Position numbers and translations under genes: made by a program
DNA from: Alloscardovia theropitheci
GTDB lineage: Bacteria; Actinomycetota; Actinomycetes; Actinomycetales; Bifidobacteriaceae
NCBI RefSeq assembly: GCF_004332295.1
Contig: NZ_RXLP01000023.1
Location: 1 to 64,000, forward strand
Direction of reading: 5' to 3'
DNA length: 64,000 nucleotides
The notes under the pieces: generated by a model
Told to the model about the DNA's origin: nothing
The model's database searches: none
Seen by the model: only the letters and a program-made list of their open reading frames with translations
Shown here: one piece after another, positions 1 to 64,000 of the stretch
Position numbering within the stretch: position 1 is the stretch's first letter
Layout: every line of letters starts with the position of its first letter

Positions 1-793
1 CGAGATAGAAAACGATAATTGGGATAATTGCAAGGACAAGACATGCCATCATTGCACCCATATCGATTGAACCGTAACCGCCCTTAAGATACTGTACTGC
101 TACCGAAATAGTCTTGTACTTTCCTAAATCAAGCGTTAAGTATGGAAGAAGGTAATCATTCCAAATCCACATTGCTTCCAAAATAGCGACCGAAATAATA
201 GACGGTTTCATAATCGGAACGACAATCTGGAAGAATGTACGTGGAACTGAGGCGCCATCAAGCATTGCGGATTCTTCAAGAGACTTAGGAATACCCTTGA
301 TAACACCCGTAAAGATGAATACCGCTAGACCCGCTCCAAAGCCGAGGTAGACTATCCATAATCCCCATGGGGTATTGAGTTTTAACATGTCAGCTAATTT
401 AGACAATGTAAACATCACCATCTGGAATGGAACAATCATGTTAAACAGGAACAAGGTATAAAGCAGTTTCGCTGCCCAATTATTTACGCGAACAATCCAC
501 CATGCGCACATAGAAGTGCACAATATAATCAATGCCACGGCTCCCACAGTAATAAATACTGTCCAGCCGAACGATGATCCAAACTGTGTGAGTTCTACAC
601 CTCGCGTGTAATTATCAAGTCCAACGAAGGCTTTACCGATTGGCAAAGAGAATGCGTTTGCTGAGATATACGCTTTCTGCTTAAAAGAATTAATCAGTAC
701 TAAAACTATCGGAAAAATCCACAGTAGACTAAGAACCGCAAAAAATACGGACCAGAGACCACCATGCTTAATTTTGTTATTTGATTCATTCAT
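1..793 (-). CDS. Sugar ABC transporter permease, MalG type (partial, 3' end outside window)
   Basis: Inner-membrane subunit of a carbohydrate ABC importer. The frame opens with MNESNNKIKHGG and stays open to the window edge, so about 264 residues are visible and the C-terminus is missing. After a short polar head come hydrophobic segments (FFAVLSLLWIFPIVLVL; WTVFITVGAVALIIL). The cytoplasmic EAA loop, which docks on the ATPase, reads EESAMLDGASVPRTFFQIVV followed by PIMKP, typical of MalG. The ATG overlaps the stop of the upstream permease by one base, so the two are translationally coupled. Family and role are clear; the sugar is not. No dedicated ATPase is visible, and a shared MsiK-like ATPase is usual in this family of importers. 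Confidence 0.9.
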   Translation of the reverse strand, partial: MNESNNKIKHGGLWSVFFAVLSLLWIFPIVLVLINSFKQKAYISANAFSLPIGKAFVGLDNYTRGVELTQFGSSFGWTVFITVGAVALIILCTSMCAWWIVRVNNWAAKLLYTLFLFNMIVPFQMVMFTLSKLADMLKLNTPWGLWIVYLGFGAGLAVFIFTGVIKGIPKSLEESAMLDGASVPRTFFQIVVPIMKPSIISVAILEAMWIWNDYLLPYLTLDLGKYKTISVAVQYLKGGYGSIDMGAMMACLVLAIIPIIVFYL

Positions 794-1647
794 TATGCCT
801 GCACCTCTTTGCTTGTGGTGAGCTTATTTTGAATTAATGCGATAGCTGCAACGAGTATAAAGAAGAGCACTGCTTTTGCTTGTCCAACGCCTTCCCATCC
901 CATTCGTCCATAGAACGTTCGGGTAATATTCATCGCAAGACCTTCTGACATGTAGCTTGGAGCACCATTGGTCAGTGCTAAGTTCTGATCGTAAAGCTTG
1001 AAACCATTTGTGACTGTTAAGAATGAGCACACAGTAATGGAAGGCATCATTAATGGAATAATAATGCGGAACATAATCTGTCGTCCATTTGCGCCATCGA
1101 CGGCTGCAGCCTCAAGTACGTCGCTAGGAAGGGACTGTAGTCCAGCTATATAGATAATCATCATATAACCGATTTGCTGCCAGCATACAACGACAACCAA
1201 TCCCCAGAATCCGTATGTTGCTGAATACGTTAATGCTCGACCCCAGTGAGCCAAGATACCATTAAGCAAGAGCAACCAAATATAACCGAGGACGATACCA
1301 CCAATAAGATTTGGCATAAACAATGCTGAACGATAGAGAGAAGAACCGCGAATAGCTCGTGTGAGCAAATATGCGATAGCAAATGCTACGACATTAATAA
1401 CAATTGTCGTAACAATAGTAAAAGCTGTCGAGAACCCAAGAGCATGCAAGAATTGGGGATCTGCTAGCGCTCTTTGGTAATTCTTCAAACCTACCGGCTG
1501 ACCATCAGTCACCGTTGTGAATTCGCAAAAACTTAAATAAACACCCATGATAAATGGGATTAAAAAGCCAATAACAAAAGCAGCAAACGTTGGCAACGCA
1601 AATAGCGCCCACCACTTTCGTATCGCTTTACCAGCCATGTCAATCAT
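793..1647 (-). CDS. Sugar ABC transporter permease, MalF type
   Basis: Second membrane subunit of the same carbohydrate importer, 284 residues. I start at MIDMAGKAIRKWW because GGAGGC lies 8 bases upstream of this ATG; an upstream in-frame ATG at 1701 has no such site. Six or so membrane segments are visible, beginning WALFALPTFAAFVIGFLIPF. The EAA loop near the C-terminus reads EAAAVDGANGRQIMFRIIIP, a clear MalF/UgpA-type signature. Its stop overlaps the start of the MalG-like gene. A good sigma-A-like promoter lies about 130 bases upstream. The substrate is unknown; regulation by the neighbouring LacI protein is inferred from operator-like sites. Confidence 0.92.
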   Translation of the reverse strand: MIDMAGKAIRKWWALFALPTFAAFVIGFLIPFIMGVYLSFCEFTTVTDGQPVGLKNYQRALADPQFLHALGFSTAFTIVTTIVINVVAFAIAYLLTRAIRGSSLYRSALFMPNLIGGIVLGYIWLLLLNGILAHWGRALTYSATYGFWGLVVVVCWQQIGYMMIIYIAGLQSLPSDVLEAAAVDGANGRQIMFRIIIPLMMPSITVCSFLTVTNGFKLYDQNLALTNGAPSYMSEGLAMNITRTFYGRMGWEGVGQAKAVLFFILVAAIALIQNKLTTSKEVQA

Positions 1648-1780
1648 CTTTGGCTGCCTCCTTCGACACACTACCTCGTGAATCCAATACGCGCTCGACA
1701 TCGGTAATTTACTTGGCTTTATGCCCTTTGGCGGAACACTGCTTCGTGAGTTGCTCTATGCCTCGCTGCGTTATGCTTTC

Positions 1781-1810
1781 ATCATAGAACCTTTATACAG
1801 ATTATGTCAA
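1781..1810 (-). promoter_or_regulatory. Promoter of the permease genes with an operator-like overlap
   Basis: On the minus strand TTGACA (1810-1805) and TATGAT (1786-1781) are separated by 18 bases, close to the sigma-A consensus. The sequence running into the -35 box is TGATAACGTTTGACA, whose CGTTTG core recurs near the regulator and binding-protein genes. A LacI-type repressor binding here would block the -35 box. Inference from sequence only. Confidence 0.6.
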
Positions 1811-1953
1811 ACGTTATCATTTTCGTGTTGAATTTTTGTGCAATTTCTATCATTTTTTCTGCATAACATGAAGTCAAGATACAGAAATCTCAATTATCGC
1901 AACGATTTTAAGTATCGAAACTTATGCACAATTTGCAAAAAATTTCTCTACTT

Positions 1954-1973
1954 TTTTGCAAACGATTGTAAAA
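1954..1973. promoter_or_regulatory. Putative LacI-family operator upstream of the regulator
   Basis: TTTTGCAAACGATTGTAAAA is a near-perfect palindrome centred on CG, as LacI-family operators are. It lies 48 bases before the regulator ATG. A TTGTAA (1966-1971) and TAGAAT (1991-1996) pair with a long 19-base spacer could be the promoter, which the operator would overlap. The rest of the 373-base gap 1648-2020 is AT-rich with no gene. Confidence 0.6.
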
Positions 1974-2020
1974 AGAGCGAATTTTCCTGATAGAATAATT
2001 GTATAAACAAGGAGGTTGGT

Positions 2021-3043
2021 ATGGGTACAACCATTCAGGATGTTGCCGAATCGGCAGGGGTATCACCGTCTACAGTCTCGCGCGCTTTTACGCGACCTGA
2101 TTTAGTATCCCACAAAACTCGCGAAAAAATTCTCCAAGTTGCTTCTGAGCTTCACTTTTCCCTCTCACGTTCAGCTGCAGCATTAAAATCGGGGAAATCA
2201 TTACGAGTCGCTCTCTTGATGAGTGGCAGTATGAATTTGTGGTTTATTTCATCCCTCTTCGAAGGACTCAATGAAGTCCTCCATCAAGAAGGCTATGACA
2301 TATCCGTATTCCAAATTTCAAGCGAGAATGAGCGCAAAGAGTTCTTCAAAAATTTGCCGCTCCGTCGCAACGCAGATGCCGTAGTCGTTGCATCATTTGG
2401 AATTGAACATGATGAAGTTGATCAATTGAGTTCCATTGGAATTCCTGTAATTGGAATCAATGCCGACAACGCACACGATTTTGGTTTTACAGGGGCTATT
2501 AATATCGATGACATTCACGGTTCCGAGCTTGCCGCAAGGCATCTGCTCCAACTAGGTCATAAGAATATTGTGTATATAAGTACCTACAGAGAAGTGACTC
2601 TTCATTTCTCAGTGCAAACACGTATCAATTCATTCCTGCGTTACTGCGAAGAACATGGCGCGAAGGTTCAGCATTTATCATGCAAAGTTTCAGAAGATGG
2701 ACATTACCAAATTAGTGATGTCGCCTCGCGCATCTTAAGTATGGATACTCTCCCCACTGCTATTGCATGTCAGGAAGATGGCCTTGCTATCCCTTTGACG
2801 TTTCAGTTAGAGCGCAGTGGCATCCGCATTCCTACCGATATCTCGATGATTGGCTTTGATGATGGTTTCTATGCTTCTGATTTAGGCTTGACAACGATCC
2901 GTCAAAATCCTGTGGACCTCGGGCATAAAGCAGCTCATATGGTTCTTAATTTTATCAATTCTGAGCCTGTAGAAAACCCATTTATGATTGAGGATGCTGA
3001 ACTAGTTATCCGTTCATCAACATCTCGACCACGCATTGAGTAA
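2021..3043 (+). CDS. LacI/GalR-family transcriptional regulator
   Basis: 340 residues. The N-terminal helix-turn-helix (residues 2-55) reads TIQDVAESAGVSPSTVSRAF followed by a hinge helix with LSRSAAALKSGKS. The rest is a periplasmic-binding-protein-like sugar sensor, ending with the usual GIRIPTDISMIGFDD and LTTIRQNP stretches. A strong AAGGAGG lies 6 bases before the ATG. It sits on the plus strand between the permeases and the binding protein, both on the minus strand. Sites with a CGTTTG core occur at its own promoter and at both transporter promoters, so it probably controls the importer and itself. The inducer is unknown. Confidence 0.92.
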   Translation: MGTTIQDVAESAGVSPSTVSRAFTRPDLVSHKTREKILQVASELHFSLSRSAAALKSGKSLRVALLMSGSMNLWFISSLFEGLNEVLHQEGYDISVFQISSENERKEFFKNLPLRRNADAVVVASFGIEHDEVDQLSSIGIPVIGINADNAHDFGFTGAINIDDIHGSELAARHLLQLGHKNIVYISTYREVTLHFSVQTRINSFLRYCEEHGAKVQHLSCKVSEDGHYQISDVASRILSMDTLPTAIACQEDGLAIPLTFQLERSGIRIPTDISMIGFDDGFYASDLGLTTIRQNPVDLGHKAAHMVLNFINSEPVENPFMIEDAELVIRSSTSRPRIE

Positions 3044-3077
3044 CATACCGTAAGCAAGAGCCTACTAGCAACAAGTT

Positions 3078-3117
3078 AAGGGACAGCACGCTTTTATTGA
3101 GCTGCTGTCCCTTTTAT
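3078..3117 (+). terminator. Rho-independent terminator after the LacI-family gene
   Basis: Arms AAGGGACAGCA (3078-3088) and TGCTGTCCCTT (3103-3113) pair perfectly and are followed by TTTTAT. The rest of the convergent gap 3118-3386 holds only a weak inverted repeat around 3243-3265 and no gene that I can support. Confidence 0.85.
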
Positions 3118-3386
3118 CATGCGAACGTTTGATAGAAATACTAATACATCAATGAGTTATTTTCCAGACGTATCTAAGCCCAAAGAACAAGTATCATACG
3201 GAAATTCAGAAAACGAATATTATTTATTAAACCTTTTAGGCAAAAGTGGTCATTCTGATCACTTAATTTCACTCCTTGCAACGTAATAGCGTCCCATTTT
3301 ACCCAAAAAGGTGCGTAAAGACCACTTCTCCTCAAACTTTCTTTCCACTCGCAACCACCAGCTGGCGCTACTGCCCCACAAACAAA

Positions 3387-3423
3387 ATAAGGGTACCGGA
3401 TTGATCCAATCCAGTACCCTTAT
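3387..3423 (-). terminator. Terminator of the sugar-binding-protein gene
   Basis: AAGGGTAC and GTACCCTT, extended by GGATTG/CAATCC around a 3-base loop, form a long hairpin. Read on the minus strand it is followed by a T-rich stretch (TTATTTTGTTTG), as expected for transcription from the binding-protein gene. Confidence 0.8.
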
Positions 3424-3471
3424 CGTATTCGGTTATATGATGAATTAAGGTGATTTACTTCAGATAATTCT

Positions 3472-4797
3472 TTAGTGAGAAGCGTCGTATTCGGTCTTCC
3501 AACCGTCAACGAATGCCGTCTTTACAGCAGACCATTCACCTGTTCCTTGTGCGTATTCGAGCAATGCATTTCCGAGATTATTCTTCCATGTCTCAGAAGG
3601 CATCATGGTAAAGTTCCAAGAAACTACTTCATGCCCAGCCTTGACATCGTCAACAGCTGCCTGAACCAATGGATTCTCAGACTTGATATCTTCGAAGTTC
3701 TTGAATGGCACAGTGAAGCCCATATCTTGAGAGAGGGACTTCTTACCCTGATCAGAGCTTGTAACCCACTTCAAGAAGTCTTCAGTAGCCTTTTGATCCT
3801 TCTCAGATGCCTTGGAGTTAATGCACCAGTAATTTTCAGAACCAGTAGCAAGACCTTGCTTTTCTTCGCCCTTAGCACCGATATAAATTGGGAGCATTCC
3901 TACAGTATCAGCACTCATTCCTGCCTTGCTCAAATCAGACCAAGCCCATGTACCATTTTGATAGAAAGCTGCCTTTCCAAGCGCAAACTCAGAATTAGCA
4001 TCATCACCAGTCTTAGAGCTAAGCTGCGTACGAGGAGTTGTGGAGTCTGTAATGTACAAGTCGAAAATCTTCTTGTAATTATCGAGATATGAGCCCTTAA
4101 TCGTTTCTGGCTGAGAGGTAATCTTATCTGCCTTGAATTCGTAGAATAATGGCAAATTTGCAAGGTGAGTCTTGAAACGCCAATCGGAGCTTGAATCGAA
4201 ACCTGCAGATGTAAATGCACCATCGACTCCAAGTTCATCCTTATGCTTTTGGATGCCATCAGCAACTGCCTTGAGCTTATCAAAGCTATTAATTTCTTCT
4301 GTTGACTTCACAGCAGCATCAGAAAGAGCAAAATACTTGTTCAGAATGTCCTTGTTATAAATCAAGCCATATGTTTCTGTTACATATGGAACGCCTACAA
4401 CCTTGTCACCATCCTTCAAAGCCATGCTCTTATCAGTAAGCTGATCGTAAATATATGACTTTGATAAATCAGCCGTGTAATTCTTCCAGTTCTGATAACC
4501 AACAGGTCCGTTAATTTGGAACAATGTAGGAGCATCGGTCTTAGCAATTTCTGACTTAAGAGTCTGCTCATACGAACCTGAAGCAGCATTTTGAACTTTA
4601 ACTTCTACACCAGTTTCTTTGGTGTATGCTTTTGCCAATTCTTGCCACTGATCTGCATTTTCTGGCTTAAAGTTCAGGAAGTATACCTTTCCTTTACCAT
4701 TATCGCTTGAGCTTGAATTAGAGCAAGCTGCCAGAGCACTAAATGACATCGCAACTACAGCAGTTAACGCTATGGTTGACTTCGCAATTCGATTCAT
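3472..4797 (-). CDS. Sugar ABC transporter substrate-binding lipoprotein
   Basis: 441 residues, solute-binding protein family 1 (MalE/UgpB-like). I start at MNRIAKSTIALTAVV because GGGGAGG lies 8 bases upstream; the earlier in-frame ATG at 4821 lacks a site. The signal peptide ends with a lipobox LAAC, giving a lipid-modified Cys at about residue 25. A Ser/Asn linker follows, then the binding domain, with a typical ELAKAYTKETGVEVKV start and a GKAAFYQNGTWAWSD stretch late in the protein. It probably feeds the MalF/MalG-like permeases at 1-1647, though the regulator gene lies between. The substrate cannot be read from sequence. Confidence 0.92.
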   Translation of the reverse strand: MNRIAKSTIALTAVVAMSFSALAACSNSSSSDNGKGKVYFLNFKPENADQWQELAKAYTKETGVEVKVQNAASGSYEQTLKSEIAKTDAPTLFQINGPVGYQNWKNYTADLSKSYIYDQLTDKSMALKDGDKVVGVPYVTETYGLIYNKDILNKYFALSDAAVKSTEEINSFDKLKAVADGIQKHKDELGVDGAFTSAGFDSSSDWRFKTHLANLPLFYEFKADKITSQPETIKGSYLDNYKKIFDLYITDSTTPRTQLSSKTGDDANSEFALGKAAFYQNGTWAWSDLSKAGMSADTVGMLPIYIGAKGEEKQGLATGSENYWCINSKASEKDQKATEDFLKWVTSSDQGKKSLSQDMGFTVPFKNFEDIKSENPLVQAAVDDVKAGHEVVSWNFTMMPSETWKNNLGNALLEYAQGTGEWSAVKTAFVDGWKTEYDASH

Positions 4798-4894
4798 CGT
4801 CGAACCTCCCCTGATGCGCATTCACGCATCACATTAATCTTCCATGAAAAATGTCACCGTTAATCGGATAGCTCAATTATGCATCAATCTTTTT

Positions 4895-4917
4895 ATTTTT
4901 GCAAACGATGTCAATAG
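4895..4917 (-). promoter_or_regulatory. Putative operator and -35 box upstream of the binding-protein gene
   Basis: The minus strand reads TTGACATCGTTTGCAAAAAT. TTGACA is a perfect -35 box, and ATCGTTTGCAAAAA matches the operator half next to the LacI-family gene. No good -10 box is seen at 17 bases. The 304-base gap 4798-5101 holds no gene. Confidence 0.5.
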
Positions 4918-5101
4918 TTTTCTCTAAAAAATAGACAAATTCTTGCAAGTTTCTTTGTAAGAATCGCCATTTTTCAAGGGTTTTGTATACTCATTGCTAC
5001 TTCAAAAATGAGACACGCTCAAGAATATGCAATCGTTCGCTAATACGAGATTAACGACTTTATCTTATGAAGCATATAACGATATCAGTCGCTAAGGCTC
5101 C

Positions 5102-6181
5102 CTAAAGCAGCCGCATAGAATGCATCATAATAAGACTCATAACCGTTATCCCAATCCAACACACAGCACCTAACGCTAATGGCTTTCCCGCTGTCTTAAT
5201 GAGTTTGACCACGTTACTATTAAGTCCAATCGCTGACATTGCCATAATAATAAAGAATTTAGAAAGTTCTTTCAGTAGGTTAAATGAGCTAGCTGATACT
5301 CCGAAACGAATAGCAACAGTAGTGATAAGCGATGCGAGCACAAACCATGCAATGAATTGGGGAAATGCACGCTTAAGAGAAAAGTGAGTTGAAGCTTCAT
5401 TATTCGAACCGATATTGAAGGATTCACGAGATAATTGTGTGTGCGCACGCGCAGTAATAATGCTGAGTACGAGAGTAATTGGGATAATCGCTAATGTACG
5501 AGTGAGCTTCACAGTCACAGCCTTGTCCAAAGTTGCGGAGCCAAGATTCCACATGGTATCCCATGTTGAAGCCGCCGCCGTTACTGAAGACGTATCGTTG
5601 ACAGCTGTTCCCGAAAAAATGCCAAATGCTTCCCCCCTTGTAGTACTCATACCCAATGCATGCCCTAGTACTGGGAAAAGCAGTGCAGCTATCACATTAA
5701 AAAGAAAAATAACTGAAATCGATTGCGCTACTTCCTCGTCATCTGCATCAATAACCGGCGCTGTAGCCGCAATAGCTGATCCACCACAAATTGAAGATCC
5801 TACAGCAACTAAAGTCGCCACACGTGAAGACATGTTCAACACATACTTCATCGCCCATCCTAAGAGCAGAGCTGTCGAAATCGTTACGATAATAATTGGT
5901 AACGATTGCCATCCTGTTGCAGCAATGACCCCAAGATCAAGACCAAATCCCAGAAGTACGACAGCTGTCTGAAGAATATACTTAGAAGTGAATGATATGC
6001 CCGGTGTAGCCTTGCCCTTGTCTTTCCACCACAGAGCGATAATCATACCGATAATTATCGCAAAAATCGGCCCACCAATTACAGGAACAAGCCTTCCAAG
6101 CCCCCAAGCGATAACGCCTATAGCACAGCTGATAAGAATTCCTGGAAGTAATTGAGTAATTTTGTGAGTCAATGTTTGCAT
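5102..6181 (-). CDS. YeiH-family membrane protein, putative sulfate exporter
   Basis: 359 residues, strongly hydrophobic with about ten membrane segments. The order fits the YeiH/UPF0324 family: [20 protein letters not shown], then [17 protein letters not shown], the conserved GFGLDL region, a central [17 protein letters not shown] and [15 protein letters not shown]. Length matches the family. The transported substrate is not established; some members are called sulfate exporters. It stands alone, with unrelated neighbours on both sides. Membrane location is certain; function is a family-level guess. Confidence 0.85.
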
Positions 6182-6327
6182 AAGTTCAGTTATATCGGAT
6201 AGCGTGAACCTTGAGCTCTATCTATAATCAAACTTCTCTGGATAAAAACTCAATCGGGTTACTATACAGCATCTCTTCGAGCAAGTACGAACTATATTAT
6301 CGAACTTATAGTTAGCAAAGTTCTGAA

Positions 6328-6606
6328 TTAAAAGTACTGCTCATAACCATAAATCAAAATACACGCACAAAGAATAACAATACCAGCAAGAATTGCTAAA
6401 GTAATTGCAATTATTCTATTCGTTTGAGTTCGCATACATCCACCAAGAATAGCCCCACATGTACCGAATACTAAAAGGTACCCTGCGAGTATATAAGACC
6501 ATATATTCGCCCGTGGATAGACGAAGAGTGCTACTTGTAAGATAGCGCCCGCACCCAGTTGCCCTAAACATGCATATTCCAAACCTTGCCAATTTTCGGT
6601 TGTCAT
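6328..6606 (-). CDS. Small hypothetical membrane protein
   Basis: I do not recognise a family. From MTTENWQGLEYACLGQ it has 92 residues with three hydrophobic stretches (LGAGAILQVALFVY, SYILAGYLLVFGTCGAILGG, IIAITLAILAGIVILCACIL) and a short tail GYEQYF. This start has GAGGAGG 10 bases upstream. The open frame extends to 6705, but those starts have no good ribosome site. It could be a small multi-spanning protein of the DUF4190/TM2 kind, but I see no diagnostic motif. It lies downstream of xerD on the same strand. Confidence 0.6.
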   Translation of the reverse strand: MTTENWQGLEYACLGQLGAGAILQVALFVYPRANIWSYILAGYLLVFGTCGAILGGCMRTQTNRIIAITLAILAGIVILCACILIYGYEQYF

Positions 6607-6757
6607 CAGTTCCCATCCTCCTCGTGGTTTATTCATCCCGATTTCCAACTCATCAATTGTTCCAACGAAACCTTGCGCCTTCACAAAAGTAATTAAATAT
6701 ATCATAGTCTCATGCTTCTGGTTTTACATCTCATTGTTGCAAAACTTGAGCAAAATC

Positions 6758-7759
6758 CTACTTCGCTCTTGGATGCGATAAAATATAACTTTCAATCAAT
6801 GCCTGAGGAGACACATGCGTATAAATCTGCGTGGTCGTTACGGATGCATGCCCCAGCAATTCTTGAACTGTTCGTACGTCTGCTCCGCCTTGAATCAAAT
6901 GAGTCGCGCACGAATGACGTAAGGTATGGGGATGAATTTCTTTATCAATACCTGCAGCTTGTGCATATTTTTTAACAATTTCCCACACACTTTGCCTCGA
7001 GAGTCTTTTACCTCGCTTATTAAGGAAAATCGCACGCATTTCCAGGCCGGTTTTTGATTTTTCCGCGAGCTTCATTCGGGCACTATCAAGATATCGTTGC
7101 AGCGCACTGCACGCATAAGATCCAAGTGGCACAAGACGTTGCTTATCACCTTTTCCAATGATTCGCGCCACACGAGTATCCAAATCGATATCGGATATAT
7201 TTGCTCCCACTACTTCAGATACACGAGCAGCTGATGCATACATGAATTCTAAAAGAGCTCGGTCTCTAATTCGTACGGGATCTGTTTCCGTATCATCTCC
7301 ACATGCCGCAATCAACCGCGAAACCTCGTCAATAGTAAGTGCATCAGGTAATTCCTCACCAATTTTCGGCGGTTTTATAGTTTCAGATACATCGTCGGAC
7401 AGCTCGCCTTGTGATACAAGGAATTTATGAAATTCATGAATAGAAGCAAGACGCCTAGCAATGCTACGCGCGCTCATAGAATGCATAGAAACCACAAATT
7501 GTTCAACATCTTGGGTGGTAATATCTTTCACGTCATTAATTGCACGAGACACACACCATTGCGCATATCGTCGTATGTCAGATTCATAGGCCGCTACTGT
7601 GGCAGCAGATAAGCCGCGTTCAACTTCGATATAAACGAGGAATTGCTCAATATGCCCATCAAACGCACTTACTTTGTTCGTATTGTTCGTATCATGCGAA
7701 ACCGACGACAAATCTTCCACTCCTACCTCATGTGAATTCGACATATGTCTACTGTACAC
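6758..7759 (-). CDS. xerD: Site-specific tyrosine recombinase XerD
   Basis: Cuts and rejoins DNA at dif to resolve chromosome dimers, with XerC. The N-terminal SAM-like domain begins FDGHIEQFLVYIEVERGLS. The catalytic domain carries all key residues: Arg in ASAARVSEVVG, Lys near GKGDKQR, HPHTLRHSCATHL, LGHASVTTT and the nucleophile Tyr in IYTHVSP. About 333 residues from the GTG chosen here. The start is unsure: GTG 7759 has GGAGG four bases upstream, ATG 7744 has no site, and ATG 7795 gives a longer head. The GGAGG is also the 3' arm of the preceding operon's terminator. Family assignment is secure; XerD rather than XerC rests on overall resemblance. Confidence 0.9.
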   Translation of the reverse strand: MYSRHMSNSHEVGVEDLSSVSHDTNNTNKVSAFDGHIEQFLVYIEVERGLSAATVAAYESDIRRYAQWCVSRAINDVKDITTQDVEQFVVSMHSMSARSIARRLASIHEFHKFLVSQGELSDDVSETIKPPKIGEELPDALTIDEVSRLIAACGDDTETDPVRIRDRALLEFMYASAARVSEVVGANISDIDLDTRVARIIGKGDKQRLVPLGSYACSALQRYLDSARMKLAEKSKTGLEMRAIFLNKRGKRLSRQSVWEIVKKYAQAAGIDKEIHPHTLRHSCATHLIQGGADVRTVQELLGHASVTTTQIYTHVSPQALIESYILSHPRAK

Positions 7760-7761
7760 AA

Positions 7762-7792
7762 AACCTCCGTCCACAAATAGCGAACGGAGGTT
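7762..7792 (-). terminator. Terminator of the infC-rpmI-rplT operon
   Basis: AACCTCCGT (7762-7770) and ACGGAGGTT (7784-7792) form a 9-bp stem. On the minus strand the second arm is followed by TTTGTGT. It overlaps the 5' end of the xerD frame. Confidence 0.7.
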
Positions 7793-7840
7793 CATTTTAT
7801 TGCTCTATAGGTTAAGCCAAGTTATGCTTAAAAAACTGTT

Positions 7841-8224
7841 TTAAGCCTCAACTGGAGCATTAACGTCAGCTGGAAGAGCTGCCTTTGCCTGCTCCACAAT
7901 TGCCTTGAAGGTTTCAGCATCGCTTACAGCGAGCTCAGCCAAAGCACGGCGATCGAGCTCGATGCCAGCAAGGCGAAGACCTTGGATAAAGCGATTATAA
8001 GTGATACCTTCTGCGCGTACTGCTACGTTGATACGAGTAATCCACAACTTGCGGAAATCACCCTTACGTGCCTTACGGTCACGGAAATTGTAATTAAAGG
8101 AGTGAAGGAGCTGTTCCTTAGCCTTGCGATAAAGGCGAGAACGCTGACCGCGGTAACCGCTAGCGCGTTCGAGAACAACACGACGCTTCTTATGAGCATT
8201 AACTGCGCGCTTTACACGTGCCAT
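7841..8224 (-). CDS. rplT: 50S ribosomal protein bL20
   Basis: 127 residues, the usual length with a slightly long acidic tail (ADVNAPVEA). It starts [15 protein letters not shown] and contains the conserved [20 protein letters not shown] and [15 protein letters not shown]. It binds 23S rRNA early in large-subunit assembly. AGAGGAA lies before the ATG. Third gene of infC-rpmI-rplT, 43 bases after rpmI. In other bacteria L20 represses this operon; I could not identify an L20-binding leader here. Confidence 0.98.
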
Positions 8225-8267
8225 AGTATTTCCTCTGCTTTCTAAAAAATCCTAATCCAGCGCGCGC

Positions 8268-8462
8268 TTACTTAGCGAGCATATTCTTGAGCTTCTTGCT
8301 CTGTGCTGGTGCGAGTACCTGGTCAGCCTTCAAAGCACGACGCTTACGTGCGCTCTTGTGCTCCAAGTTGTGGCGCATTGCGGAACCTGCCTGCATGAGC
8401 TTGCCGGAACCGGTTACACGGATTCGCTTAGATGCAGCGGAGTTACTTTTCATCTTAGGCAT
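8268..8462 (-). CDS. rpmI: 50S ribosomal protein bL35
   Basis: 64 residues, normal for the family. It starts [20 protein letters not shown] and contains [22 protein letters not shown] lies 5 bases before the ATG. The first eight bases overlap the 3' end of infC in another frame, so translation is probably coupled. Confidence 0.97.
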
Positions 8463-9159
8463 TGCTGCCCTCCTTGCTTGTCGTCTTCTGGGAAGAAGTC
8501 TTGTTCGCAGTTGCGTCTGATACCTTGCTTTCAGCTTCTGCAGCTGCTGCTTGAGCTTCGCGCTTAGCGTTCAGACGAGCGGCTTGACGGGCTTGACGCT
8601 CTGCACGAGACTCTGCACCACGACGGCGCTGCTCAGACTGTGTCTGAACTTTCTTGCCTTTTGGTGCGAGCACCATAATGATATTGCGGCCATCCTGGCG
8701 TGGCTGTGATTCGACGGAGCCGAATTCTTCAACTTCCTCAGCTAAGCGCTGGAGAAGTTCTACACCACCGACAGGGCGAGACTGTTCACGTCCACGAAGC
8801 ATAATAGTGACCTTAACTTTATCGCCACCATTGAGGAATCGTGTAACATGACCCTTCTTTACCTCAAAATCATGGTCATCAATCTTAAGTCGGAAGCGAA
8901 TTTCCTTAACCTCTGCAGTGCTTTGGTTTCGGCGTGCTTCACGAGCCTTAATCTTTTCGTTGTACTTGTACTTACCATAGTCGATGAGCTTAGCCACTGG
9001 TGGCTGCGCATTAGGCGCTACCTCAACCAAGTCCAAATTTGCTTCACGAGCAAGATTAAGAGCTACGGATGTAGCAATAACGCCTACCTGTTCGCCCTTT
9101 GGGCCAATCAGGCGCAGTTGTGGCGTACGAATCTCATCGTTAATACGTGGTTCTGTAAT
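8455..9159 (-). CDS. infC: Translation initiation factor IF-3
   Basis: Binds the 30S subunit and checks the start codon. The N-domain begins [20 protein letters not shown], followed by [20 protein letters not shown] and [17 protein letters not shown]. The C-domain has [20 protein letters not shown] and the [16 protein letters not shown] stretch. An Ala/Glu/Arg/Lys-rich tail of about 60 residues follows, longer than in E. coli. No ATG stands near the conserved N-terminus. GGAG sits 5 bases before an ATT (9159) and 2 bases before an ATC (9162), so an AUU start, as in E. coli infC, is most likely. The open frame to 9294 encodes an unrelated hydrophobic/Cys-containing stretch and is probably leader. 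Confidence 0.93.
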
Positions 9160-9414
9160 GATGTCTCCATTCGTAAAACTATGCGTGGGTACATCCCAGA
9201 GACTCCTGCCATTCGTCGATAAATGCGGCACATATCTTGCGGAACATACATGACACATAAATGTACACGTATATATCCATTCAAATACATACACTTATAG
9301 GCACTTATTAACGGTGACCTAAGTCTGAACCCGAAGTCATAAAAAACTTCCAGGTGGGAAATTCCACTTTCTTGATTTCTCAAGCCTTGTTAATATTACC
9401 ATATGCTATGACAA
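9160..9414 (-). promoter_or_regulatory. Leader and promoter region of infC
   Basis: About 255 bases between the terminator-like hairpin at 9415-9450 and the infC start. It holds no gene I can support. The frame from 9294 reads through this segment but lacks similarity to IF-3. I see short dyads but no recognised L20 or IF-3 leader structure and no certain -10/-35 pair. Confidence 0.4.
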
Positions 9415-9450
9415 TGTGGTGCATGTTTCTTCGAAAGAACATACACCACA
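9415..9450 (-). terminator. Hairpin after the glutamate transporter operon
   Basis: TGTGGTG and CACCACA form the base of a stem continued by ATGTT(T)CTT against AAGAACAT around a TCGAA-like loop. It stands between the stop at 9553 and the infC leader. The tract after it is only weakly T-rich on the minus strand. The segment 9451-9552 holds nothing else. Confidence 0.6.
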
Positions 9451-9552
9451 TTAGTTTTGATTATGATGGACAATAATTTCGTTCGGGACTAAGTTCCGCT
9501 CTATCAAAATAACTATCGCATCATCCTATTGTTTCTGAGCGTATTTCTGGGC

Positions 9553-10716
9553 CTATTTTTGAGGCTCGCCACTACCTTTCTCAGATTTCTTGTCTCCAGA
9601 TCCACTCTGAGGATTATTGCCACGTGGTTTGACACGAAGATGCATAGTCTTCATAATCTCATTGCGAATCTCTTGAGGATAATCATGTGGATGCTCAAGT
9701 TCTTGCTGCTCAATGTAGTGATGATGTGTCCAATTTTCATGATGAGCATGCGAACCGTGGAAATGGTCCGGATATACAGGCTCAGCACCACCGAATGGAC
9801 GTGGTGTCTTTGCTGCCTTAATCTGGTTACGGTTTGTTGCATCCATAACTGCAATTGGTGGCACAACCTCTTCTTCCACAGGTCCAGACGTACGATTTGC
9901 CATCCATGCTGGCATAGCTTCAGCAATGCGCGACGCAATCCAGCAGATAACAAAGTAAATAACTGCAGATACAGCAAGCGTTTGCAAGATATTGAAATAC
10001 ATCGATCCCAGGCGGCGCGATTCCTGTAACAAATCTGTATACAGAATAATTGATCCCAGTGCTGTATCCTTGAGGGCTACAACAAGCTGTGTAACCGTAG
10101 CCGGCATCATAGCAAAGATAGCCTGCGGAACTTCGACTTGCATCAATGATTCGGTACGTGTAAGACCAAGTGCTAAAGATGCTTCACGCTGTCCCTTTGG
10201 AAGATTTCCCACACCTGAGCGTACAAGTTCAGCAATAACCGAACCGTTATACAAAATCAATGCAAGAACAACTGCATAGTAGGACGAATGCTGAATTCCC
10301 ATACCTGCAAACCAGCGCCAAAAGAATACCATCATAATAAGCACTGGAACAGCGCGACAGAATTCAACAATAATTGCAGCTATAAATCGAATATATGGAT
10401 TTGGCAAAAGACGCAAAATACCAAAAACCAAACCAAAAATCAAAGATCCGACTATACCCGCCAAAGCAGCACCTAAGGTAAGCCCAAGACCTGGAAGATA
10501 GAAATCAGTCCATGCCTCTAAATCTAACGCTGGCTTCCACAGCTGCCATGACAACTGATTTTCGCCTTGTGGCGGATTGTATAACCGAACGAGTACGACA
10601 ATAGCAACCGCGGCGATAAGTATCGCTGCAATCACATTCATAACGCGAATAATGCGCTTACCCTTTGGACCTGGTTCATCAAAGAGTAACTGTGTAGACA
10701 TATCTTTGTTTTTCAT
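9553..10716 (-). CDS. gluD: Glutamate-type amino acid ABC permease, GluD-like, with His-rich tail
   Basis: 387 residues. After a cytoplasmic head (MKNKDMSTQLLFDEPGPKGK) comes one membrane segment, then a HisM/GlnP-type permease domain at about residues 80-275, with GNLPKGQREASLALGLTR as its ATPase-contact loop. Beyond residue 280 there is a cytosolic tail of about 100 residues, unusually rich in His (HFHGSHAHHENWTHHHYIEQ) and ending in a Ser/Gly/Lys-rich stretch. The ATG overlaps the stop of gluC (ATGA). It forms the importer with gluA-C. The amino acid could be glutamate, glutamine or a relative; the name follows the four-gene order of actinobacterial gluABCD. Confidence 0.85.
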   Translation of the reverse strand: MKNKDMSTQLLFDEPGPKGKRIIRVMNVIAAILIAAVAIVVLVRLYNPPQGENQLSWQLWKPALDLEAWTDFYLPGLGLTLGAALAGIVGSLIFGLVFGILRLLPNPYIRFIAAIIVEFCRAVPVLIMMVFFWRWFAGMGIQHSSYYAVVLALILYNGSVIAELVRSGVGNLPKGQREASLALGLTRTESLMQVEVPQAIFAMMPATVTQLVVALKDTALGSIILYTDLLQESRRLGSMYFNILQTLAVSAVIYFVICWIASRIAEAMPAWMANRTSGPVEEEVVPPIAVMDATNRNQIKAAKTPRPFGGAEPVYPDHFHGSHAHHENWTHHHYIEQQELEHPHDYPQEIRNEIMKTMHLRVKPRGNNPQSGSGDKKSEKGSGEPQK

Positions 10717-11402
10717 CGACGTACCGCCAATCGATTAGACAGGAATGTAGTCAGCAAGCCAATTGGAATGATGAGAATCACATAACCAATTGCAAAAATA
10801 AGGAAGATACCAATAATGTGCTCGGAATGGAATTCAATCATCGTGCTCATTAAGCTAGAGGTCTCCGTTGCTACAGATGCCGCAGCAGCTACTGTGGAGT
10901 TCTTGAGAAGTGCAATAAGCGTATTACCCAAAGGAGCAACTGCACCTCGAATCGCCTGAGGCAAAATAATTTGCGTAGCTGATTGCATAAAGCTCAAGCC
11001 TAGAGCACGCGATGCCTCTGCCTGACCAACAGGAATCGTATTAATACCGCTTCGCAATGATTCGCATACGAATGCAGCTGTGTATACGCCTAAGCCCGTT
11101 ACAGCCAGCCAGAAGAAGTTAATAGTAAAAGTATCTGAGAAGCTAATCTTCAGCTGACCGAAAATACCTAAAACCATGAAAACCATAATGATTGTCAGAG
11201 GCATGTTCTTAAAGAACTCACAGTATCCAGCAGCAAACCCACGAAGGGATGAAATTGGACTAATGCGCATCATGATAAGAATCACGCCTAGCACAACAGC
11301 AATAACTGCAGCCCAGAAGGTAAGTTCTATATTTACCCAGAAAGCCCCCAGAATGTCGTATTGCTGGAAAAGCTGAAGGAATTCATTAAAATTTTGTGTC
11401 AT
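10713..11402 (-). CDS. gluC: Glutamate-type amino acid ABC permease, GluC-like
   Basis: 229 residues, normal for HisM/GlnP permeases. Membrane segments include FWAAVIAVVLGVILIMM and a C-terminal GIFLIFAIGYVILIIPIGLL. The loop that meets the ATPase reads GINTIPVGQAEASRALGLSF. A GGGAGGG lies just before the ATG. It overlaps gluD by four bases and follows gluB by 14 bases. Probably forms a heterodimer with GluD in the membrane. Confidence 0.9.
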   Translation of the reverse strand: MTQNFNEFLQLFQQYDILGAFWVNIELTFWAAVIAVVLGVILIMMRISPISSLRGFAAGYCEFFKNMPLTIIMVFMVLGIFGQLKISFSDTFTINFFWLAVTGLGVYTAAFVCESLRSGINTIPVGQAEASRALGLSFMQSATQIILPQAIRGAVAPLGNTLIALLKNSTVAAAASVATETSSLMSTMIEFHSEHIIGIFLIFAIGYVILIIPIGLLTTFLSNRLAVRR

Positions 11403-11416
11403 GACCCTCCCCTTTC

Positions 11417-12301
11417 CTAATTCTTCGAATCCGAAGATTCTTCGGTGCTTCGTGCGAATTCTACCGATTGAGCAGATTCGCCTTGATTTGCAAACGGTGG
11501 ATTGTATTGTGTATCAGGTGTAAAACCAGTACCAGACGTGTTATCTTCGATGGCTTGTTCCCAGTCACCCGTGCTCACCATCTTATTGATAGCCGCATTA
11601 ATCTTTTTAGCTAGCTCATAGTCGCCCTTGTGGAGGCCGACTCCATAGTATTCCTGAGTGAATGGCTTACCAACAAGCTTGAGGCGTCCTCGAGAGTTTG
11701 ATGCTAAACCAGCAAGAATAATGTTGTCAGTCGTTACAGCATCAACAATTCCTGAGAACAATGCAGTGGCACATTCCGCATAGCTAGGTTGTTCCATAAG
11801 CTGTACTTTATTGGAATAACGTTCCTTAATGACGACAGCCGATGTGGAACCAGTTACTGAGCACAAACGCTTTCCATCAAGATCTTCCGGACCGTTAATA
11901 GTCGTATTATCAGAACGAACAAGTAAATCCTGCCCAGCGACCAAGTATGGGCCAGCAAAATCAACAGTTTTCTTACGATCGTCTGTAATTGAGTATGATG
12001 CAAGAATCATATCAACATCTCGATTTTGAAGCATCGCTTCACGTTGCTTCGATGGAGCTTCTCGCCAGACGATTTCGTAATCCTTGTATCCCAATTCGTG
12101 CGCGATATAACGAGCTACCGAAACATCAAAACCTGTGTACGTGCCGCCCTTTTTAAAACCCACACCAGGCTGATCAAACTTAATTCCGATTGTAATTTTA
12201 TGATCACTGTCTGTTGCACTTGTCGAGCTGCAAGCAGCCAATGACACAACGCTCACTGCCGCAACTGCCGTTGCAATCAGTCGTGTTATGATTTTCTTCA
12301 T
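11417..12301 (-). CDS. gluB: Glutamate-type ABC transporter substrate-binding lipoprotein
   Basis: 294 residues from MKKIITRLIATAVAAV; GGGAGAG lies 5 bases upstream, and an in-frame GTG at 12313 is less likely. The signal peptide ends in lipobox SLAAC. The SBP family 3 domain follows: ITIGIKFDQPGVGFKKGGTY, GFDVSVARYIAHELGY, a ligand-site stretch RDVDMILASYSITDDRKKTV DFAGPY (split here), and VTGSTSA. The C-terminal 30 residues are Ser/Glu-rich. It delivers an amino acid, probably glutamate, to GluCD on the outer face of the membrane. Confidence 0.9.
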   Translation of the reverse strand: MKKIITRLIATAVAAVSVVSLAACSSTSATDSDHKITIGIKFDQPGVGFKKGGTYTGFDVSVARYIAHELGYKDYEIVWREAPSKQREAMLQNRDVDMILASYSITDDRKKTVDFAGPYLVAGQDLLVRSDNTTINGPEDLDGKRLCSVTGSTSAVVIKERYSNKVQLMEQPSYAECATALFSGIVDAVTTDNIILAGLASNSRGRLKLVGKPFTQEYYGVGLHKGDYELAKKINAAINKMVSTGDWEQAIEDNTSGTGFTPDTQYNPPFANQGESAQSVEFARSTEESSDSKN

Positions 12302-12363
12302 TTTCTCTCCCACTCATTCTTTATTGTTTATCACATCAACAGAGTTAGAACTCAATCGAATGA

Positions 12364-13164
12364 TTAGTGCTTGAGAATCTTGGACAAGAAGTCCTTAGCA
12401 CGGTCAGTTTCAGGATTTTCAAAGAATTGCTCAGGAGCACCCGCTTCAAGAATCTTGCCGTCAGCCATAAATACGATATTGTCTGCAACTTGACGAGCGA
12501 AGCCCATTTCGTGGGTAACGCAAATCATAGTCATTCCCTCATGCGCAAGCTGAGTCATGGTATCGAGAACTTCATTAACCATTTCAGGATCAAGAGCAGA
12601 AGTTGGCTCATCAAAAAGCATTACCTTTGGATGCATAGCCAGAGCTCGCGCAATTGCTACACGCTGCTGCTGACCACCAGAAAGCTGTGATGGCATTTTA
12701 GAAGCCTGAGAATCGACACCAACGCGTGCGAGCAATTCCATAGCTTCATCCTCGGCATCGCGCTTAGACATGTGGCGAACACGCATAGGAGCGAGAGTTA
12801 CATTTTGCAAAATGGTTTTATTTGCAAAAAGATTAAATTGCTGGAACACCATTCCAACTTCAGCACGAAGATTCGCCAAATCTCGACCTTCTTCAGGAAG
12901 GACTTCACCATCAATACGAATTACACCTGAATCGATTGTTTCCAAACGATTAATAGTGCGGCACATGGTTGACTTACCTGAACCAGATGGGCCAAGGACA
13001 ACCATAACTTGTCCTTTACCAACCTTCAAATTAATATTCTTGAGTACGTGCAAATCACCGTAGTGCTTTTCTACGTGGCTCAGTTCTACAAGCGGATTTT
13101 CGATGTTGTCACCGACGTGCACACTTCTGTGAATATGTACGCTGTTGTGGATTTCTGTAGCCAT
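12364..13164 (-). CDS. gluA: Glutamate-type ABC transporter ATP-binding protein
   Basis: 266 residues. Walker [10 protein letters not shown] (about 58-66), Q-loop [12 protein letters not shown], signature [16 protein letters not shown], Walker [15 protein letters not shown] and switch His in CVTHEMGFA are all intact. The N-terminus has about 20 extra residues before the usual [11 protein letters not shown] start, with several His ([11 protein letters not shown]). GGGGAGG precedes the ATG. First gene of gluABCD on the minus strand; it powers amino-acid uptake through GluCD. Confidence 0.95.
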
Positions 13165-13633
13165 ACATCCTCCCCATCTTCATTTTCTTGTACTTGCTCG
13201 CTCATAATAATGAGCTATAGCTCATGCGAGGTAGTTTAACCTTCAGTTGTTAGTGAACTGTGAACTTATGTAACGTAAATGTTTCATTCGCAATAATCGC
13301 AGATTCTCATAGATTGTGATGAATTCCGCTGTATACGAATAATTATTGTCTATTTTTATCTCAAAGAATCGTGTGTTTACTCGTATTCCGGATATGCATC
13401 ATACAGCACACAGCCTTAAAAAAATTGCCATAATACATAACACAATTTGAGATGAGTATTCAATCATAGGCGTGAGCCTCTACTTTCACTAAATGGATTC
13501 ATACAGAGTCATATGAATCCATAGAAAATTGCTTTCACCATAGGCCCTCAATGCATTCAGTATCTACGAAAACAGCATCATCCTTATAATTCGCATATTG
13601 AGAGTTGTCCCAGTTTACACAGACAATAACAAT
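13165..13633. other. Divergent intergenic region with two inverted repeats
   Basis: 469 bases between gluA (minus) and the SGNH gene (plus). TGAGCTATAGCTCA at 13211-13224 is a perfect palindrome about 47 bases before the gluA ATG, where an operator could sit. ATGGATTCATA (13493-13503) and TATGAATCCAT (13512-13522) form an 11-bp hairpin with no T-run on either strand. No gene seen. It must hold two promoters, but I cannot place them with confidence. Confidence 0.5.
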
Positions 13634-14440
13634 ATGTCTGACTCATTTCATTCCTCTCGCTCAACGTATCATCCCTCTTCCTCTTATGGGATATTCACGA
13701 AATTCCTTGCTAATATAGAGGCTTTTTGGGCTAAAAGTCATATCGAACTTGCACAAGAACCTCGCGGAGATCGAAGTGGCACTATTACATACACCTCACC
13801 TGAGCATAACGAGCAAGAAATTAGTCCACTCTTCCCTGCTCTTCACATTGCAATGATTGGCGATTCCCTCACTGTTGCATGCGGTACCACAGATCAGAAG
13901 GATGGCTTTGCACCGCGCATTGCACAAGAGTTAAGCTCTTTTTACGAGCGCGATGTAACGTGGGCTACATACGGCAAACTGGGTGCTACTATGCGTCGTG
14001 TGCGTTATCGTTTATTACCTGAACTTCTCGCAGCACAAGAACAATCCAATTCAAAACTTGACGTACTTTATATTTGCGCTGCTTCGAATGATGTTATGGC
14101 TCAGCGTGACCCACAAGAATATGTCAATGATTTACGTGTAGTTCTTGACAATGCACGCGAAATTGCCCATCAGATTATTGTGCTTGGACCAGCTCAGTTC
14201 TACACTATTCCAGCGCTTGGCAAGCATCTTCACACCGTCTTATATCACCACGAACTCAAGTTTATTAAGGCAACGCAAGAGCTCTGCGCGAGCAAGAATG
14301 TCCAATACATTGATATGACACAAGCTGATATATCTACTGTACTTGATCGTTTTTATGCGTCAGATAACTTCCATCCTAATAAGTTCGGTTATCGTATTAT
14401 GGGTCAATACGCAGCTGCTCATACTCAGGTAGCTCATTAA
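13634..14440 (+). CDS. SGNH/GDSL-family hydrolase
   Basis: 268 residues from ATG 13634; a TTG at 13598 in frame would add 12. Neither has a clear ribosome site. Block I is MIGDSLTVACG with the nucleophile Ser at about residue 79, block III is CAASNDVMAQ (Asn) and block V is DNFHPNKFGY with the Asp-His pair. This fits an SGNH esterase/lipase fold. There is no signal peptide, so it probably acts in the cytosol; the substrate is unknown. The first 60 residues are Ser/His-rich and not part of the fold. Convergent with msrAB over a shared terminator. Confidence 0.85.
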   Translation: MSDSFHSSRSTYHPSSSYGIFTKFLANIEAFWAKSHIELAQEPRGDRSGTITYTSPEHNEQEISPLFPALHIAMIGDSLTVACGTTDQKDGFAPRIAQELSSFYERDVTWATYGKLGATMRRVRYRLLPELLAAQEQSNSKLDVLYICAASNDVMAQRDPQEYVNDLRVVLDNAREIAHQIIVLGPAQFYTIPALGKHLHTVLYHHELKFIKATQELCASKNVQYIDMTQADISTVLDRFYASDNFHPNKFGYRIMGQYAAAHTQVAH

Positions 14441-14450
14441 ATGACACGTT

Positions 14451-14505
14451 TATCAATAGTTTGTGCCGTATATGCATTTGGTGTATACGGCACAAATCAT
14501 TGATA
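14451..14505. terminator. Bidirectional terminator between SGNH hydrolase and msrAB
   Basis: TTGTGCCGTATA (14461-14472) pairs with TATACGGCACAA (14484-14495), and an outer TATCAAT/ATTGATA pair extends the stem past a 3-base bulge on each side. It lies between convergent genes. Confidence 0.75.
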
Positions 14506-14521
14506 ATCATACAGAGTTTTG

Positions 14522-15496
14522 TTATTCCTTTTTGTCTTCTAAAACGAGAGGAACGAGATCAGAGTATCCCTCTTCTTCCATCTTTTCTATAGGAATAAAT
14601 TCTAGAGAAGCGGAATTCATACAATAGCGCAGTCCTCCCAAATCCTTAGGCCCATCAGTGAACACGTGTCCTAAATGTATACCGCTATCTTTTGCACGCA
14701 CTTCAACACGAGGTCGACCAAACAACGAATAGTCCATGACCTCTACGACATCATCGTTGTTAATTGGTCTGCTAAACGATGGCCATCCACAACCTGCATC
14801 GAATTTAGTAGTTGACACGAATAGCGGCTTTCTACTAACGATATCAACATAAATTCCGGGTTCAAATTTCTGGTCATACGTATTTGCAAAAGGTCTTTCG
14901 GTCTCAGCATTCTGCGTTACTTGATAACTTAAATTGCTGAGCTGCCATATGCGTTCAATATATTTTTGTCGTTGTGGTACGCGAAGCATCGCTTGCACAG
15001 AAATATGGCAGTACCCTTCAGGATTCTTAATTAAGTAATCTTGATGATAGTCTTCTGCTTCATAGAAATTATGAATCTGTTCAATTTCTACAGCACAATC
15101 ACGCTGCTCTCTACGTTCCAATTGATCAATAGCAGTCTCGAAAATCTCACGTTGCATTTTCTGATGCTCATCATCGCCTGAAAGATATAAGCCTGTACGA
15201 TATTGACGACCAGTATCATTACCCTGACGATCTTTACTCCACGGGTCAATAACGTCCAAAAACAGCAGCGTTAGTACTCGTAAAGAGACCTTTGTTGGAT
15301 CAAAAGTAATTTCTAGTGCTTCTACCGCATCTGTTTCACCTGAACATACTTCTTGATAGCTTGGATTATCAACTCTTGAATTTGCGTATCCGACACGCAT
15401 AGAGAGTACCCCTGAAACTTTCCTAAAGTACTCCTCCATTCCCCAAAAGCACCCACCCGCTACGTATACAACATCACTAGAATCGTTTTTACTCAT
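14522..15496 (-). CDS. msrAB: Fused peptide methionine sulfoxide reductase MsrA/MsrB
   Basis: 324 residues from MSKNDSSDVVYVAGG. The MsrA part (residues 8-165) has the catalytic Cys16 in GGCFWGMEEYF; the MsrB part (about 185-315) has GCGWPSFSRPI and the catalytic Cys292 in RYCMNSASLEF. It repairs S- and R-methionine sulfoxide in proteins. The zinc CxxC pairs of stand-alone MsrB are missing, as is usual in such fusions. No signal peptide. The start codon overlaps that of thiN on the other strand (CATG, 15494-15497) with no ribosome site, so a leaderless mRNA is possible. An upstream ATG at 15574 would extend it into the thiN coding region. Confidence 0.92.
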   Translation of the reverse strand: MSKNDSSDVVYVAGGCFWGMEEYFRKVSGVLSMRVGYANSRVDNPSYQEVCSGETDAVEALEITFDPTKVSLRVLTLLFLDVIDPWSKDRQGNDTGRQYRTGLYLSGDDEHQKMQREIFETAIDQLERREQRDCAVEIEQIHNFYEAEDYHQDYLIKNPEGYCHISVQAMLRVPQRQKYIERIWQLSNLSYQVTQNAETERPFANTYDQKFEPGIYVDIVSRKPLFVSTTKFDAGCGWPSFSRPINNDDVVEVMDYSLFGRPRVEVRAKDSGIHLGHVFTDGPKDLGGLRYCMNSASLEFIPIEKMEEEGYSDLVPLVLEDKKE

Positions 15497-16322
15497 GGGC
15501 ACAAGTATATTAGAGGTTATGGGAAAAAACAGTAGTGAATCTAGCATTTCGCGTTCAGCTCGCCGAGCAATCATTTTTGGAGCGGGTCAGTATTTTGATG
15601 AAATGCCTTTTATCCCTGCTGACGCTTATGTCATCGCGGCCGATGGCGGGTATGACCATGTCGTTTCTCTCGGCATCACTCCTCATGCATTTATCGGGGA
15701 TAAAGATTCTCTACTCGAAGAATTGCCAGAAGATTCAGCTACGCGGATTATTGAGTTGCCCTCAGAAAAAGACGATTCTGACCTTATGGCGGCAGTTCGA
15801 TATGCGTGGTCGATGGGAGTACGAGAGTTTGAGTTCTTCGGTGTTTCTGGAGGACGAGTTGACCATAGTTTTGCCAATATTCAAATTGCTGCAAAAATTT
15901 CTTCTTTTGGCGGGGCAGCTTTTTTGCACGCTGATCATACAATCATCACGGTTATTTCTAATGCAATTATGACTTTCCCAGGTGGGTATGTATCGAGTAA
16001 ACGTCCGATTTCCATCTTCGCTTATTCCAGCACATGTAAACATGTCAGCATTGAAGGTCTCAAATATGGCGTAGATGATATCGAAATGAACAATCTAGAC
16101 CCATTAGGCCTGAGCAACGAATTCCTTCCCGACACTCCTGTAACTATCGCTGTGGATGGTGGAAGCCTTGTCATCATGTACCCGAGTGAGGCGCCTACTC
16201 CACGTATTATTTTTCATGTCGATAATCGCACAGATTTTGGAAACATTACACAAGAAGTATCATCACGCCTTTATTCAGAACAATCTTCTGGTTCAAAGCG
16301 TGGACGTCATGCCGTTCAATAG
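15495..16322 (+). CDS. thiN: Thiamine pyrophosphokinase
   Basis: 275 residues as drawn. Transfers pyrophosphate from ATP to thiamine. The core starts at ARRAIIFGAGQYFDEMPF. Catalytic-domain motifs are IAADGGYDHV, FIGDKDSL, the SEKDDSDLMAAVRYA stretch and FGVSGGRVDHSFANIQ. The C-terminal part forms the thiamine-binding beta domain (SIFAYSSTCKHVSIEGLKYG). Alternative starts are ATG 15519 (GAGG directly upstream) or later; the family usually begins near the RAIIFG strand, so the shorter form is plausible. Divergent from msrAB. Confidence 0.88.
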   Translation: MGTSILEVMGKNSSESSISRSARRAIIFGAGQYFDEMPFIPADAYVIAADGGYDHVVSLGITPHAFIGDKDSLLEELPEDSATRIIELPSEKDDSDLMAAVRYAWSMGVREFEFFGVSGGRVDHSFANIQIAAKISSFGGAAFLHADHTIITVISNAIMTFPGGYVSSKRPISIFAYSSTCKHVSIEGLKYGVDDIEMNNLDPLGLSNEFLPDTPVTIAVDGGSLVIMYPSEAPTPRIIFHVDNRTDFGNITQEVSSRLYSEQSSGSKRGRHAVQ

Positions 16323-16602
16323 ATGCCTAAGATATATTAATATTGCAGATACTTTAATACAGCGTTAGTTGAGCGAATCTACAATTTCACGCAGCTTTAC
16401 ATTTTACTAATTATCTATTGAATATTTATCAAATAAGCATCGAGAAATATCGATAAACAAATACTTTCTCAGCGAAATCAACTCGCTTAACCGCGCCACG
16501 ATGTCATTCGGTACACACTGAGCATTAGACTAAAAGACGTTGGCAATAAGCCTCTACTGTGACTCAATACTGGTCACGGAACATTGTATAAGGAAGTATT
16601 AA

Positions 16603-17658
16603 ATGACAGTAAAGATTGGTATCAACGGTTTCGGTCGTATCGGTCGTCTTGCTTTCCGCCGTATCCTCGAGCTTCAGAATCGTGGCGGCGAAGCTGGTGA
16701 CATCGAAGTTGCAGCAATCAACGATTTGACTACCCCATCCATGCTCGCATACTTGCTCAAGTATGACAGCAGCCAGGGTCCTTTCAAGCATGATGACGGC
16801 ACTGCATATGAGATTTCCTCTACTGACACTGCACTTGTTGTAGATGGCAAGGAATATCCAGTATACGCAGAGCGCGATGCAAAGGATATCCCATGGGTAA
16901 AGAACGATGGCGTTGAGTACGTACTCGAATGCACCGGTTTCTACACCTCTGCTGAAAAGTCCCAGGCTCACCTTGATGCAGGTGCTAAGAAGGTTCTCAT
17001 TTCTGCACCAGCTAAGGATGATACAACTCCTACAGTTGTATATGGCGTAAACCATGAAATCCTTAAGCCAACCGATGCAATCGTATCTGCTGGTTCTTGC
17101 ACCACTAACTCAATGGCTGCTATGGTTAAGCTTCTCGATGACAAGTTCGGCATTGAGATTGGTTTCATGACTACTATCCACGCATACACTGGTACACAGA
17201 TGATTCTCGATGGTCCTCGCAACAAGACCGGTCGTAACAACCGTGCTGCTGCTGTAAACACCATTCCTCACAGCACTGGTGCTGCAAAGGCTATCGGTAA
17301 GGTAGTTCCTTCTGTAGACGGTAAGCTTCAGGGTCACGCACAGCGCGTACAGGTTCCAGACGGATCTATTACTGAGCTCACCACACAGCTTCGTGAGAAG
17401 GTAACTGCTGACGAAATCAACGCAGCATTCAAGGAAGCTTTCGAGAACTGCGAATACTACGGCTACAATGCTGATGGCATCGTATCTTCTGATATTATCG
17501 GCGATACCCACGGTGGTGTCTTCGACCCAACTCAGACTGTAGTAAACCAGGCTGGTGACAAGCAGCTCGTTCAGACCGTAGCATTCTACGATAACGAGTA
17601 TGGATTCACCTGCAACATGATTCGTACTCTCCTCTACTTCGCAGAGATCAACGAGTAG
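16603..17658 (+). CDS. gap: Glyceraldehyde-3-phosphate dehydrogenase
   Basis: 351 residues, type I. Oxidises glyceraldehyde 3-phosphate to 1,3-bisphosphoglycerate with NAD in the lower part of the bifid shunt. NAD-binding [14 protein letters not shown] is at residues 7-20; the catalytic Cys166 is in [18 protein letters not shown], the phosphate-binding [10 protein letters not shown] and WYDNEYG-like FYDNEYGF follow. AAGGAAG lies 6 bases before the ATG. The codon use (AAG, GGT, CTC, GTA) is strongly biased, as in highly expressed genes here. It is a single-gene unit with a 280-base upstream region that holds no gene. Confidence 0.98.
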
Positions 17659-17694
17659 GAATTAATATAGTCGCAGATTAAGAGCGAACTTACG

Positions 17695-17726
17695 GGGCTT
17701 TTACCTTCATGGGGAAAGCCCTTTTC
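17695..17726 (+). terminator. Terminator of gap
   Basis: GGGCTTT (17695-17701) pairs with AAAGCCC (17715-17721), followed by TTTTCTTA. The remaining part of the 305-base gap up to 17963 contains a promoter and no gene. Confidence 0.8.
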
Positions 17727-17836
17727 TTATGCCTGAATCCGCCACTCTCTTAAACCTGTGGTTGAGGACGAATTAATCTACTTTAGTCTCACAAACATCC
17801 CTACCATCACACGGCAAAATCACGATGACGTATGGT

Positions 17837-17865
17837 TTTACACTTTTCAGGAGTATAGTGATAAT
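17837..17865 (+). promoter_or_regulatory. Promoter of the sucrose-locus LacI regulator
   Basis: TTTACA (17837-17842) and GATAAT (17860-17865) with a 17-base spacer, about 100 bases before the regulator ATG. Confidence 0.55.
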
Positions 17866-17963
17866 TTATACAAGCGATAGTCACCCAACGGTAGTATGTA
17901 TGATTATCGTTATTACTTAACTATGGTGCTTGACTTGAAGACTGTCAGTAAAGGACTATAAAT

Positions 17964-19034
17964 ATGACCACAATGAAGGAAATATCCGCTTTAGCAGGAG
18001 TATCCGTATCCACTGTGTCTCTAGTCCTTAATAATCGTGATTCTGGCCGTGTCAATACACAGACAGCAGAACATATCCGTGCACTAGCCCATCAATTGGG
18101 TTATAAGCCAAATCAGATGGCAAGAAGCTTACGTACTAGCCGAACTCATATCCTTGGTTTCCTTAGTGATGAAGTTGCGACAACGCCTTATGCGGGAGCA
18201 ATGATTAGCGGTGCCCAAGATGCTGCAAGCCAGTATGGATATGTAATTATGACGGTCTCAACAGATAACGAAGCACAAGAGCGTCACGAGATAGCAGCTC
18301 TCGAACGTTACGGTGTAGATGGATTTTTCCTCGCAAAAATGTCTAATCGGCATTCACGCGTGCCAGAAAATTTAAGCGAATATCCTGTCGTGCTCGTTAA
18401 TTCTACATATGATTATTCTTCTGCGAAGAAAACTTCGATAGCGGGTGTTCCACGATACACCGGTATCGCACCAGACGAAAAACGTATTGGGTACGATGCC
18501 ACAAAACGACTTATTGATGCTGGTTGCACACGTATCGCATATATTGGATGCCATGAGCCAATGATTGCTGAAACGTTACGTTTCGAAGGTTACCAAGATG
18601 CTTTAAAAGATGCTCGCATTGAATATGATTCGAATCTATGTATCCAAGTAGGTAATAATACTCCCGCTTTACAGGCGGTTCATTCGTTAATAGATAAACA
18701 TCATCCCGATGGATTCTTCTGCTTTAACGATGCACGCGCGTGGTATGTCTATGACTGTGCAGCACGCCTCGGCCAAGAAATTGGTCGCGATATCCACATT
18801 GTCGGCGTTGATAATCACCGTGTATTAGCTGAAACGCTATCTCCGCAGCTTACGACCATTGAATTGCCCCACTATGAAATGGGGTATTGGGCAGCATGCA
18901 AACTTATCAGCATGATTGAGGAAAAAGATACACAGGATTTTGAGATACCTGATACCACAGCTCCTCTGCCATCACTTGATAACGATGGTGATGTGTTCAT
19001 ACAATGTGCTCTCATAGAAAAAGAATCCGTATAG
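17964..19034 (+). CDS. LacI-family regulator of the sucrose locus
   Basis: 356 residues. Helix-turn-helix MKEISALAGVSVSTVSLVLN at residues 4-23, hinge with YKPNQMARSLRTSRT, then a sugar-binding domain (TTPYAGAMISGAQDAASQYG; IGVDN-like HIVGVDNHRVLAE). AAAGGA precedes the ATG. It lies directly upstream of the symporter and sucrase, on the same strand, as in bifidobacterial cscR/scrR clusters. The 34-bp palindrome between it and the symporter is its likely target. The inducer is presumably sucrose or fructose; that is inference from context. Confidence 0.9.
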   Translation: MTTMKEISALAGVSVSTVSLVLNNRDSGRVNTQTAEHIRALAHQLGYKPNQMARSLRTSRTHILGFLSDEVATTPYAGAMISGAQDAASQYGYVIMTVSTDNEAQERHEIAALERYGVDGFFLAKMSNRHSRVPENLSEYPVVLVNSTYDYSSAKKTSIAGVPRYTGIAPDEKRIGYDATKRLIDAGCTRIAYIGCHEPMIAETLRFEGYQDALKDARIEYDSNLCIQVGNNTPALQAVHSLIDKHHPDGFFCFNDARAWYVYDCAARLGQEIGRDIHIVGVDNHRVLAETLSPQLTTIELPHYEMGYWAACKLISMIEEKDTQDFEIPDTTAPLPSLDNDGDVFIQCALIEKESV

Positions 19035-19155
19035 TTTTTTATCGCCACACGAACGTTGAATCACTACTCGATGCATCTCTATCATCAGCTAGCATCTCGG
19101 TTTAGCCGAAATATCCGGTAGATACATCATTTACTTCCTTAGCTTTAATACACGA

Positions 19156-19189
19156 CACGTCAATCGTTTGACGTCAAACGATTGACGTG
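19156..19189. promoter_or_regulatory. Perfect 34-bp palindrome: double LacI-type operator
   Basis: The 34 bases are exactly self-complementary about position 19172.5. They comprise two adjacent 14-base sites, GTCAATCGTTTGAC and its reverse complement GTCAAACGATTGAC, flanked by CAC and GTG. Each site is itself a near-palindrome centred on CG, like LacI-family operators. It overlaps the presumed -35 box of the symporter gene. Confidence 0.8.
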
Positions 19190-19210
19190 CTATTTTATAA
19201 GCGTTAACTA
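19182..19210 (+). promoter_or_regulatory. Promoter of the sucrose symporter and sucrase
   Basis: TTGACG (19182-19187), inside the palindrome, and TAACTA (19205-19210) are spaced by 17 bases. A second pair, TTGACG (19168-19173) with TATTTT (19191-19196), is also possible. Either would be blocked by repressor on the palindrome. Confidence 0.5.
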
Positions 19211-19287
19211 AATGAGCGACGATGTCATTAAGCACACCGCAGTTCATAGCTAACGAAAACGATAAAGTTCTAAGAATCGAGATAGCA

Positions 19288-20601
19288 ATGGTGCGTAAAA
19301 GTTTCGCCACATGGAAAAATCCATCATACTTGCAAAGTTCCTTCGGAATTTTCATGTTCTTCTGCTCATGGGGTATCTGGTGGTCATTCTTCCAACGTTG
19401 GCTTAATACTATTGGATTAAATGGCGCCGAAGTCGGTCAAATCTACTCCATCAATTCCCTCGCCACACTCATTATCATGTTTGCATATGGCGCTATTCAA
19501 GATCAGCTTGGTATTAAGCGCTATCTCGCTATCGCCATTTCCGCTATAGCTGCACTCATCGGACCATTTGTGCAGTTCATTTACTATCCAATGATCAACG
19601 CAGGTGGAACTATTCGTTTTATTGGAGCTCTCATTGGTTCAGTTGTTCTTTCCGCTGGATTCATGGCTGGATGTTCGCTTCTTGAAGCTCTTACAGAACG
19701 TTATTCTCGTAAATTCTCCTTTGAATACGGGCAATCTCGCGCATGGGGATCTTTTGGATACGCTATCGTCGCACTGATTGCAGGGCACGTTTTCAATGTC
19801 AACCCATTGATTAACTTCTGGATTGGATCCGTATTCGGACTCGCAATGCTTGCTATTTATGCTTTCTGGATTCCTACAGAACAGCGCGAAGAGCTTAAGA
19901 AGCAATCCGATCCACAAGCTACACCAACTAATCCTTCGCTTAAAGAAATGATTTCAGTTTTGGGGATGCCTACTTTATGGCTGTTGATTGTATTTACACT
20001 GCTTACTAATACTTTCTACACCGTATTTGACCAGCAAATGTTCCCAACCTTCTACACAAGTCTCTTCCCTACGGAAGAAATTGGTAATAGCACTTATTCC
20101 ACTCTCAACGGCATACAGGTATTTATCGAGTCTGCAATGATGGGTGTAGTCCCAATAATTATGCGTAAAATCGGCGTACGTAACTCTCTTCTTTTGGGAG
20201 CATTCATTATGTTCGCACGTATCGGACTGTGTGGAGTATTCCACGATCCAATTAGCATCTCAATTGTAAAACTCTTCCACTCGATTGAAGTACCTCTGTT
20301 TATCCTCCCAGTGTTCCGTTACTTCACATTGCATTTTGATACGAAACTTTCTGCAACGTTATACATGGTTGGATTCCAAATTGCTTCTCAGGTAGGCCAA
20401 GTCGTATTCTCCACTCCTCTGGGAGCTTTGCACGACCGTTTAGGCGATCGCCCTACATTCTTAACTATTTCCTTCATCGTTCTTATTGCATTAATCTATG
20501 GATTCTTCATCATCAAGAAGGATGATCAGGAAGTTGGCGGTGATCCATTCTATACTGATAAGCAGCTAGCAGCTATGAAAGAATCAGCACAAAACGCTTA
20601 A
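19288..20601 (+). CDS. cscB: Sucrose:proton symporter, LacY/CscB family
   Basis: 437 residues from MVRKSFATWKNPSYLQSSFG. Oligosaccharide:H+ symporter of the major facilitator superfamily with 12 membrane segments. The N-terminal WKNPSY and FFCSWGIWWSFF, then the MFAYGAIQDQLGIKRYL loop between helices 2 and 3, fit the LacY/CscB group. The open frame extends to ATG 19222, but the family begins near the WKNP motif, so I take the shorter form; its ribosome site is weak. Between a LacI regulator and a sucrase 35 bases downstream, so sucrose is the likely substrate. Confidence 0.88.
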   Translation: MVRKSFATWKNPSYLQSSFGIFMFFCSWGIWWSFFQRWLNTIGLNGAEVGQIYSINSLATLIIMFAYGAIQDQLGIKRYLAIAISAIAALIGPFVQFIYYPMINAGGTIRFIGALIGSVVLSAGFMAGCSLLEALTERYSRKFSFEYGQSRAWGSFGYAIVALIAGHVFNVNPLINFWIGSVFGLAMLAIYAFWIPTEQREELKKQSDPQATPTNPSLKEMISVLGMPTLWLLIVFTLLTNTFYTVFDQQMFPTFYTSLFPTEEIGNSTYSTLNGIQVFIESAMMGVVPIIMRKIGVRNSLLLGAFIMFARIGLCGVFHDPISISIVKLFHSIEVPLFILPVFRYFTLHFDTKLSATLYMVGFQIASQVGQVVFSTPLGALHDRLGDRPTFLTISFIVLIALIYGFFIIKKDDQEVGGDPFYTDKQLAAMKESAQNA

Positions 20602-20636
20602 ACCACTTCATTTCTCTCATCGTTGAAAGGAAAATT

Positions 20637-22193
20637 ATGACCACCTTCATCCCTAATGAACCCGTCATTCACAGCATCGCTAATCATGCCGCTGAACTCG
20701 AGCGTGCTGAACAAGGCGTAGCTCAGCTTGAAGCACAGCGAAATAACCGCTGGTATCCAAAGTTCCATATCGCTTCAAATGGTGGATGGATTAATGATCC
20801 AAATGGTCTTTGCTATTACAAAGGTCGTTGGCATGTCTTTTACCAGCTTCACCCATATGGAACTCAATGGGGACCAATGCATTGGGGCCATGTATCTTCG
20901 TCCGACATGATTGATTGGCGTCGTGAGCCAATTGCATTCGCGCCTAGCTTAGAGGAAGAGAAGCATGGTGTCTTTTCCGGTTCTGCTGTTATCGGTGATG
21001 ACGGCAATATCCGCTTCTACTACACAGGTCACCGTTGGTCAAACGGTACAGATAACACAGGTGGCGATTGGCAAGTTCAAATGCTTGCAGAACCTGATGA
21101 TGATTCGCTCAATACCTTTACTAAGCGAGGCATGATTATTGATTGTCCACTAGATCAGGTCGATCACCACTATCGTGACCCAAAGGTATGGAAGACCGGC
21201 GACACATGGTATATGACCTTCGGTGTTTCTTCTAAGGAAAAACGCGGTCAGATGTGGCTATTTAATTCCACTGATATGGTCCACTGGAATTATGAACGAG
21301 TACTTTTCGAGCATCCTGATCCAAATGTCTTTATGCTCGAATGCCCAGACTTCTTCCCTATTAAGGATGCTCAGGGTAACGAAAAATGGGTTATCGGATT
21401 CTCAGCTATGGGCACGAAAGCTAGTGGCTACATGAATCGAAATGTCAACAATGCTGGATACATGATTGGTACTTGGACCCCTGGAGAATCATTCAAGCCA
21501 GAAACGGAATTCCGCTTGTGGGATTGGGGTCATAATTATTATGCTCCACAATCCTTTAATGATGGTCATCGCCAAATTGTTTACGGATGGATGAGCCCAT
21601 TTGCTGAACCAATTCCGATGCACGATGATGGCTGGTGCGGAAACCTAACTCTTCCTCGCGAAATTACTTTAGGCTCCGACGGTGATCTCTATACGGCTCC
21701 GGTACGAGAGATGGAAGATTTACGCATTGATACTCAAGACTTATCAACTGAACCTCTCAAAGCTAATGAAACTAGAATTCTTGCACAAGACGGTGAAGCT
21801 GTAGAGCTTGAAGTAAGTATCGATTTGTCTACAACCACAGCCGAGCGTACAGGCGTAAAGGTACACGCTACCCCAGATGGCACTTACACATATATCGCAT
21901 ATGACCAGCAGACACAGCGCGTTATCATTGACCGTCAAGCAGCTTATGCAGGTGATCGAGGTTATCGTGCAACTCCCGTCAGCGACGCTGAGGTAGCAAG
22001 TGGAAAACTTGATTTACGTATCTACGTTGATCGTGGATGTGTTGAAGTATATATTAACGGCGGCAAGCAGGCGATGAGTTCGTATAGCTATGCTGGTGAA
22101 GGACCTCGCTCAATCGAATTGATGAGTGAATCAGGTGAAACCCATTACTCTACTGTTCGCCTTCATAATCTCAAATCCATTGGATTAGAGTAA
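20637..22193 (+). CDS. cscA: Beta-fructofuranosidase (sucrase), GH32
   Basis: 518 residues, intracellular (no signal peptide). Splits sucrose, and perhaps short fructo-oligosaccharides, to glucose or shorter chains and fructose. The nucleophile Asp54 is in WINDPNG, the RDP motif is at 180-182 and the acid/base Glu235 is in ECPDFF. The five-bladed propeller covers about 40-350 and the beta-sandwich the rest. AAAGGAAA stands 5 bases before the ATG. It shares an operon with the symporter. The fructose released would be used by the PfkB kinase at 49878. Confidence 0.95.
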   Translation: MTTFIPNEPVIHSIANHAAELERAEQGVAQLEAQRNNRWYPKFHIASNGGWINDPNGLCYYKGRWHVFYQLHPYGTQWGPMHWGHVSSSDMIDWRREPIAFAPSLEEEKHGVFSGSAVIGDDGNIRFYYTGHRWSNGTDNTGGDWQVQMLAEPDDDSLNTFTKRGMIIDCPLDQVDHHYRDPKVWKTGDTWYMTFGVSSKEKRGQMWLFNSTDMVHWNYERVLFEHPDPNVFMLECPDFFPIKDAQGNEKWVIGFSAMGTKASGYMNRNVNNAGYMIGTWTPGESFKPETEFRLWDWGHNYYAPQSFNDGHRQIVYGWMSPFAEPIPMHDDGWCGNLTLPREITLGSDGDLYTAPVREMEDLRIDTQDLSTEPLKANETRILAQDGEAVELEVSIDLSTTTAERTGVKVHATPDGTYTYIAYDQQTQRVIIDRQAAYAGDRGYRATPVSDAEVASGKLDLRIYVDRGCVEVYINGGKQAMSSYSYAGEGPRSIELMSESGETHYSTVRLHNLKSIGLE

Positions 22194-22215
22194 TTATTTA
22201 TTGAACTTCCACTCT

Positions 22216-22254
22216 ATTGGGTCTGACACGTCACGACGTCAGACCCAATTTTAT
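22216..22254 (+). terminator. Terminator of the sucrose operon
   Basis: ATTGGGTCTGAC (22216-22227) and GTCAGACCCAAT (22238-22249) make a 12-bp stem, followed by TTTTAT. Confidence 0.85.
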
Positions 22255-22318
22255 ATCTCGCGTTTCTTCTGTTGCCCCAACTATCACAATATTCAGCTCA
22301 GTGAGTATCGTACCAAGT

Positions 22319-22849
22319 ATGAAGAGAAAGAAAGAATCATCAACTGCAGCAACTGCTGCACTTCAATTCGTCACGGATGCGCATTGTGAATTCACCACAT
22401 ACACATACGAGCATAATTCAGACCATATGGAGGAAGGTTTTGGTCTTGAAGGTGCTGCTCAGCTTGATGTACAGTCTGAGCAAATTTTTAAAACTCTTCT
22501 TATAGATATTGGTGAGCGTCCAGGACACGATTTAGCTACATGCATTGTTCCTGTCACCGGTCACCTTAATCTTAAAGCCGCAGCTGCCGCTTGCGGGGTC
22601 AAAAAAGCACAAATGGCTACTCCACAGGTAGCTGAACGTCAGACAGGGTATGTGGTAGGAGGAATTTCTCCTTTTGGGCAAAAAATTTCTCATCCAACAG
22701 TTATTGACGAAAGCGCCTTAGAATTTGAAGAGATTCTCGTTTCGGGAGGCCGTCGAGGTTTGAGTATCGGACTCAACCCGCTTGACCTTATCGACCTACT
22801 TGATGCTAAAATTGCACCTATTGCTGCTGAAGGAAGCCACCCAAGGTAA
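22319..22849 (+). CDS. YbaK/EbsC-type aminoacyl-tRNA deacylase
   Basis: 176 residues from MKRKKESSTAATAALQFV. It belongs to the YbaK/ProX editing family; Cys-tRNA(Pro) deacylase activity is the usual role. Characteristic stretches are EQIFKTLLIDI, CIVPVTGHLNLKAAAAACG, KKAQMATPQVAERQTGYVVG and GGISPFGQK, with the conserved Lys in the IFKTL motif. Earlier in-frame starts at 22217 and 22301 run into the sucrase terminator, so I take ATG 22319, which lacks a strong ribosome site. Confidence 0.88.
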   Translation: MKRKKESSTAATAALQFVTDAHCEFTTYTYEHNSDHMEEGFGLEGAAQLDVQSEQIFKTLLIDIGERPGHDLATCIVPVTGHLNLKAAAAACGVKKAQMATPQVAERQTGYVVGGISPFGQKISHPTVIDESALEFEEILVSGGRRGLSIGLNPLDLIDLLDAKIAPIAAEGSHPR

Positions 22850-22935
22850 AGAGTAGAACCCTTTACTGAGTAAATGGCGACACCAGTAGTCAACAAGAAA
22901 ATATTGAGCATTCATAAGAAGCAAAGAAGGTAATT

Positions 22936-23895
22936 ATGACTCGCATTCTTCCTCCATGGGTGGGAAATGAATACACGATACACGCGGGCGAATATACTGC
23001 AATCGTTACTGAACAGGGTGCAGGATTAGAGCGTCTCGAATGGGCCGGTAAAGAGATTACCGTTCCATTCAACCCGCATGGTCCTGTATCTGCATGTAGT
23101 GGACAGATTCTCATCCCTTACCCTAATCGTATCGAGGATGGAGAATATGAATTTGAGGGCCACACATACCGCTTCCCTATTGACGAACATGAGCGCAACA
23201 ATTCCATCCATGGACTTGGCTATCGTACCGCATGGAAGTTAGAAGCACTCACTTCGCACAGCGTAACGCTTACTTGGCGTACACCAAATTTGGCATGTTA
23301 CCCATTTGACGTATTTGTAACTGTCACTTATAGCCTTGATTCTGAAACTGGATTAAGCATCACAATTGATGCTTATAATAACGGATCAACTAATGCTCCA
23401 TGGGCTTTGGCTACTCATCCTTGGCTTGCAAATGGTCGTCACAGTGAAACGACTGAAGAGATGGATGCCGATAATGGTGCATGCCGTCTGACTATTCCAG
23501 CCAGTACACATGTTCAGGTTAACGATCGTCTTCTTCCTGTTGGCCTTGAACCTGTGGAAGGGACTCGTTATGATTTGCGCAATGGCGATCCTATAGGTGA
23601 TCAGTCCTTTGATGATGCATGGACAGATCTTGACCATGATGCAGACGGTAATGTCTCCGCTATCTTTACCCGCCCTGACGGTATAGAAGTTACTATCACG
23701 GGAGACGAAACAGTCACATCATTCCAGGTATGCAACGGGTATGGCTGGGATAGCGCAAAGAAACCGGCTGGTGTTGCGGTAGAACCACAAACAGCTTATG
23801 CAAACGCATTCCGAAGTGGCAAAGACTTAATCGTCATTAAGCCAGGCGAAAGCAGCGTAACGAACTTACGCTACAGCACGCGTCAAATAAATTAA
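22936..23895 (+). CDS. Aldose 1-epimerase family protein
   Basis: 319 residues, GalM-like beta-sandwich. Interconverts anomers of an aldose. Conserved stretches are GPVSACSGQILIPYPNRIED, a substrate-binding His in NNSIHGLGYR, ATHPWLANG and, near the end, GVAVEPQTAYANAF with the catalytic Glu. AAGAAGG lies 6 bases before the ATG. It is not in an obvious operon. Galactose or glucose are likely substrates; hexose-6-phosphate or other specificities cannot be ruled out. Confidence 0.88.
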   Translation: MTRILPPWVGNEYTIHAGEYTAIVTEQGAGLERLEWAGKEITVPFNPHGPVSACSGQILIPYPNRIEDGEYEFEGHTYRFPIDEHERNNSIHGLGYRTAWKLEALTSHSVTLTWRTPNLACYPFDVFVTVTYSLDSETGLSITIDAYNNGSTNAPWALATHPWLANGRHSETTEEMDADNGACRLTIPASTHVQVNDRLLPVGLEPVEGTRYDLRNGDPIGDQSFDDAWTDLDHDADGNVSAIFTRPDGIEVTITGDETVTSFQVCNGYGWDSAKKPAGVAVEPQTAYANAFRSGKDLIVIKPGESSVTNLRYSTRQIN

Positions 23896-23999
23896 TAGGT
23901 ACTCAATTGCCACATATTGTACGGGAAGAATGTGCGGTCTTATTTTACGCATTAAGTCACTCGTACGCATATGCGCAAATCGCGAAATAGAGACATCAT

Positions 24000-24029
24000 T
24001 TGCTCCCCGTCTGGTGCATGTGAGATACT
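24000..24029 (+). promoter_or_regulatory. Promoter of the bL37-like gene
   Basis: TTGCTC (24000-24005) and GATACT (24024-24029) with an 18-base spacer, 35 bases before the start codon. Confidence 0.5.
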
Positions 24030-24063
24030 CTATAAGGTAATTTTCAAGCTAAAGGAGTTTACC

Positions 24064-24138
24064 ATGGGTAAGCGTGGACGCATGCGTCGTGAGCGCCGTA
24101 AGAAGGCTGCAAATCACGGCAAGAGGCCAAATACTTAA
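24064..24138 (+). CDS. Tiny basic ribosomal protein, bL37-like
   Basis: 24 residues, MGKRGRMRRERRKKAANHGK then RPNT. Nearly all Lys/Arg in the first half, with the ANHGKRPN end that I recall from the actinobacterial 50S protein bL37. It has its own promoter, an AAAGGAG 8 bases before the ATG and a strong terminator, all signs of a real, expressed gene. Not among open reading frames of ordinary length, so easily missed. Family naming is from memory of bL37 and is less sure than the gene itself. Confidence 0.8.
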   Translation: MGKRGRMRRERRKKAANHGKRPNT

Positions 24139-24169
24139 GCCTCACTGATTAATTTCAGTAGCAATACTT

Positions 24170-24206
24170 AAAAGGGATTTCCTCGTATGAGGAAATCCCT
24201 TTTGCT
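24170..24206 (+). terminator. Strong terminator of the bL37-like gene
   Basis: A 15-bp perfect stem, AAAAGGGATTTCCTC and GAGGAAATCCCTTTT, with a GTAT loop and a GCTTTTA tail. Confidence 0.9.
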
Positions 24207-24288
24207 TTTATATATTGATTCAATTGATTTATATAACGACACACACATACATAATAATCAGCTCATCTGCTCGCTCATCAGAAACGAA

Positions 24289-24585
24289 TTAATCACACAA
24301 ACAGTCCATGCACTCACGAAGGCGCTCATATAGAGCCTCGGGAGCGTTCTCTGGACGCAAGCAATCCTTAATTGCCTTAATAATCTCACGTTCACTTTTA
24401 TCACAGCTTGTCTCAGGATCAAAGCAAGCAGAAATCGTCTCATAAGAGATTCGTGTACATGTCTGTGTCGCGTCCGAATAATTTTCTATATCCACGTGTG
24501 TATACCTATTAACGCGTACAGAAGCACCGCAATTATAATTTCGTGATACCTTAACTACACGATTTTGTCGTACATAGCTACTCAT
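24289..24585 (-). CDS. Small Cys-rich protein next to the ECF sigma factor; possible RsrA-like anti-sigma factor
   Basis: 98 residues with seven Cys: one near residue 19, one near 43, four spaced between 54 and 94, and a CMDCLCD end. GGGGGAAAT precedes the ATG, so it is probably translated. It lies about 100 bases downstream of the sigma gene, where actinobacteria keep the mycothiol-system anti-sigma factor RsrA. The tail IKAIKDCLRPENAPEALYER resembles the end of RsrA (Cys, then a Pro-x-x-Leu helix). The classic HxxxCxxC zinc motif is not seen. A redox-sensing anti-sigma role is a guess from position and Cys content. Confidence 0.6.
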   Translation of the reverse strand: MSSYVRQNRVVKVSRNYNCGASVRVNRYTHVDIENYSDATQTCTRISYETISACFDPETSCDKSEREIIKAIKDCLRPENAPEALYERLRECMDCLCD

Positions 24586-24682
24586 ATTTCCCCCAGAATA
24601 TTTCCCTATCTTCTATAACTTATCTCGCATACCTTTTATTGCAGTATTGTCAGAGCTTTCTCACTCGGCATAAAACTCGGAC

Positions 24683-25270
24683 TTATTTCTTGTCAGGTTG
24701 CGCTGAGCTAAATCCTCGTTCTTGCGCATACTTTTCTAGTTCCTTTTTTAGCTGGGAACGCGCACGGTTCAATCTGCTCATAACTGTCCCGATTTTTATC
24801 CCCTGCTCAGCCGCAATTTGAGCATAACTTTTACCATCAATAGCAGCCGAGATAAATACTTCTCGTCGCTCAGGCGACAAATTATCTAATGCTGTGAGAA
24901 TTTCTGACGGAGCAAAGCTATCCATAAACGTTTGCTCCGCGGATTTTAATTCTTCGGAAGAATGTTCAGACGCCGCATAAATATCCCAGTCGTCATATTC
25001 TCCTGTGCTCGTATTTGCCCGTTGCGGGCGACGCTTGGACTTGTTGTATTGATTGAAATACAAGTTTCTTTCAATCGTTGTCATCCATGCCGCAAAATTC
25101 GTACCCTGCTCAAACGAATCGTAATTTTTGAATCCACGCTCGAACGTGTCTTGTACCAAGTCTTGCGCATCATCAGGGTTATTTGTCAGTTTCATCGCAA
25201 AACGATAAAGCTGATCTACGATAGGCATAGCTTGCTTCTCGAACTGTTTGCGTCGCTCGTTCATTGTCAT
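24683..25270 (-). CDS. ECF-type RNA polymerase sigma factor, SigH/SigR-like
   Basis: 195 residues from MTMNERRKQFEKQAMPIVDQ. Region 2 reads LYRFAMKLTNNPDDAQDLVQ then DTFERGFKNYDSFEQGTNF and AAWMTTIERNLYFNQYNK, very close to SigR/SigH of actinobacteria. Region 4 reads LSPERREVFISAAIDGKSYA and IAAEQGIKIGTVMSRLNRAR. In that group the sigma factor drives the thiol-oxidative stress response and is held by a zinc anti-sigma factor. No ribosome site stands before the ATG; only 30 bases separate it from the divergent exonuclease gene. Confidence 0.9.
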   Translation of the reverse strand: MTMNERRKQFEKQAMPIVDQLYRFAMKLTNNPDDAQDLVQDTFERGFKNYDSFEQGTNFAAWMTTIERNLYFNQYNKSKRRPQRANTSTGEYDDWDIYAASEHSSEELKSAEQTFMDSFAPSEILTALDNLSPERREVFISAAIDGKSYAQIAAEQGIKIGTVMSRLNRARSQLKKELEKYAQERGFSSAQPDKK

Positions 25271-25300
25271 AGGTCTTATTGTTGCATGATAATAATACGC

Positions 25301-26080
25301 ATGACGCAATTATTGGACACTCTGAGCATAATTCCCACACAAAGTATGGATTGTCCCCTTTCGAAGAGCTATCTACTCGGCTTCGATACGGAGACTACAG
25401 GGACAACTTATGGGAAAGATGCTATTGTTTCTGCTTGTCTTGTTTTGCGCAACCCCGCCACAGGTTATGAAGCAGATATCACAAGTTATTGGGAGATTAA
25501 TCCTCGTATACCTATGAATCCTATGGCTTCACGGGTTAATGGATTTACCACTGAATATCTGACTGAACATGGTATGGATCAAGAAGTTGCTATTACCGAG
25601 ATTTCGGAAATAATCGTTGCCGCACAGCTCAAAAATATTCCATTATTGGCTTACAACGCGCCTTTTGATGTATCGATGTTGAACGCCGATTTGAAGAAAA
25701 TTGGTTCAGCTCCATTAGATACATTAATGCGCGATAATGATGTCGATAATTTCTTAAGCACCACTGAGCGCGAGCTGCTCATCGTTGACCCTCTTGTTAT
25801 TGATCGAGCAGTAAGCAAGCGTACAGGTTCACGCAAACTTATTGATACTACCTTCTATTATGGTGTGCAGCCTCATGGGAATTTCCATAATGCCGTAGCT
25901 GATACTACTGCTGCTGTAGATCTCATTGAACCTATCACGCGTTTGTATCCTCAAGCCGCATCTATTAGACTTGAAAATCTCATGTCTTTCCAACGCGAAA
26001 GTTACACTAGCTGGAAAGACAATTTTAATGAATACTTAAAAACACAAGGTCGTTCACTTATTCAAGGAAGCTGGTTGTGA
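25301..26080 (+). CDS. DnaQ-like 3'-5' exonuclease domain protein
   Basis: 259 residues from MTQLLDTLSII; another ATG at 25346 (MDCPLSKSYLLGFDTET) is closer to the domain start. DEDDh exonuclease motifs are complete: FDTETTG (Exo I), NAPFDVSML (Exo II) and HNAVADTTAAVDLI (Exo III with His and Asp). This matches the epsilon-subunit family of stand-alone actinobacterial exonucleases used in replication proofreading or repair. It overlaps the next gene by a base (TGATG), so the two are co-translated. Which pathway it serves is not shown by the sequence. Confidence 0.88.
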   Translation: MTQLLDTLSIIPTQSMDCPLSKSYLLGFDTETTGTTYGKDAIVSACLVLRNPATGYEADITSYWEINPRIPMNPMASRVNGFTTEYLTEHGMDQEVAITEISEIIVAAQLKNIPLLAYNAPFDVSMLNADLKKIGSAPLDTLMRDNDVDNFLSTTERELLIVDPLVIDRAVSKRTGSRKLIDTTFYYGVQPHGNFHNAVADTTAAVDLIEPITRLYPQAASIRLENLMSFQRESYTSWKDNFNEYLKTQGRSLIQGSWL

Positions 26081-27558
26081 TGCCACAGATTACTCTCAAG
26101 CGTGTCATCGATGTTCTCGATAATTTTAATCTATTGGAACATAGTGGATCGTACAATGCCATCAATCAGGCCACATGTGCGCTAGATTCTTTCAGCTTCG
26201 ATTCCATCACATATTCAAGCAATGATGTGACATCCACATCTTTGCTCATATGTAAGGGAAACTTTAAAGATGCTTACATGTGTGATGCTGTATCTCGCGG
26301 ATTGACTTATTACGTGGCAGATCATGAGTTTAGCGTATCTTCCAAGCAATCAGCTAAAGGTATTATCGTTACCGATACAAGAAAAGCTCTGGTTGTAATT
26401 GCTCAAGAATTTTATGGTCATCCTGAGAGACTGCTTACAACTATTGGCATTACGGGCACCAAGGGAAAGAGTACTACTGCGTTCTTTACGCATGCAATTC
26501 TTAACGATTATTTCACGCATAAAGCAGCGCTTATTTCTTCTGTCAGCAATTGTATAGATGGAGTCCATGCTGAGGAATCACAACTAACAACTCCAGAGTC
26601 TTTAGACTTGTATCGCATGCTTCGCCAAGCAGTAGATAATGGTCTAACTCATGCAGTTATTGAAGTGTCATCGCAAGCATACAAAGTTGATCGTGTATTC
26701 AATTTACGATTTAATATTGGCGCGTTCTTGAACATTTCTCCTGATCACATTAGCCCTATCGAGCATCCAAGTTTTGAAGACTATTTTGCATGTAAACGCC
26801 AAATTATTTCTCATAGCGATGCTCTTGTATGTTCTGCAGACATCGCACACCGAGATGTTATTGACGCCGACATTGTTCAGGCTCATATTCCAGCATATTT
26901 TGTAAGTGCACAAGATATCGACCGCTCTCGTGTCCATCTTGCTATTCCTGGTGAATTTAATTATGCTAATGCAGCTGTAGCGATAAGATTGGCACAATTG
27001 GCTGGTGTACCTTCTGATAGTGACAGTATTGAAGCTATTAATTCCGTCAAGATCTCAGGGCGTATGGAAGTCTTCATTCCATCAAACTCTACGCCACAAG
27101 ATGCATCAATTATAGCGGTTGTTGATTTTGCACATAACGGTATAAGCACTTCTACCCTGTTAGACTTCGTCGAATCGACATATGGTCAGCGTAATCCTTA
27201 TATCACTGTAGTCACCGGTTCTGCAGGCAATAAAGGTGTCAATCGTCGTGAAGAAATAGTTCACGCTGCACAAGATAGAATCAACAGATTTATTTTTACG
27301 GCAGATGACACAGATACGGAACCGGTAGAAGACATATGCCAGCAAATGGATCATGCTGTAACTAATGAAAGCATCAAGCATGAAATAATTATCGACCGAT
27401 TACAAGCGGTAACGACAGCACTTTCAGATGCTATCAGTCGAGATGGTTTTGATGTGGTTCTAGTCATCGGAAAGGGTAACGAACACTGGATTAAAGTTCA
27501 TAATAAGCATGTCGACTACGAAGGTGACGATGCAATTGTTACTCGTATGCTTGGCTAG
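26080..27558 (+). CDS. murE: MurE-like UDP-N-acetylmuramyl-tripeptide synthetase
   Basis: 492 residues. Adds the third amino acid to the peptidoglycan stem peptide with ATP. The N-domain (about 1-115) is followed by the ATP-binding TTIGITGTKGKSTTAFFTHA, a central domain with TTPESLDLYRMLRQ, VIEVSSQAYKVDRV and LNISPDHISPIEHPSFEDYF, and the C-domain with ISGRMEVF, DFAHNGIST and VTGSAGNKGVNRRE. KGNEH close to the end corresponds to the nucleotide-binding part of MurE. A DNPR-type motif for diaminopimelate is not seen (TADDTDTEP instead), which fits L-lysine or L-ornithine. Bifidobacteria may carry more than one copy. Confidence 0.88.
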   Translation: MPQITLKRVIDVLDNFNLLEHSGSYNAINQATCALDSFSFDSITYSSNDVTSTSLLICKGNFKDAYMCDAVSRGLTYYVADHEFSVSSKQSAKGIIVTDTRKALVVIAQEFYGHPERLLTTIGITGTKGKSTTAFFTHAILNDYFTHKAALISSVSNCIDGVHAEESQLTTPESLDLYRMLRQAVDNGLTHAVIEVSSQAYKVDRVFNLRFNIGAFLNISPDHISPIEHPSFEDYFACKRQIISHSDALVCSADIAHRDVIDADIVQAHIPAYFVSAQDIDRSRVHLAIPGEFNYANAAVAIRLAQLAGVPSDSDSIEAINSVKISGRMEVFIPSNSTPQDASIIAVVDFAHNGISTSTLLDFVESTYGQRNPYITVVTGSAGNKGVNRREEIVHAAQDRINRFIFTADDTDTEPVEDICQQMDHAVTNESIKHEIIIDRLQAVTTALSDAISRDGFDVVLVIGKGNEHWIKVHNKHVDYEGDDAIVTRMLG

Positions 27559-27616
27559 AAATAAAATTTTAGACTCATTACGGTGCTTGTAAGCCACTTA
27601 CGTAGTGGTAGATACT

Positions 27617-27662
27617 GTGTGGTGCAGATGGAATAAATAAGCCTTCTGCACCACACTTTTAA
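27617..27662 (+). terminator. Terminator after murE
   Basis: GTGTGGTGCAG (27617-27627) pairs with CTGCACCACAC (27646-27656), followed by TTTTAAT. Confidence 0.8.
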
Positions 27663-27768
27663 TATGGGATTACTTCTGTAAGTTTTGCTTCGTACATCTT
27701 CACTTTAGCTATTCGAAGACCTACTTACCCACTGCAATTAGCCCACTCTCTTATGCATGTAGAGCTTC

Positions 27769-30700
27769 TTACTCAGCTATCTCATCAAGCGCACTACCCT
27801 GCTTAAGTTTTTGAGATACCACTGCCGTAACACCATCCGAACGCATAGTCACGCCATAAAGTACATCAGCAATGCTCATCGTGCGCTGCTGGTGAGTGAT
27901 GATAATAAGCTGCGCATGCTCGCGCAAATCATTAATCGCATTAAGCAACCGTGTCAAATTAATATCATCGAGTGCAGCTTCGACCTCATCCATAATGTAG
28001 AACGGGCTAGGACGAGCTGTAAAAATCGCAAAGAGCAAGGCTAATGCAGTCAAACTACGCTCACCACCGGAGAGAAGAGATAATTGCTTGACGCGTTTTC
28101 CAGCAGGACTTGCTTCAACGATGACACCAGTTTCAAGCAGATTATCAGGATCTTCCAGACGTAATTTTCCAGTACCCCCCGGGAATAAAGTAGCAAATAC
28201 TTTCTGGAAGGCAGCCGCTGTGTCTTCAAAAGCGGAATGGAAGACTTCAATCATGGTACTATCGAGGTCTTTGATTAATCCCAATAAATCATCTCGAGAA
28301 GTGACCACGTCCGTGCGCTGCTCGCTAAGGTACTTAAAGCGTGTTTGCAGTGCATCATATTCTTCAGTTGCTAACGGATTAACCTTACCCAATGCAACCA
28401 AATCACGCTTTGCTTTATCAAGCTTCTTCTGCTCACGATCGCGATTGTAGACTTCAGTTTTGAACATTGATAAATCAGCAGAATTATCAGAGGTAGAATT
28501 ATTCGCCGAATCAGAATCGGAATTTGAATCCAAATCCGAATCTGAGTTAGCTCTGTCCGCATATATTTCCCCATGCGAGCTTTGTTCACTATCATTCAAT
28601 GGGATAAGCTGTCCGTCATCGTCAAAGACAGGAACTGGATTATCTGGTCCGAATCGTTCGATAACAGTCTCGATACTGCTTCCCAATTCGTCGACAATAC
28701 GCTGACTAATTTGCCCATATTGTGTAGCAATGCGCTCTCGGGCAACATCAAGCTCATGCTCACTCTGAGTCAGCGAACTAACAATTGGTTCTTGCTCTTT
28801 TCGAAGACTTCTTAACTTTGTAAGCTCTTCATTATGCAAAGAGGCTTCTGCTTGAAGTTCGTCTCTGTGATGAAGAACTCTGCCGATATGAGTATCCATC
28901 TCTTGAGCGTACCGTTCAGCTCGTTTGGCCACACTATGTGCTTTTTGAGCTTTTCTCGTACGCTCTTCATTTTGTACCGCAACGCGCGCACGATGCTCAG
29001 CAGCTTGCTTAGCTTGCGAGCGCAGTAGTGTTACTTGTCTTTCCAAAGACTGAGCTCGTTGTGAAGTATTATTCCATGTTAGTCGAGCTGAAACTTCTTC
29101 TTCACGCGCATGTGCCAATTCTTTGTCTAAGCTCTGTTCTCGATTGACAAGAGATTCCATATCAACTTGTGCATTCTGAGCTTGTTCAGCAATCTCAAGC
29201 TGATGATGCAAATCTTCTAAAGTTGCCGTTTGCGTCCGGCTCTGTGCCTGCAAAGATGAAATTTGCTCATCAATATCATCAATACGACGAAGCAAACTTT
29301 CCACACTAGATTGCGCAGCCTTAATATCATTGTCTCGCTGCTGTATAAGCACACGATTCTCCGTTATAGCTGTCTGAATAGCCCCTAAAGCTGTACGAGC
29401 ATCATCGTATCGGGCGTCGATAGCTGCTTTATCATTTTTGAGAGTTTCGACTTGCAAGCTCAATTCTTTGACCTGTGATAATGCTTTATCGCGTCGAGCT
29501 GTCAAACTCAAATCACTTGGATTCTTCGAGATACCGCCGATAGCTCCCACAGCGGTGAAAGTATCACCATCTTGTGTCATTACAGTACAAATTCGTGAAT
29601 CGTTTATCACGCGTGCCGCTTCACTGCGCTTGTGCACGAGCGCAACATCGCATAGTAGTGTTTGCAAAGATCGAACGATACCTTCTGCTGTATTCCGCCT
29701 GTCAGAATCAATAGCAGGATTTACAGAGATAACTGAAGCTGCGTTAAGCACTGTACTATCAGTATCTGTGAGGTCCTCTACCGTCATACGTGCCATATCT
29801 GTCGGATAAATAACTATCGCGCGCCCCATGCGCTCATCATGCGCTATATCCATTGCAAGATTTCGCGATTCGCTGTCAGGAACCACAACCGCACTAGCGA
29901 ATTGCCCTAAGGCTTTTGCAATTGCTTCTTCCCAACCCTCTTCGATATGAATATAATCGGCAAGATTTCCAAGCGTTGTAACAGGGCTACGTTCCAAGTC
30001 TCCAGAAGAGCTACGAGCTTCCAAGGTATCACTTAACGCGTCTGCCTTTGCCCGTAGAGAGATAATCGTATTATCTATTTCACGAATTTGCGCTTCTGCT
30101 TCCTCGCGTTGAGATCGAATAGAAGCCAAATCCGACTGGGCTTTCTCTCTTTGCTCGTCAAGATTCTCGATACTTTGTCCTGAATCCTGCTGCAAAGTAT
30201 CGAGTCGATTTTGAGCATCCGTACGTGATTTGTCGTAGCTCAGTTTTTGTTGCTCTAAATCGTGAATACGTGTCTCTAAACCTTGAATTTGTGCTTCTTG
30301 CCGTGCTATCGTTTCGCGAAGTTTAGCCTTGTGACTTTCTTGCTCTTGTGCTGATTTTCGCAATTGGGTCATCATTTGGCGATGTGCTGCTAAGTCTTGT
30401 TCGATACGTGCGCGGTCTTGAGTCGCTTTGTCGAAAGCTAATCGTGCCTCATCTGCATTATTATGAGCTTCTTGCTGCTGACCTTCAAGTTCATCAGCTC
30501 GAGCATTGAGTAAGTCCGGGTTATCTCCTGTCATAGTTACGATTTGACTACGCCAAGAATTTTCTCGTTCTAACGCAAGTGCTGACAGTGCTTTTAGACG
30601 CTCTTGAATTTGTGCCATGCGATGATACGTTTGATTAACCGCGTCGATAGCCGGGCTTGATTGACCAGCAAGTGATTCTAAGCGTTCAATTTCGAGCTTA

Positions 30701-31494
30701 GTAGAAGTCAATTCACGTTGAGCTTTTTGAAGCTGTTCACGAGTGCTCACTAAATCTCGGCGAATATCATCTCGTTGAATCATTAATTTTTTCGCATCAT
30801 CGGCAAGTAGCCTACTCGTCGCATCGCGAATAATGACCTGAATATTATCAGCACGGCGACTAATTCTTGCCTGACGACGAAGAGGCCCCAACTGTCTTTG
30901 TATTTCTCCAAGCAAATCATCAAGTCGCTCGACATTTTCTACAGTAGACTGAAGTTTTCGTAGCGCGCGTTCCTTGCGCTTTCTGTGCTTTAAAATTCCC
31001 GCAGCTTCTTCAATAAACGCACGATTATCTGCTGGAGTTGCACGCAAAATTGAATCAAGCCGCCCCTGACCTACAACCACATGCATATGGGCTCCCAGAC
31101 CTGTATCTGAGAGTAATTCTTGCACATCCAATAATCTCACTGGAGAGCCATTAATCGCATATTCCGATCCCCCATTACGGAAAATTGTGCGGCTAATAGT
31201 CACTTCAGAATAATCAATATTGAGCGTTCCATCAGTATTATCGATTGTCAGACTTACTTGAGCTCGACCAAGTGGAGCACGTGTAGATGTACCGGCAAAA
31301 ATAACATCTTCCATAGAGGTACCGCGAAGACTCTTTGCACCTTGCTCACCCATAACCCATGCGAGCGCGTCAACAACATTAGATTTACCAGAACCATTTG
31401 GTCCTACAATCGCAGTAACACCTGGTTCGAATCGTAAAGTTGTAGCATTCGCAAATGATTTAAATCCACGAATGGTGAGCTCTTTAACGTACAT
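27769..31494 (-). CDS. smc: Chromosome segregation protein SMC
   Basis: 1241 residues. Head ATPase of the SMC-ScpAB condensin. Walker A GPNGSGKSNVVDALAWVMGE is at 31-50; a long coiled coil (about 165-505), a hinge (about 510-660, with LGNLADYIHIEEGWEEAI), and the return coil (about 665-1060) follow. The C-terminal head has LSLLSGGERSLTALALLFAI and the Walker B FYIMDEVEAALDD. Longer than the usual 1180, mainly from a Ser/Asp/Asn-rich insert near residues 975-1010 in the return coil. Preceded by folC on the same strand by 46 bases, the normal order in this family. Confidence 0.97.
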   Translation of the reverse strand: MYVKELTIRGFKSFANATTLRFEPGVTAIVGPNGSGKSNVVDALAWVMGEQGAKSLRGTSMEDVIFAGTSTRAPLGRAQVSLTIDNTDGTLNIDYSEVTISRTIFRNGGSEYAINGSPVRLLDVQELLSDTGLGAHMHVVVGQGRLDSILRATPADNRAFIEEAAGILKHRKRKERALRKLQSTVENVERLDDLLGEIQRQLGPLRRQARISRRADNIQVIIRDATSRLLADDAKKLMIQRDDIRRDLVSTREQLQKAQRELTSTKLEIERLESLAGQSSPAIDAVNQTYHRMAQIQERLKALSALALERENSWRSQIVTMTGDNPDLLNARADELEGQQQEAHNNADEARLAFDKATQDRARIEQDLAAHRQMMTQLRKSAQEQESHKAKLRETIARQEAQIQGLETRIHDLEQQKLSYDKSRTDAQNRLDTLQQDSGQSIENLDEQREKAQSDLASIRSQREEAEAQIREIDNTIISLRAKADALSDTLEARSSSGDLERSPVTTLGNLADYIHIEEGWEEAIAKALGQFASAVVVPDSESRNLAMDIAHDERMGRAIVIYPTDMARMTVEDLTDTDSTVLNAASVISVNPAIDSDRRNTAEGIVRSLQTLLCDVALVHKRSEAARVINDSRICTVMTQDGDTFTAVGAIGGISKNPSDLSLTARRDKALSQVKELSLQVETLKNDKAAIDARYDDARTALGAIQTAITENRVLIQQRDNDIKAAQSSVESLLRRIDDIDEQISSLQAQSRTQTATLEDLHHQLEIAEQAQNAQVDMESLVNREQSLDKELAHAREEEVSARLTWNNTSQRAQSLERQVTLLRSQAKQAAEHRARVAVQNEERTRKAQKAHSVAKRAERYAQEMDTHIGRVLHHRDELQAEASLHNEELTKLRSLRKEQEPIVSSLTQSEHELDVARERIATQYGQISQRIVDELGSSIETVIERFGPDNPVPVFDDDGQLIPLNDSEQSSHGEIYADRANSDSDLDSNSDSDSANNSTSDNSADLSMFKTEVYNRDREQKKLDKAKRDLVALGKVNPLATEEYDALQTRFKYLSEQRTDVVTSRDDLLGLIKDLDSTMIEVFHSAFEDTAAAFQKVFATLFPGGTGKLRLEDPDNLLETGVIVEASPAGKRVKQLSLLSGGERSLTALALLFAIFTARPSPFYIMDEVEAALDDINLTRLLNAINDLREHAQLIIITHQQRTMSIADVLYGVTMRSDGVTAVVSQKLKQGSALDEIAE

Positions 31495-31540
31495 CCTGTA
31501 TACTTATCCTCGCTTATAATCGCTCGTAGTCATCAAAATC

Positions 31541-33058
31541 TCAGCTGAGATCAGAAGAATCGTCAGACATATCATCTGGCATATCGTCAATCGTCTCATC
31601 ATCGATAACACCAGTATCTTGCGTAAATTGCGTGTCAATTCCTGCAGCTCGGTCTTCTTTTGAATTCTTCAGCTCAGAATTATGGCGTTCCTTCAGTAAG
31701 ATTCGCGCATCCCCAGCAGTAACAAAGCTACCGAAAATAATAATTCCATGACCATAACCAATGCCTAATTCGTCTCGCGAATCAACGGCATCAACCGCTG
31801 CTTGAATTGCATCTGGCATGGAATCCGCACGAATTACACGATCAGGTCCGAAAACGCTGACAGCAATTTTTTCAAGATCCTCTACTGGCATAACTCGTGA
31901 ACTCCATGAGTTTTCAGTTACTACGATTTGAGACAAAACTGGTTCCATTATGCCAAGAACAGTTTCAACCTCTTTGTCCTTCATCATGGAAACAACGCCC
32001 ACAAGATCATTAAAGTCGAAGTTATCTTCCAACGCATTACGCAAAGCAGTAACAGCGTTTTCATTGTGTCCGCCATCAATAATGATGGTTGGAGAACGTC
32101 TAATTACTTCGATACGACCTGGAATCTTCACACCGCTCAGAGCCTGCGCAATGATATCGGTATCGAGCTGTCCACTGACAGGAATAACTGCTTCAGCAGC
32201 GCACAATGCTGCTAATGCGTTATGTGCCTGATGCTCACCAAACATAGCAACAGGAATCTGATCATACATACCCTGAGGTGTAGTAAAGCTGACGACTTGC
32301 CCGCCCACCGCATTAGCACGTGAGGTGATCTCGGCTTCAACTCCGTCACGCACAATTGCCTGAGCACCCACCTCCTGAGCTTCCTCCACTAGTAGATCAC
32401 TTACTTGTGCATGAGGCTGAGCGCCAATAATAACAGTAGAATTTGGCTTAATGATTCCAGCTTTTTCTTGGGCAATCTCCTCAACAGTATCGCCAAGCCA
32501 CTGCATATGATCCATATCAACTGGGCCTATAACCACTGCATCACCATCCAACACATTGGTTGCATCCCAACGTCCGCCCATGCCCACTTCAACAATGGCT
32601 ACATCTACTGGCGCATCTGCAAAAGCCCAAATCGCCATAGTAGTCAAAACCTCAAAGAAACTCATACGAGGTTCATTATTTTCCTGGCTCTCACGGTCGA
32701 CGATATCAATAAAGTCTTTGACTTGTAGCCACGTATCAATAAAAGCATCATCACTTATATGCTGACCATCAATTGCAATTCGCTCAGTTACTGATTCCAC
32801 ATGAGGCGATGTATAAAGACCCGTTCTTAAGCCATACGCGCGGCATATTGCTTCCGCCATACGAGAGGTAGAACCCTTGCCATTCGTACCTGTAACATGA
32901 ATAACCCTAAAGGATTGCTCTGGATGTCCTAAGTAATCTAAAACTCTTTGCATTCGAGTTAGACTTGGGTCAAAATCGTGCTCAGGTGCACGCGACATTA
33001 TTTCGCGATATACTTCAGCCAATGTAAGATTTTCAGATTCTGGTACCTCATAAGACAT
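31541..33058 (-). CDS. folC: Folylpolyglutamate synthase / dihydrofolate synthase
   Basis: 505 residues from MSYEVPESENLTLAEVYREI. Adds glutamate to dihydropteroate or folates using ATP. P-loop VIHVTGTNGKGSTSRMAEAI, YTSPHVESVTERI, EVGMGGRWDATNVLD, DHMQWLGDTVEEIAQEKAGI, and the C-domain start GRIEVIRRSPTIIIDGGHNE are all canonical. TAAGG stands before this ATG. An earlier in-frame ATG at 33175 would add 39 residues without family resemblance. The last 40 residues are Asp/Ser-rich and outside the fold. Confidence 0.95.
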   Translation of the reverse strand: MSYEVPESENLTLAEVYREIMSRAPEHDFDPSLTRMQRVLDYLGHPEQSFRVIHVTGTNGKGSTSRMAEAICRAYGLRTGLYTSPHVESVTERIAIDGQHISDDAFIDTWLQVKDFIDIVDRESQENNEPRMSFFEVLTTMAIWAFADAPVDVAIVEVGMGGRWDATNVLDGDAVVIGPVDMDHMQWLGDTVEEIAQEKAGIIKPNSTVIIGAQPHAQVSDLLVEEAQEVGAQAIVRDGVEAEITSRANAVGGQVVSFTTPQGMYDQIPVAMFGEHQAHNALAALCAAEAVIPVSGQLDTDIIAQALSGVKIPGRIEVIRRSPTIIIDGGHNENAVTALRNALEDNFDFNDLVGVVSMMKDKEVETVLGIMEPVLSQIVVTENSWSSRVMPVEDLEKIAVSVFGPDRVIRADSMPDAIQAAVDAVDSRDELGIGYGHGIIIFGSFVTAGDARILLKERHNSELKNSKEDRAAGIDTQFTQDTGVIDDETIDDMPDDMSDDSSDLS

Positions 33059-33701
33059 ACGCCTTATTTTATGCAGTATCAAGGACTGAGAATTGAACGG
33101 TTTGGCCTTTATTTTCTCCTCGAAATCATGACCTATCGTATGGATTTCGTGCTTGCGTTTAAACATGCATCTCATTAGGTAATTCTTTTCAAGAATTTCT
33201 CAGCAAATTCTCCTGTTCTTCAATTGTTAAGCGCATTTCTACATTCGTTTCGCGCAAGATGGCTGTAATCTGTTCAAGCTGGCTGTGTTACGTGCAAGCC
33301 GACTGTATTTTGTTCAAGTTGACGATATTCATCGTTTGCTGGCGTTGTTCAGCGCCTGCTTGCGCAGTTTCATCGTTTACTGGCATAGTCCGATGCAACA
33401 CCAGCTGTACCGTGTGAACTGCTCTGTGTTCGCTGTCAATACCCCTACACTTTTCTGCACCAGCTATCAATCACTGCTCATCATAAATTACAAAACATGC
33501 ATTTCATTCTTGTATTGCACTTAGGAGCTAGCGATCCCCAATCGCATGTTACTTTTCATTATTTCAGTATTACTGCCATGCTTTACGCCCCAATTATCCA
33601 TTCATTTTCCCCTGAATGAAACTGCAATAAAGTCATGAGTAAGGCTTAAAGTGAAGTCATCATTTATTACTGGATCCATTAGCGCTCAAGGAGCTTATTC
33701 C
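33059..33701. other. Large divergent intergenic region
   Basis: 643 bases between folC (minus) and pepP (plus) with no gene I can support. Open frames here (33285-33524 and others) lack ribosome sites and family resemblance. The middle part has a 20-base periodic sequence. The right part (33480-33680) is AT-rich and likely contains the pepP promoter. Confidence 0.6.
33221..33400. repeat. Degenerate 20-bp tandem repeat
   Basis: Successive 20-base blocks beginning at 33241 align without gaps: acattcgtttcgcgcaagat, ggctgtaatctgttcaagct, ggctgtgttacgtgcaagcc, gactgtattttgttcaagtt, gacgatattcatcgtttgct, ggcgttgttcagcgcctgct, tgcgcagtttcatcgtttac. The shared pattern is a GGCTGT-like head, a T-rich centre and a CAAGCT/TTGCT end. 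Weaker blocks precede (33221) and follow (33381). Units are not identical, so it is an old or selected repeat. Confidence 0.6.
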
Positions 33702-35288
33702 ATGGTTTCACATACCGAAAACACCCCAGAAACAAACGAGCCACAGACCCGCGCTGAAGCGGATGCATCTGATTCAATGGCAAATCGTTCTCATAATCGT
33801 ACACTTCGTCCTCAGTCCACCACTTTCTCTGATTTCATGCTTTCAGGCTGGGGCGAGGAAACTGCCGATATTCGCCCACTTGAGTCAAGTTCATATACAG
33901 AACGACGTCTTGAGGAGCTTGGAAAGCGTTTCCCAGGTGAACGCCTAGTTATTCCAGCAGGTCAAGCAAAAGTGCGTAATGATGACTGCGATTATGCATT
34001 CCGTCCTGATACAGCTTTCGCATACTACACTGGTCTTGGTCAAGATTATGAGGCAGGCGCAGTGCTCGTTTTGAATCCTGTAGCGCCAGGAAGCGCACAA
34101 GCGGCTATGGGCAAGACCCACACCCCTGTTATCTACCTTCACCCACGTAGTGATCAAAGCACCCAAGATTACTATCGCTCTGCGGCGTATGGCGAGTACT
34201 GGGTAGGTCGCCGACCGGGTCTTGAGGGGATTAAGACCATGACAGGTATTGAGACAGCTGATATTGCTGGTCTTAATGATGCTTTGGCTAAGGATGTGGG
34301 CACTGAGGAAGGTGCTATTCGCGTTCGTATTATTCGGAATATTGATCCAGAGATTACTACTACTGTCGATGAGATTCGCTCTGCAAACGGTTTTGGCAAT
34401 CCTGACGCATGTGAAAGCGACGATAGTAAATTCTACGAATTTGCATCTGAAGCTCGCATGATTAAGGATGAGTTCGAAATCAACGAAATGCGTAAAGCTA
34501 TCGCAGCTACACACGAAGGTTTTACGCGTATGCTTGAAGCTCTTCCTGAAGCACGTGGCAAAGAACGCGGCGAACGTATCCTTGAAGGTCGTTTCAATGC
34601 AAATGCTCGTGAACAAGGTAACGCTGAAGGCTACGGCACTATCGTTGCTTCCGGCGCTCACGCCCCTACTTTGCATTGGATGCGTAATACGGGAACTATA
34701 AATGATGGCGAACTTTTGCTTATCGACGCAGGTGTGGAAGTTGATTCCTTGTATACCGCTGATATCACACGAACTTTCCCTACCAATGGTAAATTCACAC
34801 CTCTTCAAAGAGAACTGTATTCTGTCGTTTTGAAGGCACAACAAGCTGGTTTTGAAGCAGCAAAGGTCGGCGCTACTTACTCTGATATTCATCATGCGTG
34901 TATGCGCGTTCTCGCTGAGGCTATGCACGAATGGGGTATTTTGCCTGTAAGCGTTGAAGAGTCACTCAGCCCTGAAGGTCAGCAGCATCGTCGTTGGCAT
35001 GCATGCGGCGTTGCTCATCATTTAGGTCTTGATGTTCATGATTGCTCTCAGGCTCGTTATGAGTCATATCAAGGAGCGAAGATTGAGCCTGGAATGATTT
35101 TCACTATCGAACCTGGCCTATACTTCAAGGAAAACGACATGCTCGTTCCTGAAGAATTCCGCGGAGTAGGTATTCGTATCGAGGATGACGTCCTCATGAC
35201 CGAGAACGGTCCAGAATGGCTCTCAATTGACATTCCAAAGGAAATTGACGATGTCGAGGAATGGATGGCTCAAGCAGCACGTAAGTAG
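33702..35288 (+). CDS. pepP: Xaa-Pro aminopeptidase (aminopeptidase P, M24B)
   Basis: 528 residues from MVSHTENTPETNEPQTRAEA; AAGGAGC lies 7 bases upstream, and the ATG at 33651 lacks such a site. It removes N-terminal residues before proline, acting in the cytosol. The N-domain (about 50-230) includes SYTERRLEELGKRF and RPDTAFAYYTGL. The catalytic pita-bread domain has metal ligands in LLIDAGVEVDSLYTADITRTF, the His in GVAHHLGLDVHD, and Glu residues in FTIEPGLYF and GIRIEDDVL. Standard length with a Thr/Asp-rich head. Confidence 0.95.
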   Translation: MVSHTENTPETNEPQTRAEADASDSMANRSHNRTLRPQSTTFSDFMLSGWGEETADIRPLESSSYTERRLEELGKRFPGERLVIPAGQAKVRNDDCDYAFRPDTAFAYYTGLGQDYEAGAVLVLNPVAPGSAQAAMGKTHTPVIYLHPRSDQSTQDYYRSAAYGEYWVGRRPGLEGIKTMTGIETADIAGLNDALAKDVGTEEGAIRVRIIRNIDPEITTTVDEIRSANGFGNPDACESDDSKFYEFASEARMIKDEFEINEMRKAIAATHEGFTRMLEALPEARGKERGERILEGRFNANAREQGNAEGYGTIVASGAHAPTLHWMRNTGTINDGELLLIDAGVEVDSLYTADITRTFPTNGKFTPLQRELYSVVLKAQQAGFEAAKVGATYSDIHHACMRVLAEAMHEWGILPVSVEESLSPEGQQHRRWHACGVAHHLGLDVHDCSQARYESYQGAKIEPGMIFTIEPGLYFKENDMLVPEEFRGVGIRIEDDVLMTENGPEWLSIDIPKEIDDVEEWMAQAARK

Positions 35289-35362
35289 TATGTACTGTTA
35301 GTATTTCGCAGATAATCAATACAAGGACTACTGCCCCATCTATTCCTATAGAAGAATTTTTT

Positions 35363-35398
35363 GGTCACTAGGGTATTCATATACCGTAGTGACCTTTT
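35363..35398 (+). terminator. Terminator of pepP
   Basis: GGTCACTA (35363-35370) pairs with TAGTGACC (35387-35394), with an inner GGTA/TACC extension, followed by TTTTCATA. Confidence 0.8.
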
Positions 35399-35495
35399 CA
35401 TATTTCGCATACTTATATCGCGCGAAATAGCTAAGCTACACACCATCTTCGATTAATCTTTCTTACATATTCAAAATGTATAGGAAAGATTAACC

Positions 35496-36266
35496 ATGAA
35501 TAACATCAAGAAAACAATTACTACAGCAGCTCTTATAACCACATTACTTTTCGCAGCAGCATGCTCCCCTAATAACAGTCAAACAACCTCATCTGCTTCT
35601 CAGACATCAACATCTGAAAGTTCATCAATTAGCCAAAGCGCGATGGACCCAAACAAGATAGATGCTCCACAAGTGGGATTATCAGATGAACAGTGGAATC
35701 GCAGCCTCGGCACGCGCTCGGATGGCAAGGATACAAATAGCAAGAACGCTCCTACACGCATTCTCACGCGAGATGCCGATAGCATTATCATTTACTTCTC
35801 ACGCTCTGGTTCGACAGAGTTACTTGCAAGTAAGGTTCAGGCGCTCTCAAAAGCCGACGTCATAGAGCTGACAGTTTCTGAGAATTACAGTCCTGATTAC
35901 GGTCAGACTGTGCAGCGCGCAAATCGCGAGCGCGAAGAGGAAAATAACCCAACGCTCAATGTTGATATCCCAGATCTTTCACAGTATAAAACAGTCTACC
36001 TTGGATATCCTATCTGGGGTATGACTCTTGCAGAACCAGTTGCAAGTTTCTTGGAGCAGTACGGTAAGCAGCTTGATGGGAAAACTATTGCTCCATTTTC
36101 TACAAACGGTAGCTACGGTTTGGGATCTAGTGTAGAACGAATTCAATCTATCCTTCAATCCCAAGGTTCTCAAGTCAAGATTACTGATGCGTATCAGATT
36201 CAGGGAAACCGTGTTAATGAAGCTGATTCTTCACTACGTCAGTGGTTCAACACTATTAGTAAATAA
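35496..36266 (+). CDS. Flavodoxin-domain lipoprotein
   Basis: 256 residues. The first 24 form a signal peptide with lipobox AAAC, so it is probably anchored outside the membrane. A Ser/Thr/Gln-rich linker runs to about residue 90. The flavodoxin domain starts IIIYFSRSGSTELLASKVQA, whose SRSGST is the FMN-phosphate loop. LGYPIWGMTLAEPVASFLEQ and PFSTNGSYGLGSS are the other flavin loops. GGAAAGA precedes the ATG. First gene of a redox/hydrolase cluster, 37 bases before the next gene. Its reductase is unknown; an electron-carrier role at the cell surface is inferred. Confidence 0.88.
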   Translation: MNNIKKTITTAALITTLLFAAACSPNNSQTTSSASQTSTSESSSISQSAMDPNKIDAPQVGLSDEQWNRSLGTRSDGKDTNSKNAPTRILTRDADSIIIYFSRSGSTELLASKVQALSKADVIELTVSENYSPDYGQTVQRANREREEENNPTLNVDIPDLSQYKTVYLGYPIWGMTLAEPVASFLEQYGKQLDGKTIAPFSTNGSYGLGSSVERIQSILQSQGSQVKITDAYQIQGNRVNEADSSLRQWFNTISK

Positions 36267-36303
36267 CTATTAATAAATACTTGTGAGGTAAAGAAAAGTT
36301 TAT

Positions 36304-37197
36304 ATGTCAACAATTTTCAGTGCTGATACTACGTTATCGCAAATATACAGTACACCGGAATTTTCTGGTTTCGCTCATAGGCTTTTACCAATCGATCTAC
36401 ATATGAGTAGTTCGTCTACTCTCAAGCAGTTGTCACAAAATCTTCCTTGGTATAGCACGTACACACGTACTGAGCGCACTGTGAGTATTTTTAACGAGCT
36501 GCGTACACGAGCATCTCAGGGACAAGAAATCTTCTTTGATATCTACACTGCGCAAGAGCAGAAACAAGATCCAAGTAAAAGAAATACAGGACTGGTGTTT
36601 TTTAAGGGGAAGAAAAATCATAAGACAGCTATCGTCAGTGCCGGTGGCGCATTCCAGTATGTAGGAGCCATACAAGATAGCTTTCCTCATTGTCAGTATT
36701 TAGCTGAGCAAGGATTTAATGCTTTTGCTCTTATCTATCGTCCTGGCGCGCGCACTGGAAGTCGCGATTTAGCACGAGCCATCGTATTCTTGCATGAGCA
36801 CGCAAACGAATTAGAAATTGATATGACTGGGTATTCATTATGGGGAGGCTCAGCTGGCGCAAGACTTTCCGCATGGCTTGGCAGTTTAGGAACTCAAGCT
36901 TTTGACGAGCCTCGCACCGCCCAACCAAGTACTGTCGTTATGGAGTACACAGGTTTATCTGAAGTTTATGGCACCGAGCCTCCCACAATTTCAATAGTAG
37001 GTACGTCTGATTGGATAGCTGATTATCGTGTTATGCAAGAACGCACACGTAAACTCTCAACATACTCAATTCCCGCAGATTGTCTCGTCTACAACGGACT
37101 AGGACACGGATTCGGCTTAGGTGAAGATACCGCGGCACAAGGATGGATTGACTTAGCTATTAACTTCTGGATGGACAATTTAGATACAGCAATTTAA
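36304..37197 (+). CDS. Alpha/beta hydrolase (acetyl esterase/lipase-like)
   Basis: 297 residues without a signal peptide. The nucleophile elbow is LWGGSAGARLSAWLGS (Ser near residue 181), the acid is probably the Asp in GTSDWIAD and the His lies in GLGHGFGLG. The early NTGLVFFKGKKNHKTAIVSA and GGAFQYVG stretches form the oxyanion region, as in the COG0657/BD-FAE group of small-ester hydrolases. Second gene of the 35.5-41.3 kb cluster. The substrate is not evident. Confidence 0.8.
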   Translation: MSTIFSADTTLSQIYSTPEFSGFAHRLLPIDLHMSSSSTLKQLSQNLPWYSTYTRTERTVSIFNELRTRASQGQEIFFDIYTAQEQKQDPSKRNTGLVFFKGKKNHKTAIVSAGGAFQYVGAIQDSFPHCQYLAEQGFNAFALIYRPGARTGSRDLARAIVFLHEHANELEIDMTGYSLWGGSAGARLSAWLGSLGTQAFDEPRTAQPSTVVMEYTGLSEVYGTEPPTISIVGTSDWIADYRVMQERTRKLSTYSIPADCLVYNGLGHGFGLGEDTAAQGWIDLAINFWMDNLDTAI

Positions 37198-37235
37198 ATA
37201 CAGCACATTAATCTTTATGTAAAGGATTCAACTTT

Positions 37236-38108
37236 ATGCCATTATCTCTTCAACTCAAAAATATACCTAATTCTTATCTTGCCGCTACCGATAGTTCAAG
37301 GTATAAATCAGGCCGTCTTGAAATTTTAGATTATACGACGTATGAATCTTTTTCGTACGAATCTTCCAACCCCAAGCCAATAAATAAGCGAGCAATAGTT
37401 TATCTGCCATATGGGTATACACCTGAAAAGAAATATCCTATTGTCTATGTCAGCCATGGTGGATGGTCAAATGAGACAACAATTATGGGTACTCCTCATT
37501 CCCCTCGACCATTCAAATTCATCATTGATCATGCAATCGAGAACCACGACATCGTCCCCATGATTATCGTAAATCTTACGTACAATAACACCAGCGAGCA
37601 AGATAGTAGCGATTTCAATCTCGCCATAGAGCTGACAGAACGGTATCACAACGAATTGATCAACGATCTCATTCCCGCAGTTGAGTCGACGTACAGTATG
37701 TATGCTTCTTCAACAAGTCCTGAAGACCTTAAAGCTTCTCGTAAATACCGTGCTTTTAGTGGATTTTCTATGGGCTCAGTCAATACATGGCGCACATTTG
37801 AATACGCTCTAGACTATTTTGCCTATTTCAACCCAATGAGTGGTAGCATCTCCGCTTCTGCTCATACGCTTGCACGTTTAGCTCATAGAGTCAACGATGA
37901 GTTCATTATTTACGCATTATCTGGTACTAACGACTTTGCTTATTCTTCATTCCGAGAGCAAATAAATAGTCTTTCACAGCTAGAACCTGATACCTTTAGA
38001 TTGGAGGATAACTTATTCTTTCGAGTAAGACAGGGAGCATCCCACGATTACGCTGCATTATGCGACTACACGTACAATGCTCTGGGCGCATTTTGGAAAG
38101 ACATATAA
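37236..38108 (+). CDS. Alpha/beta-fold esterase, CE1/enterochelin-esterase-like
   Basis: 290 residues, no signal peptide. RAIVYLPYGYTPEKKYPIVY followed by VSHGGWSNE is the typical start of the esterase D/CE1 family. The nucleophile Ser is in FSGFSMGSVNTW, and the late His in ASHDYAALCDYTYNALGAFW fits the triad. AAAGGA precedes the ATG. 38 bases after the previous hydrolase and 18 before an aldo-keto reductase, so co-transcribed. Feruloyl, acetyl or other esters are possible substrates. Confidence 0.8.
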   Translation: MPLSLQLKNIPNSYLAATDSSRYKSGRLEILDYTTYESFSYESSNPKPINKRAIVYLPYGYTPEKKYPIVYVSHGGWSNETTIMGTPHSPRPFKFIIDHAIENHDIVPMIIVNLTYNNTSEQDSSDFNLAIELTERYHNELINDLIPAVESTYSMYASSTSPEDLKASRKYRAFSGFSMGSVNTWRTFEYALDYFAYFNPMSGSISASAHTLARLAHRVNDEFIIYALSGTNDFAYSSFREQINSLSQLEPDTFRLEDNLFFRVRQGASHDYAALCDYTYNALGAFWKDI

Positions 38109-38126
38109 CTTTAAATCGAGAGGTAC

Positions 38127-38996
38127 ATGATGGACACCATTGAACTTAATAACGGTATATCTATCCCCCAGCTTGGTATAGGAACGTATCGCATATCCCC
38201 TGACGATGCTCAGCGCTCAGTCAAGCATGCACTTGATACGGGTTATAGACTCATTGATACTGCCAACATCTATATGAATGAAAAAGCTGTTGGACGCGCG
38301 ATTAAAGAGTCCGAAATCCACAGGACAGACGTTTTTCTTACAACAAAGTTATGGCCAAGTAGTTTTTCGTTCGCTAAAGCGAAAGAAGCCATAGATGCAA
38401 GCTTAAACCGTCTAGGGGTGGATTATCTCGATCTCGTATTACTTCATCAACCAGTTGGTGCTATTAATCAAGCTTGGAGAGCACTTGAAGAAGCTATTGA
38501 CGAGGGGAAAGTTCGCGCTATCGGAGTTTCAAATTTCACACAAAAAGATTTAGAGAAGCTCTTGGAGTCAACAGATGTAGTTCCTGTTGTCAATCAGGTG
38601 GAATGCCACCCATACTTCCAACAGCGTGAATTAAAAGAATTCATGAAGACAAACAATATTGCTCTTGAAGCATGGTACCCATTGGGATCAGGCAGCCCAG
38701 AGTTATTTGCTGAGCCGATATTGACAGCACTAGCACAGAAATATAGCAAGAGCGTGGTTCAGATTATTTTGCGTTGGCATGTTCAATCGGGACATATCGT
38801 TATTCCAGGATCAAAAAATCTAAGCCATATCGATAAGAACCTTGATATCTTCGACTTCGATCTTACCGATGATGAGATAGCTTTAATTGGTACACTCGAC
38901 CGAGATAAAGAGCTCGCAGGAATGCCACGAATTGTGCGCCGTCTCATTGGACTTGCTCGACCTGATTTCAACGCTCAACCGCAGTTGAAACGATAG
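38127..38996 (+). CDS. Aldo-keto reductase
   Basis: 289 residues, (beta/alpha)8 barrel of the AKR5 type (2,5-diketo-D-gluconate reductase-like). NADPH-dependent reduction of carbonyls. Tetrad residues are Asp in YRLIDTANIYMNE, Tyr in the same stretch, Lys in TTKLWPSSF and His in LVLLHQPVG. The cofactor-binding end reads HIVIPGSKNLSHIDKNLDIF. Two ATGs in a row; GAGAGGT lies just upstream. First of three tandem AKR genes. Cytosolic. Confidence 0.92.
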   Translation: MMDTIELNNGISIPQLGIGTYRISPDDAQRSVKHALDTGYRLIDTANIYMNEKAVGRAIKESEIHRTDVFLTTKLWPSSFSFAKAKEAIDASLNRLGVDYLDLVLLHQPVGAINQAWRALEEAIDEGKVRAIGVSNFTQKDLEKLLESTDVVPVVNQVECHPYFQQRELKEFMKTNNIALEAWYPLGSGSPELFAEPILTALAQKYSKSVVQIILRWHVQSGHIVIPGSKNLSHIDKNLDIFDFDLTDDEIALIGTLDRDKELAGMPRIVRRLIGLARPDFNAQPQLKR

Positions 38997-39146
38997 ATAA
39001 AACCATCCTTTTACCTATCGTGTAGTCGAGCATTCGATGGATGTATACTCTCATACGCAACTTGTATAGTCTCGTGAATGTTTTTACACAAAACTAATCG
39101 ATAGTGTTCTAATATTTAATTATCCGATAAAAGCATAGGAGAAAAA

Positions 39147-40018
39147 ATGACTGAAGCAACTTCACAATCAATCCGCCTTAACGATGGCAATACTATCCCA
39201 GCAATTGGTTTCGGAGTCTTCCTTATCCCAGCTGATGGATCCACATATACAGCTGTTAAGGAAGCTCTCGAAGTAGGATATCGTCATATCGATACCGCAC
39301 AGGCTTACTTCAACGAGAAGGAAGTTGGCGAAGCAATTAAGGATTCTGGAATTCCACGCGAGGAAATCTTTGTAACAAGCAAGTTGTGGATTCAAGACTT
39401 CCCTTACGAAACCGCTAAGAAGACAATTGATGCTACTCTTGAGAAGATGGGCCTTGAGTATCTCGATCTTTATCTTCTCCACCAACCATATGGTGAAGTG
39501 GAAGGCGCTTGGAAGGCTCTCGAGGAAGCACAAGCAGAGGGAAAGATTAAGTCTATCGGCGTATCTAACTTCACGCCAAATTACTGGAATCGTTTCGTTC
39601 CACAATTTAATGTTATTCCTGCTGTCAACCAGGTTGAATTCAACCCTTACTTCCAGCAGAAGCCTTTGCGTGAAATTCTCGAACCTCTTAATGTACGCAT
39701 TGAAGCATGGGCACCACTTGGCCAGGGTATCGTTCACTCTTTGATGAGCCTGTAATTACTGAACTTGCTCAAAAGTATGGTAAGGATGCGGGTCAGATTA
39801 TTCTTCGCTTTGAAAACCAAGAAGGAATTATCGTTCTTCCAAAGTCTACAAAGAAGACTCGCATGGCTTCAAATAAGGATATCTTTGATTTTGAGCTGAC
39901 AGAGCAAGAAATGGAAGCAATCCGCGCTCTGGATAAAGGCTTCGGCTCCCATGATCCTGATGCGCCAGGCGTTGGTGAACGTTTGCTTAATTCTTACGAT
40001 ATTCATGCAAACGACTAA
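39147..40018 (+). pseudogene. Aldo-keto reductase broken by a single frameshift
   Basis: The first 202 codons (39147-39755) encode an intact AKR N-terminus: RHIDTAQAYFNEKEVGEAIK, TSKLWIQDF, LYLLHQPYGEVEGAW, up to EAWAPLGQG. The frame then stops. The other part of the barrel, FDEPVITELAQKYGKDAGQI, IVLPKSTKKTRMASNKDIF to the end, continues in the -1 frame to 40018. Comparison with the two neighbouring paralogues places the shift at about 39725-39745; one lost base restores a full protein of about 290 residues. No slippery homopolymer is present. AGGAGA precedes the ATG. It could be a recent loss of function or a sequencing error. Confidence 0.85.
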
Positions 40019-40107
40019 ATCGTAAAAGTCGAAATCGTAAATTCTTAAAACAGCGCATCATATACGCTCTTTTATACAGTTTGCGTATCGCATAATATAA
40101 CTATCTT

Positions 40108-40146
40108 GTGGTGGCGTTGCTAAATATGAATAACGCCACCACTTTT
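40108..40146 (+). terminator. Terminator after the frameshifted reductase
   Basis: GTGGTGGCGTT (40108-40118) pairs with AACGCCACCAC (40132-40142), followed by TTTTCG. Confidence 0.8.
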
Positions 40147-40199
40147 CGTATTCCACACAAGACTTAAGCAAATTAACAAAACTTAAGGATAGAAGTCTC

Positions 40200-41261
40200 A
40201 TGCCCCATATGAAAAAAATCATTACATCGGCTATTGCTTTATTAGCAGCTTTCACCCTAGTCGCATGTAATACAACGACACAAACAAATTCATCAGCTTC
40301 GAATACGACGGTTTCACAGGAAGTTCCTGATAGTCAAAAACCTTCTGCGGTAAGCGATATTAAGTCTGTAGCAGATGTTCCGTTACTCACTCTCAACAAT
40401 GAGACCCAGATGCCCCAACTCGGTCTTGGTACTCAGATTCAATCACTTGAATCAGACAGTAGCCAAGCTGGACGTCAGCGTCTTAACAATACTTCACGTG
40501 AGTCTGTTATCGCTGCGTTGAAAGCGGGATATCGACATTTGGATACCGCTCATGGATATTACAATGAGACAGGCGTCGGAGAAGGCATTAAAGAAAGCGG
40601 AGTCCCTCGTAACGAAATTTGGTTAACGAGCAAACTGTGGCCTAGTGATTACGCTAACGCGGCACAAGCAATTGACGATATGCTTAAGCGTTTGCAAGTT
40701 GATTACATTGATTTGTTATATCTGCACCACCCAACCGGAGATTACATGGCTGCATATCGCGCAGTTGAAAATGCTGTTCGTGAGGGTAAAGTTCGAGCAA
40801 TCGGCATTAGCAATTTTGACAATAACATGAATGCTTTTAATGACGTTATGAATAATGCAACAATAAAGCCTCAGGCTTTGCAGATTGAAATGCATCCACT
40901 CGCTCAGCGCACGCAAACTCGAGAACTTGCGAAGAAAAATAATCTACAGGTCGAGGCATGGTATCCGCTTGGTCATGCAGATTCGACTTTGCTCAATAAT
41001 TCAACGTTAGCTTCTATCGCACGCTCTCATAATAAGACAGTTCCTCAAGTAATCTTGCGTTGGCTGATGCAAGAAGGTGTGAGTGCAGTACCGGGATCTA
41101 ATAATCCTGACCATATTCGAGAAAATCTCAATATTTTTGATTTTGAATTATCTGACTCTGAGATGAATCAAATTCGCGGTTTAGATCAGGGTGAAAGCGG
41201 ACGTTATTTCAATATTAATTATGACCAGATGGGACAGGCATTTATGCGGTTGAATGAGTAA
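40200..41261 (+). CDS. Predicted lipoprotein aldo-keto reductase
   Basis: 353 residues. The first 23 are a lipoprotein signal (MKKIITSAIALLAAFTLVAC after a 3-residue head), with lipobox LVAC, followed by a Ser/Thr/Asn-rich linker to about residue 60. The remainder is a complete AKR barrel: MPQLGLGTQI, LDTAHGYYNETGVGEGIKES, TSKLWPSD, LLYLHHPTG, AVPGSNNPDHIRENLNIFDF. The Asp-Tyr-Lys-His tetrad is intact. AKRs need NAD(P)H, which is not available outside the cell, so surface anchoring is odd. The start is ATG 40200 (AAGGA upstream) or 40209. Third AKR copy in the cluster, separated by a terminator from the second. Confidence 0.88.
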   Translation: MPHMKKIITSAIALLAAFTLVACNTTTQTNSSASNTTVSQEVPDSQKPSAVSDIKSVADVPLLTLNNETQMPQLGLGTQIQSLESDSSQAGRQRLNNTSRESVIAALKAGYRHLDTAHGYYNETGVGEGIKESGVPRNEIWLTSKLWPSDYANAAQAIDDMLKRLQVDYIDLLYLHHPTGDYMAAYRAVENAVREGKVRAIGISNFDNNMNAFNDVMNNATIKPQALQIEMHPLAQRTQTRELAKKNNLQVEAWYPLGHADSTLLNNSTLASIARSHNKTVPQVILRWLMQEGVSAVPGSNNPDHIRENLNIFDFELSDSEMNQIRGLDQGESGRYFNINYDQMGQAFMRLNE

Positions 41262-41292
41262 ATTTTACTGTATTTGCTACACTTCAACTACT

Positions 41293-41335
41293 GGTGGCTA
41301 CTTCGCAATATTTTCGAAGCAGCCACCATCTTTAT
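41293..41335. terminator. Terminator between the lipoprotein reductase and the ROK gene
   Basis: GGTGGCT(A)CTTCG (41293-41305) pairs with CGAAG(C)AGCCACC (41315-41327), then ATCTTTATTTT on the plus strand. Genes on both sides converge on it. Confidence 0.8.
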
Positions 41336-41363
41336 TTTATATGTGCAATTTGAGTTTCAAACT

Positions 41364-42596
41364 TTATGCACTCTCATACAGGAATTTATCCACGTCATCT
41401 ATAAGATGTCGAAGCCCAAACTCAGCTGCACCATGCACAGCTGCATGGTCATCAATAGTTGGGAACTCAATAATAATGCTTTGTTTATGAACTGAATTGA
41501 GCTGACTAGAAATTTCTTGGCGTAATTCGTCTAACCATGCCTGCCCAAAATGTGTCCAAAATCCCCCAATGATGACATGTGTAATGTCCACGATATTAAT
41601 GGTTGAAACTATTGCACTTGCCATGGCACGAGTTGCCTGTTTGAGCGCTTCGCGAGTTTTCGGCGAGGAAAGATTTTCCGTAATGTACTGATAGCTATCT
41701 GAGGCACTGAATTTACGAGCATCTGGAGCACCAGCATTTGTGAGAACTGCATGTCGTCCCGCATACAGTTCCATACAGCCTCTCCTACCACAACGGCATA
41801 GAGGACCATTCATTTCCACTGATACATGACCGATTTCACCAGCGGTTCCGTAATCACCGTATACGATATTGCCTGTATCAATGTATGCACCGCCGATACC
41901 TACATCTGTAGATATATAGATAAAGGAAGCACCGGCAGTAAGCTGATTTTCACTCGATATATCATCGTGAATAACACGTGCATATCCAGGAATTTGAGCA
42001 ATAGCAGCAAGATTCGCTTCATTAAGTGGCGTGAGTGAGAACTTCTGTACAAAAGGTTCTTCCACTAAATTGACGTTACTCCACCCCAGATTTGGAGCGT
42101 TAACCAACAATCCGTCTCGCGTTACCATACCTGGAATAGCCAGTCCACCACCGATTACATGGTTCTTCTTGGATATTTTATGTACGATAGGAGAAATCAA
42201 TTCATCAAGCTTATCGAATACTCGGCGAGGATTGCTCAGGTCATTATCATCACTAATCCACTGGTTAGCGACAACATGACCATTAAAATCTTGAATAATA
42301 AACCCATACCCATCAGTATGTATCTGAACGCCGAGTCCTAACCATTTTCCATCCACAAATTCCAAGGGATTGCTCGGTTTACCAGTACTCGCAAGCTGAA
42401 GAGGACTTCCCTCTCGTATGATTTCACGATCAATGAGATCAGCGACAATAATGGAAATAGCTGCCTTTGTCATTCCCGTCATTCGCGATATATCAGCTCG
42501 ACTTACTGGTTGTGAGCTCCTCAAAATCGCGGCTAGCACAACTCCAATGTTGTGTGCTCTCAAATTTTCCTGATTAAGTGCCTTTTGTCGTGGCAT
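41364..42596 (-). CDS. xylR: ROK-family transcriptional regulator, XylR-like
   Basis: 410 residues from MPRQKALNQENLRAHNIGVV; GGGAGGC lies 4 bases upstream, and the open frame to 42614 adds six residues only. The N-terminal winged helix has SRADISRMTGMTKAAISIIV. The ROK sugar-kinase-like part contains GGGLAIPGMV, DVGIGGAYIDTG, TAGEIGHVSV and the zinc motif CRCGRRGCMELYA. Divergent from xylulokinase, and near xylose isomerase, so it is probably the xylose repressor. A shared AGTTAGTTAA box is found at both xyl promoters. Confidence 0.88.
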   Translation of the reverse strand: MPRQKALNQENLRAHNIGVVLAAILRSSQPVSRADISRMTGMTKAAISIIVADLIDREIIREGSPLQLASTGKPSNPLEFVDGKWLGLGVQIHTDGYGFIIQDFNGHVVANQWISDDNDLSNPRRVFDKLDELISPIVHKISKKNHVIGGGLAIPGMVTRDGLLVNAPNLGWSNVNLVEEPFVQKFSLTPLNEANLAAIAQIPGYARVIHDDISSENQLTAGASFIYISTDVGIGGAYIDTGNIVYGDYGTAGEIGHVSVEMNGPLCRCGRRGCMELYAGRHAVLTNAGAPDARKFSASDSYQYITENLSSPKTREALKQATRAMASAIVSTINIVDITHVIIGGFWTHFGQAWLDELRQEISSQLNSVHKQSIIIEFPTIDDHAAVHGAAEFGLRHLIDDVDKFLYESA

Positions 42597-42634
42597 TTTC
42601 GCCTCCCTGAACACTAGTAATGATACTATGGAAT

Positions 42635-42644
42635 AGTTAGTTAA
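42635..42644. promoter_or_regulatory. Putative XylR box between regulator and xylB
   Basis: AGTTAGTTAA, the exact reverse complement of the TTAACTAACT found upstream of xylA at 45836-45845. TTGACG (42650-42655) follows and may be a -35 box of xylB, but no -10 at the right distance is clear. Confidence 0.5.
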
Positions 42645-42710
42645 GCGACTTGACGAACTTTTTCGTCTTATTTCGACTAAAATACTGGAATATCAGTGCA
42701 AGGAGGCATG

Positions 42711-44216
42711 ATGTCACGAATTCTCGTAGCAGGTGTAGATACATCAACTCAATCATGTAAGGTTCGCGTAACCGACGCTCAAACCGGTGAATTAGTGCGC
42801 TTTGGACAGGCATCACATCCCGATGGCACGAGCGTCAATCCGCAAGCTTGGTGGGATGCTTTCATCGAAGCGACCAAACAAGCAGGCGGACTCGATGATG
42901 TATCTGCCATATCCGTAGGCGGCCAGCAACACGGTATGGTTCTTTTGGATAAGCAGGGACGCGTCATACGCGATGCCCTACTGTGGAACGATACACGTAG
43001 TAACGTTCAAGCGGAGTCACTGATCACTCGTCTTGGACAAGATAATCGTTTTACAGATGACAATAATGATGAGCCAGAAGACATCCACGAACGTGGAGTT
43101 CAGAGATGGGTAAAAGCTGTCGGTTCCTCCCTCGTAGCTTCATTGACAATCACTAAAGTCGCATGGGTAGCTGAAAACGAACCAGAGAATGCACAGCGCA
43201 TAGCCGCTATTTGTCTTCCTCACGATTGGCTCAGCTGGCGAATTGCAGGCAACGGCCCGGTCGAAGAAGGCGAGGCTAATTTGGACGCTCTCTTTACCGA
43301 TCGTTCAGATGCTTCGGGTACAGCATATTTCGATTCAGTTGCCAATGAATATCGTTATGATTTGCTCGAACTGGCATTAGGTCGAACTAACGTTGCTCTT
43401 CCGCGCGTACTTGCACCAGCCCAAGTAGGAGCTTACGCAGATTCGCGTATTGCCGGAATCAATATTGCTGGAGGATGCATAATAGCGGCTGGCGGTGGTG
43501 ATAATGCGATGGCTGCTTTAGGACTTGGTATGGGAAGCGGCGATGTTTCTGTATCCCTTGGAACTTCGGGCGTAGCTGCTGCAGTAAGTGAACAACCTGC
43601 ATACGATTTGACAGGCGCAATCGCGGGATTCGCAGACTGTACCGGCAAATGGTTACCGCTAGCCTGCACAATCAATGGATCACGTATCCTCAATGCTGGA
43701 TGCAATGCTTTAGGAGTTAACTTTGACGAGATAGCTCAGCTGGCAGAAAAATCTGTTCCTGGGGCTCAAGGCATTACTCTGATCCCTTATTTTGATGGCG
43801 AACGCACTCCAAATCGCCCAGATACCACAGCTCAGTTCTATGGACTTACTTTGTCTAACACAACACGCGAGAATCTTGCTCGCGCTTTCGTAGAAGCAGT
43901 GTTGTGCTCACAACGCGACTGCCTAGAATACGTTAAAGCATTGGGAGCTGAAGTTAATCGCATCTTACTTATCGGAGGCGGGGCAAAATCTCCTGCTACT
44001 CGTGCATACGCCCCAGGTATCTGGGAACACGACGTCATAGTTCCTCACACAGACGAATATGTAGCTATAGGTGCAGCACGCCAAGCAGCTTGGGCACTTT
44101 CTTGTACAGTCAACGAAAACGCTTCGCTTCCTGATTGGCAAATCAGTATCGACGATACATTGAAAGGAGCTCCAACGCCGGAAGTCTACGAACAGTACGT
44201 GGCGTATCGTGGATAA
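42711..44216 (+). CDS. xylB: Xylulokinase
   Basis: 501 residues, FGGY family. Phosphorylates D-xylulose to xylulose 5-phosphate, a direct substrate of the bifid phosphoketolase. Conserved parts are AGVDTSTQSCKVRV, SVGGQQHGMVLLD with the catalytic region ALLWNDTRS, CLPHDWLSWRIAG, SVSLGTSGVAAAV, LIPYFDGERTPNRPD and ILLIGGGAKSPATRAY. AGGAGG lies 4 bases before ATG 42711. The linker NRFTDDNNDEPEDIHE is slightly long. Divergent from the ROK regulator. Confidence 0.95.
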   Translation: MSRILVAGVDTSTQSCKVRVTDAQTGELVRFGQASHPDGTSVNPQAWWDAFIEATKQAGGLDDVSAISVGGQQHGMVLLDKQGRVIRDALLWNDTRSNVQAESLITRLGQDNRFTDDNNDEPEDIHERGVQRWVKAVGSSLVASLTITKVAWVAENEPENAQRIAAICLPHDWLSWRIAGNGPVEEGEANLDALFTDRSDASGTAYFDSVANEYRYDLLELALGRTNVALPRVLAPAQVGAYADSRIAGINIAGGCIIAAGGGDNAMAALGLGMGSGDVSVSLGTSGVAAAVSEQPAYDLTGAIAGFADCTGKWLPLACTINGSRILNAGCNALGVNFDEIAQLAEKSVPGAQGITLIPYFDGERTPNRPDTTAQFYGLTLSNTTRENLARAFVEAVLCSQRDCLEYVKALGAEVNRILLIGGGAKSPATRAYAPGIWEHDVIVPHTDEYVAIGAARQAAWALSCTVNENASLPDWQISIDDTLKGAPTPEVYEQYVAYRG

Positions 44217-44240
44217 TTAAGCTTCATATATACACAAATT

Positions 44241-44280
44241 AGCGTTTCTTAACAAATCACTTGTTAAGAAACGCTTTTTA
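44241..44280 (+). terminator. Terminator of xylB
   Basis: Perfect 15-bp stem AGCGTTTCTTAACAA / TTGTTAAGAAACGCT with a 5-base loop, followed by TTTTTA. Confidence 0.9.
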
Positions 44281-44336
44281 ATAGTAAAAAATGAAGCAAG
44301 AAACGATAACCCCTCTCTCACACCTTTAATAACAAA

Positions 44337-44363
44337 GGGGCCAACGCATATACGTTGACCCCT
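44337..44363 (-). terminator. Terminator of xylA
   Basis: GGGG(C)CAACG and CGTTG(A)CCCC form a stem; on the minus strand TTTGTTATT follows. Confidence 0.75.
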
Positions 44364-44399
44364 GCGGTTACCTATGAAAGAGAAAGAGAGAGATTGAAA

Positions 44400-45746
44400 T
44401 TATTCGGACTTCAGAGCTTCAATCATGTAGTTATTGATTGTCGCCTTCACTGATTCGAGATGATCAGATTCAGTTGCTGCAATAAGCTGAGCCTGTGGAA
44501 TATCCAAAGCGTATTCTTCCAAGGAAGCCAATGTTGCAGTACCATTTTCAATCGTCTCGCCGATACCTGAATCATAGGAGCTATAACGCTCTGCCTGAAG
44601 ATTCTGAATGTACTTATCCTGATGCATCTTGTCTGCAATCAGCAAACCAGCAGCAAATGAATCCATACCTGCAATATGTGAGCGGAAAAGATCTTCAGCC
44701 TTGAAAGAAGTACGACGAGGCTTAGCATCAAAGTTCAATCCACCATGAGGCCCAATCTGACCTTCATCGAGCACCTCCCACATCACAGCGGTAGTCTCGT
44801 AAAGATCTGTAGGGAACTCATCCATATCCCAGCCGATAAGCTTATCGCCCTGGTTTGCATCAAGAGAACCGAGTACACCTGCCTCACGCGCAGTACGAAT
44901 CTCATGCTGATAGGTATGACCAGCAAGATTTGCGTGATTGCCTTCGAGATTAAGCTTCATTACGTCCATCAAGTCGTAGGTACGCAAGAATGCAATTGCT
45001 GTAGCTGCATCAAAGTCATACTGATGCATGGTTGGTTCCTTAGCCTTTGGCTCAATAAGGAACTGTGCATCCAAGCCAATTTCCTGAGCATAGTCATGGC
45101 ACATATGGAAGAACTTTGCCATATGCTCTTGTTCGCGCTTCATCTGTGTATTCCAAAGGTTTTCGTAGCCTTCACGTCCACCCCAGAATACGTAGTTTTC
45201 TGCACCCAGTCGCTTAGCAATTTCAAGTGAGTGCTTGAGCTGTCCTGCAGAATATGCATAAATATCAGCGAATGGAGATGTAGATGCTCCAGATACGAAG
45301 CGAGGATTTGTAAACAATGAAGAGGTATTCCACAAGAGCTTAACTCCTGTAGACTTCATATTTTCTTCAATCTTGTCTACGATCTTATCGAGATTAGCAT
45401 TTGTCTCACGCAGAGTATCGCCTTCTGGAGCAATATCGCGATCATGGAAGCAGAAATACTCAGCACCTAATGTAGTGAAGAACTCGAAGGCATAATCTAC
45501 CTTGGCAAGAGCTTCATCCATTGGATCAGAATACTTACCATACCAAGGACGATGTGACGTACCCGTTCCGAATGGATCTACTAATTCTTGATCGAATGTA
45601 TGCCACCAAGCAACGCCGAAACGAAGCCAATCCTTCATCTTCTTCCCCGCTACAACGCGATCAGCGTCATAGTAACGAAATCCGAGACCTTCTTGCACAT
45701 TCTCAGTGCCTACAAATGGAATCTTATCAACGTTCCACAAACCCAT
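44400..45746 (-). CDS. xylA: Xylose isomerase
   Basis: 448 residues, class II length. Converts D-xylose to D-xylulose with two divalent metals. Conserved parts are [32 protein letters not shown] (catalytic His-Asp), [38 protein letters not shown] (metal Glu and Lys), [40 protein letters not shown] and [19 protein letters not shown] lies 7 bases before the ATG. Codon use is strongly biased, which suggests high expression. Convergent with xylB. Confidence 0.97.
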
Positions 45747-45800
45747 TTTTAGCTCCTTTGCCGGAAAATTGTGTATAGGTTTAACCTTATAACGAAAATA

Positions 45801-45845
45801 AGACTATCAGATAATTATGAGTTTGTAAAATCATTTAACTAACTC
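45801..45845 (-). promoter_or_regulatory. xylA promoter with adjacent putative XylR box
   Basis: On the minus strand TTTACA (45829-45824) and TAGTCT (45806-45801) are 17 bases apart. TTAACTAACT (45836-45845), matching the box in front of xylB, abuts the -35 side. Confidence 0.55.
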
Positions 45846-45871
45846 CGCGTTTCGCTGCAATATATACGATT

Positions 45872-45904
45872 ATGGGGTCACAATCCACATGAATTGTGAC
45901 CCCA
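45872..45904 (-). terminator. Hairpin after the FtsX-type permease gene
   Basis: ATGGGGTCACAAT (45872-45884) pairs perfectly with ATTGTGACCCCAT (45892-45904). The T-run lies on the plus side, so efficiency for the minus-strand gene is uncertain. Confidence 0.6.
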
Positions 45905-45959
45905 TATCTTTTTACAGATACGCAAATCAGTTGCGTAATCTTAACCCCCTACTCGAGTC

Positions 45960-48629
45960 CTACTCGTGTGCGAGCGCTTCTACTGGGCTTACCTTTGATG
46001 CTTGTCGTCCTGGAAGCCATGCTGCGAGCATGGATGCGAGAACGATGACAGCAAGAAGCATTCCTAATTGGTCGTAAGGAAGCGCGATTTGGATACCAGC
46101 ACTTAAGCTTCCTAATGGCAAAGTATGCATACCGATAATCGCAAATACGATTCCGAGTGCGATACCTACGAGAGTAGATACTACTGACGTTAGGAATGAT
46201 TCAAGGACGAGCAGTCTGCGCATTTGACCTCGTGAAAGACCAAGAGCACGGAGCAAACCATTTTCTTGAGTACGTTCTGCCACGCTCAGTCCTAAGGTAT
46301 TCGCAACACCTACGAGTGAGATAATTACCGAAACTCCCAAGAGAACCATGAACACCGTAACAATAACCTGCAACGCAGTCATGTAGATGTTACGTTCGAT
46401 ATATCCGCCGTTCATAATGAGATTGCTACCCATTTTCTGCAAATCGGTTAAGACTTGATCAAATGGTGTGCCATCCTTGATGCGCATATAGACTGCTCCT
46501 GTACGAGCATCTGGTACTGCTGCTGTGAAGTCATTAATATTGACTTCTATAGCTCCTGCGGTAACACTATCATCTTTAACCACCTTCAAGTCCTGGCACG
46601 TTAGGTTCTTAACATTAACCGCCGTAGGATCAACATCTTGTGGAAGATAGCATACATTAATGGATTTTTGAGATATCAGATCCGTTCCAGAAGACATATG
46701 TGCAGTCCCCGACTCAATAGGATTAACTTTAGAACGGGCCACATCACTAAGATCTGGTACTCCAATAACTGCAATCATGTCTTGAGCACTACCATTAACA
46801 ATTGCCTTAGTAGTATAAGCTGCCTGAGCTTTTTCAGCATGCTTAAACTTAAGCAATGCATTTGCCTGCTTCGTCGATAAAGCGTCGTCTTGAGTCGTTA
46901 CCTCAATATCGATTGGATATACTTTGCTCAAATGACTATCAATGGTTGCTTGTACTGATGCTACGCCTACAGAGATGGTTGACATTAAGACAACGCCAAT
47001 GATAACTGCTATACCCGTAGAAGCGGTTCGGCTTGGATTGCGAAGCACATTCCCGCGAGCCAAGCGTCCTACAGGCGTGCGAATAATCGCACCTGCATAG
47101 TAGATAATGTGCGGCAATGCAACAGAGAAGATCATCATTGCTGCGATCCAGCTCACTAAGGTGCTCACAAAGACTAGTCCAAAGCGTACATAAATCTGAC
47201 TTTGTTCCTCTGCCGGCAAGCTTAGTCCATATGCTATTCCAGCAATACCAAGCACAAGAAGAATTATTGCGATAATCACACGAATACGATGGCTTCGGCG
47301 TTCTTCTTGGACAGACTGAACAGGAGACAATGCCGCCAATGGAGACACCGCCGACGCACGACGAGCTGGTGTGACACCTACCACGATAGTAATCAAACTT
47401 GCTACAATCCATGTCGCAAGAATTGCACCCCATGGAAGCATGGTCATCGCAAGTGGATATGTAGCCGCAATACCGAGATACAGAAGTAATGCACCACCAA
47501 GCAATGAACCGATTGCAGAACCAATAAACGCTGAGATAATACCAGCGAGAGAGGTCTCACGGAAAATCAATGTGCGAACTTGCTTAGACTGAGCACCTAC
47601 TGCACGAAGTAAAGCGAGTTCACGGCGACGCTGTAAAGCGATAACCTGGAATGTCGTTCCCACGATAATTGCAGCAACGAATGCTGCAATCAAAGGGAAC
47701 ATCATAGTTGCACCCGTCATAGTAGTAAGCTGTGTCTGACCAGTCTTACGCCCAGCATCAACAAAACGCTGAGAAGCATATGCAGAGAACTCATATCCAG
47801 AGGCCTTTGCTTCATCATTAATAAACGAGATGGTTTGATTAATCTTGTCAGTTAACTCTTTTTGAGAATCAGCACTAGCACGAGGAGATTCCAGAGAACT
47901 TTGACGAGGAATAACTTTTAAGCTCGAAGTCAAACCATATGGATTAACTGACAAAGCTCCCTCTTGTGTTACAACTGCAACACGAGACTCTGTTGAAGTC
48001 AAACGCGAAGTAGCAATAATACCTGATACCTTAAATTCTGTACCTTTATCAGTTCCCATGCTACGCACAGAAACCGTATCACCGATATGCGCACCAAGAC
48101 TATCAGCAGCATTAGCATTAATAGCGATCTCATTCTTCGCACGAGGAGTACTACCTTGTGAGTACTGAGGGGTAGCCAATGGAGCGGACTGAGGGTAAAC
48201 AAGAGAGCTTAAAGTTTGATTATCGCCCTTAGTAATCTGCATAGATAATGATGATGAGTATCCCAGCGAGTCTTCAGAACCCTGATCTTGCACTGTTGCT
48301 GTAGATGGAACTACATCTGCCACTTCAGGGAGTGCTTTAACAGCCTGTATTACCTCATTACGATAAGTATCATGCTTGCTTGGGTCAGGAGTAGGAACTT
48401 CATCTGCAGATGAATCATATTCACCGACCAGACCATCTCGAATAATGACCGCAGTACCACGCGTTCCATCTTCCAGACCCGACATGTACTGCTGGGATAT
48501 TCCGCCCATCAACGTCAATGCCAATACTACGAAAGTAGAGGCAATCGTCACCGCAATCGCTGTGGACACATACCGCGATGCATGCTGGCGCAGATTCGCG
48601 CCTATAAGTTTATTAATTGGAGAAGCCAT
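45960..48629 (-). CDS. MacB/FtsX-type ABC transporter permease
   Basis: 889 residues. N-terminal membrane segment VSTAIAVTIASTFVVLALTL, then a large extracytoplasmic MacB-like region (about 50-310). The first FtsX domain covers about 315-440 (GATMMFPLIAAFVAAIIVGT; ELALLRAVGAQSKQVRTLIF), two more segments near 475-535, a second extracytoplasmic region, and the last FtsX domain at about 770-889, with ENGLLRALGLSRGQMRRLLV. Ten-helix layout typical of lipoprotein/peptide exporters or resistance pumps. 46 bases after its ATPase. Substrate unknown. Confidence 0.9.
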   Translation of the reverse strand: MASPINKLIGANLRQHASRYVSTAIAVTIASTFVVLALTLMGGISQQYMSGLEDGTRGTAVIIRDGLVGEYDSSADEVPTPDPSKHDTYRNEVIQAVKALPEVADVVPSTATVQDQGSEDSLGYSSSLSMQITKGDNQTLSSLVYPQSAPLATPQYSQGSTPRAKNEIAINANAADSLGAHIGDTVSVRSMGTDKGTEFKVSGIIATSRLTSTESRVAVVTQEGALSVNPYGLTSSLKVIPRQSSLESPRASADSQKELTDKINQTISFINDEAKASGYEFSAYASQRFVDAGRKTGQTQLTTMTGATMMFPLIAAFVAAIIVGTTFQVIALQRRRELALLRAVGAQSKQVRTLIFRETSLAGIISAFIGSAIGSLLGGALLLYLGIAATYPLAMTMLPWGAILATWIVASLITIVVGVTPARRASAVSPLAALSPVQSVQEERRSHRIRVIIAIILLVLGIAGIAYGLSLPAEEQSQIYVRFGLVFVSTLVSWIAAMMIFSVALPHIIYYAGAIIRTPVGRLARGNVLRNPSRTASTGIAVIIGVVLMSTISVGVASVQATIDSHLSKVYPIDIEVTTQDDALSTKQANALLKFKHAEKAQAAYTTKAIVNGSAQDMIAVIGVPDLSDVARSKVNPIESGTAHMSSGTDLISQKSINVCYLPQDVDPTAVNVKNLTCQDLKVVKDDSVTAGAIEVNINDFTAAVPDARTGAVYMRIKDGTPFDQVLTDLQKMGSNLIMNGGYIERNIYMTALQVIVTVFMVLLGVSVIISLVGVANTLGLSVAERTQENGLLRALGLSRGQMRRLLVLESFLTSVVSTLVGIALGIVFAIIGMHTLPLGSLSAGIQIALPYDQLGMLLAVIVLASMLAAWLPGRQASKVSPVEALAHE

Positions 48630-48675
48630 TGCTCTAATCCCTTAAACCCTAAAATCTTTATTTCGTGAAGTACTT

Positions 48676-49452
48676 TTAAAGCAGAGCTACTACCTGATCA
48701 GGCGTCGCTCCTACCATATCTGCTTTGACCGTTCCGTCAGAGACAACAATGACTCGATCGGATACGCTAGCAACGGAAGGATTATGCGTCACCATAATGA
48801 CAGACTGGCCAAATTCGTCAACCGCCTGGCGAAGAATGCTCAAAACTTCGTCACTGGTCTTCGAATCCAGATTACCTGTCGGCTCATCAGCCACAATGAT
48901 GGATGGTCTAGAAACCAAAGCACGAGCAACAGCCACACGTTGCTGCTGGCCGCCAGAAAGTTCGGAAGGGCGATGCTTCAAACGTTCAGTCAAGCCCAAA
49001 GCATCAACAACACGATTGAGCCATGCCTGATCCACTTTAGTATTGGACAGCTGGGTTGGAAGCAAAATATTATCCAAAACATTAAGAGTTGGAATCAAGT
49101 TAAAGGACTGGAAAATAAAACCGATACGTAAGCGACGTAGCTCAGTAAGCTGCTTATCCTTCAAACCGGTGATATCAATACCGTCAATTTTAATAGACCC
49201 CTTAGTTGGAGTGTCTAGTCCAGCAATTACATGGAGCATAGTCGACTTACCAGAACCCGAAGGGCCCATAATCGAAGTGAACTGTCCCTTATTAATTACC
49301 AGATTAATATCGTGCAATGCACGCACTCGCGTATCGCCACGACCATAGATTTTTGACACGTCTTCCAATGAAACAACTGGTGTGTTGTCATTGACTGTAT
49401 TGTTATTATTTTCCGCTTGTGCAGAAGCGAACTGTGTTTGTGTAGTATCCAT
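48676..49452 (-). CDS. LolD/MacB-type ABC transporter ATP-binding protein
   Basis: 258 residues. Walker [12 protein letters not shown] (about 59-69), Q-loop FIFQSFNLIPTLNVLDNILL, signature [16 protein letters not shown], Walker B IIVADEPTGNLDS and switch MVTHNPSVAS. An Asn/Thr/Gln-rich head of about 25 residues precedes the domain. Partner of the FtsX-type permease downstream. Such pairs act by mechanotransmission, exporting or extracting peptides, lipoproteins or drugs. No ribosome site is obvious before the ATG. Confidence 0.92.
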   Translation of the reverse strand: MDTTQTQFASAQAENNNNTVNDNTPVVSLEDVSKIYGRGDTRVRALHDINLVINKGQFTSIMGPSGSGKSTMLHVIAGLDTPTKGSIKIDGIDITGLKDKQLTELRRLRIGFIFQSFNLIPTLNVLDNILLPTQLSNTKVDQAWLNRVVDALGLTERLKHRPSELSGGQQQRVAVARALVSRPSIIVADEPTGNLDSKTSDEVLSILRQAVDEFGQSVIMVTHNPSVASVSDRVIVVSDGTVKADMVGATPDQVVALL

Positions 49453-49877
49453 GCTTACTATTGAAACAAATCCCTAGCACCAACACACCCCCAAAGTCCC
49501 AGCGTTTATCTCCGAAAATCATTACCACAATCAGGGGAAACCCCTACAAGGACTCACACTTTATTCAGATCACGCATGTTGATACGCATCAACAACCGTC
49601 AGCGGTCATCTTCACCCATCAGCTGGCTCCAGCAGTCGTCTTCACCCATCAGCAGTCTCCAGCAATCATCTTCACCCACCGGCAGACACCTGCAGTCTCC
49701 AGTAGTCATTTACACGCCTTATAGCGAGTTTCCAAATTCTGCTCTATTTGCCACTTTAGATTTGTTTATTTATCACTTTAATAGATACACCATCAAAAAC
49801 CTATGCCCATATCGAACCCGTTAGACTGGCGAATTTCCAAATCTCGCGGTAGACTAACACAGGAAGAAAGGAATACC
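49453..49877. other. Divergent intergenic region with tandem repeats
   Basis: 425 bases between the ATPase (minus) and fructokinase (plus). The left part is C-rich on the plus strand, then come three 30-bp repeats. The open frame from 49461 follows these repeats (HQLAPAVVFTHQQSPAIIFT-like) and is probably not a gene: no ribosome site. GAAAGGAATACC marks the fructokinase start. Confidence 0.5.
49600..49689. repeat. Three 30-bp direct tandem repeats
   Basis: Units at 49600-49629, 49630-49659 and 49660-49689 share CAGC.GTC.TCTTCACCCA at their start and a CAGCAGTCTC-like end, with about 5-8 differences each. A decayed continuation with GCAGTCTCCAGTAGTCAT follows to about 49715. The core TCTTCACCCA is identical in all three. 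Confidence 0.75.
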
Positions 49878-50777
49878 ATGACACAACCAATCGTGGTCAG
49901 CCTCGGCGAGATTCTTTGGGACATGCTCCCTGAAGGTAAGCGCGCTGGCGGCGCACCAGTTAATTTCACTTATCATGCGTCACAAAATGGTGCAACTGGA
50001 CGTTCAATTAGCGCTATTGGAAATGACTCACTCGGCGATGAGCTTGAAGCTGCTGTAAAAAATGCTGGCATTGATGCCATTTTGCAGCGAAATGAATTCC
50101 CTACGGGAACTGTAGGCGTAACTCTTAATAATGGAATCCCTACATATGAAATCGTTCAAGGTGTCGCATGGGATCATATTGCACTTACCGATGAGCTTAT
50201 TGCAGCTGTGGCAGAAGCTGATGCTGTTTGCTATGGTTCGCTAGCATGCCGTGATAAGCAGAGCGCTGAAACCATTCTTGAGCTCTTGAAGCACACTAAG
50301 CCAGGAGCTATGAAGTACTACGATATTAATATTCGTGGTGATTTCTTCTCTAAGGAACTTATCGAAGAACAGCTTCGCGCTGCTACTATCTTCAAGATTA
50401 ATGATGATGAGCTTGAACTTTTGCGCCCAATGTTCAACATTGAAGGAACAGATGAGGAAGCATGCGCATGGTTTATCAAGAATTATGATCTTGATTATAT
50501 GATTTTGACCGGTGGTTCTCGCTTCTCCATTATTATGAAGAGTGATGGCGAAGTTTCACGTGTGAAGACTCCACGCGTAAAGGTAGCTGATACTGTGGGC
50601 GCTGGAGATTCCTTCTCTGGAGCATTTACAAGTGAAATTTTGAAGGGCGCTCCACTCCATGAAGCACATGTTTATGCGTGCAATGTGGCTGCTTATGTAT
50701 GTACTCAGTCAGGTGCCTGGCCTGAGTATCCAGCTGAAATCCCAAACTATGTACAGCAGCAAGGGCTCGATAAGTAA
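49878..50777 (+). CDS. Fructokinase, PfkB family
   Basis: 299 residues from MTQPIVVSLGEILWDMLPEG; AAAGGA lies 6 bases upstream. The frame is open to 49803, but the added part lies in the promoter region. PfkB motifs are KRAGGAPVNFTYHASQNGAT, SAIGNDSLGDELEAAVKNAG and the catalytic DTVGAGDSFSGAF with its base Asp. This is the usual form of bacterial fructokinase, which makes fructose 6-phosphate, the entry metabolite of the bifid shunt. Not linked to the sucrose operon but likely to use its fructose. Confidence 0.9.
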   Translation: MTQPIVVSLGEILWDMLPEGKRAGGAPVNFTYHASQNGATGRSISAIGNDSLGDELEAAVKNAGIDAILQRNEFPTGTVGVTLNNGIPTYEIVQGVAWDHIALTDELIAAVAEADAVCYGSLACRDKQSAETILELLKHTKPGAMKYYDINIRGDFFSKELIEEQLRAATIFKINDDELELLRPMFNIEGTDEEACAWFIKNYDLDYMILTGGSRFSIIMKSDGEVSRVKTPRVKVADTVGAGDSFSGAFTSEILKGAPLHEAHVYACNVAAYVCTQSGAWPEYPAEIPNYVQQQGLDK

Positions 50778-50815
50778 TTGCGCGATTTACTAAAGCTACT
50801 TGTTTGAGCTAGAAT

Positions 50816-50862
50816 GCGTTTGGCGGATAGAATTATTGTGATTCTATCCGCCAAACGCTTTT
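50816..50862 (+). terminator. Strong terminator of the fructokinase gene
   Basis: An 18-bp perfect stem, GCGTTTGGCGGATAGAAT and its complement, with a 7-base loop, followed by TTTTCCC. Confidence 0.9.
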
Positions 50863-50920
50863 CCCTTGAATTATTCAAGAGAATTTTTCCCTAGAATTAT
50901 TCATCCGTAAATCAAATCAT

Positions 50921-51898
50921 CTACAACCCTAGAAATTGGATTGCACCCGGAACAAGCGATACTGAAATATCATTCGTGCGATATTCCACTTCTCCATCAG
51001 TATGAACCCATACAGGGTGATTTGTGCGGATTCGATATGAATCACTTTGTGACATTGTTATTCCCTTGCAATGCGTATGCTTACCCATCATTGCGCGAGG
51101 AATAAGATTGAGAAGCTGACTACTCGATATCCCGGCAGCCACACACGTATCCAGTTGAGCATCATCCGCTATCGCATCTGGGCTAAATTTAAAACCGCCA
51201 CCCTCATACGGCTGATTCATCACCGCTGCAAAGAGCACATCGCTAAAGAGCTGTCGATTTGAGCCATTCTCATCTTGATATGTCATTTCCATATCAAAAC
51301 GACGTTTCTTAAAGAAAAGTGGTAAAGCAGCACCCAGATAGGCTAATTTCGATAAATGTAGCATGGCAAGTTTATTTTTCAGCTTTATATGGCTAATACG
51401 CACACATACATCAGCATCAAAACCAACGCCTACAGCATTATTAAAATATAACCGTTTTGCGCTCATTTCCAAAGGATGCCCTAAATCATCAAAGCACGTA
51501 TTAAGAGTTACTACACCAAGGTCGAGATTACGAATTCGACTAGTGTCTATCATGCGCTCTAGAAGTGTTTCTAATTCTTGCGGTAAATTATTAGCACGGG
51601 CAAAATCATTTCCGCTTCCAGCCGGGATAAGGCCTATAAATGTTTTGGAAAAATTAACAATACCGTTTATCGCCACATTGAGTGTGCCATCTCCCCCAAC
51701 AACGACAAGATAAATATCGTCATCATTTTCACTACGATTCGTTAAATCATGCACAATATCTCGCACATGGTATTCATCCGTTGGAAATTGAGCAGAATAG
51801 TCAAGATTCTTGAGTCTAGCGATTCGTTCAACTTCACGCCACACAGTTATAGCTCGGCCACTGCCACCATGTGGATTAACAATAAAGTGGAATCGCAT
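50921..51898 (-). CDS. Diacylglycerol/lipid kinase family protein
   Basis: 325 residues from MRFHFIVNPHGGSGRAITVW; AGGAG stands upstream of a GTG-ATG-ATG run (51904, 51901, 51898). The DAGK catalytic domain has VNPHGGSGRA, the nucleotide-binding VVVGGDGTLNVAING and LIPAGSGNDFARAN; the C-domain has NNAVGVGFDADV and MNQPYEGGGFKFSPDAIADD. It phosphorylates a membrane lipid such as diacylglycerol, in the YegS/DgkB manner. It is probably cytosolic and membrane-associated. Stand-alone gene. Confidence 0.9.
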   Translation of the reverse strand: MRFHFIVNPHGGSGRAITVWREVERIARLKNLDYSAQFPTDEYHVRDIVHDLTNRSENDDDIYLVVVGGDGTLNVAINGIVNFSKTFIGLIPAGSGNDFARANNLPQELETLLERMIDTSRIRNLDLGVVTLNTCFDDLGHPLEMSAKRLYFNNAVGVGFDADVCVRISHIKLKNKLAMLHLSKLAYLGAALPLFFKKRRFDMEMTYQDENGSNRQLFSDVLFAAVMNQPYEGGGFKFSPDAIADDAQLDTCVAAGISSSQLLNLIPRAMMGKHTHCKGITMSQSDSYRIRTNHPVWVHTDGEVEYRTNDISVSLVPGAIQFLGL

Positions 51899-51990
51899 CA
51901 TCACTCCTCGTGCCTTGAACCTGTTTATATTTTACCGAGGAAGCCGAACTATCGTGCGCAGACATGACACGTGCTTTATGACACGTAGAC

Positions 51991-52019
51991 TTGCACATGT
52001 ACAACGATACCGTTATAGT
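51991..52019 (+). promoter_or_regulatory. Promoter of tRNA-Gly
   Basis: TTGCAC (51991-51996) and TATAGT (52014-52019) with a 17-base spacer, 26 bases before the mature 5' end. Confidence 0.65.
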
Positions 52020-52045
52020 AATTATTCGTATTCAGTATTGAATAT

Positions 52046-52121
52046 GCGGACATAGCTTAGTTGGTAAAGCGCGACCTTGCCAAGGTCGAGACCGCGGGTT
52101 CGAGTCCCGTTGTCCGCTCCA
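52046..52121 (+). tRNA. tRNA-Gly (anticodon GCC)
   Basis: 76 bases with encoded CCA. Acceptor GCGGACA pairs with TGTCCGC; the D arm contains AGCTTAGTTGGTAAAGC; the anticodon arm GACCT-TGCCAA-GGTC displays GCC; the T arm contains GCGGGTTCGAGTCCCG. Followed by ATTTTTT, a likely terminator without a long hairpin. Confidence 0.97.
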
Positions 52122-52140
52122 TTTTTTCAAAATTTCTCTT

Positions 52141-52770
52141 TTACTTCTCTTCCCCATAAAATCGCATCGCTGTTCTGTACCACGGTAGCAATTCATCTAC
52201 AGTTTGAATCATCCACGCCGATGTCTGCTCATCATTCATTTCCCGTGCAACTGATTGGGAAAGCAACCGCCCCATCATGAATTCTGCGCGTTTTACATGC
52301 GCAACTCGATTAAAGAACTGCTCACAGTCGATATCACTACACTTTTCATATTCTTTCCGTGTATGATCTGGAATAATTATGAAATCATCACTTAATTTCT
52401 CTAGTTCCGCTGCTCTATTCGTAAACTCGCGAGCAATCTCTACTTCGTATAGAGGATTATCAATACAGGCTAGAACGATAAATACATACTCATCATTAAT
52501 ACCAATTTGAAAATGTGGATACTTCTTATATCCGCGCTTATCTCCACCTACTGCCACCCAAGTACTGTCAGGAGCATTCGAAGTACGCCTGGCATGCTTC
52601 GCCACGTGTATATGTAACGGTGCTTGCATATCAAGTTCTTTTTGGACATGCCGAGCTATGTGCTCACTAAAGACATCAAACTCAGTCCATATACGCTGTC
52701 GAATTGCCTGCATACGAGGCTCTAAACCTTGTACAGAGAAAACATTAAAAGCCGCTGCGTCAAAACTCAT
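52141..52770 (-). CDS. DUF1054 (UPF0637, YktB-like) protein
   Basis: 209 residues from MSFDAAAFNVFSVQGLEPRM. Stretches typical of the YktB family are HIARHVQKELDMQAPLHIHV followed by AKHARR, DSTWVAVGGDKRGYKKYPHF, GINDEYVFIVLACIDNP and HVKRAEFMMGRLL. Cytosolic; the function is unknown. I know this family mainly from Bacillota, so its presence next to a tRNA gene in an actinobacterium may reflect transfer. The start could be 52821; neither has a good ribosome site. It runs toward the tRNA gene. Confidence 0.82.
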   Translation of the reverse strand: MSFDAAAFNVFSVQGLEPRMQAIRQRIWTEFDVFSEHIARHVQKELDMQAPLHIHVAKHARRTSNAPDSTWVAVGGDKRGYKKYPHFQIGINDEYVFIVLACIDNPLYEVEIAREFTNRAAELEKLSDDFIIIPDHTRKEYEKCSDIDCEQFFNRVAHVKRAEFMMGRLLSQSVAREMNDEQTSAWMIQTVDELLPWYRTAMRFYGEEK

Positions 52771-52975
52771 GTCTCTTAGTCTAAACGGCTTCAAGTATAA
52801 GTAACTTCCGATATCGAACATACGCTATGGAGTATATCCAGAATAAATGCGATACGACTTTTCTTCCTATAAGCCACTTGCTAATGTTATGAGTATACGT
52901 TGTATACAGTTTACGAAAATGACTTCATGGCAAATATCTAATGAAAATTGAGAATCTATAAGGAGAAAACTAATC

Positions 52976-53818
52976 ATGAATAAAAAGGAACGGGCACAAA
53001 AATGGTTTTCCAATATACCTAATTCTGAATTAATCAGCATGGAAGCAAAAATACAGATATGCAATAAAGTAGCAATGAGAATGGTGTTTATCATTCTCGG
53101 TTTATTGGCTTTAGAGCTTGCTGTGCTATACATAATAGTTGGCGGAGAACCGCTGTCTAAATTAGCCGAATTCTTTAATAACATTATGCAAGAGGGACAT
53201 ACCAGAAATCGCTATCGTGGAGTTGCTCTTATAGAACTTCTTGTTTTCTCACCTCTTTTTATTATTCCTGTAACTGCTGCTTTTATATATAAAAATAGGA
53301 CTCTTAAATCTGAGCTAGCTAAGCGTGTGACAAGCATGCAAAATAGCGCTACACAATATCCACCTGTTGCAAGTATTCACGAGAAAAATAATGAAGCCGT
53401 TCTCCATTTTGATAATGTGAATTTCAAATTAGCTATTATTCAAGTGTTGATGTATGACTTACACTTGTTAAAGCCGGAATTCGATATTTTTGATTTCGCA
53501 GAGCAATACAAAGGTGAAGACATCGATACGGACAGTTATACCGTTATTGAGCCTGCGATGAATTTCTTTAAAGAAATGGAAATCCCAAAAGAGCTTGCTC
53601 CTTATGTGGAAACACTCTATATGGATGGTGGTAATGATGTATATATGAACATCATTCCGCAGTGGGATGGAGAAGATAACAGTTTTGATCTTAATCAGAT
53701 ATCTCTGACAGAATTACAGCAATTTCCTAATCTTAAAAAGGCAACTGTAATGAGTAGTAATTTCGACAAGGTAAAAGAAGTCTTTGATACTGTAAATGTT
53801 GAGGTAGAACTGCTCTAG
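52976..53818 (+). CDS. Unknown two-helix membrane protein with acidic C-terminal domain (DUF6892-like)
   Basis: 280 residues. A basic N-terminus (MNKKERAQKWFSN) is followed by two membrane segments, MVFIILGLLALELAVLYIIV (near 40) and IELLVFSPLFIIPVTAAFIY (near 85-105). The soluble half (about 125-280) is acidic: FKLAIIQVLMYDLHLLKPEF, DTDSYTVIEPAMNFFKEMEI and NLKKATVMSSNFDKVKEVFD. It resembles the family I recall as DUF6892, but only loosely. AAGGAG stands 11 bases before the ATG. Base composition is more AT-rich than its neighbours. No function assigned. Confidence 0.7.
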   Translation: MNKKERAQKWFSNIPNSELISMEAKIQICNKVAMRMVFIILGLLALELAVLYIIVGGEPLSKLAEFFNNIMQEGHTRNRYRGVALIELLVFSPLFIIPVTAAFIYKNRTLKSELAKRVTSMQNSATQYPPVASIHEKNNEAVLHFDNVNFKLAIIQVLMYDLHLLKPEFDIFDFAEQYKGEDIDTDSYTVIEPAMNFFKEMEIPKELAPYVETLYMDGGNDVYMNIIPQWDGEDNSFDLNQISLTELQQFPNLKKATVMSSNFDKVKEVFDTVNVEVELL

Positions 53819-53890
53819 TTGTGAAAACTCATGGTTATATCGTGTAGATAAGAAACTGTCCATTATAAACAACGAGCATACGCGATAGCA

Positions 53891-53941
53891 AAGCGCCTGA
53901 CTGAGTATAGCCAAAACCGCGACATACTCAGTCAGGCGCTT
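53891..53941. terminator. Bidirectional terminator overlapping the channel gene stop
   Basis: A perfect 18-bp stem: AAGCGCCTGACTGAGTAT (53891-53908) and its complement (53924-53941), 15-base loop, then TTTTGG. The stop codon of the minus-strand channel gene lies within the right arm. Confidence 0.85.
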
Positions 53942-54813
53942 TTTGGTTCTTCGTGTTCAACAGAACCAGTTGAAACAGTCTGCTCTTCTGTACTATTTTT
54001 TTCTTTTAGGTTAATATGACTCATTGCCTGATGCGCGGAATTAGTCGTAGGAGTCGATACATCATTGGATTCGTCATCATCATTATCATTAAGAATAATC
54101 ATCAGATCTGCCGTCAAAATGGACGATGGCAGAGCAATAACAGCGATGCCAAGTATGGACGAAAGCATAGTGAATAAACGCCCCACCACAGTTACAGGAT
54201 AGATATCACCATATCCTACAGTTGTGAGGGACACAGTTGCCCAGTACAGCGCATCGAAGAATGACTTGAAAGTCTGAGGTTCTACATTAAAAACGATAAG
54301 TGCTGATACAAAAATATATCCAATCGCAATGCAAAAAATAATTGTAAAAGATTCTCGCTGTTTCTTTAAAGCAGTAACGATAAGATCGACAGAGCGACGA
54401 CGACGAATATTTCGAAAAATCATAAGCCCGCGAACGATTCGTAATAACCGCACGAGTCGGAAAATACGCAAACCATGATTGAGAGGGAAGAATCCCGGCA
54501 GGATCGACAGTAAATCGACAATTGCTATTGGTCGAAATGGATAAAGTAGAAAACGCCAGAAACGACTGCGATGATTGTTCTCTGGATGTTCTGAAAAATC
54601 CGCACATATCCAGTGCAATATATAGTCGAGCAAGAATACAATTGTCGCCGCAATATCAAGCCAATGAGCCCACTCAGGGATATTACTTCCCATCATAAGA
54701 GGAACCAAGCTAACAACGATAATAGCCATCATCACCTTGTCATACACTGACACATCTTGGTCAGCATCAGGCTCTATGAGAAACCATAACTTCTGACGAT
54801 TCATACTGAACAT
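53932..54813 (-). CDS. Voltage-gated potassium channel protein
   Basis: 293 residues, six-helix Kv-like channel. S1 is near 26-42, S2 near 50-70, S4 at about 113-140 with regular Arg (LRIFRLVRLLRIVRGLMIFR), S5 near 157-176, the pore with selectivity filter TTVGYGD at 197-203, and S6 ending near 240. The C-terminal 50 residues are Asp/Glu/Ser-rich (NDNDDDESNDVSTP) without a ligand domain. It moves K+ across the cytoplasmic membrane. No ribosome site before ATG 54813 or ATG 54804. Confidence 0.92.
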   Translation of the reverse strand: MFSMNRQKLWFLIEPDADQDVSVYDKVMMAIIVVSLVPLMMGSNIPEWAHWLDIAATIVFLLDYILHWICADFSEHPENNHRSRFWRFLLYPFRPIAIVDLLSILPGFFPLNHGLRIFRLVRLLRIVRGLMIFRNIRRRRSVDLIVTALKKQRESFTIIFCIAIGYIFVSALIVFNVEPQTFKSFFDALYWATVSLTTVGYGDIYPVTVVGRLFTMLSSILGIAVIALPSSILTADLMIILNDNDDDESNDVSTPTTNSAHQAMSHINLKEKNSTEEQTVSTGSVEHEEPKSA

Positions 54814-54937
54814 ATTACGCCAAACATGCTGAAATACCTATTTCGCCTTGCTTAAGGGGCACCTTTCAGCGACATCCTCGAGATACTCTTTCCAATTGCT
54901 TAAAACACACGCTGCTAAAACACGATATGCTATGAAT

Positions 54938-55447
54938 ATGCGGGTAATTTTACAAAAAGTTAGTGAAGCAAGCATTAGTATCGAGCCAGATGAGACCATC
55001 CCTGAGAGCATGACATTCAACACCCTCCCTGTAAGCGAGCGCAGCATATCACATGGTTACGTTCTACTCGTCGCTATCCACGACTCAGATACGGAAAAAG
55101 AGGTGACATGGGCAGCAAAGAAAATCGCCCATATGCGCATCTTTGAAGATACCGATAACAAAATGAATCTGAGTCTTCTCGATGTACACGGATCTATTCT
55201 CTCAGTCTCTCAATTTACTTTATATGCCAATATACGGTCAGGCAATCGACCTGGCTTTAGCGACGCGGGCTCTCCTGATTTTGCACGGTCAATGTGGCTT
55301 AAATTTAATGATGTTCTCAGGTCACAATACGGTATAGATGTTAAGGCTGGAATTTTTGGAACGCATATGAACGTTTCACTAACTAATGATGGGCCAGTAA
55401 CCATAATAGTTGACAGCGAAATTATGCATTCGCCGCGCAGAAGCTAA
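54938..55447 (+). CDS. dtd: D-aminoacyl-tRNA deacylase
   Basis: 169 residues from MRVILQKVSEASISIEPDET; ATG 54932 is also possible, and the frame is open to 54848. Removes D-amino acids from tRNA. Family features are the N-terminal MRVILQKVSEASI strand, MRIFEDTDNKMNLSLLDVHG, SVSQFTLYANIRSGNRPGFS and the catalytic NDGPVTIIVDS. FGTHMNVSL replaces the more common FGAHM. About 20 residues longer than the usual 145-150 because of an insert after residue 15 (ESMTFNTLPVSERSIS). Confidence 0.9.
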   Translation: MRVILQKVSEASISIEPDETIPESMTFNTLPVSERSISHGYVLLVAIHDSDTEKEVTWAAKKIAHMRIFEDTDNKMNLSLLDVHGSILSVSQFTLYANIRSGNRPGFSDAGSPDFARSMWLKFNDVLRSQYGIDVKAGIFGTHMNVSLTNDGPVTIIVDSEIMHSPRRS

Positions 55448-55543
55448 GATAGCTCGGATACTGCTTGCGATACTTGTTTTGCGCGCTTTTCGTTTACATA
55501 CGCTGATTTCTGTGCATACGGCAAGCTCATTAAGAATATAAAT

Positions 55544-55585
55544 AGGCGTTGGCAGAATCCGCTTTTCCCGCCAACGCCTTTCCTT
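55544..55585. terminator. Terminator between dtd and lnpC
   Basis: AGGCGTTGGC (55544-55553) pairs with GCCAACGCCT (55570-55579), with a TTCCTTACTT tail on the plus side. It separates convergent genes. Confidence 0.7.
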
Positions 55586-55613
55586 ACTTGCACCCAAGGA
55601 AGAATTGATACTC

Positions 55614-57188
55614 CTATTTCATTTCCAAATCTGGTATCTCTGTAATGAATTCTTCTAAACTTTCCTTTGTAGGAAATACTGCCGTATTTTCGAGAATGCG
55701 ATAACATACACTTCCAAGCTCATCCTCGATTGCTCGATGAATAGCCTCTCGCGTACGTATATTATTACGATTTTCCACAATAGTATTAATTTCATCCCAC
55801 TGAGGTCTAAATTGTTCTAATTCTTGAGGCAAGTCTTCTCCCCTAAGCAGAGCATCTTCAATCTGGCGAAGTTGATGAACTAAACGTCCCGGGAGGATGA
55901 ATAGTCCCTGTGCTTCAATCAATCCTATAGCTTCTTGTTTAATGGAGAAATATTGCGGACGAGCATGGAAAATTCCATCTGGAAGTTCTTCACTAATCGC
56001 ATTATTTCGAAAAATCAAGTTCATCTCATAACCGCGCGATGTTTTAATAACGCTCGGTGAGACAGACGACTGTTGATTCCCATCATCGTCAACTGGTTGA
56101 ATATGCAATTGGTCATTTGCATAGTTCGACCATGCCAAACGAATTAATTCGCTGACCTCCTCAATTGCTAAGCGAGAGTGCGATATAAGCCTTATAGCAC
56201 TTCCAGGCCAGTCTAATATTTCTAGAATCAATAGGGGCTGATCATTCTTCATAGAGCCATCAGACCCATAGGTTTCAATGAGACGATTATTGATACGTGT
56301 GATAGTATAACTCTTCAATGCTGTACACGTATGCATAGGCAGTAACTGACCACCGCCTTGATAATGATCGTGTGCAAGGATTGATCCACCAATTCGAGGT
56401 AGAGCCGCGTTGCACCCTAGGAAGAAATGAGGAAAACGGTCTACAAAATCAATGATATTGCGTATAGTTTCGCGATCAACTTTCATTGGCGTATGCGTAT
56501 TATTAACACAAATTCCATGTTGATAGAAATAACCGTACGGTGAAAATTGCCAAAACCATTGCTTACCGCCGAGTTCGACGGCAACTGTGCGTAAAGTTCG
56601 TTTATTAGCTGATGCAAGCCCTTCGTTTTCATGACAGATTACGCATTGTGGATATCCGCCATGAGTACTATTGCCAAGCGCAGCTTTCTTCGTAGTTGTG
56701 AATTCTGGTTTTGCTGTATTAATCGTAATGACCAGACCGTGTGATGCAAAATGAGGATTCGTATCAAGTTGCTTGCTGTGTACACTCCCGTTAGCTTCGC
56801 ATAAGCAATAGAGCCAGTCCATAGCATCTTCTGGAGAATCTTCTCGCTCGATATGCTCAAAATACGAATTTACTAATGCTGGTGATGGGCTTAAAATATT
56901 GAGCACCTGATCCACAAGTGTAGCACTGTCTTCCCTTTCTATGAGATGCAGCGATACAGCATGACCTACAAAGTCGATGATTATATCCTCAATGAGCTCG
57001 TTCTCGCCTTCGTCGAGCGTATCGCTCGACTGTATGCCCGACTGCATGCTTGAGCTTGGTGGGAAATAGTCCAGCCCAAGCAACTCGATAATCTTATTTC
57101 GAACGAAATCAACGTCAAGCGGATCAAGCTCTAACCTGTCGATCGCACATTCAATCAATCGTTCTATATCACCATATATTTCTTTCAT
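55614..57188 (-). CDS. lnpC: UDP-glucose-hexose-1-phosphate uridylyltransferase (class II GalT)
   Basis: 524 residues from MKEIYGDIERLIECAIDRLE; AGGA stands 11 bases upstream; an in-frame GTG at 57236 is less likely. Transfers UMP between UDP-hexose and galactose 1-phosphate (or N-acetylhexosamine 1-phosphate). Class II features are HFASHGLVITINTAKPEF, YPQCVICHENEGLAS, PYGYFYQHGICVN, the HDH motif in GGSILAHDHYQGGGQLLPMH and the C-terminal GRLVHQLRQIEDAL. Third gene of the lnp operon, after the kinase. It links the released galactose 1-phosphate to the UDP-sugar pool. Confidence 0.92.
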   Translation of the reverse strand: MKEIYGDIERLIECAIDRLELDPLDVDFVRNKIIELLGLDYFPPSSSMQSGIQSSDTLDEGENELIEDIIIDFVGHAVSLHLIEREDSATLVDQVLNILSPSPALVNSYFEHIEREDSPEDAMDWLYCLCEANGSVHSKQLDTNPHFASHGLVITINTAKPEFTTTKKAALGNSTHGGYPQCVICHENEGLASANKRTLRTVAVELGGKQWFWQFSPYGYFYQHGICVNNTHTPMKVDRETIRNIIDFVDRFPHFFLGCNAALPRIGGSILAHDHYQGGGQLLPMHTCTALKSYTITRINNRLIETYGSDGSMKNDQPLLILEILDWPGSAIRLISHSRLAIEEVSELIRLAWSNYANDQLHIQPVDDDGNQQSSVSPSVIKTSRGYEMNLIFRNNAISEELPDGIFHARPQYFSIKQEAIGLIEAQGLFILPGRLVHQLRQIEDALLRGEDLPQELEQFRPQWDEINTIVENRNNIRTREAIHRAIEDELGSVCYRILENTAVFPTKESLEEFITEIPDLEMK

Positions 57189-57279
57189 TTCGTTAGTATC
57201 CTCGCATTTTAAAGTAACTCTCTGCCCCTCTAACACGTATCAACGTGCCTGCACAAAATCCAAAACCTTATACACGCCT

Positions 57280-58401
<1,122 letters not shown>

Positions 58402-58581
58402 TTAGCAGCTTGGCTTTTGTCGCGTTGCTGTTTCTCGCTGTTTTTTATTTGTGTAGTTTTGACATTAATTTGCGTGCCTAAGAAAGGAAGGCGGCTGCAC
58501 ACACGATCTCTCAACCAGTACTGCAGCCCCTCTACTACAAGCACCAATCATATGTGCAGCACACGTTTTACGCGCTGGCGA

Positions 58582-60753
58582 TTATTCCTTACGCCATACG
58601 AGCGAGCTTGGAGCAAGCTCAATCGTCTCAACCTTACCATCTGCACGCTTAACATCAGTAGTTTGGACAACATCCGTATTGTTAATAACGCAGAACAGCT
58701 TTTCAGCTGGATAATGCGCTACTTCACATTCAGGATTAGTCGAACTCCATGCCTCATACTTATCCTCTTTATGACTTGCATAGAACAGAATGCGTTCCAG
58801 CAAGCGAGCATTTATCGCACAGTACGGCAACCCTGATAAGTAAACACCACGACCTTGACCATACTCGTTCGCGGCAAGCTGAATTTCTCCTGAACGCGCA
58901 CTCAACACAGTAAGGTCCTCATTAATCGGATAAGTATTAAGAATTGGCTCCCCAAAATCAATCTCACATCCCTGAGGAATATCTGCAGTGATGAAATGCT
59001 CATGAGATTCAACGGTCTTCGGGAAGTATTTATCGACGCTTAGGGTATGGAATCGTTCCTCATCAACGCCTAGAATATCTGCAAGCTGGAAGAAACGCCC
59101 ATTCTTATCACGCGATGATGGCTCACCGACACCAACGAACGCACCACCCATATACACCCATTCACGAATAATTTCGCTCAATCGCGGATTATCCCAGATA
59201 TCACCGCCTGAATAAGCGGTATCTACTGGACCTCCCGTAATGATGACATCAATATCGTCGTCAATTCCATTGTTAAGAATGTCATCGAAACTGATAAAGC
59301 GTACATCCACGCGCATACCCGAAAGCGCTTCGAGAATGCCATAGTATGAATGAGTTTGTTTGTTTGGCAAGGCATGTGCAACTGTATATGCCATCCATGA
59401 ACGCATCTTGCCCCAGCAGTTGACTATCGCAACCGTCAAAGCAGGCTCCGCTGCTACGCCATGGGTATATTCATGAATAGTTCTAAATTCATCAGCAATA
59501 TGCGTTACTGTATCCACGAATTTAGGGAATTTAGCAGCTAAAGACAAATAGCCGCCGTATCCCATTCGTGAAATTGGACTACGCAAAATCGCGCGACGTG
59601 CTTTCCTCCAATTATCAAGACCTTCAATGCTTGGATCATTTCCCTCATAGAATGTATCCGGGAAGAAGTATGGAAGGAAGCGCCCCTCGGTATATCGCAC
59701 ACCTGGAATATCAGAAATCATGCGTAGCGTGGTTCCATCTCCCACGGAACCGACCACGGCATCAAGTCCGAGTTCGTCAAAACCATCCTTATATGGTTCA
59801 GTACCGATCCATTGATCGCCAAGGAACATCATCGCTTCTTTTCCATGAGCATGACTGTCATCAGCAAGACGCTTCACATTCGCGCGAACGAATGTGGTGA
59901 GGAAGTCATTCCAGTCTCGCTGTGGCTTTCTAGGAATTCGCCATGCTGAGTTATAGCTGCCTTCATCAATAAAGTCCTCAGCACGTAAACGATATCCGTA
60001 TTGCTTCTCAAAATCATCGAGAGCTTTCGGAGAGACTGTGCATGCCGATCCAAACCAATCCACAACCTTCTCACGATGTTTATTATCGAAGAGCAGAGTA
60101 AATTGATAGAAGAAAGTCGTGAACCGTACCACATCTACATGAGGATTGTCTTCAAGCCACTTATGGAATGTGTCAAATACAAACTCACGAGTTGCTTCAT
60201 GATAGATATCAAATGGAATTTCGTGCTCTTTATCACCCCAATCATTGGTGAGATGATTATACATTTCTACCGGATCCCAAATGATATATGCCAAGAATGA
60301 GACAGTGTACTCGTGCATGCGTTGGGCAGAATGAATAGTTACAGTACCCGATTCTTTATCTACTGACCAATTGATTGGGTCAACGACTTCTCCAGTCGTT
60401 CTATCAATTACTTCCCAGTACCGATGAGGATCAGCATCATAATTAACTGATAGCTGCTCTTCGTAGAAGCTTTCCATCAAATTAATCACTACGTCTTCTC
60501 CTACTGCAAGAACTCGATTACTGAGCAAATACACCTGAGGAGTTTCATCCATATGCAATGTAATCCATTCGTTGTGCGCACGAGTTGGAAAATAAGCACT
60601 ATAAATCTTCTTTCCTAGGGAAAGAACACTCTCGTCAAGATGAGTTCCATCGCTATTGCGTACAGCATCTGCTCCCCACAGTTCAGCCAAACGCTGGGTT
60701 TCCTGTGCAAAATTTTCTTCACTTGGGATAGTGAACCGTCCTGTTGTAGACAT
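58582..60753 (-). CDS. lnpA: 1,3-beta-galactosyl-N-acetylhexosamine phosphorylase (GH112)
   Basis: 723 residues, normal for GH112. Splits lacto-N-biose I and galacto-N-biose with phosphate to galactose 1-phosphate and GlcNAc or GalNAc, in the cytosol. It starts MSTTGRFTIPSEENFAQETQ. The barrel contains VDVVRFTTFFYQFTLLFDNK and FGSACTVSPKALDDFEKQYG; the glutaminase-like middle domain has DVIITGGPVDTAYSGGDIWD and GGAFVGVGEPSS. AAAGGAG precedes the ATG. It follows the ABC permeases and precedes the kinase, as in the known bifidobacterial gltABC-lnpABCD order. This is the key marker gene of the window. Confidence 0.97.
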   Translation of the reverse strand: MSTTGRFTIPSEENFAQETQRLAELWGADAVRNSDGTHLDESVLSLGKKIYSAYFPTRAHNEWITLHMDETPQVYLLSNRVLAVGEDVVINLMESFYEEQLSVNYDADPHRYWEVIDRTTGEVVDPINWSVDKESGTVTIHSAQRMHEYTVSFLAYIIWDPVEMYNHLTNDWGDKEHEIPFDIYHEATREFVFDTFHKWLEDNPHVDVVRFTTFFYQFTLLFDNKHREKVVDWFGSACTVSPKALDDFEKQYGYRLRAEDFIDEGSYNSAWRIPRKPQRDWNDFLTTFVRANVKRLADDSHAHGKEAMMFLGDQWIGTEPYKDGFDELGLDAVVGSVGDGTTLRMISDIPGVRYTEGRFLPYFFPDTFYEGNDPSIEGLDNWRKARRAILRSPISRMGYGGYLSLAAKFPKFVDTVTHIADEFRTIHEYTHGVAAEPALTVAIVNCWGKMRSWMAYTVAHALPNKQTHSYYGILEALSGMRVDVRFISFDDILNNGIDDDIDVIITGGPVDTAYSGGDIWDNPRLSEIIREWVYMGGAFVGVGEPSSRDKNGRFFQLADILGVDEERFHTLSVDKYFPKTVESHEHFITADIPQGCEIDFGEPILNTYPINEDLTVLSARSGEIQLAANEYGQGRGVYLSGLPYCAINARLLERILFYASHKEDKYEAWSSTNPECEVAHYPAEKLFCVINNTDVVQTTDVKRADGKVETIELAPSSLVWRKE

Positions 60754-60846
60754 ATCTCTCCTTTATCAAGCACCGCGACTATGCAATGCTTCTATTCAAA
60801 AACTGTGAGTATGTATATTATTACTACTCGATTGTTCTCTTATTCC

Positions 60847-61815
60847 TTATTCCTTGACCGAGCCAGCAGAAAGACCTGACTGCCAGTAACGTTGCAATCC
60901 AAGGAATAATACGATGAGAGGAAGCACACCCAACAACGCACCCATCATCAGGGCACCTTTATCGTTGAATGTAGCTAATGATGCCATTCCATATAGCCCT
61001 AAGGTCACAGGATGTAGACTCTCATCAGTGAGCATCATCAATGGAAGTAAGAAGTTATTCCACGCTGCTACAAAGAGGAATAAGAAAATCGTGACCATAG
61101 CTGGAGATAACAATCTCAGTACCATAGTGAAGAAAATTCTTGCTTCTCCCGCTCCATCAATTCGTGCAGCTTCAAGAAGCTCGTTCGGTACCGAATTCTG
61201 TGCATAGACTCGCCCTAAGAAGAAACCAAATGGCGATACGGAGCAAGGAATGATAACAGACAACATCGTGTTGGTCAGATGAAGAGAATGGAAAATAGAA
61301 TATTGCGGAATGGTTAGCAATGCAGCTGGCATAAGCATGCACCCCATAACCACAGCGATAGCAAGATTCTTACCTCGGAAATCAAACTTCGCAGTCGCAT
61401 ACCCCGCCATTACTGCTACGATTGTTCCAACAGCTGCTGAAACTCCTGAATAAATGAGTGAATTCAAAACCCATTGCCAGAAACGATTTTGAGTCCACCC
61501 TAGAAGTGTCGAATAATTTTTAGCAACTGCTTGTGCAATCTGCCCCGGACCTACTGAGAACCACAGGCCGTTAGTGCTGACAAGCTCAGATGGTGTTTTC
61601 GTCGACGCAATAATAGCCCAATAGATCGGGAACAAGAAATAGATGAATGCGAAGACAAGAATAATCCACGTCAACACGACTATAGGCTTTGACGGTCTCA
61701 TGGACTTCGGTAAATCATGTGCAGCCCGTTCTCGAATGCGTTCTGCTTTCTTGCGATCGTGAGCTTTTTGTCGTGCAAGTTTTTTATCTGCAGCTGAAAC
61801 ATTATGAGTAGTCAT
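60847..61815 (-). CDS. gltC: LNB/GNB ABC transporter permease, MalG type
   Basis: 322 residues. A long Lys/Arg-rich cytoplasmic head (to about 45) precedes six membrane segments, from VVLTWIILVFAFIYFLFPIY. The EAA loop reads ELLEAARIDGAGEARIFFTM. A GAAAGGAAGG lies 10-15 bases upstream, inside the gltB end. Its ATG shares one base with the gltB stop. 93 bases before lnpA. Gene name follows the bifidobacterial locus; substrate is inferred from context. Confidence 0.9.
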   Translation of the reverse strand: MTTHNVSAADKKLARQKAHDRKKAERIRERAAHDLPKSMRPSKPIVVLTWIILVFAFIYFLFPIYWAIIASTKTPSELVSTNGLWFSVGPGQIAQAVAKNYSTLLGWTQNRFWQWVLNSLIYSGVSAAVGTIVAVMAGYATAKFDFRGKNLAIAVVMGCMLMPAALLTIPQYSIFHSLHLTNTMLSVIIPCSVSPFGFFLGRVYAQNSVPNELLEAARIDGAGEARIFFTMVLRLLSPAMVTIFLFLFVAAWNNFLLPLMMLTDESLHPVTLGLYGMASLATFNDKGALMMGALLGVLPLIVLFLGLQRYWQSGLSAGSVKE

Positions 61816-62798
61816 TACTCATTCACCTTCCTTTCAGCAAGGATATAGAGCATTGCCAAAAGTCCAGCAATAATTGCCATAACGATAGCAATAGCGGATG
61901 CTGTCCCATCTCCACTTGGAGTAATGCTTCCCTGTGAAGTATTAAGCGCCATCATCATTGGCGTATATGACTTGGATATGCCTGGATCTGCGATTTGCAT
62001 AATTTGTGGTTCATTAAATAGCTGAATCGTTCCGACGATCGATAACAGCATCGCCAGTAATGCAGCACCTCGCACGCTTGGAAGTTTAATTTGCATGGCT
62101 ACTTGGAACCCGTTTGCCCCATCGATTCGAGCTGCTTCATACAGATCATGAGGTATAGCCTGCAACGCAGCTAAGAAGATGAGCATATTGTAACCGGTGT
62201 ATGTCCATGTCGTTATATTTGCCATGGAAAGAATAACAATATTGCTTCCATAAAAATTAGGATGAAGACCTAAAAGCTCTAGTCCCTTAACAATCGGAGA
62301 AATTTGCCCGTTATACAGATAGAGCCAAATCAACGATGCCACTACGCCCGGGATAGCAAATGGTAAGAAATACCCCAGTCTAAAACCTGTAACATGCTTA
62401 ACAATATAAGAATCGATGAGCATAGCGAGCGCGAGAGCTGAAATTATCATAACAGGTACTTGTATGGCTGTGTATGCCATAACTCGTGCTATTCCTGCCC
62501 AGAATTTATCTGAGGTGATGGCGTAGATAAAATTATCGAATCCTACGAATTTATTGACGAGCTCACCTCCACCATATGCACCGCCGCCTTCTGTAACTTG
62601 CCTGAAAAAGCTGGTATATATAGCCCAACCAATAGGTATTAAAAAGACGATTGCGAAAAGGAGTGAAAATGGGAGCATAAATGCCCAACCAGTTAAATTC
62701 TGTCGTCTGGCTGATAAGTTCTTAGCCTTGGGCAACTGTTGTGTATTCAAATCACTCTGATGGGAATCAGGCTCATGAATTTTTCGTTGTAAGTTCAT
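61815..62798 (-). CDS. gltB: LNB/GNB ABC transporter permease, MalF type
   Basis: 327 residues from MNLQRKIHEPDSHQSDLNTQ; GAGGT stands 7 bases upstream. The frame is open to 62906 through a TACTGT-rich stretch that is probably leader. Membrane segments start at NLTGWAFMLPFSLLFAIVFL. The EAA loop reads LYEAARIDGANGFQVAMQIK. Pairs with GltC in the membrane. It is separated from the binding-protein gene by a 382-base gap with a hairpin, as is common where the binding protein is made in excess. Confidence 0.9.
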   Translation of the reverse strand: MNLQRKIHEPDSHQSDLNTQQLPKAKNLSARRQNLTGWAFMLPFSLLFAIVFLIPIGWAIYTSFFRQVTEGGGAYGGGELVNKFVGFDNFIYAITSDKFWAGIARVMAYTAIQVPVMIISALALAMLIDSYIVKHVTGFRLGYFLPFAIPGVVASLIWLYLYNGQISPIVKGLELLGLHPNFYGSNIVILSMANITTWTYTGYNMLIFLAALQAIPHDLYEAARIDGANGFQVAMQIKLPSVRGAALLAMLLSIVGTIQLFNEPQIMQIADPGISKSYTPMMMALNTSQGSITPSGDGTASAIAIVMAIIAGLLAMLYILAERKVNE

Positions 62799-63180
62799 GA
62801 CATACCTCATCTTTGAAGTAAAGCGTGCACGATAACTGCAGAGTAACTGTACTGAATTGTACTGTGTACTGTATTCATACTGTTGCTCTACTGTGCACCT
62901 CCACATGGCGTCAAGTAATAGTAAATAAAAGGTCCGTTATACATATAAAGAGCGGAATTATAACGGATTATTAAGTTATCTCTGTCTTTCCTATACAGCA
63001 GTAGTCAGTGAAGTTATGATTTACTTATCATCAGTTTATCTCCACTTATCTCATTAGCGGTTTTCCACTGTGTGCAAGAAGCCCATAGACCCTCATGCTT
63101 GCCTATGGGCTTCTTGATTAGTAACTACGCGCCATATAAGCGATAAATACTTCGATATTACTGCTAATTAATACGTTGAA
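62799..63180. other. Gap between gltA and gltB with a strong hairpin
   Basis: 382 bases. A 14-bp perfect stem, CAAGAAGCCCATAG (63075-63088) and CTATGGGCTTCTTG (63102-63115), follows gltA. No T-run follows on the minus strand, so it is more likely an mRNA-stabilising or attenuating hairpin than a full terminator. Near gltB (62845-62895) TACTGT/TGTACT repeats occur about six times. No gene seen. Confidence 0.65.
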
Positions 63181-64000
63181 TTATTCAGCTACATCCAGCT
63201 TCAAATTCTTGAGCGTATCAATAGAAGTGGTTTGTGCAACTGAGAAGATATCAGCAACCTTTCCAGAGCCATCTGCTGCCTTTGCAGCCGTTTCTTTCAT
63301 TGCAGCTCCCACTGCCGAATAGCCTGGGATGAAGCTGAAATCGCCCATATTGTTATTAGCCTTGACTAGCTCAGCCATAACATCTTGTCCACCATAGAAC
63401 TTAGACCAAGACTCTGGAGTCTTAGCGGTTTCCGTTGTTGCAGAAACAATCAAACCTTGTGATGTCAAATCCTCTACCTGAGTATTAAACCAGTCAAGGA
63501 ACTTCATTGCTTCAGCCTTGTGCTTCGTACCCTTCAAAGCTGCTACACCAGAACCACCATCAGGACCGGTCTTTCCGTTGTTACCAAACCAGTCACCGAG
63601 CTGAGCGACTTTCCATGTGCTTTCACCGCCACCAGCAGAGTCCATGATAAGAGGAGCTTCCCATGCTGCACCAATAGTACCAATGAGGCTACCATCCTTC
63701 AATGCTGCATCAAAGCTTGGCTCCCAGCGTGGATTAACAAAAGCACTCTTAGCATCAATCATCTGCTGATATACATCTGCTACAGCCTTAGAACCATCGG
63801 TATTCGTATCAACTACCCACTTATCATCCTTGACTGTATACCAAGGCTTTGAGGCAGCTGCTAGACCAGTGAGCATATTACCTGCTTCATCTGCTTGGAA
63901 GCTCATAATATACTTTCCTGCAGCTGCTGCTTTTTGTGCGCTCTCGAGAAGTTCAGCCTGAGTCTGCGGAACTTCGATACCTAATTCTTTAAATGCTGCC
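63181..64000 (-). CDS. gltA: LNB/GNB ABC transporter substrate-binding protein (partial, 5' end outside window)
   Basis: C-terminal 272 residues of a family 1 solute-binding protein; the frame continues past the window edge, starting here with AFKELGIEVPQTQAELLESA. Typical parts are MIDAKSAFVNPRWEPSFDAA, SLIGTIGAAWEAPLIMDSAG, a GGSGVAALKGTKHKAEAMKF and LDWFNTQVEDLTSQG stretch, and a VADIFSVAQTTSIDTLKN end. The signal peptide is not visible. First gene of the LNB/GNB operon. The named substrate rests on the neighbouring GH112 phosphorylase. Confidence 0.9.
   Translation of the reverse strand, partial: AAFKELGIEVPQTQAELLESAQKAAAAGKYIMSFQADEAGNMLTGLAAASKPWYTVKDDKWVVDTNTDGSKAVADVYQQMIDAKSAFVNPRWEPSFDAALKDGSLIGTIGAAWEAPLIMDSAGGGESTWKVAQLGDWFGNNGKTGPDGGSGVAALKGTKHKAEAMKFLDWFNTQVEDLTSQGLIVSATTETAKTPESWSKFYGGQDVMAELVKANNNMGDFSFIPGYSAVGAAMKETAAKAADGSGKVADIFSVAQTTSIDTLKNLKLDVAE

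Follow-up and report, generated by a model that had tools for sequence, protein, structure and literature searches.

Between the LacI-family regulator gene cscR and the cscB-cscA pair of Alloscardovia theropitheci, ~120 bp past cscR, lies a 34-bp sequence that is exactly its own reverse complement. This raises the question of what the locus retains: the symmetry itself, the two half-elements within it or the promoter around it. Our analysis of the window (the whole 64,000-nt stretch of DNA examined) and of related genomes indicates that the palindrome is very probably a double operator, embedded in a promoter, at which the neighbouring LacI-family repressor CscR acts.

The palindrome, its dyads and the promoter

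The palindrome (19156–19189, no strand assigned) reads CACGTCAATCGTTTGAC|GTCAAACGATTGACGTG and is self-complementary without mismatch and with zero loop, as a sequence-only reading of this DNA had stated. It alone in the 64-kb window has zero-loop arms of more than 8 nt, the runner-up being 16 bp long (8-bp arms); zero-loop arms of at least 17 nt are expected by chance 5e-6 times per window and 1.5e-4 times per 1.96-Mb genome. Inside it are two abutting, CG-centred 14-bp dyads of the LacI type with a centre-to-centre distance of 14 bp, predicted from sequence and conservation to be CscR operators: an upstream site 1 (19159–19172, near-palindromic GTCAATCGTTTGAC) and a downstream site 2 (19173–19186, near-palindromic GTCAAACGATTGAC), neither assigned to a strand. 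Column conservation across 69 clusters of tandem loci identifies both 14-mers as even palindromes with a central CG. The earlier description of each half as a near-palindromic LacI-type site, and of the whole as two abutting operators before the sucrose genes, thus stands, and the layout is kept in relatives. The conserved operator form is 16 bp, C-GTCAANCGNTTGAC-G, with the outer C and G each conserved at ~80 %, and the CG bases of the 16-bp forms are shared between the abutting sites. Exact matches to GTCAANCGNTTGAC occur at a single place in the whole genome, the 34-bp palindrome.

The product of cscR (17964–19034, plus strand) was assigned from its domains and orthologues as a LacI-family repressor with a helix-turn-helix and a sugar-binding domain (PF00356, residues 3–50; PF00532, residues 62–329; PF13377), and it is the presumed ligand of both operators. 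As expected of a bifidobacterial CscR orthologue, its gene adjoins cscB and cscA, which by homology encode a LacY-type sucrose permease (listed ORF 19222–20601, plus strand) and a GH32 sucrose hydrolase (20637–22193, plus strand), respectively. Passages of PMC4746261 describe the same arrangement for bifidobacterial CscR and the csc genes, with CscR predicted in 10/10 genomes studied. Because homologues of the permease align from residues 10–31, the mechanically listed start at 19222 appears too early, and the ATG at 19288 (residue 23) is probably the likelier start of translation. Many Bifidobacterium loci (e.g. L045 and L054) also carry a conserved degenerate dyad, GTGTATCGTTTGAC, at −16/−17 of the cscR start; the placement of this dyad ~16 bp upstream of cscR suggests possible autoregulation, and it was not found in this window.

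The seam between the two operators reads as a −35 box, a point that the sequence-only reading overlooked. TTGACG (19168–19173, plus strand) takes its first five bases from the right half-site of site 1 and its last from the start of site 2, and is followed, after a 17-bp spacer, by TATTTT (19191–19196, plus strand), a −10 box with 4/6 matches to the consensus that is TATAAT-like in relatives. Site 2 fills the spacer, and the −10 begins 4 nt beyond it. Across the 69 clusters the seam TTGACGT is nearly invariant, the hexamer being TTGACG in 84, TTTACG in 4 and TTGCCG in 2 of 90 loci. Because agreement with TATAAT is highest 17 bp past the seam (mean 4.5/6; best spacer in 58/69 clusters), the predicted promoter is TTGACG-17-TATAAT with the seam as its −35, in keeping with the sigma-A layout (a TTGACA-like −35, a TATAAT-like −10 and a spacer of ~17 bp). 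A −35 box within site 2 was rejected, as no −10 peak follows it. The weakness of the −10 in this genome (TATTTT) was counted against the reading as a double-operator promoter.

Conservation and spacing in Bifidobacteriaceae

CscR orthologues are present in most of 189 genomes of the family, and we compared 140 loci of up to 8 kb each, of which nine lie at CscR-like paralogues that are less closely related. Within the 110 CscR-to-csc intergenic regions, 193 dyads were counted at ≤2 mismatches, where a shuffled set gives 0.65. When spacings in these 110 regions were counted without presupposing a pitch, 79 pairs lay at exactly 14 bp, none at 1–13 or 15–27 bp and the remainder at 28–69 bp; a genome-wide scan allowing inter-dyad gaps of 0–26 bp returned gap 0 throughout, except for two matches at gaps of 18–19 bp. 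The 14-bp tandem stands upstream of cscB in 82/99 cscB loci, with dyads at 21–22 bp in 14 and another arrangement in 3; under the double-site definition of Ravcheev (~13 bp, conserved within an orthologous group), these 82 qualify with a pitch of 14 rather than 13. Moreover, the tandem travels with cscB where gene order is altered (Galliscardovia ingluviei and Bifidobacterium callimiconis), and it is still found with cscB in Alloscardovia macacae, in which cscB lies away from cscR.

Among the 69 clusters, the flanks are at background beyond ~10 bp upstream, and both dyads, the seam and the −10 stand out. Per-base conservation is 83–97 % even in the left half of site 1, which plays no part in the promoter. 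Perfect symmetry, by comparison, is rare: the 28-bp core is a perfect palindrome in only 10/90 tandem loci and sub-site orientation is variable, with direct repeats at other loci. Perfect symmetry was therefore dropped as a functional feature; judged from these alignments, it is an incidental by-product, and the element predicted to matter functionally is the 28-bp operator tandem joined to the promoter. The sequence-only reading had staked itself on conservation of the palindrome in close relatives; most of them have lost the perfect symmetry while retaining the double operator. A few lineages manage with one clear dyad (a degraded or absent partner in the g15 loci L071, L130 and L157; a single dyad in L118, L123 and L129), so a double site is not strictly required.

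At 26 loci (L040, L045, L059 and L104 among them), a third CscR-type dyad, absent from this window, lies 32–37, 44–47 or 52–55 bp upstream of site 1. These distance clusters are about one helical turn apart, and the phasing (R=0.64 at 10.5 bp) is only suggestive, the points not being independent.

A clade of 14 genomes retains TTGACG-17-TATATT and the dyad in its spacer, with the upstream dyad shifted to a pitch of 21–22 bp, such that two dyads are kept even with the upstream one freed from the −35. The outer half-sites of this clade read TTCTC or TTCC in place of TTGAC, and the recognition helix of its CscR reads ASVTAVSMALN or ASVTAVSLSLN, against VSVSTVSLVLN elsewhere. On the CscR tree the helix label has to change twice (one member nested in the clade is unlabelled), which amounts essentially to a single origin. 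Helix and operator thus changed jointly, which links CscR to these operators; the pairing of a helix change with a half-site change in one clade is indirect evidence that the same regulator would act at both sites.

Occupancy of the two sites and alternative readings

Directly established are the anatomy of the sequence, its conservation, the exactness of the pitch, the register of the promoter and the joint helix/operator change; binding and repression by CscR, the nature of its inducer, and any simultaneous occupancy or cooperativity of its sites are inferred. Each 14-bp dyad would be the site for one CscR dimer. With sucrose absent, a dimer on either dyad would block sigma-A RNA polymerase at the −35 or in the spacer, and having two dyads would make it likelier that one or the other is occupied; with both filled, two dimers would probably sit ~120 degrees apart round the helix. 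Release of CscR by sucrose or a product would then allow transcription of cscBA.

This geometry does not match the suggestion, made from the sequence alone, that the two dimers lie on about one face of the helix, because 14 bp corresponds to 1.33 turns (~120 degrees); in-phase spacing occurs only in the 21–22-bp variant of the one clade. Tetrameric repression, proposed at the same time, found no support: inspection by eye of the CscR C-termini, typically ...TTAPLPPLDAPIPAKIHCTLIEKESV, revealed no LacI-type leucine-heptad tetramerization helix, and a same-face tetramer at 14 bp was rejected. E. coli LacI at lac is likewise a LacI-family repressor of a sugar operon; its operators, however, are separated (92–401 bp apart) and are bridged by tetramer looping, whereas the dyads of CscR abut and its C-termini show no such helix. 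Cross-talk with the LacI protein encoded from 2021 had also been raised. GCAAACGATTGT (1958–1969) lies 51 bp before that gene and is likely the site of its product. It has other letters at the second-base T of GTCAA and at the partner A, which are 97–100 % invariant in CscR sites, and because of these differences cross-talk between CscR and the 2021 protein appears unlikely.

Whether the two dyads act at once, and what fixes their pitch, can be read in several ways. We only tentatively propose that two dimers bind the abutting 14-bp dyads simultaneously and cooperatively, ~120 degrees apart, and that the family has, in the course of evolution, moved between such binding and an in-phase 22-bp mode, along with a rewritten recognition helix; the balance would tilt against this combined claim. 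Alternate use, to which we would give no greater and no lesser credence, holds that neighbours at 14 bp exclude each other, so that one dimer is bound at a time and the second dyad adds capture, with the promoter blocked either way. The two sites are out of phase, and because each LacI-type dimer touches the DNA out to 7 bp or more from its centre, neighbouring footprints centred 14 bp apart meet. Passages of PMC4052901 regard dimers ~13 bp apart as structurally unable to interact, which counts against double occupancy, and lineages with a single dyad exist. However, the pitch is exact in 79 pairs, and the change to 21–22 bp left both dyads in place, as though having two were important. A further possibility, falling just short of an even chance in our estimation, is that the pitch is set by the promoter alone, the TTGAC half-site serving as the −35 and the second dyad being fitted into the spacer, with no need for protein–protein cooperation. 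In line with this, the seam is the −35 box in 84/90 loci with a 17-bp spacer, and only abutting sites can supply the CG that the 16-bp operator forms have in common. A 17-bp spacer would nevertheless give site 2 some slack, and none is seen; in addition, of the ten matches outside the family (see below), six have the 14-bp pitch at a LacI-family gene, in most cases with no TTGACG seam, although this is a weak objection given that the scan fixed the pitch.

Two other readings do away with the pair of operators. The seam is itself symmetric and CG-centred (TTTGAC|GTCAAA), as would suit one larger complex, a single dimer or a tetramer, centred there and reading the whole 34 bp; the free orientation of the sub-sites, the lone dyads at distal positions and the separation of both dyads by 7–8 bp in one clade make this very improbable. 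Less credible still is a role in RNA as a terminator or attenuator hairpin: the element is a perfect inverted repeat in an intergenic region just past cscR, but it has neither a loop nor a T-run, the predicted transcription start lies downstream of it and imperfect copies in relatives retain operator letters rather than pairing, and this reading was rejected.

Relation to known double sites

The double operator that we favour resembles sites already on record. Passages of PMC4052901 (2014) on LacI-family intersite distances describe closely spaced double sites, with the shortest peaks at ~13 and 22 bp; the ~13-bp class has one demonstrated functional example, that of E. coli GntR at gntKU (citing Tsunedomi et al. 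2003), and is presented there as structurally unexplained. The csc element is a further case of this known but unexplained kind, clean and family-wide, sharing with the GntR/gntKU class described there two CG-centred LacI-type dyads, contact zones that meet or overlap and conservation within an orthologous group. The pitch is exactly 14 bp at csc, compared with 13 read by eye in the sequence upstream of E. coli gntK. At csc, moreover, the −35 coincides with the seam and the spacer is taken up by site 2, whereas the passage of PMC4052901 on the ~13-bp class names no promoter link. The second peak in that source, at 22 bp, matches the alternative 21–22-bp spacing of the bifidobacterial clade; the obligatory 21–22-bp double sites that it gives for RafR (Enterobacteriales) and ScrR (Burkholderiales) have the same two-turn pitch as this derived clade and differ from the 14 bp of most Bifidobacteriaceae. 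The bifidobacterial CscR regulon of PMC4746261 involves the same regulator family and target genes, and the main-text passages of that paper do not describe a tandem layout. The csc promoter is thus a deeply conserved example of the ~13-bp class with a simple rationale, the seam being the −35 and the second dyad the spacer. Its 14-bp and 22-bp orthologues provide a natural comparison by which cooperativity becomes separable from promoter constraint, and a compact promoter–operator unit is obtained from sugar-fermenting commensals.

Scanning 84,980 species for the exact tandem, with the pitch fixed at 14, returned 68 stretches, ten of them outside Bifidobacteriaceae and the other 58 within it. 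A LacI-family gene adjoins six of the ten, namely those in Kaistia, Shinella, a Chloroflexi MAG, Pseudonocardia, a Fimbriimonadaceae MAG and an Armatimonadetes MAG (L208, L223, L231, L237, L240 and L242), which hints, for a scan that fixed the pitch at 14, that this pitch recurs outside the family. A pattern scan at class level, covering 395 genomes, detected no tandem other than the present one, and a generic scan of LacI-gene loci in this genome and others of the class recovered the 14-bp pitch at CscR only, alongside one 22-bp pair and one 27-bp G+C-rich pair. Exact CscR-type tandems were also seen in B. aquikefiri (L234, 7359–7386), near a distant GH32 gene, and in B. psychraerophilum (L184, 4695–4722), with no csc gene identified nearby; they may mark additional regulon members.

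Finally, the cscB leaders of many Bifidobacterium loci (L044, ~4756–4880; L040, L045–L048, L060 and L080) contain one or two hairpins between the promoter and cscB, ~20–36 and 80–95 nt after the −10, with differing stem sequences and an RYGGMA hexaloop (most commonly ACGGCA). The hairpins are not evident in this window, and those of ten loci gave no Rfam match at the gathering threshold. Their pairing is moderately above that of shuffled flanks (0.63/0.55/0.57/0.48 against ~0.4), and positions 1 and 4 of the hexaloop resemble those of ANTAR-target RNA, with a linker longer than the published 2–25 nt.
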